This document shows positions 1 to 64,000 of a DNA stretch of 64,000 nt, in pieces. The DNA comes from Acidobacteriota bacterium (GTDB lineage Bacteria > Acidobacteriota > Terriglobia > Acidiferrales > UBA7541). The translations under genes were made by a program, and so were the position numbers. Under the pieces are notes generated by a model. The model made no database searches and was not told the DNA's origin. It saw only the letters and a list, made by a program, of their open reading frames with translations. Location: the NCBI GenBank assembly GCA_013289585.1, contig JABCZR010000008.1:1-64000 (forward strand), written 5' to 3'. Each line of letters starts with the position of its first letter. The stretch's first letter is position 1.

Positions 1-1
1 C

Positions 2-2950
2 ACGGTTTCCGGTGCGATTACGGTGACGGCGACCGCATCGGATAACGTTGCGGTGGCCAGCGTGCAGTTCCAGGTGGATGGTACGAATCTGGGTGCGGCT
101 GTCACGACTGCTCCCTATTCGAAGTCCTTGAGCACGACGACCCTGGCAAATGGGACGCATACGCTAACGGCGATAGCGACGGACACATCGAACAACAAAG
201 CGACCAGCGCTGCCGTTTCGATCACCGTGAACAATACGAGTTCGACTCTGCCGACGGTTTCGATCACCTCTCCGGTTTCTGGGGCGACTGTGAGCGGGAC
301 GACCACGGTGACAGCCAACGCGTCTTCGAGCATTGGCATCGCCAGTGTGCAGTTCAAGGTGGATGGCGCGAATCTGGGTGCAGCCGCGACGACCGCTCCA
401 TACCAGGTTTCATGGGATACGACGCAAGCGAGCAATGGAACACACGTCCTGACCGCACAGGCGAAAGACTTGTCTGCCAACACGGCAACCTCGAGCAGCG
501 TTAGCGTCGACGTATCCAATTCCACGACTACGCCGCCCCCGTCAGCGGCAGACACGCTAACCATAAACGATGCTTCTGGCTTAGGTCAGACCAATCGCGC
601 GGTTTCGGTATCAAGACCATTCGTGGAAGGTGAAATCCCCAATTACGCGCAAGCTTCGATCAACGGCGCGGCGGTGCTCACACAGTGCGACGTGAAAAAT
701 CGGTGGCCGGACGGTTCGCTGAAGTTCGCCATAGTAAGCTTTATCGTTCCCAGCATTTCGGCCAATGGTTCAGTCACGGTCACCTTCGCAAATCAGACGT
801 CGGGCAACAACACGGGCTATCTGGCAAAATCCGATATGCTCGCTTCCTCGTTCAACTTTGACGGCCAAGTTCAACTCACCGGAGCGGCGAGCCATAACAT
901 CAGCGCCCGTGGAATCCTGAATTCGGCGGCGTCGTGCACCGATCCTGGATCCGATCCGGATTCCTCCAGCTCTATGTGCCGCTACTGGCTTAAGGGGCCG
1001 ATTGTCACCGCTATAATTTTGGAGGATCGCTCTTCGGCACGCACCTTTGACGTGAACACTGACGGCGGAACTGGGAACCCTTTGCACCCCATCTTCGAGG
1101 CATGGTTTTATCCGCAAGGAAATCTTGTGCAACTTGGTTACACGCTCGAAGACTCTTGGGCCTCGTCTACCCCAGCAAACTCAGCGAGAGATCAATCCTA
1201 CAGCCTCGTGCTGACTGGCGGGCAGACATCTCCAGTTTCAGAGTTTACGAACGGATCTTTCACGCAGATCACGCGCTCGCGTTGGCATAGAACGTTTTGT
1301 GTTAATGGTGCCGGGGCGGGAACAGCGAATCGGTGTGGCCCAAGTCTTCATATCGACAACAACTGGGCGTATTGGGCAGAAACAAAATTCCTCCCACACT
1401 GGGATCCCAACCTTGTGATCGCTCCGAGCAGGATTGCGTCGCAAGCCCGTTCCTACACGAACGCAAATTGTGGCGGTAGCGCGTGCTCAAATGCCATACA
1501 AGGGAACAGTAACGGCGTCGGTCAATTCCAGGGAGCATTAGATTCTGCTGGGTCGACTGACTGGCACGGCCCCCTAACGACCTGGGACATCATGTACCTG
1601 ATAACTCAGTGTGATGCTGGCAATTCCACGTCGGCAAAGTGTGGGAACGGCTCAAATGGCGACCTCCTGACAGACATGCTGGGTTCTGCTGATCTCGGCG
1701 GCCGGATTCCTTACTTCTACAGGGAAGCCGACACTAGCGCAGGCGTGGGACAATTCTTCGACGCTCCAAACAACGCGGTCGGAACCCTCGGCCGCGTAAT
1801 CTCGATAAACGCCCGAACGCAGATCAGCTTGGACGACGTTACGAACACGATCGGACAGTGTGGAACGCAGCCCGCCGACCTGATCAACTTCGGGGGCTCG
1901 GGACAGGATCTCGGCGCCTTCAACGGTCAGCAGGACATGTCCCATGCTCCGAATCTGGCCTATGCGAGCTATTTGAACACCGGGCAGTATGCGTACTACG
2001 AAGAACAGCTGATGGAGTCAGCCTACGCGATTGCCGATACGCCGGGAACAAGGGCTTGCGCCTCGAATCCAACGCAAGCATCACTGCGCCAAGGAGCGAA
2101 GGGCTACTGGCTCATCGATGGCGAGCGCGACACGGCATGGATTGCGCGCGAGAATGCGATCGGAGCATTCATCGCCGTGGATGGATCCCCAGAGAAGACA
2201 TACTTCACTGACAAACTCAACACGAACTTGGCGGTCTGGGAGGGGGCACACGGCATCCCGTGTGACATCACCGGGACTGGACTGCAAGAGCCCTACTGTG
2301 GCGGCTCGGGCCAATCAACCGCATGGAGCTATGGAAACACTGTCCGGAGGCTTGACCCACTAGGAAGCCCCGGTACGACCTTAGGCTCATGGACACAGGG
2401 GTTAACAGCTTATGTTCAGAATGGACCGCTCAATCAAAGCGGAGCGAACTCCCCAGCATCTGCTAATTCAAACTTCCAGAACGCTTACAGCGTGTACGTA
2501 CTCGGTTTCATTAACGACCTCGGATTCTGTCCAAACACGAACGGTCAGTGCCAGATGCTGCAGTTCGCTGAGAATCGTCTCATCAACGTGGCGATGAACC
2601 CGAACGCCAACCCCTTCAGTTTGTCGAATTACGTCTATCCGACGCTGAACAATACTGGCGGCCAAATCACCACCTGGACACAAAACCAAACCTTCTACGC
2701 TTCGCAGTCGACCTCTTGGCCCGATGATTGCACTGACGAAGGGTACACGGCTGAAAACCTGGCAGGTCTCTCTTTTGCTTATGGAATGACCAGTACCGGT
2801 GCATTCCCTGGTTTCAGCGGCGCATCGGCCTACAACAACGTCAGGTCGGGCTTGATGGCTGCTTGCGCTTCAGGCGGTAATACCTTTGCCAATGCAAGCC
2901 CGAAGTGGGATATCACACCAAGGCAAACGAACCCACCGCCGGCTCCCTAA
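2..2950 (+). CDS. Secreted Ig-like repeat protein, 5' end cut by the window
   Basis: The frame is open back to the first base, so the true start and any signal peptide lie upstream. The visible N-terminal part holds two copies of a roughly 80-90 residue Ig-like repeat with the shared pattern TVTA-A, ASVQF-VDG, NLGAA-TTAPY and NGTH-LTA. A Pro/Thr linker (TTTPPPS) follows, then a region of about 790 residues. That region begins with a segment containing RWPDGSLKFAIVSF, which recalls the N-terminal RIFT-barrel of PcRGLX/YetA-like polysaccharide lyases; this link is an inference from one motif. The large region is rich in Cys, Gly, Ser and Asn, as in secreted proteins. There is no PEP-CTERM tail: it ends in a Pro-rich NPPPAP. 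A cell-surface or secreted role in glycan binding or degradation is plausible, but no catalytic residues were identified. Confidence 0.85.
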   Translation, partial: TVSGAITVTATASDNVAVASVQFQVDGTNLGAAVTTAPYSKSLSTTTLANGTHTLTAIATDTSNNKATSAAVSITVNNTSSTLPTVSITSPVSGATVSGTTTVTANASSSIGIASVQFKVDGANLGAAATTAPYQVSWDTTQASNGTHVLTAQAKDLSANTATSSSVSVDVSNSTTTPPPSAADTLTINDASGLGQTNRAVSVSRPFVEGEIPNYAQASINGAAVLTQCDVKNRWPDGSLKFAIVSFIVPSISANGSVTVTFANQTSGNNTGYLAKSDMLASSFNFDGQVQLTGAASHNISARGILNSAASCTDPGSDPDSSSSMCRYWLKGPIVTAIILEDRSSARTFDVNTDGGTGNPLHPIFEAWFYPQGNLVQLGYTLEDSWASSTPANSARDQSYSLVLTGGQTSPVSEFTNGSFTQITRSRWHRTFCVNGAGAGTANRCGPSLHIDNNWAYWAETKFLPHWDPNLVIAPSRIASQARSYTNANCGGSACSNAIQGNSNGVGQFQGALDSAGSTDWHGPLTTWDIMYLITQCDAGNSTSAKCGNGSNGDLLTDMLGSADLGGRIPYFYREADTSAGVGQFFDAPNNAVGTLGRVISINARTQISLDDVTNTIGQCGTQPADLINFGGSGQDLGAFNGQQDMSHAPNLAYASYLNTGQYAYYEEQLMESAYAIADTPGTRACASNPTQASLRQGAKGYWLIDGERDTAWIARENAIGAFIAVDGSPEKTYFTDKLNTNLAVWEGAHGIPCDITGTGLQEPYCGGSGQSTAWSYGNTVRRLDPLGSPGTTLGSWTQGLTAYVQNGPLNQSGANSPASANSNFQNAYSVYVLGFINDLGFCPNTNGQCQMLQFAENRLINVAMNPNANPFSLSNYVYPTLNNTGGQITTWTQNQTFYASQSTSWPDDCTDEGYTAENLAGLSFAYGMTSTGAFPGFSGASAYNNVRSGLMAACASGGNTFANASPKWDITPRQTNPPPAP

Positions 2951-3167
2951 GGGGGTCAACCCCCAGCGGGGGAATAGTGGATTGGAATGGATTAGCGGCT
3001 TTTGCATTTTGCGAGGCGCAGAGTTGCGTTGTGGTTCCGCACTTGTCCATTCACCGGGTCACCTTCCCGTAGCATGCGGCTAGGGATTCGGATGATGCGA
3101 TGCTCAAAATCAGGAAACAGAAGCTTGCTCCCATTACGAAGCGGAAACTCGCGACAGAGGACGCCGT

Positions 3168-4418
3168 TTAGTTCGCTCGGCGCTTACGACGCAAAAGCCA
3201 GCAATCGTTGTTTGGATCATTGCAGAGCACATAGACATCGAGACTTGGAAAATAATTGAAACGCCCCATAGACCCATGACCGCCGGAGTTCACCCCTTGA
3301 GGGTAGTCGGTGCCCTGGGAACCTCCATAAATTTCTGTTGTGCATTTCCAAGTCTTTGGATCCAGGAGGTATAAAACGTTGCCGGCGTTCGGGTATACCA
3401 CTACCAACTTGTCGATTGGGTCCCAGGCGAGCCCAGGATAGCCCATACCATTATTCATAGCCGAGCAACTGGCATCCAATCCAGGGTTGTTTTGCCCATG
3501 AGATGATCCCATTGCGGTGTTGAAATAAACGATATTCTGACGATCTCCACCGCCTGTTGCGACGTTAATAAAATGCTGGTTTATCGGGTCATGAACCCCT
3601 GTGCCGTGCATGGTATCGCCAACTGGAAGGGCAAATCGCCGTGTCCAGTTATTTGCAATTGGATCATAAGAGTACAGGCCATGGTTTTGGTCATTGGCCC
3701 ACACAAGGTTGTTTACGGTATCATAGGCCATGATGATATCGTAGCCAGACGGAACTTGCGTTGCCGGTGTCCGTTTTGTCCAAACCGGCGTGCAATTCGG
3801 CGCGCAGGAAACACCCACGGAACTAAGAGACAAAGTCCAGGTTCCATCTGTTGAGAATCCACAGTAATTCAACGACCCGCTCTGCGACAGCATCACATCT
3901 TGTTTAGGAAGGAAGGCCAATCCGTCGTAGGTATGTCTGGAATTGGGGCGTCCGTCTGCCAGTGTTTCAACACATTTCGTTGTGTTGTTTGGTGGGCTGG
4001 GGGCGTTGAGTCGAATTAACTCCGGAGGGTTTGTAGACAGTTCTAGAGAATAAATCTCATTTCCCCCGTAGTCAGCATGACCTCCTCCCCAAATGATGAG
4101 CCGGTTTCTGTTAAGGTCGGCAACCGCACTGTTCCAAGCGTTGTATACATTCTGGCAAGAATCCGCATACGAATAGCCGTAACCGTTGAAGTTGTTGGCA
4201 GGACAAGGTGTCGCGTTTTCCGATCCGCCCTTCAACGTTGTGCCCGTCAGCTTTGTCCAACCCGGCGTGGTAGGGAGTTCGGGCGTTCCCCCACCTCCCG
4301 TTTTCTGCGTGACAGTCGATCCCGCATCTTCGGCGATCTTGCCGCGCCCATGAATTATTGCTTGTGTATTCAGTGCTATGCCAGCAAGCAGCAGAATAGA
4401 GCAGGCAGATTTCTTCAT
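3168..4418 (-). CDS. Secreted kelch-like beta-propeller protein
   Basis: I place the start at the ATG at 4418 because it puts a clean signal peptide (MKKSACSILLLAGIAL, then NTQA) at the N-terminus; the frame stays open 12 codons further upstream. The mature protein of about 395 residues shows repeated blade-like segments such as WGGGHADYGGNEIYSL, TYDGLAFLPKQD, GLYSYDPIANNW and GLAWDPIDKLVVVYP, typical of kelch/galactose-oxidase-like propellers. It is rich in Asn, Gly and Cys. No enzyme active site is recognisable, so binding of carbohydrate or protein is the safest guess. It converges on the Ig-repeat gene, with about 217 bases of apparently non-coding DNA between the two stop codons. Confidence 0.8.
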   Translation of the reverse strand: MKKSACSILLLAGIALNTQAIIHGRGKIAEDAGSTVTQKTGGGGTPELPTTPGWTKLTGTTLKGGSENATPCPANNFNGYGYSYADSCQNVYNAWNSAVADLNRNRLIIWGGGHADYGGNEIYSLELSTNPPELIRLNAPSPPNNTTKCVETLADGRPNSRHTYDGLAFLPKQDVMLSQSGSLNYCGFSTDGTWTLSLSSVGVSCAPNCTPVWTKRTPATQVPSGYDIIMAYDTVNNLVWANDQNHGLYSYDPIANNWTRRFALPVGDTMHGTGVHDPINQHFINVATGGGDRQNIVYFNTAMGSSHGQNNPGLDASCSAMNNGMGYPGLAWDPIDKLVVVYPNAGNVLYLLDPKTWKCTTEIYGGSQGTDYPQGVNSGGHGSMGRFNYFPSLDVYVLCNDPNNDCWLLRRKRRAN

Positions 4419-4858
4419 ACTTTGAGGGTATTTCAAACGCGGGCCTTGCGGCAACCAGTAATACCGTTGCTTTCGCGCGCTTAGCCATTTCAGTCACAGG
4501 TCATAAAGCCTTGTTTACATTCTTAGGACAGCTTTACAGTGTCTCGCCGATCAAACCCGTCTATCGGGCGAGCGGCTAGGCTCAGCTGGCCGTGTGTCGT
4601 TCTTCCCTATTGTCACCCGATTGAAGACTGAGACTTGAACGGGTCAGTTACCAATCTCCAGTCCTACCAGACCGTGCCTCTAAAGGTTATGGCGGGAGAA
4701 GGGATGAAGTGATGGATACGGCTGGATATGCGGCCAGTTGGCAGGCCTCAGGAAAAACAGTGCAGTATGAAGGCATTTGTGTTCCATGGCATAAGACTAC
4801 TCGTGTTATGGCGATGGCTTGAAATACTGTAAATAATAGAGTTATTTGGAACTGTTAT
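4419..4858. other. Non-coding stretch upstream of the PEP-CTERM mini-frame
   Basis: About 440 bases with no frame that looks like a protein. It must contain the promoter of the leftward kelch-like gene, but I could not place convincing -35/-10 boxes. The right end leads into the sigma-54-like site at 4859. Confidence 0.5.
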
Positions 4859-4874
4859 TGGCATGTGAAATGCA
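4859..4874 (+). promoter_or_regulatory. Sigma-54-type -24/-12 promoter candidate
   Basis: The sequence TGGCATGTGAAATGCA has the obligatory GG-N10-GC spacing and matches TGGCACG-N4-TTGCA at all but two positions. The predicted transcription start falls near 4885, directly before the PEP-CTERM mini-frame. Matches with two mismatches are expected a few times by chance in 64 kb, so position and orientation carry much of the weight. Confidence 0.5.
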
Positions 4875-4886
4875 CATTACAGGTGC

Positions 4887-5051
4887 ATGATCATGGGAAG
4901 CCCAGTTTCCGAGCCCGGCAGTTTGTTGCTGCTGGGTGTCGCCTCGCTTGCTACATCCTTGGTTCTGCGCCGGGTCTTAAGGGGCCTGGTTCGAGCATTT
5001 AGTCCTACTGCGAAGGTTGACCTTCACACACAGGCAAATCTAGCCAAGTAG
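4887..5051 (+). CDS. Orphan PEP-CTERM-like sorting tail (54 codons, possible remnant)
   Basis: This short frame reads M-I-M-G-S, then PVSEPGSLLLLG, a hydrophobic stretch ending LATSLVL, and a basic cluster RRVLRGLVR, followed by about 20 further residues. That is the order of a PEP-CTERM sorting signal (xEPGS motif, transmembrane helix, Arg-rich end), the substrate tag of exosortases. There is no signal peptide and no protein body before it, so on its own it could not be a normal sorted protein. It is either what remains after an internal deletion of a PEP-CTERM gene or a very small peptide. A sigma-54-like promoter lies 13 bases upstream, which leaves almost no leader. The next annotated gene to the right is the leftward deacetylase of the exopolysaccharide locus. 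Confidence 0.5.
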   Translation: MIMGSPVSEPGSLLLLGVASLATSLVLRRVLRGLVRAFSPTAKVDLHTQANLAK

Positions 5052-5496
5052 ACTGGTTACGTCCTTATCTTCCCCCTACCCGCGTTCATAAGATTGGGTC
5101 GGTGAATTGACCGAACCTGAGTCAGGCAAACCCTTGCGGGGTTTGGTTAGAATTGCGCGGCGACTTCGGCCTCCGAATTTTACCAAGCGTTGGGATCCAG
5201 CTGCTCTTGCTTCCAGCATTTTTGGACTCCGCCCCCGGATCCTTGACCTCGATCAGCGAACGGACCAATTCCCTGGTTTAAGAACTCGCTTTTTTCGGGC
5301 TGTCGAACAACTCACTGCACGCTCCTGCACTGATCCAAACAAAGTCGCGCCAATTCCACAGGTGAAGCGGATGGATTGAACTAAGCCACATCTATCCAAA
5401 ACAGCGCACCTAGAAATGACATGAGGAAGCTCCCCGGGAGCCAACCAAGAGCGAGCGCCAAAATCCTTCCGTCTCACTTCGTTTGCTGTAGTCAGT
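5052..5496. other. Non-coding stretch
   Basis: About 445 bases between the PEP-CTERM mini-frame and the stop of the deacetylase gene. A 90-codon open frame with a TTG start (5107-5379) has no recognisable domain or ribosome site and is treated as chance. I see no clear terminator for the leftward operon here. Confidence 0.4.
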
Positions 5497-6687
5497 CTAT
5501 GTCTCGAATTTATGTAAAGCATCACCTGCAAAGGCTGAGGCTGCAGGGGAAAGTGTCGCTGCAGCGTTGGCTCCTGCAGAGAGATAGAGTTGATTCAATT
5601 TGAACGCAAACATAGAGACAGATCGTTCGTTTACAACTTGTGTGCGACGTAACTCGTACAGGTTTCCTCCCGGCGTATTGGTGCCCTCAACAGTTGTGGC
5701 CGCTGAGCGATAGCCGAGGCGGGCCAGAACGGGAAGGGCGGCTTTCCCACAGTCCCCCGGCTGGCCAAAGGGAAATGCAAAGTGCCGCATGGGGCTTCCA
5801 ATTCGCTGTTCCAAGAGCTGTTTGGATTCTGTAAGTTCGCTTTCTAATTGTGCTGCTGTCAGTTGGCTGACGACAGGATGCGTCATCGTGTGCGATCCGA
5901 AACTGATCCCTGCACGACACATGACTCCGATTTGATCCCAAGTCAGCATGCGCTCGTTCAGTTCCTCGCTTGGCAGAATCACTTGCTTTTCCAGGCTCTG
6001 ACAATGCTCTTTACGCAGCCAATCAGGGAGGGTTCTCAAATACTGCATAATTTCTGCCGCCGCTTGCAGCCTCGTCTCGCGTGAAACAAGCCGGAATCTC
6101 CGGGGACGATCAAGAGTAATCTCCAACTCGTCCTCTGGGAAAACCCTGAGCGTCAGAAAAATCCGGTCATACCAGGGTACCTCGCCTGTTTCGATGCACG
6201 CTGCCGGCAGAAAAATCGTGGCTGGAATCTGGTAGTTCTGCAAAACAGGCAGAGCGTGAGTGAAGAGATCACGATATCCATCGTCAAACGTAACTGCAAT
6301 GGCCTGCCCGTCCTTCCCGGGTTCTTCCATCTCTTCGCAAAGTTCATCGAGAGAGAGCACTCGATACCGACGCCGTAGAAATCGTATCTGTTCCTCAAAA
6401 ATCTCGGCCGGTAGTTCGCTGAACAGGGGAATCCCACCCGTTCCGATCCGGTGATAACACAAAACTGCAAACTTTGCCCGCGCGGATCGGCGGAAGTATT
6501 GCCTCTCCCCAGGATTCCCCGGCACAATTTCATAGTGACGAGAAATGGCCTGAACAACCCTGAGCGCACCCGAGTGATAGAGACCCGCCGCCACGGCTCC
6601 TTGCCACCCTGGCCGGGGCTTGGCATCGCCTTCCCTTGAAGCTCCGCGAGCCACGGAATCTTTCGATCGTCGAGATTCAGCGTACAC
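5497..6687 (-). CDS. Polysaccharide deacetylase, NodB type, exosortase-locus family
   Basis: The protein removes N-acetyl or O-acetyl groups from a glycan. The NodB fold is shown by TFDDGYRD (catalytic/metal Asp pair) near residue 135, SHTMTHP (metal His pair) near residue 265 and FAFPFG further on. The length of 396 residues includes an N-terminal extension of about 70 residues. The GTG start overlaps the end of the upstream amidotransferase gene by 11 bases, so the two are probably translated together. It is the last gene of the leftward exopolysaccharide operon. Deacetylases of this type are standard members of XrtA/EpsH1 loci, where they act on the secreted polymer. No signal peptide is obvious, so its cellular location is not settled by sequence. 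Confidence 0.88.
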   Translation of the reverse strand: MYAESRRSKDSVARGASREGDAKPRPGWQGAVAAGLYHSGALRVVQAISRHYEIVPGNPGERQYFRRSARAKFAVLCYHRIGTGGIPLFSELPAEIFEEQIRFLRRRYRVLSLDELCEEMEEPGKDGQAIAVTFDDGYRDLFTHALPVLQNYQIPATIFLPAACIETGEVPWYDRIFLTLRVFPEDELEITLDRPRRFRLVSRETRLQAAAEIMQYLRTLPDWLRKEHCQSLEKQVILPSEELNERMLTWDQIGVMCRAGISFGSHTMTHPVVSQLTAAQLESELTESKQLLEQRIGSPMRHFAFPFGQPGDCGKAALPVLARLGYRSAATTVEGTNTPGGNLYELRRTQVVNERSVSMFAFKLNQLYLSAGANAAATLSPAASAFAGDALHKFET

Positions 6688-8566
6688 TCGAAACCTCCCG
6701 GAACGACTCGAGGTGCTCGCGATGCCACAGCTCCAGCGCTACGAGATACCAGACAATTTCGCCATAAAAGCCAGCATTGCCTTGTTTGTGCAAGCTGATT
6801 AATTCGTCCAGAAACTCTCGGCGAAAATATCCCCGCTGCTGTGTTCGCGGGTCGCGCAGCACATCCTGCACCAGAGATTTCAGCCTGCTGTCGTTTAGAA
6901 ACCATTCTCCCAGTGGAACTCCGAAACCGTGCTTCGTTTTATAAAGGACCGAGTCGGGAAGAATTCCCTTCATTGCCTGCTTGAAAATGTAGCGTTTTTC
7001 CATTCCCTTAAGCTTTAGTCTTGCAGGAATGCGCCCGGAGAATTCAGCCAGCCGTGTGTCTAGTAAAGGATAACGGACACGGACACCGGCCAATTCTGCG
7101 GTTCCGCTCACCTTGCGCAGGTCGTTGTCGGCGAGCGTCATTTTCACATCCATGTATAACAATCGATTCAGTTCGCTGGAAGCATGCGCCGAACGGAAAT
7201 GCTTCTCAGCGATCGCCAGTAAGGCAGGCTCTGAAATCTGCTCCAGAAATCCCGGTTCGAAAACCTTCTGAGCTTCCACGTTCAGAAAAAGGTTGTAGGA
7301 TAAAATTCGACGAGGATTTGGCATCTGCGCCCGCCGAATATAGCGCCGGGGCAAGCTCAGCCACCCATCGCTGGTGGGCAACAGACTCGCCACCGGTTCG
7401 ATTAATCGTTGCCGCATCCACCCGGGGATGGAATGATAGAGTCCAAACTGTTTATCCGTCTCATACCGGGAGTTTCCACCGAACAATTCATCTCCGCCGT
7501 CGCCTGCGAGCAGGGTGTCGACTCCATTTTCGCGAGCGAGGAGAGCACAGTGATAGGATGCAATCGCGGACGAGTTCGCGAAAGGCTCATCATAATAGCG
7601 GATGAGCTTTGGAATCGCCGCCGCTGCATCTTCGGGGCTCAGGCAGTACTCATGGTGGCTCGTTGCAAAGCGTTCCGCAATCGTGCGCGCGAATCCAATT
7701 TCATTGAAGCCTTCGACCGGGAATGAAATGGAAAACGAATTGGTCGGCTTGAAGCGATCCGATGTGAACGCCACAACACTGCTGCTGTCCGTCCCACCGC
7801 TTAGGTAGGCACCAGTCATTTGGGCGCTGGAGTCAACCAAATGCCGATGCACGGCTGCACGCATTTCTTCCCTTAACTCGCGCGCCCAATACTTTTCGTT
7901 ATGGCTATGGTCCTCGGGATACTCGAGATCCCAGTAGCGTCTCGTGGCCACCTTGCTATCCCGGAAGATCAAGAGGAAGCCAGGGCTGAGCCTTTCAATC
8001 CCTTTGTAGATCGATAGCGGTGCAGGGACAGCACTGAAAAGCAGGAACTGTGTGATAGCCGCCGGATTGACTTCCGCTGACACTTTCTGGGCAGCTCGCA
8101 CCGCTCCAACCCTTGAAGCAAATAGGAGGCGATCCCCGTCCAGGCTCCAATAGAGTGTCTTGAATCCAAAACGATCCACGGCCACTAAAAGCTCCTTCCG
8201 GCGTTCATCCCAAATCGCTACGGAAAAAGCTCCTTGGAGATGTTTTACGAAATCTGGCCCGCGAAGCAGATATAAGCTCGCAAGCGTTTCCGCGAGCGAC
8301 ATTTGAGCGGCATCGATCCCTTCTCGCACAAGGATATTAGAGAGCTCTTCGAGGTTGTAGAGGTCTGCATCGACCGCGATTTGCACCCCAGAAATCCTGC
8401 AAATCTGTTGGTAAGGCCAACGCCGGCTCACACCAAGAGCTATGGAATTACCCGCCAATCCCTCGCAACCAGATTCCCCCGGCAAGGAACACGCCGCCAT
8501 CATCGCGTCCAAACACCCTTGAGTCGCTCCCGCACCCGTTTGGCTAAAACCGCAGATCCCGCTCAT
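6677..8566 (-). CDS. Asparagine-synthase-like amidotransferase with degenerate glutaminase domain
   Basis: The C-terminal half has the synthetase PP-loop (SGGTDSSS, near residue 255) of class-B asparagine synthases. The start is set at the ATG at 8566, which overlaps the TGA of the upstream paralogue (ATGA junction); the open frame runs 19 codons further. With this start the protein begins Met-Ser-Gly-Ile-Cys-Gly, so the Cys2 nucleophile needed for glutamine hydrolysis is Ser. The NGEIYN loop of its neighbour is also reduced to ADLYN, and the TRSDTE segment is not recognisable. I infer that it cannot use glutamine itself. It may take ammonia or work with the adjacent intact paralogue. Such proteins amidate uronic acids or other acidic groups in exopolysaccharide loci. 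Length is 629 residues. Confidence 0.85.
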   Translation of the reverse strand: MSGICGFSQTGAGATQGCLDAMMAACSLPGESGCEGLAGNSIALGVSRRWPYQQICRISGVQIAVDADLYNLEELSNILVREGIDAAQMSLAETLASLYLLRGPDFVKHLQGAFSVAIWDERRKELLVAVDRFGFKTLYWSLDGDRLLFASRVGAVRAAQKVSAEVNPAAITQFLLFSAVPAPLSIYKGIERLSPGFLLIFRDSKVATRRYWDLEYPEDHSHNEKYWARELREEMRAAVHRHLVDSSAQMTGAYLSGGTDSSSVVAFTSDRFKPTNSFSISFPVEGFNEIGFARTIAERFATSHHEYCLSPEDAAAAIPKLIRYYDEPFANSSAIASYHCALLARENGVDTLLAGDGGDELFGGNSRYETDKQFGLYHSIPGWMRQRLIEPVASLLPTSDGWLSLPRRYIRRAQMPNPRRILSYNLFLNVEAQKVFEPGFLEQISEPALLAIAEKHFRSAHASSELNRLLYMDVKMTLADNDLRKVSGTAELAGVRVRYPLLDTRLAEFSGRIPARLKLKGMEKRYIFKQAMKGILPDSVLYKTKHGFGVPLGEWFLNDSRLKSLVQDVLRDPRTQQRGYFRREFLDELISLHKQGNAGFYGEIVWYLVALELWHREHLESFREVSSVR

Positions 8567-10452
8567 CCGCTCATCCCCGAACCAAAACCCTGTTGCCATT
8601 TGCGGAACATCAATACAGACCACAGGTAGGCGGAGCGGTCAAAAGTCCCGCCCTGATGATCCTTCCAGATCTTTTCTAAATAGCGTGGGTCGAGGATTCC
8701 ATCCTTTACATCAAAGATCGCGGCATGCGCCATCTCCTTCAATTCATGCCGAAACCAATGCACCAGCGGCACGGCAAAGCCTTGCTTGTTTCGGTAGAGA
8801 ATGTCGCGAGGGAGCGTAGGCTCCATGGCTTTCTTGAAGATGTATTTGCCCTCCCGTCCTCGCAACTTGAGAGAGGAAGGAATTCGGGCGAGCATCTCCA
8901 TCAACCGATGGTCAAGCAATGGAGCTCGCACCTCCAGTGATACCGCCATGCTGGCACGGTCGACTTTGGTAAGGATGTCGTCTGGGAGATAAGTCTTGAT
9001 GTCAACATATTGGATACGCGAAAGGGGATCTTTAGTGTCTGCGCGATCGTAGTGTTGCCTCAGGACATCGATCGAATCATAGCCCTTCAATTGATTGCGG
9101 AAATCATCTAGGAAGAGCTTAGGCTTTTCGTCTGGGCGAAAAATCGAAATCGAATTGAAGTATCCTTCCAGAGGGTTCCGCGCAAGACTCTGAAATGTGG
9201 CTTTGGCGCGAAACATTCGTGGAGCCCACGCCAAAGCTGGATACCAGCGGCCGAGAGAGCCAAAGATGCTGGATCGAATCCCCGCCGGCACTTGAGCTCG
9301 AAGGCGGTTTTCCATCGCATCAAAGAAATAGCGGCGGTATCCGGCGATATTTTCGTCTCCTCCATCCCCGCCAAGTGCAACGGTCACGAACTTTCGCGCG
9401 ATGCCGGACACATAATAGGTGGGAATCGCAGAAGAATCCGCAAAGGGCTCGTCGAAATGCCATGCTAGCTTGTCTACAACTCCGACGGCATCCGGTTGGA
9501 CAACTTGTTCGTGGTGTTCGGTGTGGAATTGCTTAGCGACTTGCCGCGCAAACTTGGATTCGTCGAATTTCGGCATGCCGAAACCAATCGAACAGGTGAC
9601 GACCGGCTGATTCATCAAGTGCGCCATCATCGCCACGATGGAGGACGAATCGACGCCACCGCTCAGAAACGCTCCAAGAGGCACGTCGCTCATCAAGCGG
9701 ACGCGGGTAGCTTCACACAATTGGTGACGGATGCGCTCGCACCACTCTTCTTCCTTGCAATCCTCTGTCTCTCGAAAAGAAAGCTCCCAATAGGACTTTT
9801 CGCTCAGCGAGCCATCCGCAGACACCACAACGTAGTGTCCGGGGAGGACCTTGCACACCTGCCGGTAAATCGTCTTTGGCGCTGGGATGTATCCAAACGA
9901 GAAATAGTCCGAAATGGCCCGCGGATCCACGTCCAGCGAAAGCTTCTCTGCCGCCAGTAGAGCCTTCAGCTCGGAACCGAAAAGGATGCGCTTTCGATCG
10001 GCAGAATAAAAGAGCGGTTTTTTGCCGACACGATCGCGGGCCATGAGCAGTTTGCGCTTCCTTGAATCCCACAAAACAATCGCAAACATCCCCCTCAGCC
10101 GAGCAAAGCAATCTTCACCGTACTCCTCGTACAAATGGACGATGGTCTCCGTATCCGACCGAGTGGCCAGAGTGTGGCCGCGCTCCAATAGCTCCTTGCG
10201 CAACTCTGGATAGTTGTAGATTTCACCATTGAGCATCACCCAGATGCTGCCGTCTTCATTCGAAATGGGTTGGTGGCCGCCGGCGAGGTCGATGATGCTC
10301 AAACGGCGGAAGCCGAGCCCAATCCCAGGGCCCACAAAAACGCCCTCGTCGTCTGGTCCGCGGTGAACGATGGTCTCGTTCATGCGGTGCACCAGCTCCT
10401 TAGGAATTTCGGCCGAACCGTCGTAAACGAAGATTCCGGTAAGTCCGCACAT
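8563..10452 (-). CDS. asnB: Asparagine synthase (glutamine-hydrolysing)-type amidotransferase, exosortase-A locus family
   Basis: This paralogue is intact. It starts Met-Cys-Gly-Leu with the catalytic Cys2, has RRLSIIDL, NGEIYNYPELR and TRSDTE in the glutaminase domain (residues 1-210), and has SGGVDSSS in the synthetase domain (around residue 260). The length of 629 residues fits the XrtA-associated amidotransferase group. The reaction is ATP-dependent transfer of ammonia from glutamine to a carboxylate. In this locus the acceptor is probably a sugar acid or an acyl group on the polymer rather than free aspartate. It follows the GT4 gene with a gap of only 5 bases and overlaps the degenerate paralogue by 4 bases. 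Confidence 0.9.
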   Translation of the reverse strand: MCGLTGIFVYDGSAEIPKELVHRMNETIVHRGPDDEGVFVGPGIGLGFRRLSIIDLAGGHQPISNEDGSIWVMLNGEIYNYPELRKELLERGHTLATRSDTETIVHLYEEYGEDCFARLRGMFAIVLWDSRKRKLLMARDRVGKKPLFYSADRKRILFGSELKALLAAEKLSLDVDPRAISDYFSFGYIPAPKTIYRQVCKVLPGHYVVVSADGSLSEKSYWELSFRETEDCKEEEWCERIRHQLCEATRVRLMSDVPLGAFLSGGVDSSSIVAMMAHLMNQPVVTCSIGFGMPKFDESKFARQVAKQFHTEHHEQVVQPDAVGVVDKLAWHFDEPFADSSAIPTYYVSGIARKFVTVALGGDGGDENIAGYRRYFFDAMENRLRAQVPAGIRSSIFGSLGRWYPALAWAPRMFRAKATFQSLARNPLEGYFNSISIFRPDEKPKLFLDDFRNQLKGYDSIDVLRQHYDRADTKDPLSRIQYVDIKTYLPDDILTKVDRASMAVSLEVRAPLLDHRLMEMLARIPSSLKLRGREGKYIFKKAMEPTLPRDILYRNKQGFAVPLVHWFRHELKEMAHAAIFDVKDGILDPRYLEKIWKDHQGGTFDRSAYLWSVLMFRKWQQGFGSGMSG

Positions 10453-10457
10453 GTCGT

Positions 10458-11765
10458 TTATCCCGAGTGCGCGGCCAAAAGATTGCGCTTGCGGGCAAGT
10501 TCTAGATAGAGATCACGGTACCGGAGGATCATGCGTTCCAAGCTGAAATGATGGACGGCACGCTTCCGTGCGCTTTCTCCCAACTCTTGGCGGGCGCCCG
10601 GATCTCGGACCAGGCGCTCAAGCCGGTCCTTCAAGCCTGTCACATCCCCGGGCTGGAAAAGCAAACCAGAGCGTTCGTCTTCGACGAGTTCAGGGTTACC
10701 ACCCACGTTCGTGGCGACCACTGGCAAGCTTGAGGCCATCGCTTCCAAAATGGTGTTGGACATACCCTCGCTCAGAGAAGGCAGCACAAATACGTCCATG
10801 GCACTCAATAATGACGGCACCTCCGCTGTCGAACCCACAAAGCGTGTCCGCCCGGACAGTATTGGAGATGCGCGCACAAATTCCTGGTGCTTGCTCAGTT
10901 CGGGCCCTGAGCCGACAAGGAGAAGCTGCACTGGTAGACCTCGGCCAATGAGGGGCTCCGCTGCTTGCAATAAGGTCTTGTGATCTTTGATCGGAACCAT
11001 GCGGCCAACGGATCCCAAAACTACGCTTTCCGGGCTCAGGCCCAATCGCCCGCGAAACTCTTCGCGCGCTCCCGAACGCCGGGCAAAACGGGACGTATCA
11101 ACTCCGTTGGGCAGCACGCGAATTCGCGCGGCAGAAATCCAGGCCTGACGGGCGTGATAGTCGCGAAGTTCTTCAGTTACCGTAAATACTGCATCCGCAG
11201 CAGCATAGGCGATTCGACGGATAATCCGGCGACGCGTGGGAAGCCCAGCCAGCATATCCACTTCGTAGCCGTGCTCACTATGAATAGCCACGGGAACGCG
11301 GGCCAGGCGGGCTGCGGGAATCGCTTCGATCGCTCCCCAGTTCCGTGAATGCACGACGTGTGGCCGGTACTCCCGCATGATTCGCGCCAAGCGGCCTAGC
11401 AAAAACTGAAACCCAGGCGTCGTTCGGCCAGCGACGTAAACTCCGTTTCCCAGACCATGGTCATTTACAAAATTCCCATTAAATCCACGAACGGTGCAGA
11501 TTTGATGTTCGAAGCAATCTCCGCTGAGTCCCTCGATGACTTTCACAATCCCATGTTCTGTGCCGCCGACATCCAACCGATCGATCACATGCAGCACACG
11601 GAGGCGGAAAGGTTTTGCGTGGTCTTCGATTCGAGGGATGGTCATATGGATCGAACTGGCACGGGGCTGTGGGGCCTCTTCGGTGCGATCCCGCGAAGTG
11701 GCCTCGTCTGCCTTCGGAATCATTTCGTAGGATAAATCTCGCGATTCGTCAGCTATTTCGAGCAC
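10458..11765 (-). CDS. GT4 glycosyltransferase, exosortase-locus type
   Basis: A retaining GT-B glycosyltransferase that would add one sugar to the lipid-linked repeat unit on the cytoplasmic side. The N-terminal domain starts at RVLHVIDRLDVGGTEHG, and the C-terminal donor-binding domain has SLSEGMSNTILEAMASSLPV and VATNVGGNPELV, containing the E-x7-E motif. The pattern resembles the sugar transferase called stp2 in PEP-CTERM/EpsH1 loci. The GTG start at 11765 overlaps the upstream gene by 17 bases and gives about 53 residues before the fold begins. The ATG at 11723 or 11645 is an alternative start, and I cannot decide between them. It sits inside the leftward operon between another GT4 and the amidotransferases. 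Confidence 0.87.
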   Translation of the reverse strand: MLEIADESRDLSYEMIPKADEATSRDRTEEAPQPRASSIHMTIPRIEDHAKPFRLRVLHVIDRLDVGGTEHGIVKVIEGLSGDCFEHQICTVRGFNGNFVNDHGLGNGVYVAGRTTPGFQFLLGRLARIMREYRPHVVHSRNWGAIEAIPAARLARVPVAIHSEHGYEVDMLAGLPTRRRIIRRIAYAAADAVFTVTEELRDYHARQAWISAARIRVLPNGVDTSRFARRSGAREEFRGRLGLSPESVVLGSVGRMVPIKDHKTLLQAAEPLIGRGLPVQLLLVGSGPELSKHQEFVRASPILSGRTRFVGSTAEVPSLLSAMDVFVLPSLSEGMSNTILEAMASSLPVVATNVGGNPELVEDERSGLLFQPGDVTGLKDRLERLVRDPGARQELGESARKRAVHHFSLERMILRYRDLYLELARKRNLLAAHSG

Positions 11766-12984
11766 GGTTCAACACGACCTCATCACAATTAGGCAAGAGC
11801 CCGGCGGCACGCAGCAGCAATTGCTCCAATTCGCTCAGTTTCTCATGCCAGCTAAAGTTCCTGCGCACAAAATCGACCCCGTTGCTAAAGCGGCCACAAA
11901 GCGCGGGGTCTTCGAGGATGGCCACGAGTGCATTCGCAAAATCTTGAGGCGCATCGGCGACTAGAAGTGTCTCTCCGTGTTTTGCTCCAATCGCTGCGGC
12001 GGGTCCCGAAGTGGAAACAATCGGTTTCCCCACGGCAAGTGCCTCCAGCAGTTTGTTCTGGATGCCCTGCGCAATCCGAAACGGAGCAACGACAGCCGTC
12101 GAGCCAGTCAAGTAGCTCTCGACTTCTGGGACGGTCCCTGTAACAACGATACCGGGCTTACTAGCAAGATTCCGAACGCGGCGAACCGGATCGCGGCCGA
12201 CGATCACAAATCCCATTTCAGGATGACGCTCACGCACCCGAGGCAGGATTTCTTCCGCAAAATACTCGACGGCATCAACGTTCGGCAAATAGTCCATCGT
12301 GCCCACAAAGAGGGCGTATGGCTGAAGCTCCCTGATTTCTTCCGGCAACGCGGCCTTGTTCTCCGCCGGAATCTCTACGCCATTACCCACTACCGCGACC
12401 CGCGACGCGCCCTCTCCATGAAGCAGCGAAGCTTCTTGCCTCGTGGTTACGATTGTCGCCGAACTCGCAGCCGCCCACTCTTCTTCGTAGCGGGCCAACT
12501 CGCGTGCCTCACGGGCAAAGAGCCAAGACACTGGCGGACTCGAGCTACGTGCATACTGGGCCCACTTGGCCGAGTCAATGTCGACAAAATCCATAACCAC
12601 TGGAACGGGCAACGGCAGCGGCAAATATTGAGCCATAGACGAACAGTAAACGAAGACTACATCGTAGAAACCCGTAGCCAGTGCTCGTACCACTTCAGTC
12701 TGAAACTTGGAGGAAAAAAAGCAACCGCACGAAAGCGGCTCTCCGCGCAAAAAACTTCGCGCTGCCCCGGCCAAAATGTTGACCTTGGATCGCGTCTCCA
12801 CATACGTGTGCCTGCAAAACTTTTTTAGCGCATCGATGTGTCGAGCTTCCTCACGGGAATCGGCGAAACAAAATAGGTCCACGGTGTGACGTGCGCCCAG
12901 GAACTTCAGCTCGTGGAAGGCCCGGATTTTCTCTCCCTTGTTGGGGGGATAGGGAATGCGATGCGCCAGAAACAGAATCTTCAT
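11749..12984 (-). CDS. GT4-like glycosyltransferase, exosortase-locus type
   Basis: The protein begins MKILFLAHRIPYPPNKGEK, the signature start of the stp1-type sugar transferases of PEP-CTERM/EpsH1 loci. It ends with a GT-B donor domain (LFVGTMDYLPN, then PFRIAQGIQNKLLEALAVG and VSTSGPA). The start at 12984 is preferred over the open frame 21 codons upstream because the ATG overlaps the TGA of the FemAB-like gene (ATGA junction). Length is 412 residues. It should act in the cytoplasm or at the inner membrane face on a polyprenyl-linked glycan. The C-terminal end overlaps the next GT4 gene. The donor sugar cannot be told from sequence. Confidence 0.88.
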   Translation of the reverse strand: MKILFLAHRIPYPPNKGEKIRAFHELKFLGARHTVDLFCFADSREEARHIDALKKFCRHTYVETRSKVNILAGAARSFLRGEPLSCGCFFSSKFQTEVVRALATGFYDVVFVYCSSMAQYLPLPLPVPVVMDFVDIDSAKWAQYARSSSPPVSWLFAREARELARYEEEWAAASSATIVTTRQEASLLHGEGASRVAVVGNGVEIPAENKAALPEEIRELQPYALFVGTMDYLPNVDAVEYFAEEILPRVRERHPEMGFVIVGRDPVRRVRNLASKPGIVVTGTVPEVESYLTGSTAVVAPFRIAQGIQNKLLEALAVGKPIVSTSGPAAAIGAKHGETLLVADAPQDFANALVAILEDPALCGRFSNGVDFVRRNFSWHEKLSELEQLLLRAAGLLPNCDEVVLNRARNS

Positions 12985-14069
12985 GGAATCAACCGGACAA
13001 CAGCCGGGCCCAACAGTTTGGTCAAGGACAGGGGGAGTTTTTTCCAAATGCGAATGGCCATCTCAAACTTCGGGTTGACGGGAGAAAAATTGGGAACCGT
13101 CTTGCGTTTGACCAAAAGAACTTGATAGTCGAGCGGCTGGACGTCCATGTTCCACTGGGATTTGAACGCGAACGATCCCGTACCCTTCTTGCTGCGCCCG
13201 AAATCAAACATGCGGAAACCTTGCTCCGCGGCCCATTTCATCAATTCCCAATACATAAAATTATTGCCCGCCAGGCGAGTGGCTTCCTGCGATGCGCCCG
13301 CAAAATAGGGAAGAACTGTGTCGCGGAAAAAGAAGGAGAGTACTCCTGCCACGGCCTCGGAACCGTTGTAGACGAGCATGAGCTGCGTGTGCTTGGGAAA
13401 TTCTTCAACAAAATTCTTGAAAAGTGTATGTGGAAAAACTGGTGTACCCAAACGTTGCATGCTCTGTGCGAAGAGGTCGTAGAAAACATCCAGCTGCTCC
13501 ACGCCGCGCTCTATCCGCAGACCTCCTTTCTCCGCCTTGCGAATCATGTAACGAGTGTCTTTCGGCAGGCGTTTGAGATTCGCTTGGACATCTTGAAACA
13601 GCGGCGCGGTGAATGAAACGTAAAGTTCGTTTGCATGGAAGCCGTTAAGAAGGCCTCCGTCACGGCGACGAAGCTCGAGATAATCCACCGGAGTCGATCG
13701 CGCCATGGAAATCGAGTGGTCGAGAAGTGCCTGCTCGGACTCCTCATCCTTGGCGACGATACCCCCGTAGGTTGCCAGCGGCACTGAAACGAGGCATCGT
13801 CCTACGAGCCAGCTGGAGAAATCGAAGAGCGGAGCAATTCCCGTGATTTTTCCCTGGCGCTCGCAATAGAAGTAACGCGCCTGGTAACCGAACGTTTTCT
13901 CGAGGACGCGCTTCCAGCCGGTCAGATGAAAAAAGCTGGCGCGTGGGTGTTCAAATACGAATTGGTCCCAGCGTTCCGCGTCGCTCGATTCGAAAGCCTT
14001 CACTTGCGGGAGCGGGGCCGGGACATCGATAGGGGCTAACGCTTCGTATTCCGTTTTAGATTGTGTCAT
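12981..14069 (-). CDS. FemAB-like acyl/aminoacyl transferase, PEP-CTERM-locus family
   Basis: The fold is the double-GNAT FemAB type: WDQFVFEHPRASFFHLTGWK at the N-terminus, then GIAPLFDF, VSVPLATYGGI and, near the C-terminus, FRMFDFGRSKKGTGSFAFK. Members linked to exosortase loci are thought to modify sugars or peptides with acyl or aminoacyl groups. The ATG at 14069 is preferred: it overlaps the end of the XRE gene by 14 bases, whereas the longer frame starts with 49 low-complexity residues inside that gene. Length is 362 residues. The product probably works with the acyl-carrier/acyl-ligase operon on the other strand at 23-28 kb; this is inferred from the shared locus type. Confidence 0.85.
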   Translation of the reverse strand: MTQSKTEYEALAPIDVPAPLPQVKAFESSDAERWDQFVFEHPRASFFHLTGWKRVLEKTFGYQARYFYCERQGKITGIAPLFDFSSWLVGRCLVSVPLATYGGIVAKDEESEQALLDHSISMARSTPVDYLELRRRDGGLLNGFHANELYVSFTAPLFQDVQANLKRLPKDTRYMIRKAEKGGLRIERGVEQLDVFYDLFAQSMQRLGTPVFPHTLFKNFVEEFPKHTQLMLVYNGSEAVAGVLSFFFRDTVLPYFAGASQEATRLAGNNFMYWELMKWAAEQGFRMFDFGRSKKGTGSFAFKSQWNMDVQPLDYQVLLVKRKTVPNFSPVNPKFEMAIRIWKKLPLSLTKLLGPAVVRLIP

Positions 14070-14316
14070 CACCAGACCTGGGTCTCGGCTCCATCTTCGC
14101 GACGAACTCGGATGGCTCTGTAGGCTCGGACTTATCGAACAGCCACTGTTCGCTCGCCTGGAGGTATTCCGCGAGCTGTTTGCGTTGCGCCTCGGATGGC
14201 TCGCGATACCCCCCAATGATTCGGCTCAACAGCGTTTCATCCATCCCCAGCTTCCTCGCCAGCTGGTTCTGGTGAATCCCTTTACGAAAGATCTGAATCT
14301 TGATGTTTGGAAACAT
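14056..14316 (-). CDS. XRE/Cro-CI family small DNA-binding regulator
   Basis: An 86-residue protein with a single helix-turn-helix: NQLARKLGMDETLLSRIIGG, followed by REPSEAQRKQLAEYL. This is the standard Cro/CI pattern, with no sensor or dimerisation domain beyond a short acidic tail. It lies inside the exopolysaccharide operon, 95 bases after the tyrosine kinase stop, and overlaps the FemAB-like gene by 14 bases. An internal regulator is unusual for this type of locus. It could control the downstream genes or the operon itself. No palindromic operator was identified in the 95-base gap. Confidence 0.8.
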   Translation of the reverse strand: MFPNIKIQIFRKGIHQNQLARKLGMDETLLSRIIGGYREPSEAQRKQLAEYLQASEQWLFDKSEPTEPSEFVAKMEPRPRSGDDTI

Positions 14317-14411
14317 ATCTCTGCTAAAGACCTTCCCCGCTTCGCGACACCATCGGTAGGAATAAATGCCCTGAGTCTGGTAGTGAATACATGTACAACG
14401 CTCCCGAATTC

Positions 14412-15293
14412 CTATTCCTTGCCGTTGTTGCCGTTGTTGCTTCCGTATGGAGTTCCATAGTAGCTGTAGTGATTTTCTGGGCTGCTTGGCAAACCATTAA
14501 ACACAATTCCCATGAGCTTTTTCTTGTCGAGGCGGCCCGCACACTTCTCAGCCATCACACGCGGAGTCGATAGCGCTCTGACAACCATCAGCGCACCGTC
14601 GCAGCCCGCACCGATCAATTCCGCATCGGCAAGTGAATAAATAGGCGGTGCATCGACGATGATCACGTCAAAGGATTGATTGGCCCACACGATGAATTCT
14701 GACCAGCGCGGGCTGGCAAACAGCTCGGCAGGCTGGCCATTCGTGGATCCCGCCCCAACAACTACAAGGTTACTGTGCTCCGTGGGCAGACGCGCCTCGT
14801 CAATCGAACTCTTCCCGGAAAGCACATCGGATAATCCGATTCCTTCAGGAATTCCCAGCAACCGTGTCAGCCCTCTCGAGCGCAGATCGCCGTCCACCAA
14901 GAGGATGCGTACATTGTGTAGCTGCGCACATGAATACGCGAGGTTCAGCGAGGTGACGGTTTTTCCCTCGGATGGAACCGCGCTTGTGAGCATGATCGAA
15001 CGAATGCCTTTGGATGCCTGTAGCCGCATCACGCGGGTACGAAGGGTCCGATAAGCTTCCACAGCTGGATCAGCAAGGGGATTGTCATTAATGTTTCCTG
15101 TAATCAAGCTGCTGACCGACTGGTCGACGCGAACCTGTCGAGCATTCGGAGCTGGAGCTTCGACTGGAACCGTAGATTCCACTTCCTCTTGCTTGATCGC
15201 GTCCATCACGGATATTACGTCAAGCCGGACGGGATCGGCCGAGTTGCCGGCCCGTTGGCGGGCTTTCTGAGTTTCATTGAAGAATTTACTCAT
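14412..15293 (-). CDS. BY-kinase-type tyrosine autokinase of the exopolysaccharide locus
   Basis: The protein is the cytoplasmic kinase partner of the Wzz-like protein and controls polymer length by cyclic autophosphorylation. Walker A is SAVPSEGKT, Walker A' is ILLVDGDLR and Walker B is VIIVDAPP, all in the order of CpsD/CapB kinases. The C-terminus has a Tyr-rich cluster (HYSYYGTPYG) that would be the autophosphorylation site. Length is 293 residues, with a variable N-terminal segment of about 60 residues, as in the PEP-CTERM-locus tyrosine kinases. The start overlaps the upstream ATPase stop by 8 bases. Confidence 0.9.
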   Translation of the reverse strand: MSKFFNETQKARQRAGNSADPVRLDVISVMDAIKQEEVESTVPVEAPAPNARQVRVDQSVSSLITGNINDNPLADPAVEAYRTLRTRVMRLQASKGIRSIMLTSAVPSEGKTVTSLNLAYSCAQLHNVRILLVDGDLRSRGLTRLLGIPEGIGLSDVLSGKSSIDEARLPTEHSNLVVVGAGSTNGQPAELFASPRWSEFIVWANQSFDVIIVDAPPIYSLADAELIGAGCDGALMVVRALSTPRVMAEKCAGRLDKKKLMGIVFNGLPSSPENHYSYYGTPYGSNNGNNGKE

Positions 15294-16233
15294 CGGCTAC
15301 TCCAGTGCGTCTCCGCCTCATCGTTTCAATCAAAAGGTCCACGATCGTCTTGGCATCATTCAACTCAGCTTCATTCACGGCGGCTTTTGGCGGCTCCTCA
15401 GTAGGCTCCGCCATCAACTGGAGCTGCGTCGTGGCTTCCTCGATGACATTCGGCTGAATTTCCTTGCATTGCCTCGTAAAACCGACGACTAAGGCGCTAT
15501 CACAGATCTGATTGATGAGTCGGGGAACTCCCTGTGAGTACAGATATACCAACTCGATGGACTTGTCGGAAAACGGCGAAATCCCTTTCAGTCCTGCGGC
15601 TTGAAGTCGCTCGATCACGTAGCTGCGAGTCTCGAGCAGGCTCAACGGGCGGAGCGAGCAGTACTGCGTGATGCGTTGTTGTAGCGCCCGCAATTCACGT
15701 TTCTGCAAAAGCGGGATCAATTCCGGCTGACCGCAAAGAACTACCTGAAGCAGCTTTTCTCGGTAGGTATCGGCATTGCTTAGGAGCCGAATCTCCTCGA
15801 GCAGTTCCATGGTCAGCAGGTGGGCTTCGTCAACAATGAGGATTGACGTCCCCCCTTGTCTCTGTTTCTCAAGAAACATCGCGTGCAGCGCTGAGAGACG
15901 TGCCGGCTTGCTGGTGGAGGTGCAGGTCACTTCGTATTCCGACATCAGCGTTTCGAGAAACTCGTCGCGGCTGAGCATTGGGTTCAAGACGAATGCCGAA
16001 GCAAGCGGTGGAGCGTTGCTGTTCAGCCGCGTCAGTATGTGCATCGCCGCGTGCAAAAGTGTCGTCTTCCCGGTCCCAATCGGGCCGTTGACTACAACGA
16101 ACCCTTTCCTCCGTACGATGGACTGGACCACCGCTTCAATAGCCACACTGTAAGGCTGAGCCATGTGAAGAAAGCGCGGGTCTGGCGTCAGGCTAAATGG
16201 CTCTTCGCGGAGGTGGTAAAATTGTAGATACAT
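15286..16233 (-). CDS. ExeA/GspA-like AAA ATPase of the exosortase locus
   Basis: The start is taken at the ATG at 16233 (MYLQFYHLREEPFSLTPDP), which shares one base with the TGA of the Wzz-like gene. It also begins with the YxxFxLxxxPFxLTPDP motif typical of ExeA-like ATPases. Walker A is GPIGTGKTT and Walker B is ILIVDEAHLL. Length is 315 residues. In XrtA/EpsH1 loci this ATPase always sits beside the chain-length protein and the tyrosine kinase, as here, and is thought to energise or gate secretion. The C-terminal 40 residues are acidic and Glu/Pro-rich, without a peptidoglycan-binding domain. Confidence 0.9.
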   Translation of the reverse strand: MYLQFYHLREEPFSLTPDPRFLHMAQPYSVAIEAVVQSIVRRKGFVVVNGPIGTGKTTLLHAAMHILTRLNSNAPPLASAFVLNPMLSRDEFLETLMSEYEVTCTSTSKPARLSALHAMFLEKQRQGGTSILIVDEAHLLTMELLEEIRLLSNADTYREKLLQVVLCGQPELIPLLQKRELRALQQRITQYCSLRPLSLLETRSYVIERLQAAGLKGISPFSDKSIELVYLYSQGVPRLINQICDSALVVGFTRQCKEIQPNVIEEATTQLQLMAEPTEEPPKAAVNEAELNDAKTIVDLLIETMRRRRTGVADE

Positions 16234-17816
16234 CAGATGAGCCCTAGTTTCCCTGCGATAATCGAGATTAAGAGCCCCACACAGCAAGAGAAAAATGCCA
16301 GGGCGACCGCACTCACAAGGAAACGCACTCTTCGAGATCGTATCTGGGCTTCGCTGCGTATCAGAGGAATTCCCGCCAGCACGGGGACACCCAGAAGTTG
16401 CGTCGCTTCGTGTTCACTGCGAACCGATTGATCCATCATTTCGATGACTACAGCCAATCCGATACCTCCGAGCAATCCGACAACTAGACCGGCCAAGCTG
16501 ATCATCCCTCGATTCGGCCCAAACGGCTTGTCCGGTATCGGCGCTGGATCGAGAATCATGAATCGTTCGCCCTTCTGATGTGCTTCGAGCTCAGTCGCCA
16601 TCTGGGCAGATAATTTCTTGTCGAGCAGGCTCTGATAATGACCCCGTAGCGAATCATAGTCCCGCATCAAGCCGGCCAGCTGCTGCTCAAAAATCGGCAC
16701 ACGCTCTAGCTTAGATACATGCATATCGATCTGTTGCTGCAGCGGAGCCTGAAGTTTGGTCTGTTCCTCGATTTCCTGGTTCAACTTCTCCATTTGTGCC
16801 TCGATCACCGGGTTCCTCTTGCTCGACGATGTTACGACGCGTTCAGTTTGAACCGGAGGAGGCGCCTGGGCTTGCTCAGCAGCTTCTTGTTTCGTTAGGC
16901 GATCCAGTTCCGCCTGCGCTTTGCGAACGTCAGGGAAATTTGGACCGTATCGTACCTGCAACTCCGCGATGCGGGATTGCACTTTTTGAATTTGCGCCTG
17001 CAGCGAGGAAGGTTTCCCCGTCGCACTTGGCCCTGTATCCAAGTCTATAGTAGGTGGGTTGGTACTCATCATGGACTGAAGCATGATCTTGTCCTGCTTC
17101 GCCCGGTTCACACGATCTTGGCTCGCGGCCAATTGTGTCCGCAGGTTATTGAGTGCTTCAAGGTGAAACTGTTTCGACTCAGGGAGATCCATTACATAGG
17201 TGCTCTTGATAGTCTGAAGTTGTTTCTCGCGGGCTTCCAACTTGGTCTTGGTTTCTTGGAGTTCAGCGTCGAGAAATTCTGCTGTGCCGACGAACTGCTG
17301 CTCGCGCGCTTTCAGATTCTCCTCTATGAACGTGGCGGCCAATTCATTCGCAATCTCGGATGCTTGTTTCGCATTTTCGCCTTGATACGCGATCCTAAAA
17401 GAACTGAGCCGCCCTCCAACGTCAACTGTGGTGGACTTTTGGATCAGCTGAACTAGCGCTTCATCATTGACTTTCCCGCGAAGTTCCGGGAAAAGGTTCA
17501 TTTTGTCGATCATCCTTTTCAGGCGCGTGGGAGACATGACCTGCTGCTGGATCGTCGACAGCCTATCCTGGATGCTAGTGCTCACGGTGGACTGCACGTA
17601 CGTGGAAGGAACCTGCTGCGCGTCGACGAGGATTACGGTCTCCGATCGGTACACGTTCGGCAGGCGATAGGCGAGGATCGCGGTGCAAAAAAAGAGCCCT
17701 ATCGCTGTCAGTATGACGATAGATTTCCGGCGTCGTATGACCTCCAGATAGGGGCGAATTTGATCAAGGCCTCCCCCATCTTCCGATGGCGGGACTATCG
17801 TGGGATTTGTGCTCAA
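16233..17816 (-). CDS. Wzz-like polysaccharide chain-length determinant
   Basis: An inner-membrane polysaccharide co-polymerase of 527 residues. A transmembrane helix lies near residues 33-50 (SIVILTAIGLFFCTAILAY), a long periplasmic part with predicted coiled coil spans about residues 170-400, and a second helix lies near 435-460 after the Pro-rich DPAPIPDKPFGPNRG motif. A third hydrophobic helix is at the very C-terminus (around 500-525), which is unusual for Wzz but known in this locus type. The TTG start at 17816 is supported by a GGAGG site seven bases upstream. The stop overlaps the ATPase start. Confidence 0.9.
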   Translation of the reverse strand: MSTNPTIVPPSEDGGGLDQIRPYLEVIRRRKSIVILTAIGLFFCTAILAYRLPNVYRSETVILVDAQQVPSTYVQSTVSTSIQDRLSTIQQQVMSPTRLKRMIDKMNLFPELRGKVNDEALVQLIQKSTTVDVGGRLSSFRIAYQGENAKQASEIANELAATFIEENLKAREQQFVGTAEFLDAELQETKTKLEAREKQLQTIKSTYVMDLPESKQFHLEALNNLRTQLAASQDRVNRAKQDKIMLQSMMSTNPPTIDLDTGPSATGKPSSLQAQIQKVQSRIAELQVRYGPNFPDVRKAQAELDRLTKQEAAEQAQAPPPVQTERVVTSSSKRNPVIEAQMEKLNQEIEEQTKLQAPLQQQIDMHVSKLERVPIFEQQLAGLMRDYDSLRGHYQSLLDKKLSAQMATELEAHQKGERFMILDPAPIPDKPFGPNRGMISLAGLVVGLLGGIGLAVVIEMMDQSVRSEHEATQLLGVPVLAGIPLIRSEAQIRSRRVRFLVSAVALAFFSCCVGLLISIIAGKLGLI

Positions 17817-17991
17817 GCAACTTCCTCCAGCTCCAGCGTTCGAATCAAAACCTTTATGGCAACAAATTGTTTCCGATTAAATCATAAGGCAATTGGACCA
17901 CCAAATCTGGACGAGGTGTTCTAGCAGCTATCCCTACTTTCGCATTGATAACAAATAGCTTAATGGACGGGACTGGCCAACAACCACGTTA

Positions 17992-18007
17992 GGCACGTTT
18001 CGAGCCA
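17992..18007 (-). promoter_or_regulatory. Weak sigma-54-like promoter candidate before the Wzz-like gene
   Basis: Read on the minus strand, TGGCTCGAAACGTGCC has GG-N10-GC spacing but three mismatches to the consensus, and the site is partly palindromic. It lies in the 489-base gap (17817-18305) between the outer-membrane gene and the Wzz-like gene, about 175 bases before the TTG start. Nothing else was recognised in that gap, and no clear terminator is present. Confidence 0.25.
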
Positions 18008-18305
18008 CAAGTTAGGGAAAATGTTTCCACTAATCTTCTGCACCCCTTCCCATGCGCCTTTGGCGACTCTCGGCCCAAGTCGAAAGTCCAAATCCCTATT
18101 TTAGAGTGGCTAGAACAGTCCCCAGAAGGTGAGTTGCAAGTCCCGTTCCCTTGAGGAGATTCGGATCTTTGATGTCCATAAACTACTGAAAATATTAGCT
18201 CTTATTCCAAATCCTGAGAATAGCAGGCAAATCGAGAGTAGACAAGAATTTGCCATCCACCGCTCTAGTGGAGAGGGGCAAAGCTAGGCTTGAAATCGTG
18301 GAAGT

Positions 18306-19721
18306 TTAGTACCGCGTCTGCGGTTGGCCTGACCACATTATGCCGATTGTGGCAAAGCGCCGGTTGGAACTCAGTACGTACACGTCATCTCCAACCTGGC
18401 TGAGGTATCCAAAATTACTTGACAGGCTAAGGCTCCGAGTCAGTCCAAAATTCACTTGTTCCGTCGCATACCAGGCAGATTGTGTTGTAAGGTTGACACC
18501 TGGCGTTCTTGTGTACGTCGCGGATGTGGCCGTTGAGAAGCGCGTGGTCCAATTGATTGTATGGGTCACACCGACGTTATCGGACGCTCCACTGGTAACG
18601 AAACCGTTAAACTGGTGCCCACGATTATAATAGACCGCCAAATTACTTCGACGGAAATTTTTGGAGATTCCAAAGTTCAAGCCCAGCCCTGTTCCGCCCG
18701 AATTACCGGTCGTGTTTGTGATGCCCACTCCCGCATGGATCCACCAGGTAGCTTTCAATTGTTGGCTATAGGTAACGAGGAAATCCTGTAGCAGTGCATT
18801 GGACTGGGGCCCTGCGCTTGTTGACGTATTTGTATAGCTGGCATGTTGCCCGGAATAGCTAAATCCGACGGTCTGAGTGGCGCTAAGCGAATGCGAGACA
18901 GTAAATGTCCCGCCTTCCGAAATAGAGCTAACTCTCTCTGACGTCTGCGTCTCGCCAGTCACCTGCGTGCCTGTGCTGTATTGGTAGCCGAATGTCGGCG
19001 CGAAACTGACGGTTGTAACCGGGCTCCACGCATAGGAAAATGATGCACCAATCGAGTTGTTCAAAGCGGTACCGGGGCCGGAGAGAAAGACTTGCGGACT
19101 CGATGTGCCGGTCAAATAGTCTGTGGTAAAAGGCAGCCCCGAGAATGTCCGCTGGCTCCCATAGTAGCTGAAACGGTCCGTGATTTGCATGCCCCATCGC
19201 GGAGTCAACTCAAAGGTCGTATCTAGCTTCATGGTCTGATTGAGAACGTTAGAATAAACCTGGCCGTTAGAGATTATCAAACTGGGGTTGTATTGCAGAG
19301 TGAAGCGAGATCGTTTGAACTCTTTATCCACCACGATCGAGGCCCACATGGCTGTTGCATAAATGGTCTGGCTCTGGGACGGCTGGTTTGGAATCTGGAA
19401 GTTTGCCTGGCTGAAGTATTCGTATAAGCCCAGCGAGCTTACCGAGATCCAGCCCCATTGTAGCGGGCCTTTATTTCCGGGTAGCGTGCCGGCACCGTTG
19501 AGTGCTCGGACTAAAAGACCCGGTTCGCCTGCAGGCTTAGGCTGTTGCTGATCGGGAGGAGTCGCAGGATCTTGACTTTGACCAGAGGTGCTCGAACTGC
19601 CTGGATCCTGTGTCGCATTCGTCGTCGATGCTTCCTGGCAAAATCCAAAAAGGGGTGTTAGGAGGCAAAGGGCTAAGAGCAATTTCCCTCGCTGCCATAT
19701 TCTGTTTACTTCGGTCCCCAT
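18306..19721 (-). CDS. Outer-membrane beta-barrel protein of the exopolysaccharide locus
   Basis: After a signal peptide (KLLLALCLLTPLFGFCQ) and a Gln/Pro/Ser-rich linker, the remaining 400 residues alternate in short amphipathic strands with many Thr, Ser, Tyr and Gly residues, the look of a transmembrane barrel (for instance SRFTLQYNPSLIISNGQ, RWGMQITDRFSYYGSQ). It matches in size and place the uncharacterised outer-membrane protein found beside the export gene in PEP-CTERM loci. The start at 19721 is chosen because AAGGA lies seven bases upstream; the frame is open seven codons further. The start is 34 bases from the Wza-like stop. A role as outer-membrane secretin or polymer channel is inferred. 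Confidence 0.75.
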   Translation of the reverse strand: MGTEVNRIWQRGKLLLALCLLTPLFGFCQEASTTNATQDPGSSSTSGQSQDPATPPDQQQPKPAGEPGLLVRALNGAGTLPGNKGPLQWGWISVSSLGLYEYFSQANFQIPNQPSQSQTIYATAMWASIVVDKEFKRSRFTLQYNPSLIISNGQVYSNVLNQTMKLDTTFELTPRWGMQITDRFSYYGSQRTFSGLPFTTDYLTGTSSPQVFLSGPGTALNNSIGASFSYAWSPVTTVSFAPTFGYQYSTGTQVTGETQTSERVSSISEGGTFTVSHSLSATQTVGFSYSGQHASYTNTSTSAGPQSNALLQDFLVTYSQQLKATWWIHAGVGITNTTGNSGGTGLGLNFGISKNFRRSNLAVYYNRGHQFNGFVTSGASDNVGVTHTINWTTRFSTATSATYTRTPGVNLTTQSAWYATEQVNFGLTRSLSLSSNFGYLSQVGDDVYVLSSNRRFATIGIMWSGQPQTRY

Positions 19722-19755
19722 TGACATTTCCTTGTGTCGCATGGTGCCCCGGCTC

Positions 19756-20475
19756 TTACGGCACTACAACGACGTCCCCCGGCTGAAGGAGCACGTCATC
19801 CTTAACCCGGCCTTTCAGTGCTTTCTTGTACTGAAAGGGAATGCGAATCTGCTTATTATTCTCCGTGCGCAAGATGTAGATGGAGTCGGCCTTGCCGAAC
19901 TGATTGACGCCGCCCGAGGCAGCCAATAGCTGCAATACGGTTTGACCCCCCTCCAAAGGGAATGCTCCTTGTCTGCCTACATTTCCAACCAGATATACTT
20001 TTCGACTGTGAATTCCCTGGACGATCACGGTAACTTGAGGCTCGCTCACGAATGGCTTCAGTTTCTCGATCAAGAGCTGCTGTAATTCGATCGGCTTCAG
20101 CCCTACAACATGAAGATCGTTGATCAGCGGCATCGTGATCATCCCGTCCGGTCGCACCACTACAGTCATGGACAGTTCTGGCTCGCGCCAGACGGAGATC
20201 AATAGCTGGTCATCCAGACCGATATGGTAAGCATTGGGATCGACGGCTGCATCGGTGACTTTAGAATCTGGTCTTGGTGAAGTAGGGGCGTCGGCGTCGG
20301 TCTTGGCCTTCGGCTTCTCTGCCGGTTTTGTCCCGCCATCTGTCGGAGGTGGGTTTTGAGCAAGCGTCCCCTTCGTGGAGTCTGCAAGCAGCACACCCAG
20401 GAAAGCTGCCAGGAGAAGCACAGCTCTCAGGCCAAGTTCGGAACCGTGACGAGAGGTCCAATTCCTGAGGGTCAA
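19756..20475 (-). CDS. Wza-like polysaccharide export protein
   Basis: A 239-residue protein with an N-terminal hydrophobic export segment (RAVLLLAAFLGVLLADS). A Pro/Lys-rich stretch follows, then the Poly_export domain (YHIGLDDQLLISVWREPELS, near residue 85) and a SLBB-type domain (KVYLVGNVGRQGAFPLEGGQ). It forms part of the periplasmic/outer-membrane export channel. The start is TTG at 20475, supported by AAGGAGA a few bases upstream. The size fits the short export protein of PEP-CTERM loci rather than full-length Wza, which has an additional outer-membrane helix. Confidence 0.88.
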   Translation of the reverse strand: MTLRNWTSRHGSELGLRAVLLLAAFLGVLLADSTKGTLAQNPPPTDGGTKPAEKPKAKTDADAPTSPRPDSKVTDAAVDPNAYHIGLDDQLLISVWREPELSMTVVVRPDGMITMPLINDLHVVGLKPIELQQLLIEKLKPFVSEPQVTVIVQGIHSRKVYLVGNVGRQGAFPLEGGQTVLQLLAASGGVNQFGKADSIYILRTENNKQIRIPFQYKKALKGRVKDDVLLQPGDVVVVP

Positions 20476-20668
20476 GCTAATCTCCTTTACTTATCTGATT
20501 TACGCGGGCCCATAGTGAATGCCTCGAACAAGCTTGAATCGGATCGTCCAGTTTGAAAAAGAGCCTAACGTTATGAAATTCATGGGTTTAAATATGCTCG
20601 CCTTTTAACGATGCCTAGTTTGTTCATGAGAATATCACACTCGAGAAAGTCCATTCCTATGGTAAATC

Positions 20669-20887
20669 CTAGCTCCCCTGCCTAGGACGTGTGCCCAGGG
20701 AACCCTTACGATGAACTGGGCGCATGCCCTCCAGCATTTGTGCAACCTGGAAGATCCACAGGACAACACTGTACCCAGCCACCCATAGTGCCATCAAAAA
20801 AATGTCGCCAGGTGTCCGCTTTTGCCCTACTCTTTGCTTGCCCTGCTCTTCGACGTTGGTACCCACCTCTATTCTCGGCTCGTTCAT
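20669..20887 (-). CDS. Small single-helix membrane protein coupled to the sugar transferase gene
   Basis: A 72-residue protein with one clear hydrophobic helix (IFLMALWVAGYSVVLWIF) flanked by polar, basic ends. The ATG overlaps the TGA of the sugar transferase gene (ATGA), which speaks for real, coupled translation. I recognise no family. Its position between the initiating transferase and the Wza-like gene suggests a small inner-membrane partner in initiation or export. It could also be a chance frame, but the start junction and the strong helix argue against this. The following 193 bases up to the Wza-like TTG contain no recognisable gene. Confidence 0.55.
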   Translation of the reverse strand: MNEPRIEVGTNVEEQGKQRVGQKRTPGDIFLMALWVAGYSVVLWIFQVAQMLEGMRPVHRKGSLGTRPRQGS

Positions 20888-22281
20888 TTGGCCCCGCGGC
20901 CATAGATCATCACCTTGGCAGTCTCGAATAGAATCGCCAAGTCCAGGACGAGCGACATGTGTTTGATATAGAAAAAGTCATACTCCAGCTTAGTTTTGGA
21001 CTCCTCGACACTCGCTCCATACTGATATTTGACCTGTGCCCAGCCTGTGATCCCTGGCCGCACGGCGCAACGCAACGCAAAGTAGGGGATATTCTGCTCG
21101 AGCAGTTCGCAAAAATGGGGCCGCTCCGGACGTGGTCCTACCAAGCTCATATCACCTTGGAGAACATTGAAGATCTGAGGAAGCTCATCTAGCCGAAACT
21201 TACGAATGAAACGTCCCACACGAGTAATTCGATTGTCGTCAAGAGCCGCCCAAACAGGACCACCTTCTTCGGCGTCTTGACGCATCGAACGGAATTTCAT
21301 GATTTTGAACGGGCGGCCCCTTAAACCCGTGCGCTCTTGCCGGAAGAGTATGGGGCTGCCGGTCTCAAGCCAGATGGCAACCGCAACGAGAATTGTGATG
21401 GGCAGCGTAAGAACCAAGGCGATAAGACCAACAATAATGTCGAATGTTCTCTTCACCGCATACAGGAATGGAGATTTTCGAAAACCGTCGGACAAAATAA
21501 GCCAGCTAGGGGATAGATGTTCAAGATGAATTCGCCCCGTTACTCTCTCGATGAAACTGTGGGCATCCTCCACACTCACCCCCGCAAACTTTAGGTGCAG
21601 GAGTTGTGACACCGGCATGTTTCCTCGCCGCTCCTTGAGGGAGATGATGATCCTGTCGATCTGCCGGCCGAGCGCAATCGTCTCCACTTCTTGAGCACCC
21701 CCGATAATTCCGGGATTGACCAGCGGCTGGCCAATGTTTTCTCCCTTCTCATCCAAAAACCCTTCGACTTTGAGGTTAAGTTCGGGTCGCGCGATGATCT
21801 CTCGGACTGCGGAAATTCCTGTCGATCCAGTGCCGACGACAAGGACGCGCTTGGGTCCGTAGAGCAGAAAGTCTGTTCTACCCAGGATGATTCTCGACAG
21901 CAGCATCAATGCAAAGATTGTGGGCCCTGACATCGCGGCAATTCCGCGCCCCAGGCTGACGTCTTCATCCAGGTAGTAGATAATTGCCAGGACCAAGCAG
22001 GCGCTTCCGAGCGCCTGCAACAATCCCATGAATACCTCGATCCGACGGCTGAACTCCGGGCGGTCGTAAAGATCGCTGTAATAGAGCGCGACTCCGAATA
22101 CCAGAACCACCAAGGCGAAGCGGGCAACTATATGAGGCCCGCTCAGATAGTGGAGAATCGATTGGTGATCACGCAACCGCAAAACAATGGCAACCAAGAG
22201 TCCAAACGCCACGGATATGGCATCAAGAAACAACAGGAGCAGCGTGCTCGGTGGAATTCTCTGTGCACCAATCCTAATCAT
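20884..22281 (-). CDS. Polyprenyl-phosphate sugar-1-phosphate transferase (initiating transferase)
   Basis: The enzyme starts the repeat unit by moving a sugar-1-phosphate from a nucleotide sugar to undecaprenyl phosphate at the inner membrane. The N-terminal half has about four helices and a CoA-binding-like Rossmann domain (VLVVGTGSTG). The C-terminal half is the bacterial sugar transferase domain: KRTFDIIVG, then FRQERTG, KFRSM, KFRLDELPQ, NVLQGDMSLVGPRPE and RPGITGWAQV. Length of 465 residues fits the PEP-CTERM-locus sugar transferase. It is the first gene of the leftward operon, and about 700 bases separate it from the divergent acyl-carrier operon. A stretch at 22872-22887 resembles a sigma-54 site on both strands but is weak. 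Confidence 0.92.
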   Translation of the reverse strand: MIRIGAQRIPPSTLLLLFLDAISVAFGLLVAIVLRLRDHQSILHYLSGPHIVARFALVVLVFGVALYYSDLYDRPEFSRRIEVFMGLLQALGSACLVLAIIYYLDEDVSLGRGIAAMSGPTIFALMLLSRIILGRTDFLLYGPKRVLVVGTGSTGISAVREIIARPELNLKVEGFLDEKGENIGQPLVNPGIIGGAQEVETIALGRQIDRIIISLKERRGNMPVSQLLHLKFAGVSVEDAHSFIERVTGRIHLEHLSPSWLILSDGFRKSPFLYAVKRTFDIIVGLIALVLTLPITILVAVAIWLETGSPILFRQERTGLRGRPFKIMKFRSMRQDAEEGGPVWAALDDNRITRVGRFIRKFRLDELPQIFNVLQGDMSLVGPRPERPHFCELLEQNIPYFALRCAVRPGITGWAQVKYQYGASVEESKTKLEYDFFYIKHMSLVLDLAILFETAKVMIYGRGAK

Positions 22282-22949
22282 TCCTGGCGTCTCTTTTTCT
22301 TGCTGGCTTGTGGGATTCTCTTGCTAGTCAAAGTTATACAAGCGTTAGGGCAACTTCCGCGGCCACTCCACTCTACTGCTTCGTGCAGCGCGCCATCATC
22401 ACCGGCTAACCAACGAAGAATCCAAACTTCCATGTCGTGCCCTACGCTCACCGTGACTAGATTTTGGCTTCCGACTTATACAGCAATAAGGGAACACTCC
22501 CTATGGGCACGTTTACCTCCGCAAGGAAGGAATCCGTACCCACCAGCACGATGGATAGTATCTTACAGAAAATACATGATTTAGCACTGAGTACCTCCGA
22601 CCTAGGGCCTCCTTAATGGGGCCCACTTGTCAGATCGAGGGAAATGAATTACCCACAGCAGCAACTGTTTTCTCGCCCAAGACACCTCAAGCCTCTGCCT
22701 GCCGTTTTGAACACCGAGAATAAATGGCACGATCTATCCCCTATTTCGAATCCTCTAATGCACTGATTATTATAAACTTACGGCATCTGCCTCTTCACAC
22801 GACAGCGAAGCCGTATCCCGCACACATTGAAGGCACCGTTCACGCCTCACCGCGCCCTAGCCCCTGTGTATGGCGCCTCGCGTGCCTGGCTTGAGCACGA
22901 TGGGCGCGTTTGAATAGGAGTACAATGCGTGTTGCGGAAGCCGATCGTC
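22282..22949. other. Divergent intergenic control region
   Basis: About 670 bases between the leftward sugar transferase gene and the rightward acyltransferase operon. No gene is recognised. The segment at 22872-22887 (TGGCGCCTCGCGTGCC) is near-palindromic and has sigma-54-like spacing on either strand, with several mismatches. The strong site is at 22950. Confidence 0.45.
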
Positions 22950-22965
22950 TGGCACGCCAATCGCA
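22950..22965 (+). promoter_or_regulatory. Strong sigma-54-type promoter before the acyl-carrier operon
   Basis: TGGCACGCCAATCGCA matches the consensus TGGCACG-N4-TTGCA with one mismatch and exact GG-N10-GC spacing. The predicted transcription start is near 22977, which lies after a GTG at 22978 is possible only as a leaderless start, so the ATG at 22993 is the better start of the first gene. Two sigma-54 activator genes lie at 32 and 35 kb. Confidence 0.7.
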
Positions 22966-22992
22966 CCCAACAAGGCGGTGCTTTCGTTTAAT

Positions 22993-24030
22993 ATGCCTCA
23001 TATCGTTCGACCCGTGGACTTGGCCGTGGACTACCAGCTTTTCTCCGACCTGCTCTGTCGCAATCTGGGTCCCGATGCGGCTGAGGCTAAGAGGTTTGAT
23101 TGGCTCTATCGCGAAAATCCATCTGGACTTGCCCACGCGTGGATCGCCATTGAAGCGGGAACCGGAAGAGGCATGGGTGCGGCTGCCGCTTTCCCGCGTA
23201 AATTCTGTGTGGAACAATCGATTCGCCCTGGGTACGTCCTCGGAGACTTTTGCATTGACCGTCAATACCGAAGTTTAGGTCTTGCACTGCAGTTACAGCG
23301 AGCCTGCCTCGAACAGATCGGCTCTCCTTCTTCCCTTCCAAGTTATGACTTCCCGAGCGGTAAAATGCTGGCGATCTACCAGCGCATGCATATTGCTCCC
23401 GCCCGTTCTATGGTGCGCTGGTCGAAGCCCTTAAGGGCAGAGCGCAAGCTCGGGGAGCTGATCAAATCCCCGGTATTGGCCAGAATTCTTGCGGCGCCCG
23501 TCAACAAACTGTTGGAATGGAAAGATAACGCGGCGACGTCAAACGGTGACTGGACGATCGCGCAGCATCGAGGAGACTGTGAAGAGGAGTTTACACAGCT
23601 TGCCCACCTTGTTGGCTCACGTTATGGTCCCTGCGTCGAGCGTTCGGGGGAGTATTTGAATTGGCGTTATCTGAGGCATCCCCAGGTTGATCACGAGATC
23701 CTGACCGCGCGCCAGGGCGAGGAACTGAAGGGCTACGTTGTTTTTTCGCACACGAAGACGGATGGCAAGATTGTGGATTTGTTCGGATTCAGTAACACTG
23801 CAATGTGGACTGCGCTGGTGACCCACGTGGTTGCGCTGCTTCGGGAACGTGCAATCATCACGGTGAGCATTCCTTCGCTTGCTACAAGTCCTTGGGCGAA
23901 GCTTCTCGATGAATGGGGTTTTCGTCCGCGTGAAGCCGCCCCGGTCATAGTTTATGTTCCTGGTGGCGTGGAGGCGTTTGCTGAAAATCTATCCAGTTGG
24001 TTTCTAATGGACGGCGATCGAGAAAGCTGA
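22993..24030 (+). CDS. GNAT/FemAB-like acyltransferase, first of a paralogous pair
   Basis: A 345-residue transferase with two GNAT-like halves. It shares with the gene at 24310 the beginning (VRPV), the motif FDWLYRENP against FQWLYRDNP, the acyl-CoA/acyl-ACP loop region (VLGDFCIDRQYRSLGLALQLQ against VGDFAVAASHRSLGPALLLQ) and a late LNWRY motif. The two genes flank an acyl carrier protein, so I infer that they take acyl groups from that carrier and put them on a sugar or other amine/hydroxyl. The ATG at 22993 is preferred to the GTG at 22978 because of the sigma-54 promoter and because it aligns the N-terminus with the paralogue. Confidence 0.8.
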   Translation: MPHIVRPVDLAVDYQLFSDLLCRNLGPDAAEAKRFDWLYRENPSGLAHAWIAIEAGTGRGMGAAAAFPRKFCVEQSIRPGYVLGDFCIDRQYRSLGLALQLQRACLEQIGSPSSLPSYDFPSGKMLAIYQRMHIAPARSMVRWSKPLRAERKLGELIKSPVLARILAAPVNKLLEWKDNAATSNGDWTIAQHRGDCEEEFTQLAHLVGSRYGPCVERSGEYLNWRYLRHPQVDHEILTARQGEELKGYVVFSHTKTDGKIVDLFGFSNTAMWTALVTHVVALLRERAIITVSIPSLATSPWAKLLDEWGFRPREAAPVIVYVPGGVEAFAENLSSWFLMDGDRES

Positions 24031-24046
24031 TTGGGCGAGAAGGAAA

Positions 24047-24301
24047 ATGGCTGGAAATCACTTGAACACGCAGATTCGAAATTTCATCCTGGAAAAATTC
24101 CCGCTGGCGCGTAAGCAGCAGCTCAAGGATTCTGACGCCCTGCTGGAGAGCGGAATCCTCGATTCTCTCGGCGTGCTGGATCTTGTGAGTTTTGTCGAGC
24201 AGGAATTCTCGGTGGTCGTAGCAGACGACGAACTCGTTCCAGAAAATTTCCAAACGATCGATCGAATAGCAGTTTTTATCCAACGCAAGTCCAGCAATTG
24301 A
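24047..24301 (+). CDS. Acyl carrier protein
   Basis: An 84-residue carrier protein. The phosphopantetheine attachment site is Ser40 in the motif GILDSLGVLDL, and the four-helix pattern of acyl carrier proteins is visible (RNFILEKF, SFVEQEF, TIDRIAVFI). It lies 16 bases after the first acyltransferase gene and ends next to the second. With the AMP-forming ligase downstream it forms a minimal loading system: the ligase activates an acid, the carrier holds it as a thioester and the transferases pass it on. It is distinct from a fatty-acid-synthesis AcpP, being less acidic and placed in the exopolysaccharide locus. Confidence 0.9.
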   Translation: MAGNHLNTQIRNFILEKFPLARKQQLKDSDALLESGILDSLGVLDLVSFVEQEFSVVVADDELVPENFQTIDRIAVFIQRKSSN

Positions 24302-24309
24302 CGGCTCAC

Positions 24310-25353
24310 ATGACAATATCCGTGCGGCCCGTTCATCAAGAGCTCGAGAACCAGCAGTTCCTGACCATTTTGCAGACCAACTTACCCGCTCTGCCCCATG
24401 AGCGCCGCTTCCAATGGCTCTATCGCGATAATCCCGATGGTCCAGCATGGTCCTGGTTTGCTGTTCAGGGTACGCCCGACACCTTCATCGGTGTGACCTC
24501 GGTGTTTCCTCGCTCGATGTGGATCGGTGATGAGGTGCAGATGTGCGGCCAAGTAGGCGATTTTGCTGTCGCCGCCAGCCATCGGAGCCTGGGACCAGCC
24601 TTGCTCTTACAACGAGCCACATTTGGGCCAGTAGATCAGGGGAAATTGGCCTTCTGTTACGACTGTCCACCGCACCTGGCAGGCATGTCCACCTTTCGCC
24701 GGCTCGGCCTTCGGCCTAATTGTACTGTCCATCGGTACACCTTGCTTCTTCGCGTGGACTATCGAGTCAGGAACTGGCTCGGGGCCGCTTCGGTTGTGCC
24801 GGCCGCCGCCGGCAACCTTCTCCTGCGCTTGCACCGGCTCTCCGCTTTGAAATCGGGAACGAAGGGACTGGAAGTTTTCGATCACAAAGCTGCGTTTGGC
24901 GAGGAGTTTTCACAGCTCGATGCGGCGGTAAAGAGAGCGAATGTGATTCGGGGGCGCCGCACCGCTGCCCATCTGAACTGGCGCTATCGCGAAGATCCGC
25001 TGCAGCAATATGAAGTCTTGACCGCACGGCGCAAAGGCGAGTTGATCGCATTCGCCATACTCCGCTCAACTACCGAGGTCGTCACAATTGTGGACCTTTT
25101 CGGAAAGGAACTTCACGAAGCTGCTTTTTCTTTAGTCGCAGCGATTGTGGAGCGTTTTGAGAAATCGCACCAAACCGTGGATGCATACTTGTCTGAGGGC
25201 AACGAATTGGTCGCCCATTTCCTGAAGATGAGTTTCCGGCTGCGGTCCGAGGCTGCGCAAGTTGTCGCGTATGCAAAAGCTCAAACCGAAATGTCAGGAT
25301 TCCTTGAAGGAAACCCGATCTGGGCCTTTAGCCAAACCGAGGTCGGAGCCTGA
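24310..25353 (+). CDS. GNAT/FemAB-like acyltransferase, second of a paralogous pair
   Basis: This is the paralogue of the gene at 22993, with the same order of motifs: VRPV at the start, RRFQWLYRDNPDG, VGDFAVAASHRSLGPALLLQR and HLNWRYREDP. Length is 347 residues from the ATG at 24310. A TTG at 24298 overlaps the carrier protein stop and is an alternative start. The pair may act on two positions or two substrates, as the middle segments differ strongly. No signal peptide is present, so the reaction should be cytoplasmic, before export of the glycan. Confidence 0.8.
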   Translation: MTISVRPVHQELENQQFLTILQTNLPALPHERRFQWLYRDNPDGPAWSWFAVQGTPDTFIGVTSVFPRSMWIGDEVQMCGQVGDFAVAASHRSLGPALLLQRATFGPVDQGKLAFCYDCPPHLAGMSTFRRLGLRPNCTVHRYTLLLRVDYRVRNWLGAASVVPAAAGNLLLRLHRLSALKSGTKGLEVFDHKAAFGEEFSQLDAAVKRANVIRGRRTAAHLNWRYREDPLQQYEVLTARRKGELIAFAILRSTTEVVTIVDLFGKELHEAAFSLVAAIVERFEKSHQTVDAYLSEGNELVAHFLKMSFRLRSEAAQVVAYAKAQTEMSGFLEGNPIWAFSQTEVGA

Positions 25354-25424
25354 TGATCTGGAGCCGATGGTCGGAGGATTAGCGTGAGAGTTTCGAGATT
25401 GATAACCGGAGGAGGCAATTAGGG

Positions 25425-26996
25425 ATGGATTTTCTGATTCACCACATGCTGCGCACGAGCGCACACCATCTGGCGGACAAGGAAGCGCTGGTCCATGGCG
25501 ATCAGCGCCTTAGCTATCGCGAAGTGGCACGGCGTACGGCCGGGCTCACGAAAGGATTGAGGCGCGCTGGATTGGTTCGCGGCGACCGTGTAGGGATCTA
25601 TCTGGACCCCTCGGTTGCCCAAGTCCTTTCCATCTTCGGCATTTCCGAGGCTGAAGGTGTCTATGTCCCCATTAACGCCACGCTTTTTCCTGAGCAAGTA
25701 AGCCACATTGCCAAAGATTGCGGGATGAAAGGTCTCATTACCACCGCCGCCAAACTCTCAACCCTGATCGCGCTTCTTCCTCAGATTCGCTCTCTCGAGT
25801 ATGTCGTACTGACCGGAGGGGGAGATGTTCCGAAGATCACTTTGCCCGTGCATCGCCTGGAAGAGCTGTGCGAATTGTCTGGTCCTCCGGAATGGCGCGA
25901 GCAAGCCATCAGCAAAGACCTCGCCGCAATCCTCTATACCTCAGGGTCGACGGGAAAGCCTAAAGGCGTAATGCTCAGTCATGCCAACGTCATGGCGGGA
26001 AGCTCCATCGTTTCGACTTATCTGGGGATTACCAGCACGGAGCGCATTCTTGCTGTCCTCCCGTTCAGTTTCGATGCTGGAATGAACCAGTTGATGACCG
26101 CCTTTCAACAAGGCGGCACGATTGTGTTGATCAACTTCACTTTTGCCCGTGAAGTTGTTCAAATGCTTTTGAAGGAGCGTATCACCGGGCTCGCCGGAGT
26201 ACCAACTCTTTGGAGTCTGCTCGCGCAACCCAACTCCACTCTGCAGAAACAACCCATGACTGACCTGCGGTACATCACCAACACGGGTGGAGCGATGCCA
26301 CAGGCTGTCCTGAAAGTTCTGCGTCAGGCGCTTCCCACAACCAAGGTCTTCTTGATGTACGGACTGACGGAGGCGTTTCGCTCGACATACCTTCCCCCGG
26401 AGGAACTCGACCGTCGGCCCACCTCAATGGGTAAAGCAATTCCGGATACGGAGATCCTTGTGCTGAACGAACACGGTAAAGTCTGCGCACCGGGAGAAGT
26501 CGGTGAACTGGTTCATCGTGGTCCCACCGTCTCCCTCGGATATTGGAATCGCCCGGAGGACACGGCGAGAGCGCTTCGTCCGAATCCGATCTTGCCGCCA
26601 GAAATGGGTGATTGCGAGAAAGTTTGCTATTCGGGTGACCTGGTGAAGACGGACGACGAAGGCTTCCTGTATTTCCTTGGTCGGCGTGACACGATGATCA
26701 AGTCCTCCGGCTTCCGGATCAGCCCCACAGAAGTCGAAGAGGTCCTTTTTCAAACGGGAAAACTTCAAGCTGCCGCTGTCATTGGCATTCCCGACGAAGT
26801 GCTAGGCCAGGTGATTAAGGCCTTCGTGGTCGCGAAGGACGGCGTGCCGCTGGACGCGGATGCACTCCTGGGGATCTGTGGCGAAAAAATGCCCAGATAC
26901 ATGGTGCCGAAATTTATTGAAGTGCTCAGCGAGATGCCAAAAACTTCCAGCGGGAAAGTGGATTATCCCGCGCTGCGCCGTCGCGAAGGAATGTAA
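25425..26996 (+). CDS. AMP-forming acyl-CoA/ACP ligase, exosortase-A-associated type
   Basis: An ANL-superfamily adenylating enzyme of 523 residues. The P-loop is ILYTSGSTGKPKG, the A5 motif is FLMYGLTEAFRSTYL, the adenine-binding/hinge motif is YSGDLVKTDDEGFLYFLGRRD and the catalytic Lys lies in TSSGKVDYPAL near the C-terminus. The start has a good GGAGG ribosome site. It resembles the acyl ligase of XrtA loci. It should activate a carboxylic acid with ATP and load it on the carrier protein encoded 1.1 kb upstream. It is separated from the decarboxylase gene by only 2 bases. The substrate cannot be read from sequence. Confidence 0.9.
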   Translation: MDFLIHHMLRTSAHHLADKEALVHGDQRLSYREVARRTAGLTKGLRRAGLVRGDRVGIYLDPSVAQVLSIFGISEAEGVYVPINATLFPEQVSHIAKDCGMKGLITTAAKLSTLIALLPQIRSLEYVVLTGGGDVPKITLPVHRLEELCELSGPPEWREQAISKDLAAILYTSGSTGKPKGVMLSHANVMAGSSIVSTYLGITSTERILAVLPFSFDAGMNQLMTAFQQGGTIVLINFTFAREVVQMLLKERITGLAGVPTLWSLLAQPNSTLQKQPMTDLRYITNTGGAMPQAVLKVLRQALPTTKVFLMYGLTEAFRSTYLPPEELDRRPTSMGKAIPDTEILVLNEHGKVCAPGEVGELVHRGPTVSLGYWNRPEDTARALRPNPILPPEMGDCEKVCYSGDLVKTDDEGFLYFLGRRDTMIKSSGFRISPTEVEEVLFQTGKLQAAAVIGIPDEVLGQVIKAFVVAKDGVPLDADALLGICGEKMPRYMVPKFIEVLSEMPKTSSGKVDYPALRRREGM

Positions 26997-26998
26997 AG

Positions 26999-28324
26999 AT
27001 GGACCACGTCGTTTCATTGATTAAGGAGTATTTCCCCTCATCAGCAGGGGAATTATCCATCGGCGGGGTCGCCGTGTCCGAACTGGCTCGTCAGTACGGA
27101 ACGCCGATGTTCGTTTATGACCGCGGCATAATAGACGAGAAGTGGAATCTACTGCGCGATGCCCTGCCGCCCCCGTTTTCCATCTGCTATTCGGTGAAGG
27201 CAAATCCTAACCAGACCATCCTGAAACACTTTCTCTCGAAAGGTGCAGGTCTCGAAGTCGCCTCTGCTGGCGAATTCTGTCAGGCGCTACACGCCGGCTG
27301 TCCCCCAGATAAAATTATTTTTGCCGGGCCAGGAAAGACTGAATCCGAACTCGAACTTGTCCTCGGAAAAGGGATTGGAGAGATTCATCTCGAGTCTGTG
27401 CGAGAAGCAGAGCGCGTCTCTGCCATTGCGCAAAAACTGGGTCTGCACGCCCGTGTCGCGGTGCGCGTAAATCCGAGCGGCGAAGCTGAGGGAGGAGCCA
27501 TGCGCATGGGCGGGCGCCCAGCAGCCTTCGGCATCGACGAAGAAACTCTGGATGAGGTGCTCGATCGAGTCATATCTCTCAAGAACCTGGAGTTTCGCGG
27601 TATCCACCTTTTTACCGGCACACAGATTTTGGATTTTCAGATTCTCGTCAGCCAATATCGCAAAGGACTCGAAGTTGCTCTTCGCGTGGCCACCCGCTTG
27701 AAAAGATCGCTCCATACCCTGGACTTCGGCGGCGGCCTTGGTACTCCTTATTTTCCGCACGAGCAGCAACTGGACACACAAAAGCTCAAGACAGAGCTCA
27801 GCCTGCTGTTCGAGTCTGTGCACAGCGAGCCTCTGTTTTCCGGCACTCACTTCATGGTTGAGCCCGGCCGTTACCTCGTGGGGGAAGCAGGGGTATATGT
27901 GACTCGCGTCATTGACCTCAAGGTCAGTCGCGGCAAGAAATTCCTAATTCTCGACGGCGGCATGCATCATCACTTGGCCGCTTCCGGCAACTTGGGTCAA
28001 ACCATTAAGCGCAATTATCCTGTCGCTGTGCTCAACAAACTCGACGAACCCGCCGAAGAGACTTTTGAAGTGTCTGGGCCCCTGTGCACTCCTCTCGATG
28101 TTCTCGCCCGCGGTGCAATCTTGCCTCGGATAGAAATTGGAGACCTGGTCGGCGTTTTCCAGTCTGGCGCTTACGGACGCTCAGCTAGTCCTCTCGGTTT
28201 CCTCAGCCATCCCGCTCCTCCTGAGATTTGGGTCGACAATGGGAGCCATCGCTTGATCCGGCGCCGCGGTGAGTTTGCGGATTATTTGCGTGATCAGCCC
28301 TCTGGCTCTGAGTCACCCGCCTAA
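26999..28324 (+). CDS. PLP-dependent decarboxylase (LysA/ornithine-decarboxylase-like), exosortase-A-associated type
   Basis: A fold-type III PLP decarboxylase. The Schiff-base Lys lies in CYSVKANPN near residue 66, the Gly-rich phosphate loop is DFGGGLGTP, and the substrate-binding motif is VEPGRYLVGEAG. Length is 441 residues. It is the usual neighbour of the acyl ligase in XrtA loci. It would remove CO2 from a diaminopimelate-, lysine- or ornithine-like amino acid and so give an amine or amino acid for attachment. The ATG follows the ligase stop by 2 bases, and the next gene starts 8 bases after its own stop. Confidence 0.9.
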   Translation: MDHVVSLIKEYFPSSAGELSIGGVAVSELARQYGTPMFVYDRGIIDEKWNLLRDALPPPFSICYSVKANPNQTILKHFLSKGAGLEVASAGEFCQALHAGCPPDKIIFAGPGKTESELELVLGKGIGEIHLESVREAERVSAIAQKLGLHARVAVRVNPSGEAEGGAMRMGGRPAAFGIDEETLDEVLDRVISLKNLEFRGIHLFTGTQILDFQILVSQYRKGLEVALRVATRLKRSLHTLDFGGGLGTPYFPHEQQLDTQKLKTELSLLFESVHSEPLFSGTHFMVEPGRYLVGEAGVYVTRVIDLKVSRGKKFLILDGGMHHHLAASGNLGQTIKRNYPVAVLNKLDEPAEETFEVSGPLCTPLDVLARGAILPRIEIGDLVGVFQSGAYGRSASPLGFLSHPAPPEIWVDNGSHRLIRRRGEFADYLRDQPSGSESPA

Positions 28325-28332
28325 CCACGAAA

Positions 28333-29592
28333 GTGAAAAAAGCCCTCATTGTTGCCTATCATTTCCCGCCCCAAGCCGAAAGCAGCGGCTATCTTCGTTC
28401 GTTGAAATTCTGCCGCTATCTTCCGGAGCATGGCTGGCAGCCGCACGTCCTGACTGTTCATCCTCGCGCGTACGAACGCACCAACCCTTCCCAGCTGAAG
28501 GAAATCCCAGCATCTGTCCGAGTGGATCGTGTCTTCGCGCTCGATACGCAGCGCCACTTATCCTTCCGAGGTCGCTATCTCAGGGCGATGACACTGCCGG
28601 ACCGCTGGATAAGCTGGCTTCTTGGAGCCATTCCAACCGGCTATCGAGCAATTCGAAGAGATAATTGCGAGGTGATTCTGACCACGTTTCCGATCGCTTC
28701 CGCTGTCCTGATCGGATGGATTCTGCACCGCTTGACTGGAAAACCGTGGGTCGCCGATTTTCGCGACTCCATGACGGAGCCGGACTACCCCCGGGATAAA
28801 TACACCTGGCGTGTCTATCGCTGGCTGGAGAAAAAAGCCGTGCGCGACGCCGCTCGCCTGGTATTTACCGCGAGCTCCGCGGTACGCATGTATCTCGAAC
28901 GCTATCCAACTCTTTCTCCGAGCCGATGCTCCCTAATTATGAATGGCTACGATGAAGAAGATTTTCGAGATTTGATTCCAGCGCCTCGCATCCCGAACCA
29001 CCCACTTCGGATTGTCCATATGGGCTTGCTATACCCAGTGGAACGCGACCCCAAGCCCTTTTTCCGAGCCGTTTCTCAATTGCAACGGGACGGAAAGCTC
29101 GGTGGAGCACGAGTTCGCATAGAGCTCCGAGCTTCTGGATACGAGTCTGCCTACGAACCGATGATCCGAGCCGAAGGCATAGAAAATATTGTGCATCTGC
29201 TTCCGCCTCTGCCGTATCGTGACGCCCTGCAGGATTCTGCGAGCGCCGATGGCCTTCTTCTCTTCCAGGCCGCCTGTTGCGACCACCAAATTCCCGCAAA
29301 GGTTTTCGAATATCTGCGGCTCGCCAAGCCTATCCTTGCGCTTACTTCTCGCGCAGGCGACACCGCCGCACTTCTAGAGGAAACCGGCGGAGCCACCATC
29401 GTGGACTCGGCCGATTGGCAAGCTATCTATCGCGCGCTGCCCGAATTCCTGAAAGCCGTGGAGACGCACACCCACGCCGAACCTGATCGCAGCATGGTCC
29501 TCCAATACAGTCGCAAAGAGCAGGCTCAAGCACTGGCGCAGTTGCTGGATGAAGTCTCTATAGCCGGCGGCACTTCTCGAGAAGCAAAATAG
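28333..29592 (+). CDS. GT4-like glycosyltransferase
   Basis: A GT-B glycosyltransferase of 419 residues. The N-terminal domain opens with KKALIVAYHFPPQAESSGYL, the usual pattern of this group of exopolysaccharide transferases, and WVADFRDSMTEP follows near residue 140. The donor domain includes LRIVHMGLLYPVERDPKPFF and KVFEYLRLAKPILAL, with the EYL/Glu motif. The GTG start lies 8 bases after the decarboxylase stop, so it is the last gene of the sigma-54 operon. Donor and acceptor are unknown. Confidence 0.82.
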   Translation: MKKALIVAYHFPPQAESSGYLRSLKFCRYLPEHGWQPHVLTVHPRAYERTNPSQLKEIPASVRVDRVFALDTQRHLSFRGRYLRAMTLPDRWISWLLGAIPTGYRAIRRDNCEVILTTFPIASAVLIGWILHRLTGKPWVADFRDSMTEPDYPRDKYTWRVYRWLEKKAVRDAARLVFTASSAVRMYLERYPTLSPSRCSLIMNGYDEEDFRDLIPAPRIPNHPLRIVHMGLLYPVERDPKPFFRAVSQLQRDGKLGGARVRIELRASGYESAYEPMIRAEGIENIVHLLPPLPYRDALQDSASADGLLLFQAACCDHQIPAKVFEYLRLAKPILALTSRAGDTAALLEETGGATIVDSADWQAIYRALPEFLKAVETHTHAEPDRSMVLQYSRKEQAQALAQLLDEVSIAGGTSREAK

Positions 29593-29664
29593 AATTTTAG
29601 TGATGATTTGCTCCTGTGGGCAACGCGCGCAACTTAATGGGATGAATAGCTAGCGCATTCGCTT

Positions 29665-29892
29665 TCATCGATTCCCGCAACGGTTCTGAGTTCGCCCCAC
29701 AGGAGGGTGTGCGAGAGCGAGGGTGTCCAGAATCGACCATGGCAATATGCAGTTATGGACGGGCAAGAGACCCTCGATTACATAGCTGACCGGATTCGCC
29801 CCGAGTAATTCCTCCGGCTCGTAAAGTGCGAAATCGATCTTGGCGGCCATAACAGCCTTATTCCCGACAGCAGCAACGACAGAAGCAGGCAT
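29665..29892 (-). CDS. Small hypothetical protein, possible fragment
   Basis: A 75-codon frame that begins 15 bases after the DUF5659-like gene. The part AKIDFALYEPEELLGANPV followed by YVIEGLLP recalls the N-terminal lead-in of RepA-like AAA ATPases, which would make it a truncated piece. This rests on a weak resemblance. No ribosome site stands out. Confidence 0.25.
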   Translation of the reverse strand: MPASVVAAVGNKAVMAAKIDFALYEPEELLGANPVSYVIEGLLPVHNCILPWSILDTLALAHPPVGRTQNRCGNR

Positions 29893-29906
29893 ATTCTTTG
29901 CTCAAA

Positions 29907-30152
29907 TTAAGGGTAAAGTTGTTGGTTGCGGAACTGGGTCTTGGCCTGTCTAATAGCGCGAAGGGTGAAGAGCACGGCCAACGCCGGGGCCTCCGCACCG
30001 GTAACAAGTTCTCTTTCGTACTCGCCAATGTCGCCCGCAGCCTGAAAAAAGAATTTCAATTTTCCCCCGCCACTCTCCTCGAGGCCGAAAAACTGTAAAC
30101 GGCCAGCCGCTGCCAAGTACACGGCCAGGTCTAGATTTTTGGTCTCACACAT
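29907..30152 (-). CDS. DUF5659-like small protein
   Basis: An 81-residue protein with the pattern of the DUF5659 group: TKNLDLAVYLAAAGRLQFF at the start, LKFFFQAAG in the middle and a C-terminal VPAL-like segment (APALAVLFTLRAIRQAK). No function is known for the family. It lies in a gene-poor stretch (29.6-30.5 kb) between the glycosyltransferase and the first PilZ gene. The start ATG at 30152 has a plausible GGAG-like site upstream (AAGGAGT on the minus strand). Length fits the family. Confidence 0.5.
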   Translation of the reverse strand: MCETKNLDLAVYLAAAGRLQFFGLEESGGGKLKFFFQAAGDIGEYERELVTGAEAPALAVLFTLRAIRQAKTQFRNQQLYP

Positions 30153-30470
30153 GCTGTTACTCCTTTCAAAAGCAGGTGCAATCGCAGCAGGGCGGCATCA
30201 AGTGGCAAAGGCGCTGGAATCCGATGTTATATGCGGCTTCCGACCGACGGGCAGGATTCCAAGCGTGCCAACCTACGAGGCCATCGAAGCGATTTTCAAA
30301 ACCCCGATACCACGTCCGATCTGCGCAGAAGTGTGGGGAGTCTGGCCTGAGGTTCTTTCTTTGCGCCCTCGGCTTCCGAAGACCAATCGTTCGAAACGAT
30401 TCCCGCGCATAAAGTCCTGCGTACGTCTGCATTCCGCCATCTCTGGAAAGACCGCAGGCAGTGGTGGCAC

Positions 30471-30818
30471 ATGTTGAAAAAACTCGCTTCCCCTGTAAGG
30501 AGGTCCACCTCGCGAGTCGAGACGCCGGAGGGCGTGTGGGTCGATTGGCGCTGTGCTGGACGGGAAGACATCTCACGGGTTCGGAATATGAGCTTCGGTG
30601 GTCTGTTTGTCGAGACCCCAACGTCAAGGGCCTTAGATTCCACAGCCCTGCTGGAATTTCTTGTTCAGGAGGGACAGATCAGGGCCGACGCTGTCGTAAG
30701 GCGTGTAGAGCCCGGTCGTGGACTGGCGCTGAAGTTCACGGCTGTGAGTGATGAAGACGGCCCGCGTCTTGCCACATTAATGAAGAGGCTCCGCCAAAGC
30801 GCTTGGATTACCAGCTGA
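30471..30818 (+). CDS. PilZ-domain protein
   Basis: A 115-residue protein with the second PilZ signature visible as NMSFGGLFVET (N/D-x-S-x-x-G) and the typical late strands (RRVEPGRGLALKF). An Arg-rich start (VRRSTSRVE) could supply the first c-di-GMP motif, although the exact RxxxR spacing is not clear, so ligand binding is uncertain. It is one of several PilZ proteins between the exopolysaccharide locus and the sigma-54 regulators. Confidence 0.7.
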   Translation: MLKKLASPVRRSTSRVETPEGVWVDWRCAGREDISRVRNMSFGGLFVETPTSRALDSTALLEFLVQEGQIRADAVVRRVEPGRGLALKFTAVSDEDGPRLATLMKRLRQSAWITS

Positions 30819-30968
30819 GTCTCGTCCCGGTTCCCAATGGGCAGTTGTCCCTAGGTACTATTGCTCCAAATAGCCGCAAAGGTAGAATTTCCGATATGGG
30901 ACCGCCCGGCCCGATAGAGAAGCATTGGCAGACATGCCCTTTCGTGCCGGCGGCAACTTCGCGTCCCC

Positions 30969-31217
30969 ATGAAGATGTTTGTGAGTCTTCATAGCTCGGA
31001 TAACCCAACGTTCGGAGTCGCACCGACAATCGACATCACTTGCCACGGCGCCCGAGTTGTGACCCAGAGAAATTGGCGGCCGAATCAACAGCTTTCGGTT
31101 CGATCAATGCGCGGCGATCTTTGCTCGCGTGCCCGCGTCGTTCATTGTCAACCTTGTAAGGATAATTCGTTTGCGATCGGAATCGAGTTGTATTATCCAA
31201 CGAGCGACTGGAAATGA
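30969..31217 (+). CDS. Short PilZ-like protein
   Basis: An 82-residue frame containing TIDITCHGARVVTQRNW, then SRARVVHCQPC and FAIGIELYYPTSDWK, which matches the core and end of the PilZ domain common in Acidobacteria. The segment before the D-x-T-x-x-G motif is too short to hold the full first strand and the RxxxR motif, so the protein may be truncated at its N-terminus or bind no c-di-GMP. The ATG at 30969 has no strong ribosome site. Confidence 0.5.
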   Translation: MKMFVSLHSSDNPTFGVAPTIDITCHGARVVTQRNWRPNQQLSVRSMRGDLCSRARVVHCQPCKDNSFAIGIELYYPTSDWK

Positions 31218-32110
31218 CACACGTGATTTGCTTTTGCCAATACAAAGCACTTGGATGTCGCGTTACTGGACCCACTACTTAACTTTAGCCGCTCCGGTCG
31301 AGCGTGATACGCCCGAATCACGAAACTCGCGACTCGGGCCTGATGTTTCGGTTTAGATGGGGTCTTCAGGGCATTTGAGAGACTTCGGCAAGTTTCCAGA
31401 TCGACGCGTACAAGAGATCTGCTGCCTCCCTCGTGCGATCAAGAAAAGACGGAAATGTGCTTTGGTCCGCCCCGTTGCCGCTCGGTCGAGCTGCGAGAGC
31501 ATCCCGCTGCGAAATTCGAGCACCTTGGATCCTTGCCACGCCTTCCGAGGGACGCGTCCGGGGATTTCTTTGGGACAGATTTAGTACGGCATACTTTCTT
31601 CACAAATTGACTGCCCCCTATCCACGCGCCGAGTTATAATGCGCTCCTCGAACCATCAGGCTGCAACTCTCAGTTGATCCCGAGCTGGGGCAGACCGTTT
31701 CAGTCGCTTGGACATATAATGCATAGACCGGAGTGCGCCGTGAAAAGGTGCTGATCCACAGGAGAGAAATCCCGCCTAGGAGCTGGTTCGTTCCACGCGG
31801 GAGCAATCGAAGCAGCAGCGGGGCAACGAAGCTGCTGCTGCCTTCGATGTAGAAACGCATTGGCAACTCGCTGCCGTTCCAAAATCATACTAAAGAACCC
31901 GTTATGGGCTGACCAGATGCTCAAGGAAGGGGTTTCCAGCGGCACCGCACAACCCAAGTTCATTGGCCGAGGGCGTCTTGCCTAGGTGGAGTTGGGCGAA
32001 TGGAGGGTATCGTGGGCACCCCGCGCCTGCAGAGATTCTTCTCGCGCAGAGTTACACCGCTTACTCTTCCTGTGGGACAAGCCACTAGCGATCCGCGTGG
32101 AAGCGGCTTT
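31218..32110. other. Gene-poor stretch
   Basis: Nearly 900 bases without a convincing gene. Several open frames of 60-85 codons occur on both strands, but none shows a domain, membrane helix or ribosome site. No insertion-sequence ends or long repeats were seen. Confidence 0.4.
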
Positions 32111-33193
32111 TTAGTCAGCAGAATACGCTGACTTCGCAGTGGTGCGAGCAGGCACGCCTTGGCCGACAGGTGCGGGCTGTACCGCCCGCAGAAACAGACC
32201 CGAATCGCGAATCTTATAGATGAGTGTCCGATAGCTAATCTTCAATGCTTTGGCTGTCTTACGACGGTTCCATTGATTGTCCCGCAGAGCCTCGAGAATG
32301 ACTTTGCGCTCCATCTCACGTATCGCCTCCTTGGCGATGCGTTTTAGAGGAATGGATTCGTGTTCCTGTGAGAGATCGGTCGCGCTCGTCTGACGTCCAT
32401 GCGTGTTCAGGATGATAGCCGCCTCCGGCCCGATCAATACGTAACGTGCAATCGCATTCGACAGTTCGCGCATATTCCCCGGCCAATTCAGATTCTGCAA
32501 GAAATTGAGTATCTCGCTATTAAGCGGGTCAGATTTTTTCACAAATTGTTTCTCGTACGAGGTACGCAAGTATTCTGCGAGCAGCGGAATATCTTCTCTC
32601 CGCTCACGGAGCCGCGGCAATCTCAGTTGGAAGACACTAATTCGATAAAATAAGTCAGCGCGGAATCTGCCCGCCTTGATTTCCCGATCCAACTCCCGAT
32701 TTGTGGAACAGATAAAGCGCGTATTTATAGTTCTTTCCGTTTCGTCGCCAAGGCGTGAAAAACAGCCGTCCTGCAGAAAGTGCAGCAGTTTACTTTGTGA
32801 ACTTAGACCGAGGTTAACGATTTCATCTAGGAACAACGTGCCACGGTGAGCAAGCTCGACGCGCCCTGGTTTCGAACTATGAGCTCCCGTAAACGCGCCT
32901 TTTTCGTACCCGAATAGTTCACTTTCGAACAAACTTTCCGGAATGGCGGCACAGTTTACTTTTACAAACTGTCCAGAGCGGTAGATAGAATGTGAATGAA
33001 TCCACCGAGCCACCGTCTCCTTACCTGTTCCTGCCTCTCCACACAACAGAACGGGGACGTCGGTTTGGCAAATCTTGTCGGCCCGCCTACGCACGAGCGC
33101 CAATGCCGGAGAGAGGCCAAACAGGACATCGTCTGGCGGCAAATCATCAATCGCGTCAACATTCTTGTGGTTGTCTACTTTTTCGAAAGCCAT
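32111..33193 (-). CDS. Sigma-54 transcription activator without receiver domain
   Basis: A bacterial enhancer-binding protein with an AAA+ domain and Fis-type helix-turn-helix. Walker A is GEAGTGKE, the sigma-54 contact loop is GAFTGA, Walker B is GTLFLDEI, and the HTH near the C-terminus is NQWNRRKTAKALKISYRTLIYKI. The first 25 residues hold no sensor, so activity may be set by expression level or by another protein. The start at 33193 is favoured: a sigma-54-like site at 33225-33240 would start transcription near 33213, inside the longer open frame that begins at 33283. Length is 360 residues. Confidence 0.88.
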   Translation of the reverse strand: MAFEKVDNHKNVDAIDDLPPDDVLFGLSPALALVRRRADKICQTDVPVLLCGEAGTGKETVARWIHSHSIYRSGQFVKVNCAAIPESLFESELFGYEKGAFTGAHSSKPGRVELAHRGTLFLDEIVNLGLSSQSKLLHFLQDGCFSRLGDETERTINTRFICSTNRELDREIKAGRFRADLFYRISVFQLRLPRLRERREDIPLLAEYLRTSYEKQFVKKSDPLNSEILNFLQNLNWPGNMRELSNAIARYVLIGPEAAIILNTHGRQTSATDLSQEHESIPLKRIAKEAIREMERKVILEALRDNQWNRRKTAKALKISYRTLIYKIRDSGLFLRAVQPAPVGQGVPARTTAKSAYSAD

Positions 33194-33224
33194 GACTCGG
33201 TAATGGTCTTGACATAGAGGGAGA

Positions 33225-33240
33225 TGCACCCGGCAGGCCA
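33225..33240 (-). promoter_or_regulatory. Sigma-54-like promoter candidate before the stand-alone activator
   Basis: On the minus strand TGGCCTGCCGGGTGCA has GG-N10-GC spacing and three mismatches to the consensus. It lies about 30 bases before the ATG at 33193. If real, the activator would control its own gene. Sites with three mismatches are common by chance. Confidence 0.3.
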
Positions 33241-33579
33241 TTACAAGCTCATGGATGAAGATCCGATCGAAGGCGAGGATCAAACGTAAGCTGTTTGTTT
33301 ACAGATAGAAGCGTGAAGATGCTCGCGCCGTCTCGCGGGTACCAGGACCGCGCTGGCTTGTTCTTGACTTGCCTCTTAGAGGAAAATTGTCTCCGAACTT
33401 TGCCAATATTTTCCTCCAGCACGCGCCTAGACTAGACCCACTAATCCACAGATAATGGCGACACTATTGATAACCCATGTACTGCGAACGTAGGAAGAAT
33501 ACTGGAAAAGCAGGGAGAAACAAGAACGGCAAACGCTCTACGCAAAGGCCAACGACTGAGCAGAACCCTAGGGGTGAAT

Positions 33580-33918
33580 CTATGCTTTCGCGCCTTCACC
33601 GCGAATGATGTCGTACCTTTCGATGACTGCGGCGACCCCCATGCGCGAACGGCTGTCTTCAATCCGAGGCTCGACTCGGAGCACCTTGCCACGAGCGCGC
33701 ACAAACACTTCACTGCCGTGGGTAATTTCCGCGGGAAGCGTCAAGGTGATGTCGATTTCGGAACCCGCTTCGAATTCTTGATTCAAAATGAAGTACAGAC
33801 CGCGCGTGGAAATGTCTCTGGTCTTTCCCTCTTGCCTGTCTGCCACAGATTCATTGGGCACGCGAACGATAACGGGAAGCGATAAGTCATATCGTCGAGC
33901 AGTGCGTCGTTCCGTCAT
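33580..33918 (-). CDS. PilZ-domain protein
   Basis: A complete PilZ domain of about 112 residues. The first motif is ERRTARRYDLSLPV (RxxxR) and the second is DISTRGLYF (D-x-S-x-x-G), so c-di-GMP binding is likely. The rest (EIDITLTLPAE, VRARGKVLRVEPRI, GVAAVIERY) fits the beta-barrel. The frame is open three codons further to 33927; the ATG at 33918 is chosen because it begins MTERR. The upstream 350 bases (33928-34280) contain nothing recognisable apart from the terminal part of the response regulator gene. Confidence 0.85.
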   Translation of the reverse strand: MTERRTARRYDLSLPVIVRVPNESVADRQEGKTRDISTRGLYFILNQEFEAGSEIDITLTLPAEITHGSEVFVRARGKVLRVEPRIEDSRSRMGVAAVIERYDIIRGEGAKA

Positions 33919-34280
33919 TGCCCCCATCCTCCAGCACTCCCCGCGGACAACTTCCCTTGCCCGCGTCCCCTTCTTAGAGTTGTACTTCCCCGCAATCCGT
34001 TACTTTTTCTGTTCGCTCGGCCAAACAGTGCAATCTCGTCAGCGCACAATACCGCTGAATTCGAACGCGCACGAGCGGCTCAAACTCCAAACCCGGTTCG
34101 ACGCTCACCTGACCAGTGGAGAGAATTGACCCTGGCTATTAACACCCATGCAGTATCGGCCGGCGCCCAGTCGCAGCCCCCGTTCGCTCCTACGCGGCGC
34201 CTCTTCACTCGCCATTTGTCGCAGCACAAAATAACTCAACTCCGGCGACAGTGGTATCCTTTTTTTTCAAGAGAAGCCGG

Positions 34281-35708
34281 CTATTCGGCTACTGGTACCA
34301 CGTCAGCCCGCCTCGCCCGCGGCGTGTCCAGGTTAAACTGCCTCATCTTGTAGAGCAGCGCCTTGTAACTGATCCCCAGCATTTTTGCCGCATCTTTTCT
34401 GCACCACCGGGTTTTTTCCAGGGCGTCGGCAATGGCTTCCATCTCCGCCTCGTCCTTCAAACCGCGCACCAGCGCCTTCAATCCCTGTGCCCTTGGCGGG
34501 GGGGCTTCTTCACGCGGAGAAGTCCGCTGGCGCGTCGAGGACATCTCCACCAGTTCGCGCAGACTGCCTTCGTCATCTTCCAGAATCACGTACCGCTTCA
34601 CGAAGTTCTCGAGTTCTCGCAAGTTTCCCGGCCACGGATAATTCACCGCGGCATCCAACAGATATTTCGATGGTCCCGGCGGTGTCTTCCCGAACTTCTC
34701 GCTGTACTTCTCCAGGAAATGCCGGAAAAGTAGCGGGATCTCCGCCGTTCGCTCTCGCAGCGGCGGCACGTTGATGGACAGCACGTTCAACCGGTAGTAA
34801 AGATCTTCGCGAAACTTTCCCGTCTTCATCGCTTCCTGCACGTCCACATTGGTCGCGGCAAGCACGCGAACGTCTGTCTCCACCAGGTGCCGCCCTCCGA
34901 GTCGCGAATACTGGTGATCCTGGAGCACGTGCAGCAGCTTCGCTTGCAGGTGCGTGCTCATTTCCGCAATTTCATCCAGGAAAATCGTGCCCTTGTTGGC
35001 CAGTTCAAACTTGCCCGGCTTGCTGCGCACCGCGCCCGTAAACGCCCCCTGCTCGAAACCGAATAGTTCCGACTCCAGTAGCTCGCCCGGCAACGCCGCA
35101 CAGTTCACTTTGATGAACTGCTGGTTCCGGCGCTTCGATCGCAAGTGAATCATTCGCGCCACAACTTCTTTTCCCACCCCGCTCTCACCGCAAATAAAAA
35201 CCGGAACGTCCACCGGCGCGATCTGCAGGATTTGCTGCCGGATTCGCACCATCTGCGGGCTCGCCGCCAGAAAGCTCAAATCCTCGGTGATCTGGTCGCA
35301 GTAGTCGCGCAGCGCCTGATTCTCCGTCGTCAGCTCTTTTTTCTGCCGCGACTTCAGCATCGCGGCGTCCAATTCCGTTTTCTCGAACGGCTTCGTCAAA
35401 TAATCGTGCGCCCCCAGGCGGATCGCCTCCACCACCGTGCCCACCTCGTTCGAGCAGGAAAGCATGATCACGTTCATGCTGCGGTCGATCTGCATCATTT
35501 CTTTCAGCGTCTCTATGCCGTTCTTCTCCGGCATCAGCACATCCAGGATGATGAAGTCAGGGCGTTCGCCCTTGTTCACCTTCTCCAGCGCCTCTTTGCC
35601 CGAACTCACCGTCTCAACGTCGAATCCGTCCACTTCCAGAAGCGTCTGCAGATATTTTCGAATGCTCGGCTCGTCGTCGACGACGAGAATTTTTTCTTTC
35701 ACGGCCAT
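34281..35708 (-). CDS. Sigma-54-dependent response regulator (NtrC/PrsR type)
   Basis: A three-domain regulator of 475 residues. The receiver has the phospho-acceptor Asp56 in FIILDVLMP and Lys in YLTKPF. The AAA+ domain has [14 protein letters not shown] and GTIFLDEI. The Fis-type HTH is [23 protein letters not shown]. It is preceded by a histidine kinase gene with a gap of 36 bases, so they are a pair. Response regulators of this build (PrsR) control PEP-CTERM and exopolysaccharide genes through sigma-54 in other bacteria. The strong sigma-54-like sites at 22950 and 60830 and the one at 4859 are candidate targets. Confidence 0.92.
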
Positions 35709-35744
35709 ATAGTCTTTCCTTTCCCCAAAGAAAATCCGTCGGTC

Positions 35745-36944
35745 CTAGCCCTGGTCCATCGGCAATAAAAATGTGAACCTGCTTCCGCTCTGCGCCTCGC
35801 TCTCCACCCATATTTTCCCGCGGTGCGCCTGGATCAGCCGCTTCGCAATCGCTAGTCCCAGCCCCATCCCCGAAGTGTTGCGATCCACGCGTACAAAATC
35901 TTCAAAAATCTCTTGATGGTGCTCCGCCGCGATTCCCGGCCCAGTATCCGCTACGCATACTTCCACGCTGTTGGGGCGCGGCAAACGGAATCTCCTCCGC
36001 TCTTCCACCGGAGCCAGCGCTGCTACACGCCGCTCCCAGAAATGCGGCCCCGCGCGAAGCGTCACGCTGCCACCTGTCGGCGTATGCTTCAGCGAATTGT
36101 CCAGTAGATTCGCCGCCGCCTGCTGCACCTTCTGATAGTCGAATCGGAATGTCGGTATGGACGCATCTATGTTTACGTCCAGCTTCACCCCTTTTCGTTG
36201 AAACGCTTCCGTCCATCGCTTCGAAAGCTCATCCAGGCAATCCCGCAAATCATTTTCTCGAAGTTGCAAAACCAGCTTGCCGCTCTCCAGCGCCGAATAG
36301 TTCAGGAACATGGACACCAGCCGCACCAGACGTTCGCAGCTGTCCTTCGATTCCTCCAGAATATCCTGCTGCTTGTCCGTCAATCGTCCCAGCGATCCCG
36401 CCAGGAGCAGATCGTAATACCCTTTGATCACCGCCAGCGGCGTCTTCAGCTCGTGCGCCGCCGACGCAAGGAAAACGGTTTTCTGCCGGTTCACTTCTTG
36501 CAATTTCAGGTACGCCGCCAGCAGATTCCGGTAGGTAATCTCGCGTTCCTGCAACAGCTCTTGCACCGTTAGCTGTGTGGCGGGATCGGACGCCTGCGCG
36601 TCCGATTTGTTTTCCAGCTCCATCACCACCCAATCCGGCTCCGGCATCCACTGGATTTTCGCCGTGGATCTTTTTCCTTCGCGCTCCACCAGCATCTCTA
36701 CCTCGTGCGCCCCACTTTCGATCTGCGCGAAAATCTGTTTCGCATCCACTTGCAGGATATCGTTGAACAGATTGGACCCTTTTATTTCTCCGTAACCATA
36801 CCTTTCCAGTGACTGCCTCGCCCGCGCATTCACCAGCAGCAAATTCCCGTTCCGTTCCGCAACGATCAGCGGCTTTTCTACTTTATCCAGCAGGCTGCTT
36901 ACGAACTCGATCGGAAGCGCGGCACGATTACGCTCTTCTGACAT
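35745..36944 (-). CDS. Soluble PAS-containing sensor histidine kinase
   Basis: The N-terminal PAS-like domain (residues 15-110, LIVAERNGNLLLVNARARQ) is followed by a short coiled coil, the H-box AAHELKTPLAVIKGYYD and a HATPase_c domain with LLDNSLKHTP, VADTGPGI and GMGLGLAIAKRL. No transmembrane helix is present, so the kinase is cytoplasmic and must sense an internal signal or a partner. The start at 36944 (MSEERNR) is chosen; a longer frame reaches 36971. It is the partner of the response regulator downstream. Upstream on the minus strand, at 37033-37048, is a poor sigma-54-like match with a perfect TTTGCA. Confidence 0.9.
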   Translation of the reverse strand: MSEERNRAALPIEFVSSLLDKVEKPLIVAERNGNLLLVNARARQSLERYGYGEIKGSNLFNDILQVDAKQIFAQIESGAHEVEMLVEREGKRSTAKIQWMPEPDWVVMELENKSDAQASDPATQLTVQELLQEREITYRNLLAAYLKLQEVNRQKTVFLASAAHELKTPLAVIKGYYDLLLAGSLGRLTDKQQDILEESKDSCERLVRLVSMFLNYSALESGKLVLQLRENDLRDCLDELSKRWTEAFQRKGVKLDVNIDASIPTFRFDYQKVQQAAANLLDNSLKHTPTGGSVTLRAGPHFWERRVAALAPVEERRRFRLPRPNSVEVCVADTGPGIAAEHHQEIFEDFVRVDRNTSGMGLGLAIAKRLIQAHRGKIWVESEAQSGSRFTFLLPMDQG

Positions 36945-37200
36945 AGGGGGCAACACCGTCCGTCCAGCCATCGATTCATCCTAGCTATCAATCTGGAGTG
37001 GTAAAAGTTTTCCCTAACCGGCTGTTCATACTTGCAAAGGGGTTCCCAACTGTCAATGGCAAATCCGTTCCATTTGCACATTTCAGGAAAGTAAGTGGAT
37101 ATCCACACCAACGCACTTGTTACGGAAATTTGTTACCTCAGTAAGTTCTCTCCATCTGTCTCAAAAGAATGACTTTACTGCCTAACCTTCAGACTCTCTC

Positions 37201-37216
37201 TGGCATCCAAGGTGCA
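37201..37216 (+). promoter_or_regulatory. Sigma-54-like promoter candidate before a PilZ gene
   Basis: TGGCATCCAAGGTGCA has GG-N10-GC spacing and three mismatches. It lies 38 bases before the GTG at 37255, and the predicted start is near 37227. An inverted repeat GTACTA-N6-TAGTAC (37224-37241) follows immediately, which could be an operator or leader hairpin. Confidence 0.35.
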
Positions 37217-37254
37217 TAGATCCGTACTAGTTCCTTAGTACCAAGTGAGATCTC

Positions 37255-37605
37255 GTGGAGATTAACATTCTGAAGGAAAGGCAGCGCACCGGACCGCCCT
37301 CTACACGGCGTTCGCCCCGAATTCGCTTGCAGGTTCCCGTCTTCGTGCGCGGCACCGATGTCTCCGGCGCAGAATTCGTCGAACTCACCAAAACCCTCAA
37401 TATCAGCGCCACGGGCGCATGCATTACGTCGGCCCACATCATTCGCCCCGATCAGACTGTCTATTTGACTATTCCCGCACCCTCACCTGCCTCCTCAAGC
37501 CTGGTTCCCAGTGAGACACCTCCCATCGCCGCCAAAGTCCTTCGCCAGGATTCTGCCGGCGAGATGCGCCTCTTTGGTTTGGAATTTCTTCGCCCACTTG
37601 ACTAG
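37255..37605 (+). CDS. PilZ-domain protein
   Basis: A 116-residue single-domain PilZ protein. The first motif is RRSPRIRLQVPV, with Arg residues in RxxxR-like spacing, and the second is NISATGACIT (N-x-S-x-x-G), so c-di-GMP binding is plausible. The final strand FGLEFLRPLD is typical. The GTG start at 37255 is short of a clear ribosome site. It is divergent from the histidine kinase gene and lies before the GGDEF-PilZ gene, from which it is separated by 268 bases. Confidence 0.82.
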   Translation: MEINILKERQRTGPPSTRRSPRIRLQVPVFVRGTDVSGAEFVELTKTLNISATGACITSAHIIRPDQTVYLTIPAPSPASSSLVPSETPPIAAKVLRQDSAGEMRLFGLEFLRPLD

Positions 37606-37873
37606 ATTTAGTCCACTACTCGGCCATCTTTTTGGGTCGGGGTAATTATGTAACATACCCTAGATTTCAGCTGCTTTACCCCATCGACTTTTCCTTACCC
37701 TATATCCCGCTTTTGTAATAGGATACCCTCGAATTTTGGGAGGTCAAAACCCAGGTTTAGTTTGCCAGGGTCCAGTACGAATGGACTCTTGTGTGCTCCA
37801 TAAATATAGCGAAAGCTTACATTGCTTTCCCCAAACCCCGCGGGGATAGGCAGAGGTCAGGTCTATACCGGAT

Positions 37874-39178
37874 ATGCCCAGCCCCGGCGCCCCTGCGCCC
37901 CCGCGCTTGTCGATTGAGGATTCCTATCTCGAGCTGCTTGCCGATACGCTCGATACCCTTGATCTGCCTGCGCGCGGCCAGTTTCTCCAGCGATACTTCC
38001 GTGTGCTCGCGCATCTCGATCTGCGCGAGCCCCAGTGCCTCCAGATCTGGGACGACATGCTTTCCCGCCGCCGCGAACTGAGCGCACATGCGCAACGTCC
38101 CATCTCTCTCAAAACCGCTCTCATGGATGTTCTCGTCACTGGCGGTTTTCTCCGCGTTCCCATCATTCTCGAATATGAGGAACTCAAACGGCTCCAGCTC
38201 AACGCCGTGACCGATCCCCTCACGGATCTTTACAACCGCAGACTCTTCAATGAAACCTTCGAAAAGGAACTCAACCGCGCCCGCCGCTACGGCCAGCCTT
38301 TGGGTCTTGTCATTCTGGATCTGCACCGCTTCAAGGAAGTGAATGACAAGCACGGTCACCCGCGCGGCGATGAAGTTTTGCGCGCCGCCGCCTCCACCCT
38401 CAAGAAATCCTTGCGTACTTCTGATTCCGCATTTCGCATTGGCGGAGATGAGTTCGCACTGATTCTTCCTCAGACGGACGCCCCGCAGGCGCTCGCTCTC
38501 GGCCGCCGCGTCCAAGCCGTATTTGCGGAAGTATTGGAACCTCTGGAGCTCGGCGTCAGCGTCAGCATGGATCACGGCGTCGCTAATTTTCCTCAAGACG
38601 CCGATTCAACCGAACAGCTGATTCGCATCGCGGACGAACGTCTCTACCACGTGAAACACGCCAATCATCGCAAGACCGGCGGCGCATCGCGCCCCGAGCC
38701 ACTCACCGCCGGCGAAGAACCCTCCGCCGCTCCCCCTGCTCCAGCTTCTCCCGCTCCGGCTCTTCAGGAACGAACTGTTCCACCGCCGCCAATTTCCATC
38801 GAAACAAAACGTCCGCCGGAAAAAACGGAAACCACCATCGAAGCCGCGGCCTCTGCGACTTCCGCCGCCATCTCCGCGGACCTCGCCGCTCCTGCCTCGC
38901 GCGTCTTCACCGTTCAACGCAAAGCCGAACGCGTCTCCATGATCGGTACCAACGCCTACGCCGTTCTGGGCGAACAGGGGGCTCGCCGCGCTCGCGTTCT
39001 CGATCTTGGCTTCGGCGGCGTAGCCATCGAGATGGATTCCTCCGAAGACCTTCCGGAGAACCTGCTCGCGGTTCTTCACGTCCCGATTCTTCCCCCGGTT
39101 CGCGTGAACCTCCGGCCCGTTTGGAAGCAGCAAACGAACCAGGGCAGCTTCCGCGTTGGCTGCGCTTTCGTTTCCTGA
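37874..39178 (+). CDS. Diguanylate cyclase with C-terminal PilZ-like domain
   Basis: A 434-residue protein in three parts. Residues 1-115 form a helical region of unknown type. Residues 117-275 form the GGDEF domain (DPLTDLYNRRLFNE; active site RIGGDEFALIL), with an intact inhibitory RxxD site (RTSD) five residues before GGDEF. After a Pro/Ala-rich linker of about 70 residues, residues 345-434 form a PilZ-like domain (QRKAERVSMIG, RVLDLGFGGVAIEM), in which the usual Ser of D-x-S-x-x-G is Gly. It should make c-di-GMP from two GTP and be feedback-controlled. The PilZ-like end may add a second sensor or be non-binding. No membrane helix is present. Confidence 0.88.
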   Translation: MPSPGAPAPPRLSIEDSYLELLADTLDTLDLPARGQFLQRYFRVLAHLDLREPQCLQIWDDMLSRRRELSAHAQRPISLKTALMDVLVTGGFLRVPIILEYEELKRLQLNAVTDPLTDLYNRRLFNETFEKELNRARRYGQPLGLVILDLHRFKEVNDKHGHPRGDEVLRAAASTLKKSLRTSDSAFRIGGDEFALILPQTDAPQALALGRRVQAVFAEVLEPLELGVSVSMDHGVANFPQDADSTEQLIRIADERLYHVKHANHRKTGGASRPEPLTAGEEPSAAPPAPASPAPALQERTVPPPPISIETKRPPEKTETTIEAAASATSAAISADLAAPASRVFTVQRKAERVSMIGTNAYAVLGEQGARRARVLDLGFGGVAIEMDSSEDLPENLLAVLHVPILPPVRVNLRPVWKQQTNQGSFRVGCAFVS

Positions 39179-39221
39179 AAAATCTTCGCCACCCGCGAAC
39201 ATCAATGCCCCTCAGAATCCG

Positions 39222-39725
39222 TTAACTCTTTTTCTGTGAACTCTGTTGTCGCAAGTAGCGCGAAGTGAAGAGCAACGCCTGCTGCAGATGCGCCAGCCCC
39301 AGTCCCCACCGCAGCGCGGCTTGCTCGTTCGAATCTCCCACGGACTCCAGCTCCATCCGCACCGAAAAAACCGCCTTCCCTGATTCCTGTTCTGTCTCGG
39401 AACTCAAGCAGAGTCTCGCCTTCAGAATCTCCGGCGATCCCGCATTTTTCAGCAATTCGACCAACTTCTGAACCAGCTGAAAGTGCAATCCCCGGTTGCG
39501 CCCGGCTTCCTTGCCCCGCAAGGACAATACAAACCCTCCGGAGCAGGTCGCGCGTCCATCTCCCTCAATGGCTACCCGCCAATTTCCGATTGGTCGGCTG
39601 TCAAAAAATGAGTCGTCGCCTTGCAGCGCGCTCGTAAAGTTCTTCAGCGCCAGCTTCACCGCGGCGTCGTCGCCCGCTACCCCCGCGCCTCGTTCCGGAA
39701 TGTTCTCTACGACGTCGACTCGCAT
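39222..39725 (-). CDS. Hypothetical protein
   Basis: A 167-residue protein without a recognised family. The sequence alternates strands and helices (FVLSLRGKEAG, LHFQLVQKLVELLKNAG, SVRMELESVGD, LGLAHLQQALLFTSRYLRQQ) and looks like a genuine globular domain rather than a shadow frame. It converges with the GGDEF-PilZ gene and is divergent from the PNPOx-like gene. No membrane segment or signal peptide. Function unknown. Confidence 0.6.
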   Translation of the reverse strand: MRVDVVENIPERGAGVAGDDAAVKLALKNFTSALQGDDSFFDSRPIGNWRVAIEGDGRATCSGGFVLSLRGKEAGRNRGLHFQLVQKLVELLKNAGSPEILKARLCLSSETEQESGKAVFSVRMELESVGDSNEQAALRWGLGLAHLQQALLFTSRYLRQQSSQKKS

Positions 39726-39840
39726 CCAGCGAACCTACGCGATGCGCCTTCCTCCCACAACAAATATTTCACTCTGCGCCCATTTCCTTCCACTCCTGTT
39801 AAAATCCACCCGCGCACCGCGCCCTTTGCAAGGAGCCACC

Positions 39841-40347
39841 ATGATCGAGCCGAAGGTCAGCCGCCCGCATTGGCCCGACGCCCTTCAGAAATCTTCGGAC
39901 GACACCACCGGCCTCAAGCCCTGGTCTTGGGCCCTCGATCGTCTTGAAAAATCTCACAATTATTGGATCGCCACCTCGCGCCCCGACGGCCGCCCGCATC
40001 TCATGCTCGTCTGGGGTATCTGGTGGCAGGACGCCTTCTGGTTCAGCACCGGTCCTCGCACGCGCAAAGCAAAAAACATCGCCGCCGACCCTCACTGTGT
40101 GATCGGCACGGAAAAAGCCGACGAAGCCGTAATTCTGGAAGGGGTCACGGAAGAAATCAAAGATCGTTCTATCTGGAAGCAGGTCGCCCAAATCTACAAT
40201 GCCAAATACGGCGGCGACGTCGAACCGCTTCTGATGGCTTCCGACGGCTGCATCTTTCGCCTTCAGCCACAAATCGCCTTTGGCCAGGATGAACACGCGG
40301 AAAATTTCGCCGAATCCGCCACTCGCTGGCACTTTCAGGAAAAATAG
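39841..40347 (+). CDS. Pyridoxamine 5'-phosphate oxidase-like flavin/F420-binding protein
   Basis: The start at 39841 has a good AAGGAG site six bases upstream; the open frame runs further but without support. The 168-residue protein has the split-barrel signs of the PNPOx family: YWIATSRPDGRPHLMLVWGIWW, FWFSTGPRTRKAKNIAADPHCVI and VILEGVTEEI. Such proteins bind FMN or F420 and reduce or simply bind small molecules; true PdxH activity is unlikely. It stands alone between a hypothetical gene and rpmE. Confidence 0.82.
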   Translation: MIEPKVSRPHWPDALQKSSDDTTGLKPWSWALDRLEKSHNYWIATSRPDGRPHLMLVWGIWWQDAFWFSTGPRTRKAKNIAADPHCVIGTEKADEAVILEGVTEEIKDRSIWKQVAQIYNAKYGGDVEPLLMASDGCIFRLQPQIAFGQDEHAENFAESATRWHFQEK

Positions 40348-40421
40348 CCCAATACCCTTCGCTGTTCAGCACCGGCTTTCTAGTCCCTGTTCCCTGTTCT
40401 CTGCTCCCCAATCACACCCAT

Positions 40422-40450
40422 TTGGCGAAACTTGACACTTCGCGTACAAT
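40422..40450 (+). promoter_or_regulatory. Sigma-70-type promoter of rpmE
   Basis: TTGGCG (40422-40427) and TACAAT (40445-40450) are separated by 17 bases. The predicted start is near 40457, which gives a leader of about 85 bases that holds the hairpin at 40478-40510. TTGACA at 40432 is a better -35 box, but no -10 stands at the right distance from it. Confidence 0.45.
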
Positions 40451-40477
40451 CAAAGATTGCCTCGCGACCTAGCGACG

Positions 40478-40510
40478 CGGCTGTAGTTCCCCGACCTTGT
40501 CGGGGAGCCG
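40478..40510 (+). promoter_or_regulatory. Hairpin in the rpmE leader
   Basis: CCCCGAC-CTT-GTCGGGG forms a perfect seven-pair stem, and flanking CGGCT/AGCCG can extend it. It lies 30 bases before the rpmE start. It could be an L31-type ribosomal leader or one of the interspersed palindromes of this genome. Confidence 0.4.
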
Positions 40511-40540
40511 TGCAGACCGGACGCGACAGAATGGAGCCTC

Positions 40541-40789
40541 ATGAAACCCGGTATTCATCCCGACTATCACCCCGTCACGGTGCACTGCGCCTGCGGCCAC
40601 AATTTCTCCACCCGTTCGACCATCAAGGGCGACAAGCTGAATGTCGAAATCTGCTCCAATTGCCATCCTTTCTTCACCGGCAAGCAGAAGCTCATTGACA
40701 CCGCCGGCCGCGTCGAACGCTTCACGAAAAAGTATGCCGATGCCGCCGCAAAGGTCGAAGCCACAAAAACCAGCGCCGCCAAGAAGTAA
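40541..40789 (+). CDS. rpmE: Ribosomal protein bL31
   Basis: The protein is an 82-residue bL31 of the zinc-binding type: [13 protein letters not shown] and [15 protein letters not shown] supply the four Cys, and the conserved start ([16 protein letters not shown]) is intact. It joins the large ribosomal subunit at the central protuberance. The C-terminal 15 residues are Ala/Lys-rich. It has its own promoter and a strong terminator, so it is a single-gene unit. Confidence 0.97.
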
Positions 40790-40809
40790 CTCGTCTTTCG
40801 CGTTTATAG

Positions 40810-40839
40810 GGGCGTCTGCCGTCGCAGACGCCCTTTTTT
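40810..40839 (+). terminator. Rho-independent terminator after rpmE
   Basis: A perfect ten-pair stem GGGCGTCTGC/GCAGACGCCC with loop CGTC, followed by six T. Confidence 0.92.
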
Positions 40840-40908
40840 GTTTTATCTCCCTCAAGATTTCTCCGCGCTCTCTGTGTCCTCCCCATTCTCTGTGTTAGAT
40901 TCTTCCTC

Positions 40909-42498
40909 GTGGCTACTCAATCCCGCATGTTTGATGGCGCGCGCCCCGGCGAACTCGTCGAAACCGCCCCGCCGCGCGTCACCCTTCGCAACTCCTTCGC
41001 GCACCCCTTCGACTCCGCCATTGCCGCCGCCCGCACCTGCTACGCCCCGCGCCTCATCGGCCCCGAGGAAATTACCGATAAGCAGCGCCTCAACATCGGC
41101 GCCGCCACTTTCTACAGCGGCCATCACACCGTCTTCCAGCACGCCCATTTCGAATTCGGCCTCGAAAACATCAGCCGCCAATTTGTCTGGTCCTTCCTCC
41201 ACGCCCACCCGTTCTACAATTCCGAGCAACAGAGCCAGCGCTACGTCCGCCTCGACCGCCCGCAAGCCTATGTCCCGCCCGTCTCTCTCTTCTTCGACGA
41301 AAAATGCAAGGAAATCTATGAAGGCGCCATCACCCGTGCCTGGAATTATTATCGCGAACTCTCCGCTCTCCTGATCGCCGACACGCGCAGCATCTTGAAC
41401 GACATCTGGCACATCGGCCCGATGTCCCACCCCAAGCGCCTCCAGAAAATCGAGCGCTCCGCCGAAAAACGCGCCATCGAAATCGCCCGCTACGTTTTGC
41501 CCGTGGCCGCCTTCACCACCATGGTGCACACCATCTCCGGCATCGTGCTCCACCGCCTCTGGCGCATGAGCGCGGCTTCCGACACTCCCAGCGAAGCTCG
41601 CGCCGTCATCGGCGAAATGGTTTCACAAGTCAAAGCCATGGACGCCCAGTTCTTCGACCGCTTCGGCACCGAGCCACTCGAAGAATTGCCCGAATGGAAA
41701 AACACCGTTGTCAATTCGAATGCCGGCGAACCCTTTGCCCGCGAATTCGACGCCAGGCTCAACGGCAAAACTTCAATCCTCGTCGACTATTCCCCCAACG
41801 CTGTCCGCGTCATGGCCGAATCCTACCGCGCCGTCGCCGGCCTCACCGAATCGCAATGCTCCAACGCCGAAGCCATCGACCGCCTCCTCAATCCCGCGCG
41901 CAATCTCTACCGCCTCGAAACTCTCAACGTCGGCGTCCATGCCCCCATGATGCGCGCTCTCCAGCACGCTAACTACACCTTCGCAAAAAAAATCAGCCAC
42001 ACTGCCGACAGTCAGGACCAGCGCCATCGCATGGTCCCCGGCTCGCGCCCGCTTCTCACTCTCGCCGACACGCGCGAGCCCGACTACATCACCCCCATGC
42101 TCCTCGCCGTCAACCCGCGCGCCAAAGAAGTCTATGACCGCGCCATGCACGACGCCTGGTCCGCAAAAAATCAGCTTCTCGATCGCGGCGTCCCTCCTGA
42201 AATCGCTCTCTATCTTCTCCCCAACGCCAAATCCATCCGCCTCTACGAATCCGGCTCCCTCCTCCATCTCATCCACAAATGGACCATGCGCACCTGCTTC
42301 AACGCCCAGGAAGAAATCTACCAAGCCTCCATGGACGAACTCGCTCAGCTCCGCGAAGTCCATCCCGAACTCACTCGCTACATCGGCCCGCCCTGCCACA
42401 TCCGCGCCGGCATCACCACTCCCATCTGCACCGAAGGCTCCCACTTCTGCGGCATCAAAGTCTGGCTCGATTTCCCCAACGTCATTCGCCGCATCTGA
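40909..42498 (+). CDS. Tandem FAD-dependent thymidylate synthase-like protein
   Basis: Flavin-dependent thymidylate synthase (ThyX) makes dTMP from dUMP with folate and FAD as a homotetramer of proteins of about 230 residues. This protein is 529 residues and contains two ThyX-like halves, roughly residues 20-250 and 285-529. Each starts with an alpha/beta segment and includes a FY-GHHTVFQHAHFEFGLENISRQF or HAPMMRALQHANYTFAKKIS-like helix. The signature RHRxxSxNExS is altered in both: QRYVRLDR in the first half, RHRMVPGSR in the second. Activity is therefore uncertain, and a pseudo-dimer with one working site is possible. The GTG start at 40909 lacks a strong ribosome site; ATG at 40927 is an alternative. 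Confidence 0.8.
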   Translation: MATQSRMFDGARPGELVETAPPRVTLRNSFAHPFDSAIAAARTCYAPRLIGPEEITDKQRLNIGAATFYSGHHTVFQHAHFEFGLENISRQFVWSFLHAHPFYNSEQQSQRYVRLDRPQAYVPPVSLFFDEKCKEIYEGAITRAWNYYRELSALLIADTRSILNDIWHIGPMSHPKRLQKIERSAEKRAIEIARYVLPVAAFTTMVHTISGIVLHRLWRMSAASDTPSEARAVIGEMVSQVKAMDAQFFDRFGTEPLEELPEWKNTVVNSNAGEPFAREFDARLNGKTSILVDYSPNAVRVMAESYRAVAGLTESQCSNAEAIDRLLNPARNLYRLETLNVGVHAPMMRALQHANYTFAKKISHTADSQDQRHRMVPGSRPLLTLADTREPDYITPMLLAVNPRAKEVYDRAMHDAWSAKNQLLDRGVPPEIALYLLPNAKSIRLYESGSLLHLIHKWTMRTCFNAQEEIYQASMDELAQLREVHPELTRYIGPPCHIRAGITTPICTEGSHFCGIKVWLDFPNVIRRI

Positions 42499-42678
42499 CG
42501 TCAACCAAATCAGTAAACCGCGACTTCATAATCTATTGGCCCGACTACCTGTGCTATCAGATATTAGTTTCCGATTTTTTGCTCCTCAGGCAAAGAACCC
42601 TGCAAGACTCTGGCAACTCGCCGTTCTAATTCCATATCCGGGTCCTTCTCTGAGGGTTATGCTTTCGCTTCTACTGAC

Positions 42679-42975
42679 GTGGACATGACGCAGGCGGCGG
42701 TGATAGGCCTACAGGGAAAATTTCTAACGAAACCCGAATTTGGCGCGTCTCGAAGTCCTGAATTTAAGCGTGGCCTGGCGGCCGTAAAGAGAGATGAGCT
42801 TTATGGATACATTAATCCAATGGGAGTGTGGGTGATTCCACCGCAATTCGACATTGCCCTTGATTTTGTGGGCGACCTCGGGCTAGTCGCTCGTCGAGGC
42901 AACAGTGAATGGGGCTACGTCGATAGACAAGGCAAGCTTGTATGGAAGGGTTTTTGGACACCTATCTCTTTTTGA
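42679..42975 (+). pseudogene. WG-repeat protein fragment
   Basis: The 98-codon frame holds one and a half WG repeats (LYGYINPMGVWVIPPQFD and EWGYVDRQGKLVWKG) preceded by a worn earlier repeat (LQGKFLTKPEF). WG proteins usually have many such repeats and a signal peptide, so this is a remnant cut at both ends. The following 170 bases contain no further repeat. It lies between the thyX-like gene and a secreted hypothetical protein. Confidence 0.6.
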
Positions 42976-43143
42976 CTACGCTAGTACAGAAGGACACGGT
43001 AGGGTTGATTGGATGATTCCTATGTTCCCGGACGCATTATTTGCTGCGCGGATTCCTCCGCCTAGTCCTCAGGGATGCCTTGTAGGCCCACTCTGAAACC
43101 CCACTGCCATCGTTGCACGTCCAAGGAGAAGGGGATAATTCTC

Positions 43144-43809
43144 GTGCCGTTTTTAGTTCGCTCTTGTCTGGCCCTTTTCATCTCTGCTCTTCTCGTTTCT
43201 CCTCTCTCCCTCGCTTTCGACACCCCATTGTCCGACCAGGCCGTCCGCGAAGCCTATTTCCTCGGCCAGCGCCGCGACGAAAGCACCGCCGAGTTCCTCG
43301 ACAAGTACCGCCGCCATCTACCGCTCCCCGAATCCGGTCCCTGGATCTCCACGGTCGAGTTTTTCACTCCCTTTGCCGAAGCCGTCGAACTTTCACGCCA
43401 GCGCTCCTTCGGCTACAGCGCGCAGGATGCCGCCCAGGACTACCGCAAGAACGGCGACCGCCTCCGCGTCACCATCACCATCGAATTTACGGACTCTTGC
43501 GGTGAGGTGAGCCAGGTCAAATCCAGCCAGCGTTCCGGCTCCCCGAACGGGTTTTCCGTCCGCCCTTCGAACTTCTGGAAAGACTTCACCTATCGCCTAT
43601 TCGACGGCGACGAAGTTGTCGAGCCACTCGAAATGCACGGCAACCCCACCTTCAGGACCGTCGACAACAGCACCGTCATGACCGGCGCCCAAATCGTGCT
43701 TATCTACGACGCCGGAAAACTCTCCTCTTCTTCTGACGCCGCCATCGTCGTCGACTTCCCCGACTACCCACAGCTCGTCGCACCCTTCGACCTCACTACC
43801 CTCCGCTGA
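43144..43809 (+). CDS. Secreted hypothetical protein
   Basis: A 221-residue protein from the GTG at 43144, which is preceded by AAGGAG and begins a good signal peptide (FLVRSCLALFISALLVSPLSLAF). The mature part begins at DTPLSDQAVREAYFLGQRRD and shows no family that I know. It contains segments such as FTPFAEAVELSRQRSFGYSAQD and a final beta-rich half. A longer open frame reaches 43075 but would hide the signal peptide. Similar signal-peptide proteins with the YFLGQR motif seem common in Acidobacteriota (from memory). Confidence 0.7.
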   Translation: MPFLVRSCLALFISALLVSPLSLAFDTPLSDQAVREAYFLGQRRDESTAEFLDKYRRHLPLPESGPWISTVEFFTPFAEAVELSRQRSFGYSAQDAAQDYRKNGDRLRVTITIEFTDSCGEVSQVKSSQRSGSPNGFSVRPSNFWKDFTYRLFDGDEVVEPLEMHGNPTFRTVDNSTVMTGAQIVLIYDAGKLSSSSDAAIVVDFPDYPQLVAPFDLTTLR

Positions 43810-43882
43810 CTTCCTGGCCCGTTTTCCTTGCTGCTTCCTGTCTTGAGCCGCATCCCTCGAGCACGAAGCTTGCCACTATCCC

Positions 43883-43911
43883 TTGACACCCCTGTCTATC
43901 TTCGGTATATT
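43883..43911 (+). promoter_or_regulatory. Near-consensus sigma-70 promoter
   Basis: TTGACA (43883-43888), a spacer of exactly 17 bases, and TATATT (43906-43911). The predicted start is near 43918. No protein gene follows directly on this strand. The next feature is the hairpin with T-run at 43940. Confidence 0.65.
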
Positions 43912-43917
43912 TTACCC

Positions 43918-43966
43918 TGTAGATAACTCCATTTGGAGTGCGGCAGTCTGACTGCCGCTTTTCTTT
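43918..43966 (+). ncRNA. Candidate tiny RNA ending in a terminator hairpin
   Basis: Between the promoter at 43883 and a T-rich run at 43959 there are two short hairpins: CTCC-ATTT-GGAG (43927-43938) and GCGGCAGT-CTG-ACTGCCGC (43940-43958). The unit would give an RNA of about 50 bases. The second hairpin could equally be one of the interspersed palindromes of this genome that happens to follow a promoter. Confidence 0.3.
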
Positions 43967-44236
43967 CGGCCGACACCCACACGCATCGCAACAATTACAG
44001 CTACGTCTTCGCCACGTTTGGCGAGGTCGAACCTCCCAACCAGAGCTTAATACAAGTCTTTTAGAACCAATACTTATGAAAATGCTCGAAAAGCCCTTTA
44101 GATGCAACACTTATGAATAACTAGAAGGAGTGCTCGCCCTGCCCGGCGCCTCGCTAATCCGAGCCTCGCTTCAATCCCCTCAGTCGTTGTGGAACGGGGC
44201 CCGGACTCTTGCTTACAGCCTAGAAGTTGGAACGGT

Positions 44237-45352
44237 TCACGATCGCCAATGCAGCGTCACCGGCCCATTCATCGGATGCACCATCGCCGCACCCGTCCGC
44301 CGCGATTCCAGCAGATTTGCTTTCAGCGCGAAGTACCATTTCGCCTGCCGGTCCGCATCGTCAATCAGCATCAACCGCGGGTTGTACTTCAATCCCTCCG
44401 CCTGCTGGATCATCGTCAATTGGTCCTGCCGCAAGAACTTTTTCGCAAACGGCCGAAAAACCGCCAACGGAATCAGCAGGTTCCACGCCGCCACAAAATC
44501 AATACGGCACAGATCCCGCCGCACCGGCGTCACCGTCGCCCTGCTCGAAAACCATAGCTTCCCGCTGCGGTCGATCTCCGTGCGTAGATTTGGCAGCACA
44601 AAATCAATCGTCGTCGTCACCGTCTCGCCCGTCATCTTCGCCAGCAGCCGGTACGGTGCGCTGTTCGCGCTCGGCTGGTGTGGGCTCATCCGAAATCCAT
44701 TCGGGATCGGCTCGAACTGTTTTGCTTTTTCGTGAATGCTCGCGCGCTTCCGCCAGAACCACGATTGATGCACAAACGGCCCATGCGCCGGATCCATTAA
44801 CCCGATAATCCCGTGGTCCACATGCGAAGGAAGCTCGCACGAAAGATGAATGATCTTGTATTTGTCGCTGAAAACGTTAAGCGCCGGCGCCGCCGGCACC
44901 GTTTCCGGCAGCTGGGTCCCTGGACCACTCATATACACCCAGACATAGCCATCGCACTCTTCACAAGGAAAATGCCCCGCAAAAATGCGCTCCACCTTCA
45001 ACTTGTCCTGGCTCGTCAGCGAGGGAATCTCCACGCACCGCCCGCTGCATGCATCGAACCGCCACCCGTGATAACAGCACTCCACAACCGTTCCGTCGAG
45101 CCGCCCATACGAAAGCGGTATCCCCCGATGCGGACAAGAATCCCGCATCGCAAACGCCTTCCCCTCCGAAGTTCTGCCAATCACCAGCGGCACTTCCAGC
45201 AACATCGCCGTCACCAGCTTCTGCCCGCGAATCTCCGCGCTCCGCACCGCCGGATACCAAAAATCCCACAAAAATCCGGCATCCGCCAAAGCCGCAGCTT
45301 CCTGCACCGCCTCGGCGTTAGTTTGCAACATAGTTCGCACCGCTTCACTCAT
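44237..45352 (-). CDS. Rieske [2Fe-2S] oxygenase alpha-subunit-like protein
   Basis: A 371-residue protein with an N-terminal Rieske domain (CPHRGIPLSYGRLDG and CCYHGWRFD, Cys/His pairs for the iron-sulphur cluster near residues 75 and 95) and a C-terminal domain with DPAHGPFVHQSWFW, which can supply a mononuclear-iron site. It resembles ring-hydroxylating or sterol/phytyl-type oxygenases such as the VanA/PaO group; the substrate is unknown. The start at 45352 (MSEAVR) is chosen because the longer frame, up to a TTG at 45445, runs through a palindrome at 45378-45399. No ferredoxin or reductase gene is adjacent. Confidence 0.87.
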   Translation of the reverse strand: MSEAVRTMLQTNAEAVQEAAALADAGFLWDFWYPAVRSAEIRGQKLVTAMLLEVPLVIGRTSEGKAFAMRDSCPHRGIPLSYGRLDGTVVECCYHGWRFDACSGRCVEIPSLTSQDKLKVERIFAGHFPCEECDGYVWVYMSGPGTQLPETVPAAPALNVFSDKYKIIHLSCELPSHVDHGIIGLMDPAHGPFVHQSWFWRKRASIHEKAKQFEPIPNGFRMSPHQPSANSAPYRLLAKMTGETVTTTIDFVLPNLRTEIDRSGKLWFSSRATVTPVRRDLCRIDFVAAWNLLIPLAVFRPFAKKFLRQDQLTMIQQAEGLKYNPRLMLIDDADRQAKWYFALKANLLESRRTGAAMVHPMNGPVTLHWRS

Positions 45353-45377
45353 CGTGGAATCGCCGCCGGCTTTGTAG

Positions 45378-45399
45378 GGCTCGCCTTCCGAGGCGAGCC
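45378..45399. repeat. Short interspersed palindrome
   Basis: GGCTCGCCT-TCCG-AGGCGAGCC, a perfect nine-pair stem with a four-base loop, located directly upstream of the Rieske gene. Confidence 0.6.
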
Positions 45400-45627
45400 G
45401 CTTCAACCCAGCCGCATCGTAGTATACCGCCTCACGCAGGAGCAACTGTGCGTTGGCCCGATTTGCATCGCTGGAAATTCGGCGTTATTCTTAGAACTGA
45501 GCAAATCGATGTACGCCACGTTCTATTAGCTGACTCTTACCCCGCTCCAACCTGGAGCGCTGCAACTCTTTCCATTTTCTATTTTCCAATTTCGATTTTC
45601 GCATTTCGCTCTTAAAGAGGATTTCCC

Positions 45628-46713
45628 ATGGCTACGTTATCGGAAAAATTGGACCAGCTTGGCACGCGTTACGACGAACTCACGCAGGAACTTTCGTCGG
45701 CGGAGATCGTCTCGGACTCTTCGCGCTTCCAGAAAGTCGCGAAGCAGCAATCCGAGCTCGGTGAAATCGTCGCCAAGCATCGCGAGTTCAAGCAAATTGA
45801 AAAAGATCTCGCCGGCGCTCACCAGATGTTTCTCGAATCGCAGGATGCCGAGATGAAGCAGATGGCCCACGACGAGGAAAAAGATCTGCTTGCGCGCAAA
45901 GAAACCATCGAACGCGAACTGAAACTTCTGCTGCTCCCGAAAGATCCTCTCGACGAGAAGAGCGTCATCCTCGAAATTCGCGCGGGCACCGGCGGTGACG
46001 AAGCCGCGCTCTTTGCCGCTGAACTTTTTCGCATGTATTCGCGCTACGCGGAAACGCTGGGCTGGAAAGTCGAAGTCCTCGAAAGCTCTCCGTCTTCCCT
46101 CGGCGGCCTGAAAGAAGTAGTCGCCGCCATTCAGGGAAACAAAGTTTATTCCAAACTGAAATATGAAAGCGGCGTCCACCGCGTCCAGCGCGTTCCCGCC
46201 ACGGAAACGCAGGGCCGCATTCACACTTCCGCCGCCACTGTCGCGGTTCTTCCCGAAGCCGACGAAATCGACATCAAGATCGAAGCGAAGGATTTGCGTG
46301 TTGATACTTTCTGCTCCTCCGGCCCCGGCGGCCAGTCCGTTAACACCACGTATTCCGCTGTGCGCATCACGCACATTCCCAGCGGTCTCGTCGTTTCTCA
46401 GCAGGACGAAAAATCGCAAATCAAGAATCGCGCCAAGGCCATGCGCGTTCTTCGTGCGCGCCTCTATGAACAGGAACAGGAAAAACGCCAGGCCGCTCTT
46501 TCCGTCGAGCGCCGCGGTCAAATCAAAACCGGCGATCGCTCCGAAAAAATTCGCACCTACAATTTCCCGCAGAACCGCGTCACCGACCACCGCATCGGCC
46601 TAACGCTCCACCAGCTCACCGACGTGATGGAAGGCAAGCTCGCGCCTCTCGTCGACGGCCTCGTCTCCCACTACGAAGCCGAACGCCTCCAGGCAGAACT
46701 TGCCGAAGCATGA
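45628..46713 (+). CDS. prfA: Peptide chain release factor 1
   Basis: RF1 reads UAA and UAG stop codons and triggers peptide release. The 361-residue protein has the GGQ motif in [20 protein letters not shown], the tripeptide region [18 protein letters not shown], and a typical N-terminal coiled-coil domain. The ATG at 45628 has AAAGAGG upstream. It is followed by a 75-base inverted repeat and then prmC, whose product methylates the GGQ glutamine. The gene pair is a standard arrangement. Confidence 0.97.
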
Positions 46714-46788
46714 GTAGGACAGACATTCCTGTCCGTCCTCTTCAGCCCGTCCTCGCGAACGAGAGAAAGGCAGGAATGCCTGTCCTAC
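46714..46788. repeat. Inverted-repeat element between prfA and prmC
   Basis: GTAGGACAGACATTCCTGTC (46714-46733) and GGCAGGAATGCCTGTCCTAC (46769-46788) are inverted copies with two mismatches, separated by 35 bases. It begins directly behind the prfA stop. The design resembles REP/MITE-like elements; it could also act as a transcript hairpin between the two genes. Confidence 0.7.
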
Positions 46789-46885
46789 CCGGAATCCCGT
46801 TGGGACAATTCGGCGGGCATGGCGTCTTTGCGCTGGACAATCTTGAAGCGATTTCGTCGAGCGGCCCATCAGTTAGAGCGATGAA

Positions 46886-47884
46886 ATGACGGACATCCGC
46901 GGCGCGCTGAAACAAGGCATCACCGAGCTGCGCAATGCGCATGTTCTTTCCTTCACGCTCGCTGCGGAGCTACTGCTTCTCCACGTCCTCGGCCGCGATC
47001 GCACGTGGATCTACTCGCACCCGGAAGCGGAGATCTCCCCCGCGGACGCAGATCGTTTTTTCAAACTCATCGCGCGCCGTGCGTCTGGCGAACCGACGCA
47101 GCATCTCACCGGCAAGCAGGAATTCTGGGGCCTCGAATTTGAAGTCACACCCGAAGTTCTGATTCCCCGCCCAGAAACCGAGCACCTCATCGAAGTCGCG
47201 CTCGACCGCCTCGTCGTCCGCGAACTCCGCGCCGGCCGCAAACAAACTCTCACCGGCGAAGGCCTGCAAATCGCCGACATCGGCACCGGCTCCGGCTGCA
47301 TCGCCATCGCTCTGGCAAAAGAACTTCCAAGCGCCACAATCTACGCCACGGACATCTCAGCCGCCGCAATCTCTGTCGCTCGCCGCAACGGCGCGCGTCA
47401 CTCCGTATCCGATCGCATTCATTTCCTCGAATGCAATCTACTCGATGGCGTCCTTCACCGCGCTGCCGCTGGCACAAATATCTCCGATGTAGGGGCGCAG
47501 CATGCTGCGCCCCTACAAGGCACCGCTGCACCTACAGCCGTACACGGATCACGGACCACAGATCACGCACCGCCTTCCATCGACTTGATCGCCAGCAACC
47601 CGCCCTACATCGGCCGCCCCGAAGCCGCAACATTGATGCGCGAAGTCCGCGACCATGAACCCGAAATTGCGCTCTACGGTGGCGAGGAAGGCTACGAACT
47701 CTACGCCGAACTGATCACGCAATCCGCCGCCCATCTCAAACCCGGCGGCCTGCTCGTCCTCGAACTCGGCCACGATAGCCTCCCCGCAGTCCAACCCCTT
47801 CTCGACGCCCCGATTTGGACAAACGTCGCCGTAACCAACGATCTCGCCGGCATCCCCCGCGTCATCGCCGCTGAAAAGACTTGA
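46886..47884 (+). CDS. prmC: Release factor glutamine N5-methyltransferase with repeat-derived insert
   Basis: PrmC methylates the Gln of the GGQ motif in release factors with S-adenosylmethionine. The SAM site is IADIGTGSGCIAIALA (near residue 130) and the catalytic motif is NPPYIG (near residue 235); the N-terminal helical domain is also present (RPETEHLIE). Length is 332 residues, about 45 above the usual size. The surplus lies before the NPPY motif and includes a segment (VGAQHAAPLQ) encoded by a 28-base perfect palindrome at 47489-47516. The palindrome keeps the frame open. The insert lies in a loop between the SAM fold and the active site, so the enzyme may still fold. Confidence 0.93.
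   Translation: MTDIRGALKQGITELRNAHVLSFTLAAELLLLHVLGRDRTWIYSHPEAEISPADADRFFKLIARRASGEPTQHLTGKQEFWGLEFEVTPEVLIPRPETEHLIEVALDRLVVRELRAGRKQTLTGEGLQIADIGTGSGCIAIALAKELPSATIYATDISAAAISVARRNGARHSVSDRIHFLECNLLDGVLHRAAAGTNISDVGAQHAAPLQGTAAPTAVHGSRTTDHAPPSIDLIASNPPYIGRPEAATLMREVRDHEPEIALYGGEEGYELYAELITQSAAHLKPGGLLVLELGHDSLPAVQPLLDAPIWTNVAVTNDLAGIPRVIAAEKT
47489..47516. repeat. 28-base perfect palindrome inside prmC
   Basis: GTAGGGGCGCAGCA directly followed by its reverse complement, with no spacer. It lies in the coding frame of prmC and explains part of the extra protein segment. It is probably a copy of an interspersed palindromic repeat. Confidence 0.85.
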
Positions 47885-47915
47885 GGGAGGACCCGACGCG
47901 GAGTAAACTTTGCCT

Positions 47916-47935
47916 TGAACTAATTAATCAGTTCA
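47916..47935. promoter_or_regulatory. Possible operator of the toxin-antitoxin pair
   Basis: TGAACT-N8-AGTTCA, a perfect six-base inverted repeat with AT-rich centre, 19 bases before the antitoxin start. Phd-type antitoxins bind such sites to repress their own operon. Confidence 0.5.
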
Positions 47936-47954
47936 GAACAGATGGGATGGACAA

Positions 47955-48275
47955 GTGGCAAAACGACGATCAACGGGATCGCGGTCTGTTGCGCAGATAG
48001 TGTCCGCGCTAACCGCGCGCACGCAATTCGGCCAGATTCTCAAACGAGCGGGGCAGAACCAGGAAAGATTCGTCGTTGGCAAACGTGGCGAGCCGCAAGT
48101 TGTAATTATGGGTATTGAGGAGTATCTGAGAAACTTCGCGAAGCCTCTTCCCGTCGTGGAAGAAATTCGGCGCGAGGCCAAAGCCAAAGGTTTACACCGT
48201 CTGACGATGCGAGAAATAAACCGCGAGATCAAACGATACCGACGGGAGCGCAAGCAGAAGTTGAAGAATGCTTAG
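47955..48275 (+). CDS. Phd/YefM-type antitoxin
   Basis: A 106-residue protein. The N-terminal DNA-binding part has the Phd/YefM pattern (ALTARTQFGQILKRAGQNQE, then RFVVGKRGEPQVVIMGIEEYL), and the C-terminal part is basic and helical (REINREIKRYRRERKQK), fit to wrap the toxin. The GTG start at 47955 is behind a possible operator. The stop overlaps the toxin start by 8 bases, as usual in such pairs. Confidence 0.85.
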   Translation: MAKRRSTGSRSVAQIVSALTARTQFGQILKRAGQNQERFVVGKRGEPQVVIMGIEEYLRNFAKPLPVVEEIRREAKAKGLHRLTMREINREIKRYRRERKQKLKNA

Positions 48276-48687
48276 AGTGGTCTTGGATACAAATATCGTC
48301 GTTTCGGGACTCCTGCATCATAAAGGCGCGCCGGCAGCCATCCTGGATGCGGCCACCTCGAAACAATTTCGCTGTTATGTCTCGGAATCTCTGATCGATG
48401 AATACCGTGAAGTTCTAACCCGCGGCTATCTCGGACTGGACCAGCGTAGGGCTGCAAAATTCATTGCAGACTTTCGTGAGGTTGCCATATTCGTTGTGCC
48501 CCGAAAAACACTAGCGGTGGCGCGGGATCCAGATGACGATAGGGTGATGGAGTGCGCGATCGAAGCCGGAGCTGATTTTATCGTCACAGGAAATACTCGC
48601 GACTTTCCAGCGCGCTTCCATGGTGTGCGCGTCGTCACGCCCCGCGATTTTCTGTTCGTTCTGGGATCCTCACCGAATCCAATGTAG
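48268..48687 (+). CDS. PIN-domain toxin of a toxin-antitoxin pair
   Basis: A 139-residue PIN nuclease. The acidic active-site residues lie in LDTNIVVSGLL (Asp near residue 7), in DEYREVL (Glu), in DPDDDRVMECAIEAGAD and in VTGNTRDF (Asp). PIN toxins of this subgroup cut RNA when freed from the antitoxin. The ATG overlaps the antitoxin gene by 8 bases, so the two are coupled. The length fits. Confidence 0.88.
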   Translation: MLRVVLDTNIVVSGLLHHKGAPAAILDAATSKQFRCYVSESLIDEYREVLTRGYLGLDQRRAAKFIADFREVAIFVVPRKTLAVARDPDDDRVMECAIEAGADFIVTGNTRDFPARFHGVRVVTPRDFLFVLGSSPNPM

Positions 48688-48748
48688 TACTCCGGGCACC
48701 GATAAATCGGAATTGTTAGCCGCTCAACGGGGGAGTAGGCTGTGAGGC

Positions 48749-49999
48749 ATGCCGGATCTGGCACGGTTTCGCGCGAAGCATGGGCCTCTCGAAGAGCAAT
48801 CGCCGCTGGCGCAGTCGTTCATTTTGCATGTGGACATGGACGCGTTTTTTGTTTCGGTGGAATTGCTGGAGCGGCCGGAGCTTCGCGGGAAACCCGTGGT
48901 GGTCGGCGGGCGTCCGGACCAGCGCGGTGTTGTTTCCGCCGCGAGCTACGAAGCGCGAAAATTCGGCATCCACTCCGCGATGCCGCTTCGAACGGCTGCG
49001 AGGCTCTGCCCGCACGCGGTTTTCCTGGATGGCCATCACGAAAAATACGGAGAATGGAGCGACCGCGTCGCTACCATCCTCGGACAATTTTCCCCGGTCG
49101 TGGAAATGGTCTCGATCGACGAAGCGTATCTCGATCTTGCGGGCACGGAACGATTGCACGGGCCGCCGCTTGCCGCTGCCGACAAATTGCTTCGAACGAT
49201 CACGCGGACGACAGCGCTGCCTTGCTCCGGCGGACTCGCGACGACGCGGCTTGTCGCAAAAGTTGCGTCGGACCAAGCCAAACCGCGCGGCTTGGTGTGG
49301 GTTGCGCCCGGCCAAGAGCAGCGATTCCTCGCTCCGCTTCCCGTTCGAAAGATTCCCGGTATCGGCGAAGTGACGGAGCGTGCGTTACGCGCGCTGAGCA
49401 TCGAGATTGTCGAGCAGATTGCCGCCGTGCCGCAGGAAAAACTGGAAAGCATTTTTGGCCAGTGGGGAACAGCGCTGTACCGCAAGGCGCGCGGCGGCGA
49501 TTCCTACGAATTCGTGATTGATGCGGAGCCAAAATCGATTTCGCACAATCACACGTTTGGAGAAGACACCGATGATTTGAACGCGCTGTCTACCATGCTC
49601 AGCCATCTCTCCCAGAAGGCGTGCAAGCGGCTGCGCGAAGCGGGTCTCGCTACACGAACGCTCACGCTGACGATTCGTTACGCCGGTTTCGAAACGCACA
49701 CGCGTTCGAGGACACTCGGTGAAGCGACGCGGCTGGATGCCGATATTTTCGCGGTGTTTCAGGAATTGTTTCACAAGCATCGCGACGTGAAAAGAAAGAT
49801 TCGCTTGCTCGGCGTCAGCCTCGGCGGACTGACTCACGGGAGCGAACAACTCGATTTGCTCGACGCGGAGCGCCGGGCGAAATTGGAAAAGCTTACCAGC
49901 GCCGCGGACCGGCTCCGCGACCGGTTCGGTTTCGGCAAGGTGCAATTTGGAGGGTCCTTGCGGCGCGACGAGCCAGGGCACGACCGCGATGATTCGTAA
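48749..49999 (+). CDS. dinB: DNA polymerase IV (Y-family, translesion)
   Basis: The 416-residue protein has the Y-family palm with LHVDMDAFFVSVE (metal Asp), VVVGGRPDQRGVVSAASYEAR, and VVEMVSIDEAYLDL (SIDEAYLD with the second metal Asp/Glu). The helix-hairpin-helix follows (IPGIGEVTERALRAL), then the little-finger domain up to about residue 360. It bypasses DNA lesions. No beta-clamp motif (QLxLF) is clear at the C-terminus, but GSEQLDLLDAE near residue 370 is close. No LexA box was seen upstream. Confidence 0.95.
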   Translation: MPDLARFRAKHGPLEEQSPLAQSFILHVDMDAFFVSVELLERPELRGKPVVVGGRPDQRGVVSAASYEARKFGIHSAMPLRTAARLCPHAVFLDGHHEKYGEWSDRVATILGQFSPVVEMVSIDEAYLDLAGTERLHGPPLAAADKLLRTITRTTALPCSGGLATTRLVAKVASDQAKPRGLVWVAPGQEQRFLAPLPVRKIPGIGEVTERALRALSIEIVEQIAAVPQEKLESIFGQWGTALYRKARGGDSYEFVIDAEPKSISHNHTFGEDTDDLNALSTMLSHLSQKACKRLREAGLATRTLTLTIRYAGFETHTRSRTLGEATRLDADIFAVFQELFHKHRDVKRKIRLLGVSLGGLTHGSEQLDLLDAERRAKLEKLTSAADRLRDRFGFGKVQFGGSLRRDEPGHDRDDS

Positions 50000-50041
50000 C
50001 TTCCAGCCTGACTGCATTCGAATGTCCTATACTTTCTTCCG

Positions 50042-51166
50042 ATGAGCACAAGCTTGCCTCCTCCTATCCCTCCTAAACACCTAGCGGATCGCCTGCGTAA
50101 TTTTTGGCAGCGCATCAGCGAGGGACGCCAGATCGATGAATTGTGGTCGCAATTTTCCGCTGACGCCCGCGCAAGTTACGGTTTTTACATGAGAGAAGCG
50201 GACTCGGAAGAGCTGGGAACCCATCGCGGTTTCAAGCGGTGGTTCCGCGTCGCCAAGACGCTCTTCTGGTCGTTGGTGATGAAGATGACGCCGGCGCGCC
50301 GCGTGCTTTTGCTCGTGGCGTTTGTGATGCTGGTGATGGCTGGAATCAAAGCGTTTGACGTCAGATTCGAATTCGCGGCAGCTATCCTGTTCCTGCTGCT
50401 GCTTTCGCTGGAACTAGCTGACAAAGTGACGATGAAGCGCGACCTGGAAATCGCGCGGGAGATTCAGACCTGGCTGGTGCCTTCGCAAGCGCCGGAAGTT
50501 CCCGGTGCGGACATCGCTTTCGCAACTCGGCCGCAGAATTCCGTCGCGGGTGATTATTACGACGCGTTTTATCCCAATCTCGAGGAACAAGAGCGGTTGA
50601 TGGTGGTGATCGCCGATGTCGCGGGCAAGAGCGTTCCCGCCGCACTGCTGATGGCTACGTTACAGGCCAGCCTGCGAACAATCGCCGGGGAAAAAGCCGC
50701 GCTCGCGGATCTTGTGGCGCGGCTGAATCGCTATGCTTGCGCACACAGCCTGAATGGGCTGCGCTTCACGACCGCGGTTCTCGGCGAATACAATCCCGTT
50801 TCGAGGCGTCTTGTTTACGTGAATGCGGGGCACAACGCGCCGATTCTGCGCCGCGCCAATGGAGGCATTGAAATTCTCGATGTCGGCGGTCTGCCGCTTG
50901 GCATCCGCTCCGACGGGAAGTACGAGACTGCGTCGCTGGAGCTTCGGCGCGGCGATGTCTTGATTTTCTTTACCGATGGGGTCATCGAAGCCTTCAACGA
51001 ATCCGGAGAAGAGTTTGGGAACACGCGCTGGCTTAATGCGATCCACAACCTGCCTGATTCGAACGCGCAGCAAACCCTTGAGTTTCTGATGAAGCGCGTG
51101 GATGAATTTGTCGGGGCCACCCGGCAATCGGATGACATCACCTGCCTGGTGTTCCGCAGCAGATAG
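50042..51166 (+). CDS. RsbU/SpoIIE-type PP2C serine phosphatase, membrane-linked
   Basis: A 374-residue protein. The N-terminal 130 residues include two hydrophobic helices (RVLLLVAFVMLVMAGIKA and AAAILFLLLLSLELA), followed by a PP2C/SpoIIE phosphatase domain: EIQTWLVPSQAPEVPGADIA, SVAGDYYDAF, VIADVAGKSVPAALLMA and FTDGVIEAFNESGEEFG. Metal-binding Asp residues are in place. Such enzymes dephosphorylate anti-sigma-factor antagonists in partner-switching systems, but no antagonist gene lies beside it. The gene is 42 bases after dinB. Confidence 0.9.
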   Translation: MSTSLPPPIPPKHLADRLRNFWQRISEGRQIDELWSQFSADARASYGFYMREADSEELGTHRGFKRWFRVAKTLFWSLVMKMTPARRVLLLVAFVMLVMAGIKAFDVRFEFAAAILFLLLLSLELADKVTMKRDLEIAREIQTWLVPSQAPEVPGADIAFATRPQNSVAGDYYDAFYPNLEEQERLMVVIADVAGKSVPAALLMATLQASLRTIAGEKAALADLVARLNRYACAHSLNGLRFTTAVLGEYNPVSRRLVYVNAGHNAPILRRANGGIEILDVGGLPLGIRSDGKYETASLELRRGDVLIFFTDGVIEAFNESGEEFGNTRWLNAIHNLPDSNAQQTLEFLMKRVDEFVGATRQSDDITCLVFRSR

Positions 51167-51307
51167 CCGCGATGCGGATATTCACGACCAACTGAGGGCC
51201 TGCCCAAGAGCAGCGTCCCACGGGAGGATTCGGAAGAATCATTTTCCACGGAAACTTTCGAGAACGGCGGACTCCCCTTGCGGCAGCGGCTGGCGCATAA
51301 TCTTTGC

Positions 51308-52687
51308 GTGACTCCCCGGGAAATGGCCAATTCGATTTGCGGCACGCTTCGCCAAAAAGGCTTTCAGGCGCTGCTCGTTGGCGGATGTGTGCGCGACTTG
51401 CTGCTGGGGCGCGAGCCCGCCGACTACGACGTGACGACGGATGCCACGCCCGATCAGGTAACGGCGCTTTTTCCGGAGAGCATGGCCGTGGGCGCACAGT
51501 TCGGGGTGATCCTGATTCCACGAGATGCCCTGAAAGTCGAAGTGGCCACGTTTCGTTCGGACGTCGGCTATAGCGACGGCCGTCACCCGGATCGCGTGGT
51601 CTATTCGAAAACGGCCGAGGAAGACGTGCAGCGCCGCGATTTCACCATCAACGGCCTGCTGATGCGGCACGACACCGGTGAAGTGCTGGACTTCGTCGGA
51701 GGCCAGGCTGACTTGAAGGCAGGGATCATCCGCGCGATCGGAGAACCCAGCAGGCGCTTCGCCGAAGATAAACTGCGGATGATGCGTGCGGTGCGCTTCG
51801 CTGCGCGTTTCGCGTTTGCTATCGAACCGGAAACCAAGAAAGCTATTTATTGGCACGCGCCGGAAATTCGCCAGGTCTCCGCAGAGCGTCTTCGCGAGGA
51901 GTTGACGAAGCTGCTTACGGAAGGCGCGGCGCGCCGGGGATTTGAACTCCTTGATGAGACCGGCTTGCTCCTGCAAGTACTCCCGGAAATCCATGCGATG
52001 AAGGGCGTGCAGCAGCCACCGCAATATCATCCTGAAGGCGACGTGTGGATTCACACGCGACTGATGCTCGAAGGGATTCCGGCGGGCGCTTCGCCGACGC
52101 TGGCCTGGGGGATTCTTCTCCACGACGTGGGCAAGCCCCCGACCTACCGGCCGGTGTCGGAGACAGGGGATCGTATCCGGTTCGATGGGCATGTCGATGT
52201 GGGTGTACGTATGGCAGAAGAAATTTGCCGGCGGCTGCGCTTCTCGAACGAGGATACCGAGCAGATTCTCGCGCTGGTGAACAACCACATGCGGTTTAAA
52301 GACGTCGAATCCATGCGGGCTTCGACGCTCAAGCGACTCGTGCGGCTTCCGCGATTCGACGAGCACCTGGCGCTGCACCGGCTGGATTGTCTTTCCAGCA
52401 ATCGCCACCTGGAGTCGTACGAGTTTGTACAGCGATTCATCGCCGAGACGCCGCCGGAACAAGTTCAGCCCGATCGCCTTCTTACCGGCGACGATCTGCA
52501 AGCCATGGGATTCAAGCCCGGGCCTCTCTTCAGTGAGATTTTGCGGGCGCTCGAGGACGCGCAATTGGAGGGAGCCGTAAAGAACCGGAAGGATGCGGAG
52601 GAATTCGTTCTTCAGAGGTTTCAGGAGAGTAAAGAGAGCGAAAGGAGTGGTTTGCCTCAGAAAGCAAAACCTACAAGAGCTCACTGA
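51308..52687 (+). CDS. cca: tRNA CCA-adding/poly(A)-polymerase-type nucleotidyltransferase with HD domain
   Basis: The head domain has LLVGGCVRDLLLGREPADYD (Gly-Gly and metal Asp pair) followed by RRDFTINGLLM. The neck has EDKLRMMRAVRFAARF. The tail holds an HD domain (GILLHDVGKPPT, near residue 285). The product adds CCA or repairs tRNA 3' ends. The choice of start is open: GTG at 51308 is used here, and TTG at 51278 and ATG at 51323 are in the same frame. A 480-codon frame on the opposite strand is a shadow. After the stop, 280 bases lead to lon, without a recognised promoter. Confidence 0.93.
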   Translation: MTPREMANSICGTLRQKGFQALLVGGCVRDLLLGREPADYDVTTDATPDQVTALFPESMAVGAQFGVILIPRDALKVEVATFRSDVGYSDGRHPDRVVYSKTAEEDVQRRDFTINGLLMRHDTGEVLDFVGGQADLKAGIIRAIGEPSRRFAEDKLRMMRAVRFAARFAFAIEPETKKAIYWHAPEIRQVSAERLREELTKLLTEGAARRGFELLDETGLLLQVLPEIHAMKGVQQPPQYHPEGDVWIHTRLMLEGIPAGASPTLAWGILLHDVGKPPTYRPVSETGDRIRFDGHVDVGVRMAEEICRRLRFSNEDTEQILALVNNHMRFKDVESMRASTLKRLVRLPRFDEHLALHRLDCLSSNRHLESYEFVQRFIAETPPEQVQPDRLLTGDDLQAMGFKPGPLFSEILRALEDAQLEGAVKNRKDAEEFVLQRFQESKESERSGLPQKAKPTRAH

Positions 52688-52968
52688 ATGGGGGTAGATT
52701 CTTCAAAAATGAGAGCCACCAAGTGGAAGGGTAGGGGAAAGATGAATGGGGTTCTTAGGACGGAGCCGTAAAGGCATTAAGTCGTTTTGAATGATAATAT
52801 TACGGAAATTACTGCCAAGAACACCGGGAGGCGGTGTAATGTGAGTGTTGGCTACTAAGATTTCATGATAGAAACATCCATACTTTTTCGCACCTTTTCT
52901 TTCCAGGGTGCATCTAAGATTGTAATACGTGGCTCATTTTCACGCCGCGTTTGAGTTTAGGGGACATC

Positions 52969-55389
52969 ATGGCTGACAAAAAATTGGTGGTGCCAGAGAT
53001 TCTTCCCGTCCTTCCGGTCCGCGACACCGTGCTGTTTCCGGGCGCTGTTCTGCCTTTGACCGTGGGCCGCGAGAGCTCGCTGGCGCTTGTAAACGCGCTG
53101 CAGGGCGATGAGAAGCTGCTCGGCGTAGTCGCGCAGCTCGACCCTCGGGTCGAGGAGCCTTCCGCCGCGGACCTGCACAAAGTTGGCACGCTCGCCAAAG
53201 TGCATAAGACCGTCAAAATGCCGAACGGCAATGTGGTGATTTTTCTGGAAGGCCTGCAGCGGATCCAAATCGTGGATCTGATCGGCCTGCGGCCGTACCT
53301 TCGTGCGAAGGTGGAACCGCAACCGGATATCGTGGGCGAAGCGGACACGGAGCTGGAAGCCTTGCAGCGTAATGCGCAAGATCTGTTCCGCGACGTGGTC
53401 GGACACTCTCCGCAACTTTCCGACGATTTGCAATCGGCGGCAATGAATATCAACGATCCGGGCCGGCTGGCGGATTTTATCGCCGGAACGCTGCCTTCGC
53501 TTTCGACCTTGTTGCGACAGGAACTGATCGAGACTTCGAGCGTGCGGCGTCGCTTGGAAACCCTGATCCGCGAGCTCTCGAAAGAATTGGAAGTACTTGA
53601 GCTGCGCTCCAAAATTCACGACCAGGTGCAGGAACAGGTGAGCCAGAACCAGCGCGAGTACCTGCTGCGCGAGCAGATGAAGGCCATTCAGAAGGAACTC
53701 GGCGAATCCGACGATTCGATGCAGGAGATCGACGAGCTTCGCAAGAAAGTGGAAGAAGCGGCCATGTCCGCGGAAGCCAAGAAAGAGTGCGAGCGCGAAC
53801 TGAAGCGCCTGGCCAAGATGACGCCGGCGTCGGCGGAATATATGGTTTCGCGCACGTACCTGGAATGGATGACCTCGCTGCCGTGGAGCAAATCCTCTGG
53901 AAGCGATGAGATTGATATTCCGAAGGCGCACCAGATTCTCGACGAAGATCACTACGATCTTCAAAAGGTCAAGGAGCGCATCCTCGACTACCTGGCAGTG
54001 AAGAAATTGCAGCCGGGAATGAAGGGGCCGATCCTGTGCTTTGTCGGGCCTCCGGGCGTGGGCAAGACTTCGCTCGGCAAGTCCATCGCGCGTGCGCTGG
54101 GACGGAAGTTCGTGCGCATCGCGCTGGGCGGCATGCATGACGAGGCTGAAATCCGCGGCCATCGCCGGACCTATATCGGTGCACTGCCCGGACAGATTAT
54201 TCAAGGACTGAAGCGCGGCGAAACGAACGACCCGGTGATGATGCTGGACGAAGTGGACAAGCTGGGCCGCGATTTCCGAGGCGATCCGTCCTCGGCGTTG
54301 ATGGAAGTGCTCGACCCGGAACAGAACAACGCGTTCCGCGATCACTACCTGGACGTGCCGTTCGATCTTTCGAAAGTGCTGTTTATCGCGACGGCGAACT
54401 GGATGGATCCCATCCCTGAACCGTTGCGCGACCGCATGGAGATTATCGAACTGCCGGGATACACGGGCGAAGAAAAGCTACACATCGCGCACAAATACTT
54501 GATCCCCAAGCAGACGGCTGAAAACGGCATCAAGTCCGGCGAACAGATCGAATTCACGGACGAGGCGCTGCGGGAAATCATTCACAGCTTCACGCGCGAA
54601 GCGGGCGTGCGCAACCTGGAGCGGGAGATCGCAACGATTACCCGCAAACAGGCGCGACGCATCGCCGAAGGCAAGACGGAGAAGATGGTCGTTACACCGG
54701 AAATCGTTCGCGAATTCCTGGGCGTGCCGAAATTCCGCACGGAGAAGGAAGTCGAGGAACGCGTCAAGAGGCCCGGCGTAGCTGTCGGACTGGTGTGGAC
54801 ACCGGTGGGCGGCGACATCATCTTCATCGAGGCCACGCGGATGCGCGGCGGGAAGCAGTTCACCATGACCGGTCATTTGGGCGAAGTGATGCAGGAGTCC
54901 ATGACCGCAGCACTGACGTGGACGCGCGCGAATGGCGAACGCTATGGCATCGATCCGGACTTCTTCCGGAAGCAGGACATTCACATCCACGTGCCTTCGG
55001 GAGCGGTGCCGAAAGACGGCCCGTCTGCCGGAGCAGCGATGGTGACGGCGCTGGTCAGTCTGCTCAGCGGGCGGCCGGTGAAGGACCGGCTGGCGATGAC
55101 CGGGGAAATGACGCTCTCGGGAATCGTGCTGCCGATCGGCGGCGTCAAGGAAAAAGTTCTGGGCGCAAAGCGCGCGGGCATCAAGGAAGTTCTGTTGCCC
55201 GCGGACAACGAGCCGAATGCGGTAGCGGATCTTACACCCGATATTCTGGGTGACATCAAGATCACTTACGTGCGCACGCTCGACGAAGTTCTGGAGCACG
55301 CTCTGCAGAAGGATCCGGTGACGCCGCCAATCGCGCCGGAGCCGAAACAGAAGGGTGTTGGACCGGATAGTCCGAGGGCGATTCACTGA
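52969..55389 (+). CDS. lon: ATP-dependent protease Lon
   Basis: An 806-residue Lon from the ATG at 52969, which has AGGGGA upstream. The substrate-binding LON domain spans residues 8-200 (LPVLPVRDTVLFPG). The AAA+ domain has Walker A GPPGVGKTS near residue 360, VMMLDEVDKLGRD as Walker B, and the family-typical GMHDEAEIRGHRRTY. The protease domain has the Ser-Lys pair in KDGPSAGAAM and GGVKEKVLGAKRAG. It degrades misfolded and regulatory proteins. A strong terminator follows. Confidence 0.97.
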   Translation: MADKKLVVPEILPVLPVRDTVLFPGAVLPLTVGRESSLALVNALQGDEKLLGVVAQLDPRVEEPSAADLHKVGTLAKVHKTVKMPNGNVVIFLEGLQRIQIVDLIGLRPYLRAKVEPQPDIVGEADTELEALQRNAQDLFRDVVGHSPQLSDDLQSAAMNINDPGRLADFIAGTLPSLSTLLRQELIETSSVRRRLETLIRELSKELEVLELRSKIHDQVQEQVSQNQREYLLREQMKAIQKELGESDDSMQEIDELRKKVEEAAMSAEAKKECERELKRLAKMTPASAEYMVSRTYLEWMTSLPWSKSSGSDEIDIPKAHQILDEDHYDLQKVKERILDYLAVKKLQPGMKGPILCFVGPPGVGKTSLGKSIARALGRKFVRIALGGMHDEAEIRGHRRTYIGALPGQIIQGLKRGETNDPVMMLDEVDKLGRDFRGDPSSALMEVLDPEQNNAFRDHYLDVPFDLSKVLFIATANWMDPIPEPLRDRMEIIELPGYTGEEKLHIAHKYLIPKQTAENGIKSGEQIEFTDEALREIIHSFTREAGVRNLEREIATITRKQARRIAEGKTEKMVVTPEIVREFLGVPKFRTEKEVEERVKRPGVAVGLVWTPVGGDIIFIEATRMRGGKQFTMTGHLGEVMQESMTAALTWTRANGERYGIDPDFFRKQDIHIHVPSGAVPKDGPSAGAAMVTALVSLLSGRPVKDRLAMTGEMTLSGIVLPIGGVKEKVLGAKRAGIKEVLLPADNEPNAVADLTPDILGDIKITYVRTLDEVLEHALQKDPVTPPIAPEPKQKGVGPDSPRAIH

Positions 55390-55445
55390 GCGCGGCTCAT
55401 TGCGTGCATGACAGGGCGCAGCGATACTGTCCCTACAAGAAAAAA

Positions 55446-55490
55446 CCAAAAGAAAAAGCCCGGCGATGTTTGCCGGGATTTTTCTTTTGG
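55446..55490. terminator. Long bidirectional terminator after lon
   Basis: A 19-pair inverted repeat with one mismatch: CCAAAAGAAAAAGCCCGGC, a seven-base loop and GCCGGGATTTTTCTTTTGG. A-rich and T-rich ends let it work in both directions. Confidence 0.9.
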
Positions 55491-55541
55491 GCTACGCAGC
55501 GCGGGCGGGGCACGGACTCCTGCTAACATGGTTGCGCAAAC

Positions 55542-56150
55542 ATGGCGCGCGAAAAGCAAAAACCAAAGGATGAAGCGGCGGAGCTGGGGCAGCGGATTGC
55601 AGAGACGCTGCTCAGTGAGCGCATCGTGCCGCGATTTGTCGATTCCTACGTGATTGAAAATGGGCGGCACGCGATCCAGGTGCACGCTTCGCTGTACCGC
55701 GACCTTCTCACGCTGCTGCAGCGTGAAGCGTTATTGGCATTGACCGTGCGGGCGCTGGAAATTGTTTGCAATGAGCCGCGCGGGGAGGGCAAGTCCAAGC
55801 CGCGCACGATGCTGCGGAGGGACGCTGTCGTCTTCCGTAGAAAATTCCTGGCCTCGCTGGGACGCCAGCAGGGCTGGACCGCGGGGGATGCGCTCGATTT
55901 TCAGCGCGATTTGCAAATGTATGAGGAGTTGCTCGCGCGAGCCAACTCCACGCGGCGGAGCCGCAAACCGTTCGAAGCGGCGAATCATCCGTTCGTGGAC
56001 CGCTGCGCGTTCCTGCTGGATTCTTCGTTCATGGAAAAAGCGCGGCTGGCTGCGAGCCGCGCGCTGACGGGCATCGAAGAATTGGCAGTGCAAATCATCG
56101 CGCCGCAGCCACAGCAGCCGGCAAAGCCCCGCGCGCGCGAGCAACTTTAG
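55542..56150 (+). CDS. Hypothetical protein
   Basis: A 202-residue protein rich in Arg, Ala, Leu and Glu, mostly helical. It starts MAREKQKPKDEAAELGQR and contains FVDSYVIENGRHAIQVHASL and PFVDRCAFLLDSSFMEKARL. I do not recognise a family. The strong codon regularity and the position between the lon terminator and a convergent kinase gene support a real gene. The stop overlaps the kinase stop by 4 bases. No signal peptide or membrane helix. Confidence 0.7.
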   Translation: MAREKQKPKDEAAELGQRIAETLLSERIVPRFVDSYVIENGRHAIQVHASLYRDLLTLLQREALLALTVRALEIVCNEPRGEGKSKPRTMLRRDAVVFRRKFLASLGRQQGWTAGDALDFQRDLQMYEELLARANSTRRSRKPFEAANHPFVDRCAFLLDSSFMEKARLAASRALTGIEELAVQIIAPQPQQPAKPRAREQL

Positions 56151-58933
56151 CTGTCCAGCAAGCTCGTGCCAAAGAGGGGCTTTCCCGCTCGCGACATCTG
56201 AAAGCCGTAGAGCGCGAAGAGCAGAATCGCGACGACAGCAATTACTCCTCCTTCGGCGTACCAGGCATTCAAAGGCAACGTGATGGGCATGGAATCGGCC
56301 AACTGGTCGGTGAAGTACAGCGCCGCCAAGGCTACCAGACCAAAGCGGTGAAGAATGTAGAGGTAGGCAATAAAAAACGGCGCGGTGAAAAGCGCGTCAA
56401 TGAGCGGGTTTTGCGCACCCAGGCTGGGGATACAGAACAATAGCGACATGACGATGGCGGCAAGCCAAGTCTTTCGAAATACCAGCCTGAGGAGGAAAAA
56501 AATAAAGAAAATCACCAAAGCGGAGGAGAGCGACTGCGTCAACTGGTAGAAAACCGTGGCAAGGGCGCCGCGCATTCCTTCCATAGTAAAGGTAGCCGCG
56601 AGGCCGAAAGGATGGACCGGCGGTTTCCCGAAAGCAGCCTCGACGAGCGGCTGCAAATGCTCGAGGACAGCGGAAGTCACACCAAAGAGCGCGCCCAACA
56701 GGATGTCCCGCCCGAGCACCGGGTCCTTGAACTGCCCGGAGAGCATTCGTGTCCATGAGATGATCGTGCCGGGCCAATGGCGCCTGACATAGGGTTCCAA
56801 CGAGATGTACAGGAGCCAGGTGAGCCCGCTAAAGAACAGTCCCACGCTCACTGCGAGGACGAAGAGAACGAATTCGAACGGCGACGATACATGGTGCGCG
56901 AGCAACGCCCAATTCACAAGCGCGACGATCAGCACAAAGAGAGCCAGCCGCACGGAACCTTTAACGTCTCCACGTCCTGATTTCAAGTTGCGAACCGCAA
57001 TCCATACTCCCATTCCAATGATGAAGCCGAGCAAACCGAGGCTGAACCACTGTCCGATGGCGTTCTGCCGGAATCCGGAGGTGCGTTCCATTCTTGCGGG
57101 GCGATCCCAGGGAGAAATCATGTCAAAATAAATGGGTTTGCCACGGTAGGCTGCGGCTTCGATCCGCAGTGGAATATCGCCGCGGGCGGGCCAGGTTCCT
57201 TCCCAGGCCGCACGGCTGTCTCCCCACGCAAGAGGAAACCATTGGGGAGTCACGGGCTTGAATTTGTTCTGGTCCATTCCCGCAGCCAGGAAAAGCGGGG
57301 CCCAGTCGGGAGCAGGGGCTGGTCCGATGGGGTCATCCACCTGCGGCGGCACTGCCTCAAAGCGCAGCAAGCGTCCGTTCGGACTTAGGAACACGAGCTT
57401 GGAACCGGACGTTTCCAATGGCGGCTGCGTCGGTTGAATCCGCCCGTAGATAAGATTGTCGGAAGGCGCGAAGGACGTCAGGAGCCGGGGACTCTGCCGG
57501 TACCAGAAGATTACAGCGGGCGGCTCATCGGCGCGGAGAACCTCCCAGCGGTTGACGCTCTTTTGGTTGGTTTGAATATATTGCAGGTAATCGTTTTGGA
57601 GGATAAAGGAGGATGCCGTGTCGGCAGGCGGATCGCTGTAACCGAATTGCGTGATCATTTCACGCGCCCTGGTAGACAAAACTTCGGGGCTGTCGCCAAG
57701 AGGGACAAAGGAGACCATCTTTGTGCGCTTCCCCACAAAGAACAACAAAACGATGGCTATACAGATTCCCAGAAAACAGAGAGCGCCGATTTGTGGCTTC
57801 AGGCCTTCGGTCTCACCCGCCGCAGCGACCATTTCCGGAGATGGAGTCTCGCCGGCTGCTAGGGCAGCGGCGAGGGGATCGCCTCCGGGCAGAGCGGCGG
57901 CGACTTGCAAGGCGGAAGCCGGACGCTTTTCCGGGTCGATTTCGAGGCAACGAAGGATGACGCGTTCGATGAGTGGATCGAGATCGCGGACGAGCGTCGA
58001 GGGATTGGTGATCGCGCCGGATTCGCGCTGCTTCATTAATTCCGGGAGCGTGGAGGCTTCGAAGACTCGCTTGCCGGTGAGGATTTCGTAGAGGATCAGG
58101 CCGAGCGAATAGATGTCGCTCTTGGTCGTGACTTCGCGGCCGGCGAGCTGTTCCGGCGCCATGTAGGCGGGCGTTCCGGCGCGAGCTTCCGCGCCTTTGA
58201 TGCTTGCGGCAATGCTTGCCAGTCCAAAATCGGTGATTCGGATTTTGCCGGCGCCGTCCAGCATGACGTTTGCGGGCTTCAGGTCGCGGTGAATCACGCC
58301 GCGTTCATGAGCGGCGGAAAGACCAGCGCAAATCTGGCGCGCAACTTCCGTGGCTTTATCTGGTGAGAGCCGCCCGATGCGGCGAACAACGGAGGCGAGA
58401 TCCTCGCCGTCCACGTATTCCATAGTGAGAAAAAGAACGCCGTCGGCTTCGCCGATATCAAACACACGGCAAACGTTGGGATGTGAAACCTGGCGCGCGG
58501 TGCGAACCTCAGAGTGAAAGCGCGCGAGCGCTGACGCATCCTGAGTAAGAGCCTCGGGAAGGAATTTGATGGCGACAACCTGGGTGAGTCTCAAATCTTC
58601 GGCGCGATAGACTTCGCCCATGCCGCCGCGTCCAGCCAGGGCCACGGCGCGATAGCGTTCCGCGATGATTTGGCCTGGCCTGAATCGGCCGCCGCCGATG
58701 GGGTCAGAACTGGTCAGTGGAGAGCCCTCCGAAGCTGGGCGCGGAGTGCGTTGCGCAGAAGGCGACGAGGGTGTTTTGCGAGGGGTTGACGCCACGTGCA
58801 AAAGCGTCTCACCTTCGACGCCGGCTTCATCCCCCATCAAGGTGGCGGAAGTGTCCGGGTCAAGTGGCTTTCCGCACGAGGTGCAGAACCTGCCGGTTGG
58901 AGAAACTTGTGCACCGCACGAGCCGCAGAACAT
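56147..58933 (-). CDS. Zinc-ribbon Ser/Thr protein kinase with polytopic membrane C-terminus
   Basis: A 928-residue protein. Residues 1-25 form a zinc ribbon (CGSC and CTSC). The kinase domain (about residues 90-350) has GRGGMGEVYRAEDL, AIKFLPE, HRDLKPANVML, DFGLAS and a GTPAYMAPEQ activation end. A helix at 390-410 (LCFLGICIAIVLLFFVG) is followed by about 200 outside residues with no known domain, then six to eight helices up to the C-terminus. The multi-helix end recalls CPBP-like or other membrane enzyme folds, but no signature residues were found. The ATG at 58933 is chosen because it places the zinc ribbon at the start; GTG at 58954 is an alternative. The target is unknown. Confidence 0.88.
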   Translation of the reverse strand: MFCGSCGAQVSPTGRFCTSCGKPLDPDTSATLMGDEAGVEGETLLHVASTPRKTPSSPSAQRTPRPASEGSPLTSSDPIGGGRFRPGQIIAERYRAVALAGRGGMGEVYRAEDLRLTQVVAIKFLPEALTQDASALARFHSEVRTARQVSHPNVCRVFDIGEADGVLFLTMEYVDGEDLASVVRRIGRLSPDKATEVARQICAGLSAAHERGVIHRDLKPANVMLDGAGKIRITDFGLASIAASIKGAEARAGTPAYMAPEQLAGREVTTKSDIYSLGLILYEILTGKRVFEASTLPELMKQRESGAITNPSTLVRDLDPLIERVILRCLEIDPEKRPASALQVAAALPGGDPLAAALAAGETPSPEMVAAAGETEGLKPQIGALCFLGICIAIVLLFFVGKRTKMVSFVPLGDSPEVLSTRAREMITQFGYSDPPADTASSFILQNDYLQYIQTNQKSVNRWEVLRADEPPAVIFWYRQSPRLLTSFAPSDNLIYGRIQPTQPPLETSGSKLVFLSPNGRLLRFEAVPPQVDDPIGPAPAPDWAPLFLAAGMDQNKFKPVTPQWFPLAWGDSRAAWEGTWPARGDIPLRIEAAAYRGKPIYFDMISPWDRPARMERTSGFRQNAIGQWFSLGLLGFIIGMGVWIAVRNLKSGRGDVKGSVRLALFVLIVALVNWALLAHHVSSPFEFVLFVLAVSVGLFFSGLTWLLYISLEPYVRRHWPGTIISWTRMLSGQFKDPVLGRDILLGALFGVTSAVLEHLQPLVEAAFGKPPVHPFGLAATFTMEGMRGALATVFYQLTQSLSSALVIFFIFFLLRLVFRKTWLAAIVMSLLFCIPSLGAQNPLIDALFTAPFFIAYLYILHRFGLVALAALYFTDQLADSMPITLPLNAWYAEGGVIAVVAILLFALYGFQMSRAGKPLFGTSLLDS

Positions 58934-58990
58934 GGGAGGCGGGGATTCTATCACTGGACCGCGGCAATCCGCGACCTCGCGTGGAGACTG

Positions 58991-59332
58991 CTAGGAGAGG
59001 CGTTCTACTTGTACCGCCGTGCCGTAAGCGAGAACCTCCGTGACTCCCTGCATGACTTCGGTGGCGTCGTACCGCATGCCAATGACCGCGTTTGCGCCGT
59101 GGTCGCCGGCGTGCTGCAGCAGCAGTTCGAAAGCGTCTTCACGGGTTTTCTCGCAGAGATCGGTGAGAATGGTGATGTTGCCGCCAACGATGGTTTGCAG
59201 CGCGGCGCCCAAATTCCCGATCACGCTGCGCGAGCGGACAATAATTCCCCGTACGATGCCGAAGTTTCTGACGATGCGGTACCCCGGCAGCTCGGTTCCC
59301 GAGGTAACCATGCTGGTATCCACTCTTTGCAT
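58991..59332 (-). CDS. YbjQ/UPF0145 family protein
   Basis: A 113-residue protein with the YbjQ pattern: [48 protein letters not shown] and [13 protein letters not shown]. The fold is a pentamer of unknown function, sometimes called heavy-metal-binding. It lies between the kinase gene and the divergent glycosyltransferase gene. A second in-frame start (MVTSGTE, 7 codons later) is close to the common family start. Confidence 0.9.
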
Positions 59333-59426
59333 AGCCTGCGCTCCTTGGAAGAGACGTTTACCGCTGCGATTCTAGCCGCTGAAAGGGTGCTCCGCGAGGA
59401 TTCTTTCTCTGTTACTCTCGAAGAGC

Positions 59427-60626
59427 GTGGAGACACTTTTTTATATCCTGGCATTTTTGCAGATCCTCATGGGGGCCTACCTCATCTGGCAGGCGCTGCA
59501 ATGGCTTGCGTATGTGCGCCGGCGGCTGCAAACCGATCCGGGATTTTATGCGCCTAAGGTGGCGTTGCTATGCCCCTGCAAAGGCGTCGAACCGGGACTC
59601 GAACGCAACCTTGTTTCGCTGACTGAATTCGAGCGGCAGAACTACGAGATCTTTTTCATCCTGGCTTCGGCCACGGATCCCGCTCGCAGCATCATCGACC
59701 GCGTGGCCAAGAGCTCGCGAGTGAAAGCGCACGTCGTGATCGCCGGGCCACCGAACGGTTGCAGCGAAAAAGTGAACAACCTGCGCGCAGCGATTGAGCA
59801 GTTGGAGCCTGAGTTTGAAGTACTGGTGTTCACCGATTCCGATGGCCGCCCCGGAAAATCATGGCTGCACCATCTGGTAGCGCCGCTGGGAGACGGAACG
59901 ATCGGTGCGACGACTACAATGCGGTGGTTCATCCCAAATCGGAGCAACTTACCGTCGGCCCTGCTGGCTGCATGGAATGCCCCGATCGTCACGATGCTGA
60001 GTGAAAAGGGAAAGAATTTTTGCTGGGGCGGAGGCACGGCAATTCGCCGCAGCGTCTTTGAACAATCCGGAGTGCTTGATGAGTGGAAGAATTCCGTCAG
60101 CGATGATTATTCCCTTACGAGCGTGCTGGAGCGGAACAACCGCTCGATAGTTTTTCTGCCGGAGTGCCTGACGCTCTCTTATGTCGAAACGGATTTCGAA
60201 GGACTTCTGGAATTCACCAACCGCCAAATACTCATCACTCGCGTGTATGCGGAAAAAATGTGGGCTCCGGCAGCCGCCACACACCTGCTCTACTGCCTGA
60301 CGCTCCTGCTGGGGACCGCGCTGATCCTCGGCGATGTATTCGAGCAAAGGCCGGCCTTTCACCTGGTGACGCTGACCTTTCTACCCCTGCTGCTTTCAGC
60401 GATTCGCGGCTCCATCCGGCTGATAGGCGTGACGGAAGCGGTACCTGCCGGACGGTCCCAGATTACCGGGCAGGCCTGGATCTATATTCTGCTGACGGTG
60501 TTCATTCCCTTTCTGTATGTGGTGAATTTTGCGAACTCGTTGATTACGCGGAAAATCCGCTGGCGCGGCGTGACTTATGAGCTGATCAGCCCCGAGCAGA
60601 CACGTATTGCCGGATTGAGAACATAA
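59427..60626 (+). CDS. Ceramide-glucosyltransferase-like membrane glycosyltransferase (GT21/GT2)
   Basis: A 399-residue GT-A transferase fixed in the membrane. An N-terminal helix (FYILAFLQILMGAYLIWQAL) is followed by the catalytic domain with ALLCPCKGVEPGLERNL, FTDSDGRPGK (D-x-D-like) and SDDYSLTSVL (third Asp). The usual (Q/R)xxRW motif is altered to NRQILITRVYAEKMW. Three helices follow (LLYCLTLLLGTALILG and others). The family uses UDP-sugars to glycosylate ceramide or similar lipids; some Acidobacteriota make sphingolipid-like lipids. The GTG start at 59427 is the first in frame. Confidence 0.85.
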   Translation: METLFYILAFLQILMGAYLIWQALQWLAYVRRRLQTDPGFYAPKVALLCPCKGVEPGLERNLVSLTEFERQNYEIFFILASATDPARSIIDRVAKSSRVKAHVVIAGPPNGCSEKVNNLRAAIEQLEPEFEVLVFTDSDGRPGKSWLHHLVAPLGDGTIGATTTMRWFIPNRSNLPSALLAAWNAPIVTMLSEKGKNFCWGGGTAIRRSVFEQSGVLDEWKNSVSDDYSLTSVLERNNRSIVFLPECLTLSYVETDFEGLLEFTNRQILITRVYAEKMWAPAAATHLLYCLTLLLGTALILGDVFEQRPAFHLVTLTFLPLLLSAIRGSIRLIGVTEAVPAGRSQITGQAWIYILLTVFIPFLYVVNFANSLITRKIRWRGVTYELISPEQTRIAGLRT

Positions 60627-60829
60627 AAGGCACCACGGGCAGACTTGACCGTTTTCCACAGGACATGGAGTAAGAGTTCAGATTTGGGAAATCTAATGTT
60701 GCTTCAGAGCCCTGGAGCCAGGAGGGAAAAATTTCGCAGACCATGCAATTCCTACCCCCGCCCGAGATTTGTAGCCTCCCATACATCAACTAAACCCTCC
60801 GTTTCTAGACAGTTGCCAAACGCCTAACT
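60627..60829. other. Non-coding stretch before the LuxR-type gene
   Basis: The 443-base gap 60627-61069 contains no gene. It holds the sigma-54-like site at 60830 and a ten-base palindrome CTTGCGCAAG at 60977-60986, about 90 bases before the regulator start. Confidence 0.45.
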
Positions 60830-60845
60830 CGGCACGAAAATTGCA
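60830..60845 (+). promoter_or_regulatory. Strong sigma-54-type promoter before the LuxR-type gene
   Basis: CGGCACGAAAATTGCA equals the consensus TGGCACG-N4-TTGCA except for the first base. The predicted start is near 60857, giving a leader of about 210 bases. Confidence 0.72.
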
Positions 60846-61069
60846 CTAGCCGTTAGGTTCGGTGAAATGGTCCGAGGCTAACTTTCAGGGAGTTCCTACC
60901 CATGCCTCGCCGGCGCCGTTCGACGAATGAAGGTCGCCAAGCCGTCAGCCCTCTGTCTTGGCTTATTGCATGACAGCTTGCGCAAGTTGGGAAATGCGCT
61001 CCGTCGAGGAGCGAAAAAATAGAAAACCTATGGGCTTCGGTTCCGCCACGAGGCTGCATTCTGAGGGGG

Positions 61070-61690
61070 GTGCACGTGAAGCTGATCCGTAGAAGTGAGC
61101 AGTCGCATCAATTGACGAATTCCCGCCCGACTTTTCCTCGCGACATTTATTTTTTCTACGAAAAAAACACCGGAGTAGCGCACTTCCAGGTCACCGCAGG
61201 GCCGGATGGGCGATTCCCCGTCGAGCAGGCTGCAGGGCTTCTGGCGATGCATTGCATGGTCCGGGGCCAGGCGCCGAGCGACTATGTGGTCATGGTTCAG
61301 GCTGAAGAGGAATCTCTCGAAGGCCTCACGGAGAAAGCAGACATGCTGCTGCAGGCGGGAAAATCCGTCCACAGTCAACGAAAGCTCACACGCCGCGAGG
61401 AAGAGGTTCTTTCCGGCCTGATGAAGAGCCTGGCGAACAAGGAAATCGCGGCCAACCTGAATTTGTCCGAACGCACCGTGAAATTTCACGTTTCATCGCT
61501 GCTGGCAAAATTCAGGGTACGTGGCCGGATGGAGCTGGTTCGCGAGGCTTCCCGTCATAGCGTAGGAGCGATGCCTCTGCCGGTGGCGACTCGCGATGAG
61601 CAAACCTATACTTCCGTTGCGAAAAGCTATCCTCCAGCGCAGCGGCCGGTAGCCGTGGTTCCACTGGCGAAGCGTCAATTGATGGCTTAA
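61070..61690 (+). CDS. LuxR-type HTH transcription regulator
   Basis: A 206-residue protein. The C-terminal LuxR/NarL HTH is LTRREEEVLSGLMKSLANKE followed by IAANLNLSERTVKFHVSSLL. The N-terminal 100 residues contain YFFYEKNTGVAHFQVTAGPD and no receiver Asp, so the input is unknown. A tail of about 45 residues follows the HTH. The start is GTG at 61070 or the GTG at 61076, both behind a GGGGGG run. It is read from a sigma-54-type promoter, which links it to the regulators at 32-37 kb. A terminator shared with the sod gene follows. Confidence 0.85.
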   Translation: MHVKLIRRSEQSHQLTNSRPTFPRDIYFFYEKNTGVAHFQVTAGPDGRFPVEQAAGLLAMHCMVRGQAPSDYVVMVQAEEESLEGLTEKADMLLQAGKSVHSQRKLTRREEEVLSGLMKSLANKEIAANLNLSERTVKFHVSSLLAKFRVRGRMELVREASRHSVGAMPLPVATRDEQTYTSVAKSYPPAQRPVAVVPLAKRQLMA

Positions 61691-61723
61691 TTCGCAATCA
61701 GACGTTTTTATGAGATTCGAATG

Positions 61724-61756
61724 AAAAGGCCCCTCGATCGGATCGAGGGGCCTTTT
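61724..61756. terminator. Bidirectional terminator between the LuxR-type gene and sod
   Basis: AAAAGGCCCCTCGATC, one base, then its perfect reverse complement ending in TTTT. It serves both convergent genes. Confidence 0.93.
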
Positions 61757-61782
61757 CACTTTTCGATGGGATGTTAAGCGGC

Positions 61783-62538
61783 TTACTTTTTTGCCGTGCC
61801 GTACAGCTCGGCGGCTTTATCCCAGTTGACGACGTTCCACCAGGCCTTGATGTAATCCGCGCGGACGTTTTGATACTTCAGATAGTAGGCATGCTCCCAG
61901 ACGTCGAGCCCCAAGACGGCCTTGCCGCCGCCGGCGAGAAGATAAGGCGTGTCCTGATTCGGAGTGGAGTCGATGGCGAGTTTTCCGCCTCTGACAACAA
62001 GCCAGGCCCAGCCGGACCCAAATCGTCCCATGCCTGCCGCAGCAAATTTCTCCTGAAAGCCGGCGAACGATCCAAAGGCGGAACTGATGGCTGCGCTCAA
62101 ATCCCCCTTTGGTTCCCCACCGCCACCCTTCTTCATCAGCGTCCAGAACAGCGAGTGGTTCCAGTGGCCACCGCCATTGTTTCGAACGGCAGCGCGAATG
62201 TTCTCGGGAACGGAATCGAGCCCTTTGAGGAGATCGTCGATCGACTTGGCCTGCAGATCGGCATGGCCATCGAGGGCCTTGTTCAAGTTCGTCACGTAGG
62301 CGCCATGATGTTTGTCGTGATGGATTTCCATCGTCCTGGCGTCGATATGCGGTTCCAATGCGTCAAACGGATACGGCAACGGGGGCACTGTAAATGCCAC
62401 GGTTTGTTCCTCCAGTGTGAGATTTAAATCCGAGTGGATTGCAGTTCCGGCGCGCAAGAAACGGGGTGCAGAATTTCCTCCCCCCAACAATCCTGCGCCA
62501 ACAATGCCGGTATTCACCAAAAACTTGCGGCGATTCAC
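61783..62538 (-). CDS. Fe/Mn superoxide dismutase with Tat signal
   Basis: The GTG start at 62538 is supported by GGAG five bases upstream and gives a twin-arginine signal peptide ([20 protein letters not shown]). The mature SOD has the metal ligands in [22 protein letters not shown], and [16 protein letters not shown], with [11 protein letters not shown] between. Length is 251 residues. The enzyme turns superoxide to peroxide and oxygen outside the cytoplasm. Tat export fits loading of the metal before transport. Iron or manganese cannot be told apart with certainty. An open frame extends upstream but runs across non-coding DNA. Confidence 0.93.
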
Positions 62539-62701
62539 GGGAGCTCCAAATGCGAGGAGGGCCAGTCGACCGGCGGAGTGGATTATACCGCTAGTTCCCG
62601 CGGGAAGATATTGGCACCCGTCATGCGCCCGGCGCACCACCCTCTCCATCCTCCACCGACTAGAAGGAGGCTGCTGTGCCGTTCGAGACAGTTCCTTTGC
62701 G

Positions 62702-63841
62702 CTATCGTTGGATGCGCGAAAGAGCCCAAAGGGCAGATTCGGCAATCATCTGGTCAGGAGAGGATTGCAATCGTTCCAGAAGCCGGATGGATCCAGCATG
62801 CGCCGCGGCGCTGGCTCGCAAGCCGGAATTGCCAAGGGCAATGCAGGCGTTGCGCACTAGCCCGCGCCACTTGGTGCGCTTGATAGGGCTGCCGAGAAAG
62901 AGTCCGCGGAAATCCGCTTCGGTTAAGCTCGCGAGCCATTCGAGCCTGGGAAGCAGGAACGTCTCCTCCCGGCCGGAGGAACTGTCCGCTGCTTGACTCT
63001 CTTTCGACTCTGGAAAAGTTCTCGGCTGGAATTCCTGGAACGATGTCATGGGAGCGTGCCGATTCCACGGACAAACATCCTGACAGATATCGCAGCCGAA
63101 CACCTGCGTGCCCATAGGGCCGCGCAACTCCTCCGGGATGCTGCCGCGCAGCTCGATGGTCAGGTAGGAGATACACTTCCGCGCATCCAGGACGTAGGGC
63201 TCGACGAAGGCTTGCGTGGGACAAGCATCCAGGCATTGGCGGCAATTTCCGCACAGGTCCGGGGGCGGCAGTTCGTTTGCGGCCACAGATGGCTCCAGGT
63301 CGAGGGTGGTGAGGATCACTCCCAGAAAAAAGAACGAACCGAGAGTCTCGTTCAACAGCAGAGTATTTTTCCCAAGCCAGCCCAATCCCGCGTATTTTGC
63401 TAGCACCCGTTCCTGGACCGGGCCGGTGTCCACGTATGCGCGTGATTCGAATGGCTCGCGAACGCGCTCGCGGAGAGCTTCCACGAGAGCATTCAATCGA
63501 ACTCGCAAGACTTCGTGATAATCGTCTCCCCAGGAATAGCGGGAGATCCAGCCACGCGGCTCACCATCGTTGCGAGGTGCGCGTAGGTCCGTCGAAAGAG
63601 GCTGCGCCGTATTGTAATTGAGCAGGCAAACGATGATGCTTCGGACTCCCCGCATGACGCTTTGCGGATCGGCCCGCCGCGGATCGGAGAGATAGTTCAT
63701 CTCGCCCGCGTATCCGCTGGCCAGCCATTGCGAGGTGTTCGCAAGCTCCGGAAATTTTTCCGCACATACGACACCGCAAAGATCGAAACCCAATGATTTC
63801 GCGTGGGCGATGACCCACTGCGTATCGGAGATCTGCTTCAT
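62702..63841 (-). CDS. queG: Epoxyqueuosine reductase
   Basis: QueG completes queuosine synthesis in tRNA by reducing epoxyqueuosine, using cobalamin and two [4Fe-4S] clusters. The 379-residue protein has the early motif [36 protein letters not shown], and two clusters in [13 protein letters not shown] and [16 protein letters not shown]-like C-terminus follows ([10 protein letters not shown]). The ATG at 63841 is chosen because the family begins near this point; a longer frame runs to 63952 with an unrelated stretch. The last 160 bases of the window contain nothing recognised. Confidence 0.93.
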
Positions 63842-64000
63842 CAGCAAGATTGTGCCGCAGGCATGCGCTGGAAGCGAGAGGGGAACGTTAACAGGTGTTA
63901 AGGGGCCGCTAAGAGGCGGGCTGCTCGAAACTGCTGAGCGCGGCGTGTTCATCCGTGAAAACGTCGAATACGGTAAAAAGTTTGGTGATTTGCAGGAGGT

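Follow-up and report, generated by a model that had tools for sequence, protein, structure and literature searches.

The closest described counterparts of the locus studied here are the genes of the XrtA/EpsH exosortase system, whose PEP-CTERM proteins have sigma-54 promoters (Haft 2006, PMC1569441), and pepA of Aquincola tertiaricarbonis, a PEP-CTERM gene with a sigma-54 promoter in an exosortase system (PMC9850573). According to Haft 2006 (PMC1569441), the -24/-12 motif of proteobacterial PEP-CTERM genes ends a mean of 71 nt, and a minimum of 23 nt, before the start codon, and among the species discussed there the shared promoter motifs were seen only in Proteobacteria. Within the acidobacterial window analyzed here (the whole stretch of DNA, 64,000 nt), we found a 54-codon frame that resembles these genes in part. 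Like them, it carries a tail with an EP motif, a helix, and an Arg cluster, and a -24/-12 element lies directly upstream; like XrtA/EpsH systems, its genome encodes XrtA and PrsT. Unlike the XrtA/EpsH PEP-CTERM proteins, the focal frame has no signal peptide and no body, its C terminus is unusually long, and its promoter is separated from the ATG by 12 nt, whereas in those genes the distance is 23 nt or more. We think it somewhat probable that the locus is a promoter–tail fusion left behind by an internal deletion in an ordinary sigma-54-driven PEP-CTERM gene. The features on which the argument turns are collected in Table 1.

Table 1. Features of the focal locus, with positions counted from the first letter of the window.
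Feature	Positions	Strand	Remarks
GGAAAA, candidate enhancer (activator-binding) hexamer	4751..4756	+	Exploratory; precedes the -24/-12 site by 108 nt
Sigma-54 -24/-12 promoter element TGGCATGTGAAATGCA	4859..4874	+	GG-N10-GC spacing; 10/12 consensus positions
Predicted transcription start	4885..4887	+	12 nt after the -12 C, sigma-54 geometry; leader 0-2 nt
54-codon ORF with PEP-CTERM tail, without signal peptide or protein body	4887..5051	+	Reads MIMGSPVSEPGSLLLLGVASLATSLVLRRVLRGLVRAFSPTAKVDLHTQANLAK
PEP-CTERM sorting domain: SEP motif, hydrophobic helix GSLLLLGVASLATSLVL, Arg cluster	4902..4973	+	PF07589 over cut-off
Polysaccharide-deacetylase-like gene	5497..6687	-	Deacetylase similarity under the models' cut-offs; edge of XrtA-type exopolysaccharide locus

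Residues 6-29 of the focal frame matched the Pfam model PF07589 with 22.5 bits, above its cut-off of 20.7 (E = 1.2e-4), and when this model was run over the whole genome the focal place was recovered with E = 9.7e-4. The corresponding NCBIfam model, TIGR02595, gave 15.7 bits, just below its cut-off of 16, and when run over the whole genome at E <= 0.001 it listed one other place and not the focal frame. As a control, PF07589 was applied to 14 genomes; at a lax threshold (E <= 5), some match appeared in 13 of the 14 but none was over the cut-off, and at E <= 0.01 there were no matches in any of them, which makes a chance frame an unlikely source of the focal tail. An accidental hydrophobic frame that happens to resemble a PEP-CTERM tail could account for the TIGR02595 results and for the lack of conservation of the focal DNA or frame in 60 relatives, but the genome-wide PF07589 value and the absence of any control genome over the cut-off, together with the promoter described below, argue against such an accident, and we consider it very unlikely. 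Judged by these sequence comparisons, the tail most likely reflects real homology rather than a chance hydrophobic run.

The helix of the tail reaches a maximum mean hydropathy of 2.04 over 17 residues. Ahead of the focal ATG, the reading frame is open for six codons only and is then closed by a TGA inside the promoter site. No N-terminal signal peptide was found when the focal frame was judged by reading, the ATG being followed directly by the tail linker; the other three PEP-CTERM ORFs of this genome begin with stretches that read, by eye, as signal peptides. The earlier note had described an orphan PEP-CTERM tail lacking both signal peptide and protein body, and this description agrees with the Pfam score and with our reading of the frame. 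Its further statement that the frame consists almost only of a sorting tail had to be given up: half of its residues (27/54) are located from the first Arg onward, so the frame holds more than the tail. Measured from the E of the motif to the stop codon, the focal tail spans 46 residues; among 67 tails, no other exceeds 35 residues, and the median is 26. The residues GSPV ahead of the motif are similar to linker residues in a longer PEP-CTERM frame from the class sample (L149, AGSPVPEPGSLALLG), where AGSPVPEPGS corresponds to GSPVSEPGS in the focal frame.

Sigma-54 needs a GG and a GC 10 nt apart, and the consensus against which we scored sites was TGGCACG-N4-TTGCW (12 positions). The focal site reads TGGCATG-TGAA-ATGCA, with 10 nt from GG to GC, and with this exact spacing and its score it bears out the sigma-54-like promoter that had been proposed ahead of the tail. 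Its distance from the start codon is abnormal. The 12 nt between the end of the site and the ATG are the shortest gap among 24 genes of the genus with such a site, the other 23 having gaps of 30-143 nt to the first start, where first starts were taken mechanically as the first ATG, a choice that is probably wrong in, for instance, L098 and L121. In two further genes outside these 24, L106 and L119, the first ATG lies 6 and -12 nt from the site and the second ATG 57 and 45 nt from it. In sigma-54 promoter geometry, the transcription start is taken 12 nt after the -12 C; on this basis, the focal mRNA would start at about 4885, two bases ahead of the AUG, and would be nearly leaderless. A leader of the predicted 0-2 nt leaves no ribosome-binding site. 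The sequence AGGTG at 4881-4885 could help a second ATG at 4893, if transcription began farther upstream than predicted. A scan returned no sigma-70-like promoters and one terminator-like site, no more than in shuffled sequence, and a search of Rfam gave a single match (E = 0.25) below the gathering score.

The same type of promoter recurs before other PEP-CTERM genes. In the genome to which the window belongs, the four PEP-CTERM tails, of which C18:12923 falls below the Pfam cut-off and the other three exceed it, are each preceded by a sigma-54-like site that starts 28-108 nt before the first ATG; the looser site pattern was written after all four sites had been read, so this 4/4 is partly by construction. 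On the 12-position scale, the four sites score 10, 9, 9, and 8. A fifth, spurious PF07589 match in this genome (E = 1.66) has neither an EP motif nor such a site. Across the genus, a site scoring at least 9/12 was present within 170 nt before 24 of 58 testable PEP-CTERM genes (the four of this genome included), or 23 of 57 when the focal frame is left out, compared with 2/58 reversed regions and 1/58 on the other strand. More than half of the genes (34/58) had no site at this score. A wider set of 63 gave 24 regions with a site at the same threshold versus 3 reversed regions, 1 on the other strand, 3/63 regions taken farther upstream, and 1.5 on average when the sequences were shuffled with their composition kept.

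A single site proves little, since the looser pattern occurs 353 times on the two strands of the 4.73-Mb genome versus 260 times when read backwards. Sites scoring at least 10/12 within 170 nt were found in 2/63 reversed regions, 1/63 regions on the other strand, and 0/63 regions farther upstream, and of 35 other ORFs in the window two had a site of at least 9/12 upstream and one a site of at least 10/12. These background rates leave room for a gene that decayed without any promoter fusion, its body having decayed or moved, with the sigma-54-like site standing there by chance or belonging to another element; the genome's lack of a PrsR-type activator at the cut-off would fit this account as well. 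It is difficult to reconcile with the recurrence of the same promoter type at 4/4 tails of the genome and with the orientation of the focal site, which is on the correct strand and points into the tail, and we regard it as quite unlikely.

The earlier note had placed the tail beside an exosortase-type exopolysaccharide locus with no exosortase in view. This holds for the annotated part of the window, where none was found, but not for the genome, which encodes exosortase A (TIGR03109) on another contig at C18:6062-7735 with 299.7 bits (cut-off 208); an EpsI domain is present in the same frame (105.1 versus a cut-off of 42.8), and the genome also has a PF09721 exosortase match over the cut-off. 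Beside exosortase A on this contig are a PEP-CTERM gene over the cut-off, the PrsT TPR protein (TIGR02917; C18:9480-12065; 338.2 versus 312.2), and a second PEP-CTERM-like gene under the cut-off. The note had suggested that a genome devoid of exosortase and of other PEP-CTERM proteins would speak against its proposal; the search turned up exosortase A and PrsT as well as three further PEP-CTERM tails (two over the Pfam cut-off, one under it), and the proposal survives at this level.

Adjoining the focal frame, an XrtA-type exopolysaccharide locus runs from 5497 to about 29592 and makes up the glycan-related half of an exosortase-A locus. Six models of the XrtA set were matched over their cut-offs in it (TIGR03108, TIGR03087, TIGR03019, TIGR03007, TIGR03013, and TIGR03098), and five were matched under their cut-offs (TIGR03088, TIGR03018, TIGR03015, TIGR03027, and TIGR03099). 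The deacetylase-like gene at the near edge of this locus had matches at E <= 1e-20 in 7 of 41 genomes, its own included; the closest, in G005, is 48% identical, and the other five are 29-40% identical. By reading, no PEP-CTERM gene adjoins the G005 gene, its nearest relative. A scan of genome contigs added two distant relatives of the deacetylase, with 28 and 34% identity. On the other side of the focal frame, the gene at 3168-4454 matched 2 of 36 genus genomes, its own included, and the matching pieces in G005 lie at a contig start. As a separate observation, one genome of the comparison (G021) had 17 PEP-CTERM matches and an exosortase match only below the cut-off (16.8 bits); because that genome is 77% complete, a gap in the assembly may be enough to explain the missing exosortase.

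Sigma-54-like sites stand before many PEP-CTERM genes of the genus and, unlike PrsK/PrsR-controlled systems, the genome of the focal frame has no PrsR or PrsK over the cut-off: the best match to PrsR (TIGR02915) scored 440.4 versus a cut-off of 502.6, and the best match to PrsK (TIGR02916) scored 106.2 versus 300. At E <= 1e-60, the PrsR model matched 18 places in this genome, which are sigma-54 activators judging by the part matched. Two sigma-54-activator-like genes are located near the exopolysaccharide locus on the - strand (32111-33283 and 34281-35708), with sub-cut-off scores of 275.3 and 378.8 bits against the PrsR model; we note them as candidate regulators of the PEP-CTERM promoters. 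One feature of the PrsK/PrsR regulon is a motif 1, ending in TTTACA, that lies 32-92 nt upstream of the sigma-54 site. When we looked for the TTTACA end only, in both orientations within 160 nt, TGTAAA was present at -31 in the focal region, and none of the other three promoters of the genome had a match. In an exploratory search, GGAAAA or its complement TTTTCC was present within 170 nt upstream of the site in 19 of 36 promoters scoring at least 8/12 (the focal promoter included), versus a mean of 3.5 and a maximum of 9 in shuffles that preserve base composition only and 6/35 regions farther upstream. Overlapping data had been inspected before this hexamer was selected, and two promoter pairs within this count (L110/L119 and L144/L145) look closely related. 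We take the hexamer as a lead for a possible activator site and not as a result.

We looked for a counterpart of the focal DNA and for the gene from which it might have been derived. The focal DNA had no counterpart in 60 relatives, and the whole focal frame was found in none of them; at E <= 1, 32 had weak partial matches, the best with E = 0.001. In a sample of the class, the frame was matched at E <= 0.005 in 5 of 399 genomes, its own included. Of the four other matches, L003, L148, and L149 could be read in context and proved to be tails that belong to longer PEP-CTERM frames, L150 did not match the reading pattern, and a whole-frame homolog was absent among the other 398 sampled class genomes. 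A separate scan of genome contigs returned no relative of the focal frame, and no full-length ancestral gene was found in the relatives or in the class sample searched. With 66 PEP-CTERM frames as tblastn queries, no remnant of a body was found in 4300-5600 (a 1301-base target). The best two matches outside the tail in this interval, by L141 (about 5263-5361, E = 0.007) and by L127 (about 4442-4558, E = 0.032), each came from one protein against the 1301-base target and were taken as chance. An upstream in-frame stretch beginning at about 4767 (MKAFVFHGIRLLVLWRWLEIL) was rejected as a signal-peptide remnant on account of two stops before the tail and of Arg and Glu in its core. A single C-terminal frameshift was also rejected as the cause of the long extension, as the other frames give no basic cluster.

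Body-less PEP-CTERM genes do occur elsewhere. One is in the same genome (C24:78969; L040:2446-2670) and encodes 74 residues that read as a signal peptide, about 12 further residues, and a tail with a PQP variant of the motif; like the focal frame, it has a sigma-54-like site upstream. Two more are arranged in tandem in another genome (G047:C138; L089; 38914 and 39111), downstream of a longer PEP-CTERM gene, and encode 58 and 57 residues that comprise a signal peptide (by reading), a few residues, and near-identical tails; no sigma-54-like site was found within 400 nt of this pair, and its genome gave no PF09721 exosortase match. In all three genes, as in the focal frame, the tail makes up much of the protein and there is no folded body. 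The three differ from the focal frame in that they keep an apparent N-terminal signal peptide.

These genes raise the possibility that the focal frame is itself a working, leaderless mini-substrate. In such a scheme, sigma-54 would produce an mRNA that begins at the AUG or right beside it, and the 54-residue peptide would insert N-out/C-in without a signal peptide. Its SEP motif would then lie on the periplasmic side, open to cleavage or binding by exosortase A. By occupying the exosortase at the time the PEP-CTERM genes are turned on, the peptide would serve as a decoy or as a timing signal. Small YidC-dependent proteins such as the Pf3 coat insert N-out/C-in with a short N-tail devoid of basic residues. 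The focal peptide would be suited to this route, since basic residues are absent from its N-tail (MIMGSPVSE) and four Arg are present in the segment past the helix (RRVLRGLVR), in keeping with the positive-inside rule. The placement of the ATG in the predicted +1 region, the intact frame, the exosortase A of the genome, and the existence of the three body-less genes are also what a functional peptide would lead one to expect. Against this stand the absence of conservation, with no whole-frame homolog in the 60 relatives or the other 398 class genomes, the retention of a signal peptide in every body-less gene observed, and a C-terminal extension that exceeds that of any of the 66 other tails. 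We consider a working mini-substrate unlikely. A more specific proposal goes a step further than the signal-bearing body-less genes: a sigma-54-controlled PEP-CTERM mini-protein with neither leader nor signal peptide would insert by itself in the orientation that exosortase A can use and would serve that enzyme as decoy, primer, or timing signal. This proposal strikes us as quite improbable.

The earlier note had left the choice between an internal deletion that fused the promoter to the tail of a former sorted protein and a new type of very short tail peptide. The elements common to both, the sigma-54 site and the tail, are supported, and the deletion fits best, even though its ancestor was not found and the event is therefore inferred. 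It fits best for four reasons: the site is too near the ATG, there is no leader, there is no signal peptide, and the C terminus is atypically long; the longest-of-67 stretch from motif to stop is also consistent with decay. By this deletion account, the locus would have begun as a PEP-CTERM gene of the ordinary, sigma-54-driven kind. Its leader, ribosome-binding site, signal peptide, and body would then have been lost in an internal deletion, or in a rearrangement with the same effect, which would have brought the intact promoter up against the terminal part of the coding sequence, with the junction somewhere in 4875-4896. The fusion that remains is probably transcribed together with the other sigma-54-driven PEP-CTERM genes and is probably translated poorly or not at all.

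Several observations weigh against the deletion. The tail frame is intact and has kept its helix and Arg cluster, which means that the event would have to be recent or the tail under selection. Short PEP-CTERM genes are not automatically debris, as the body-less but signal-bearing gene C24:78969 illustrates. The relatives hold no full-length ancestor, and 4300-5600 holds no trace of a body. In addition, AGGTG precedes the second ATG, and the first ATGs of L106 and L119 lie as close to their sites as the focal one or closer.

If the focal frame is a relic of this kind, it would indicate that sorting tails and their promoters can outlast the proteins they once served, and it would caution against counting each PEP-CTERM match as a sorted protein. 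If instead the peptide is made, it would represent a minimal exosortase substrate, useful for asking how an exosortase treats its substrates.
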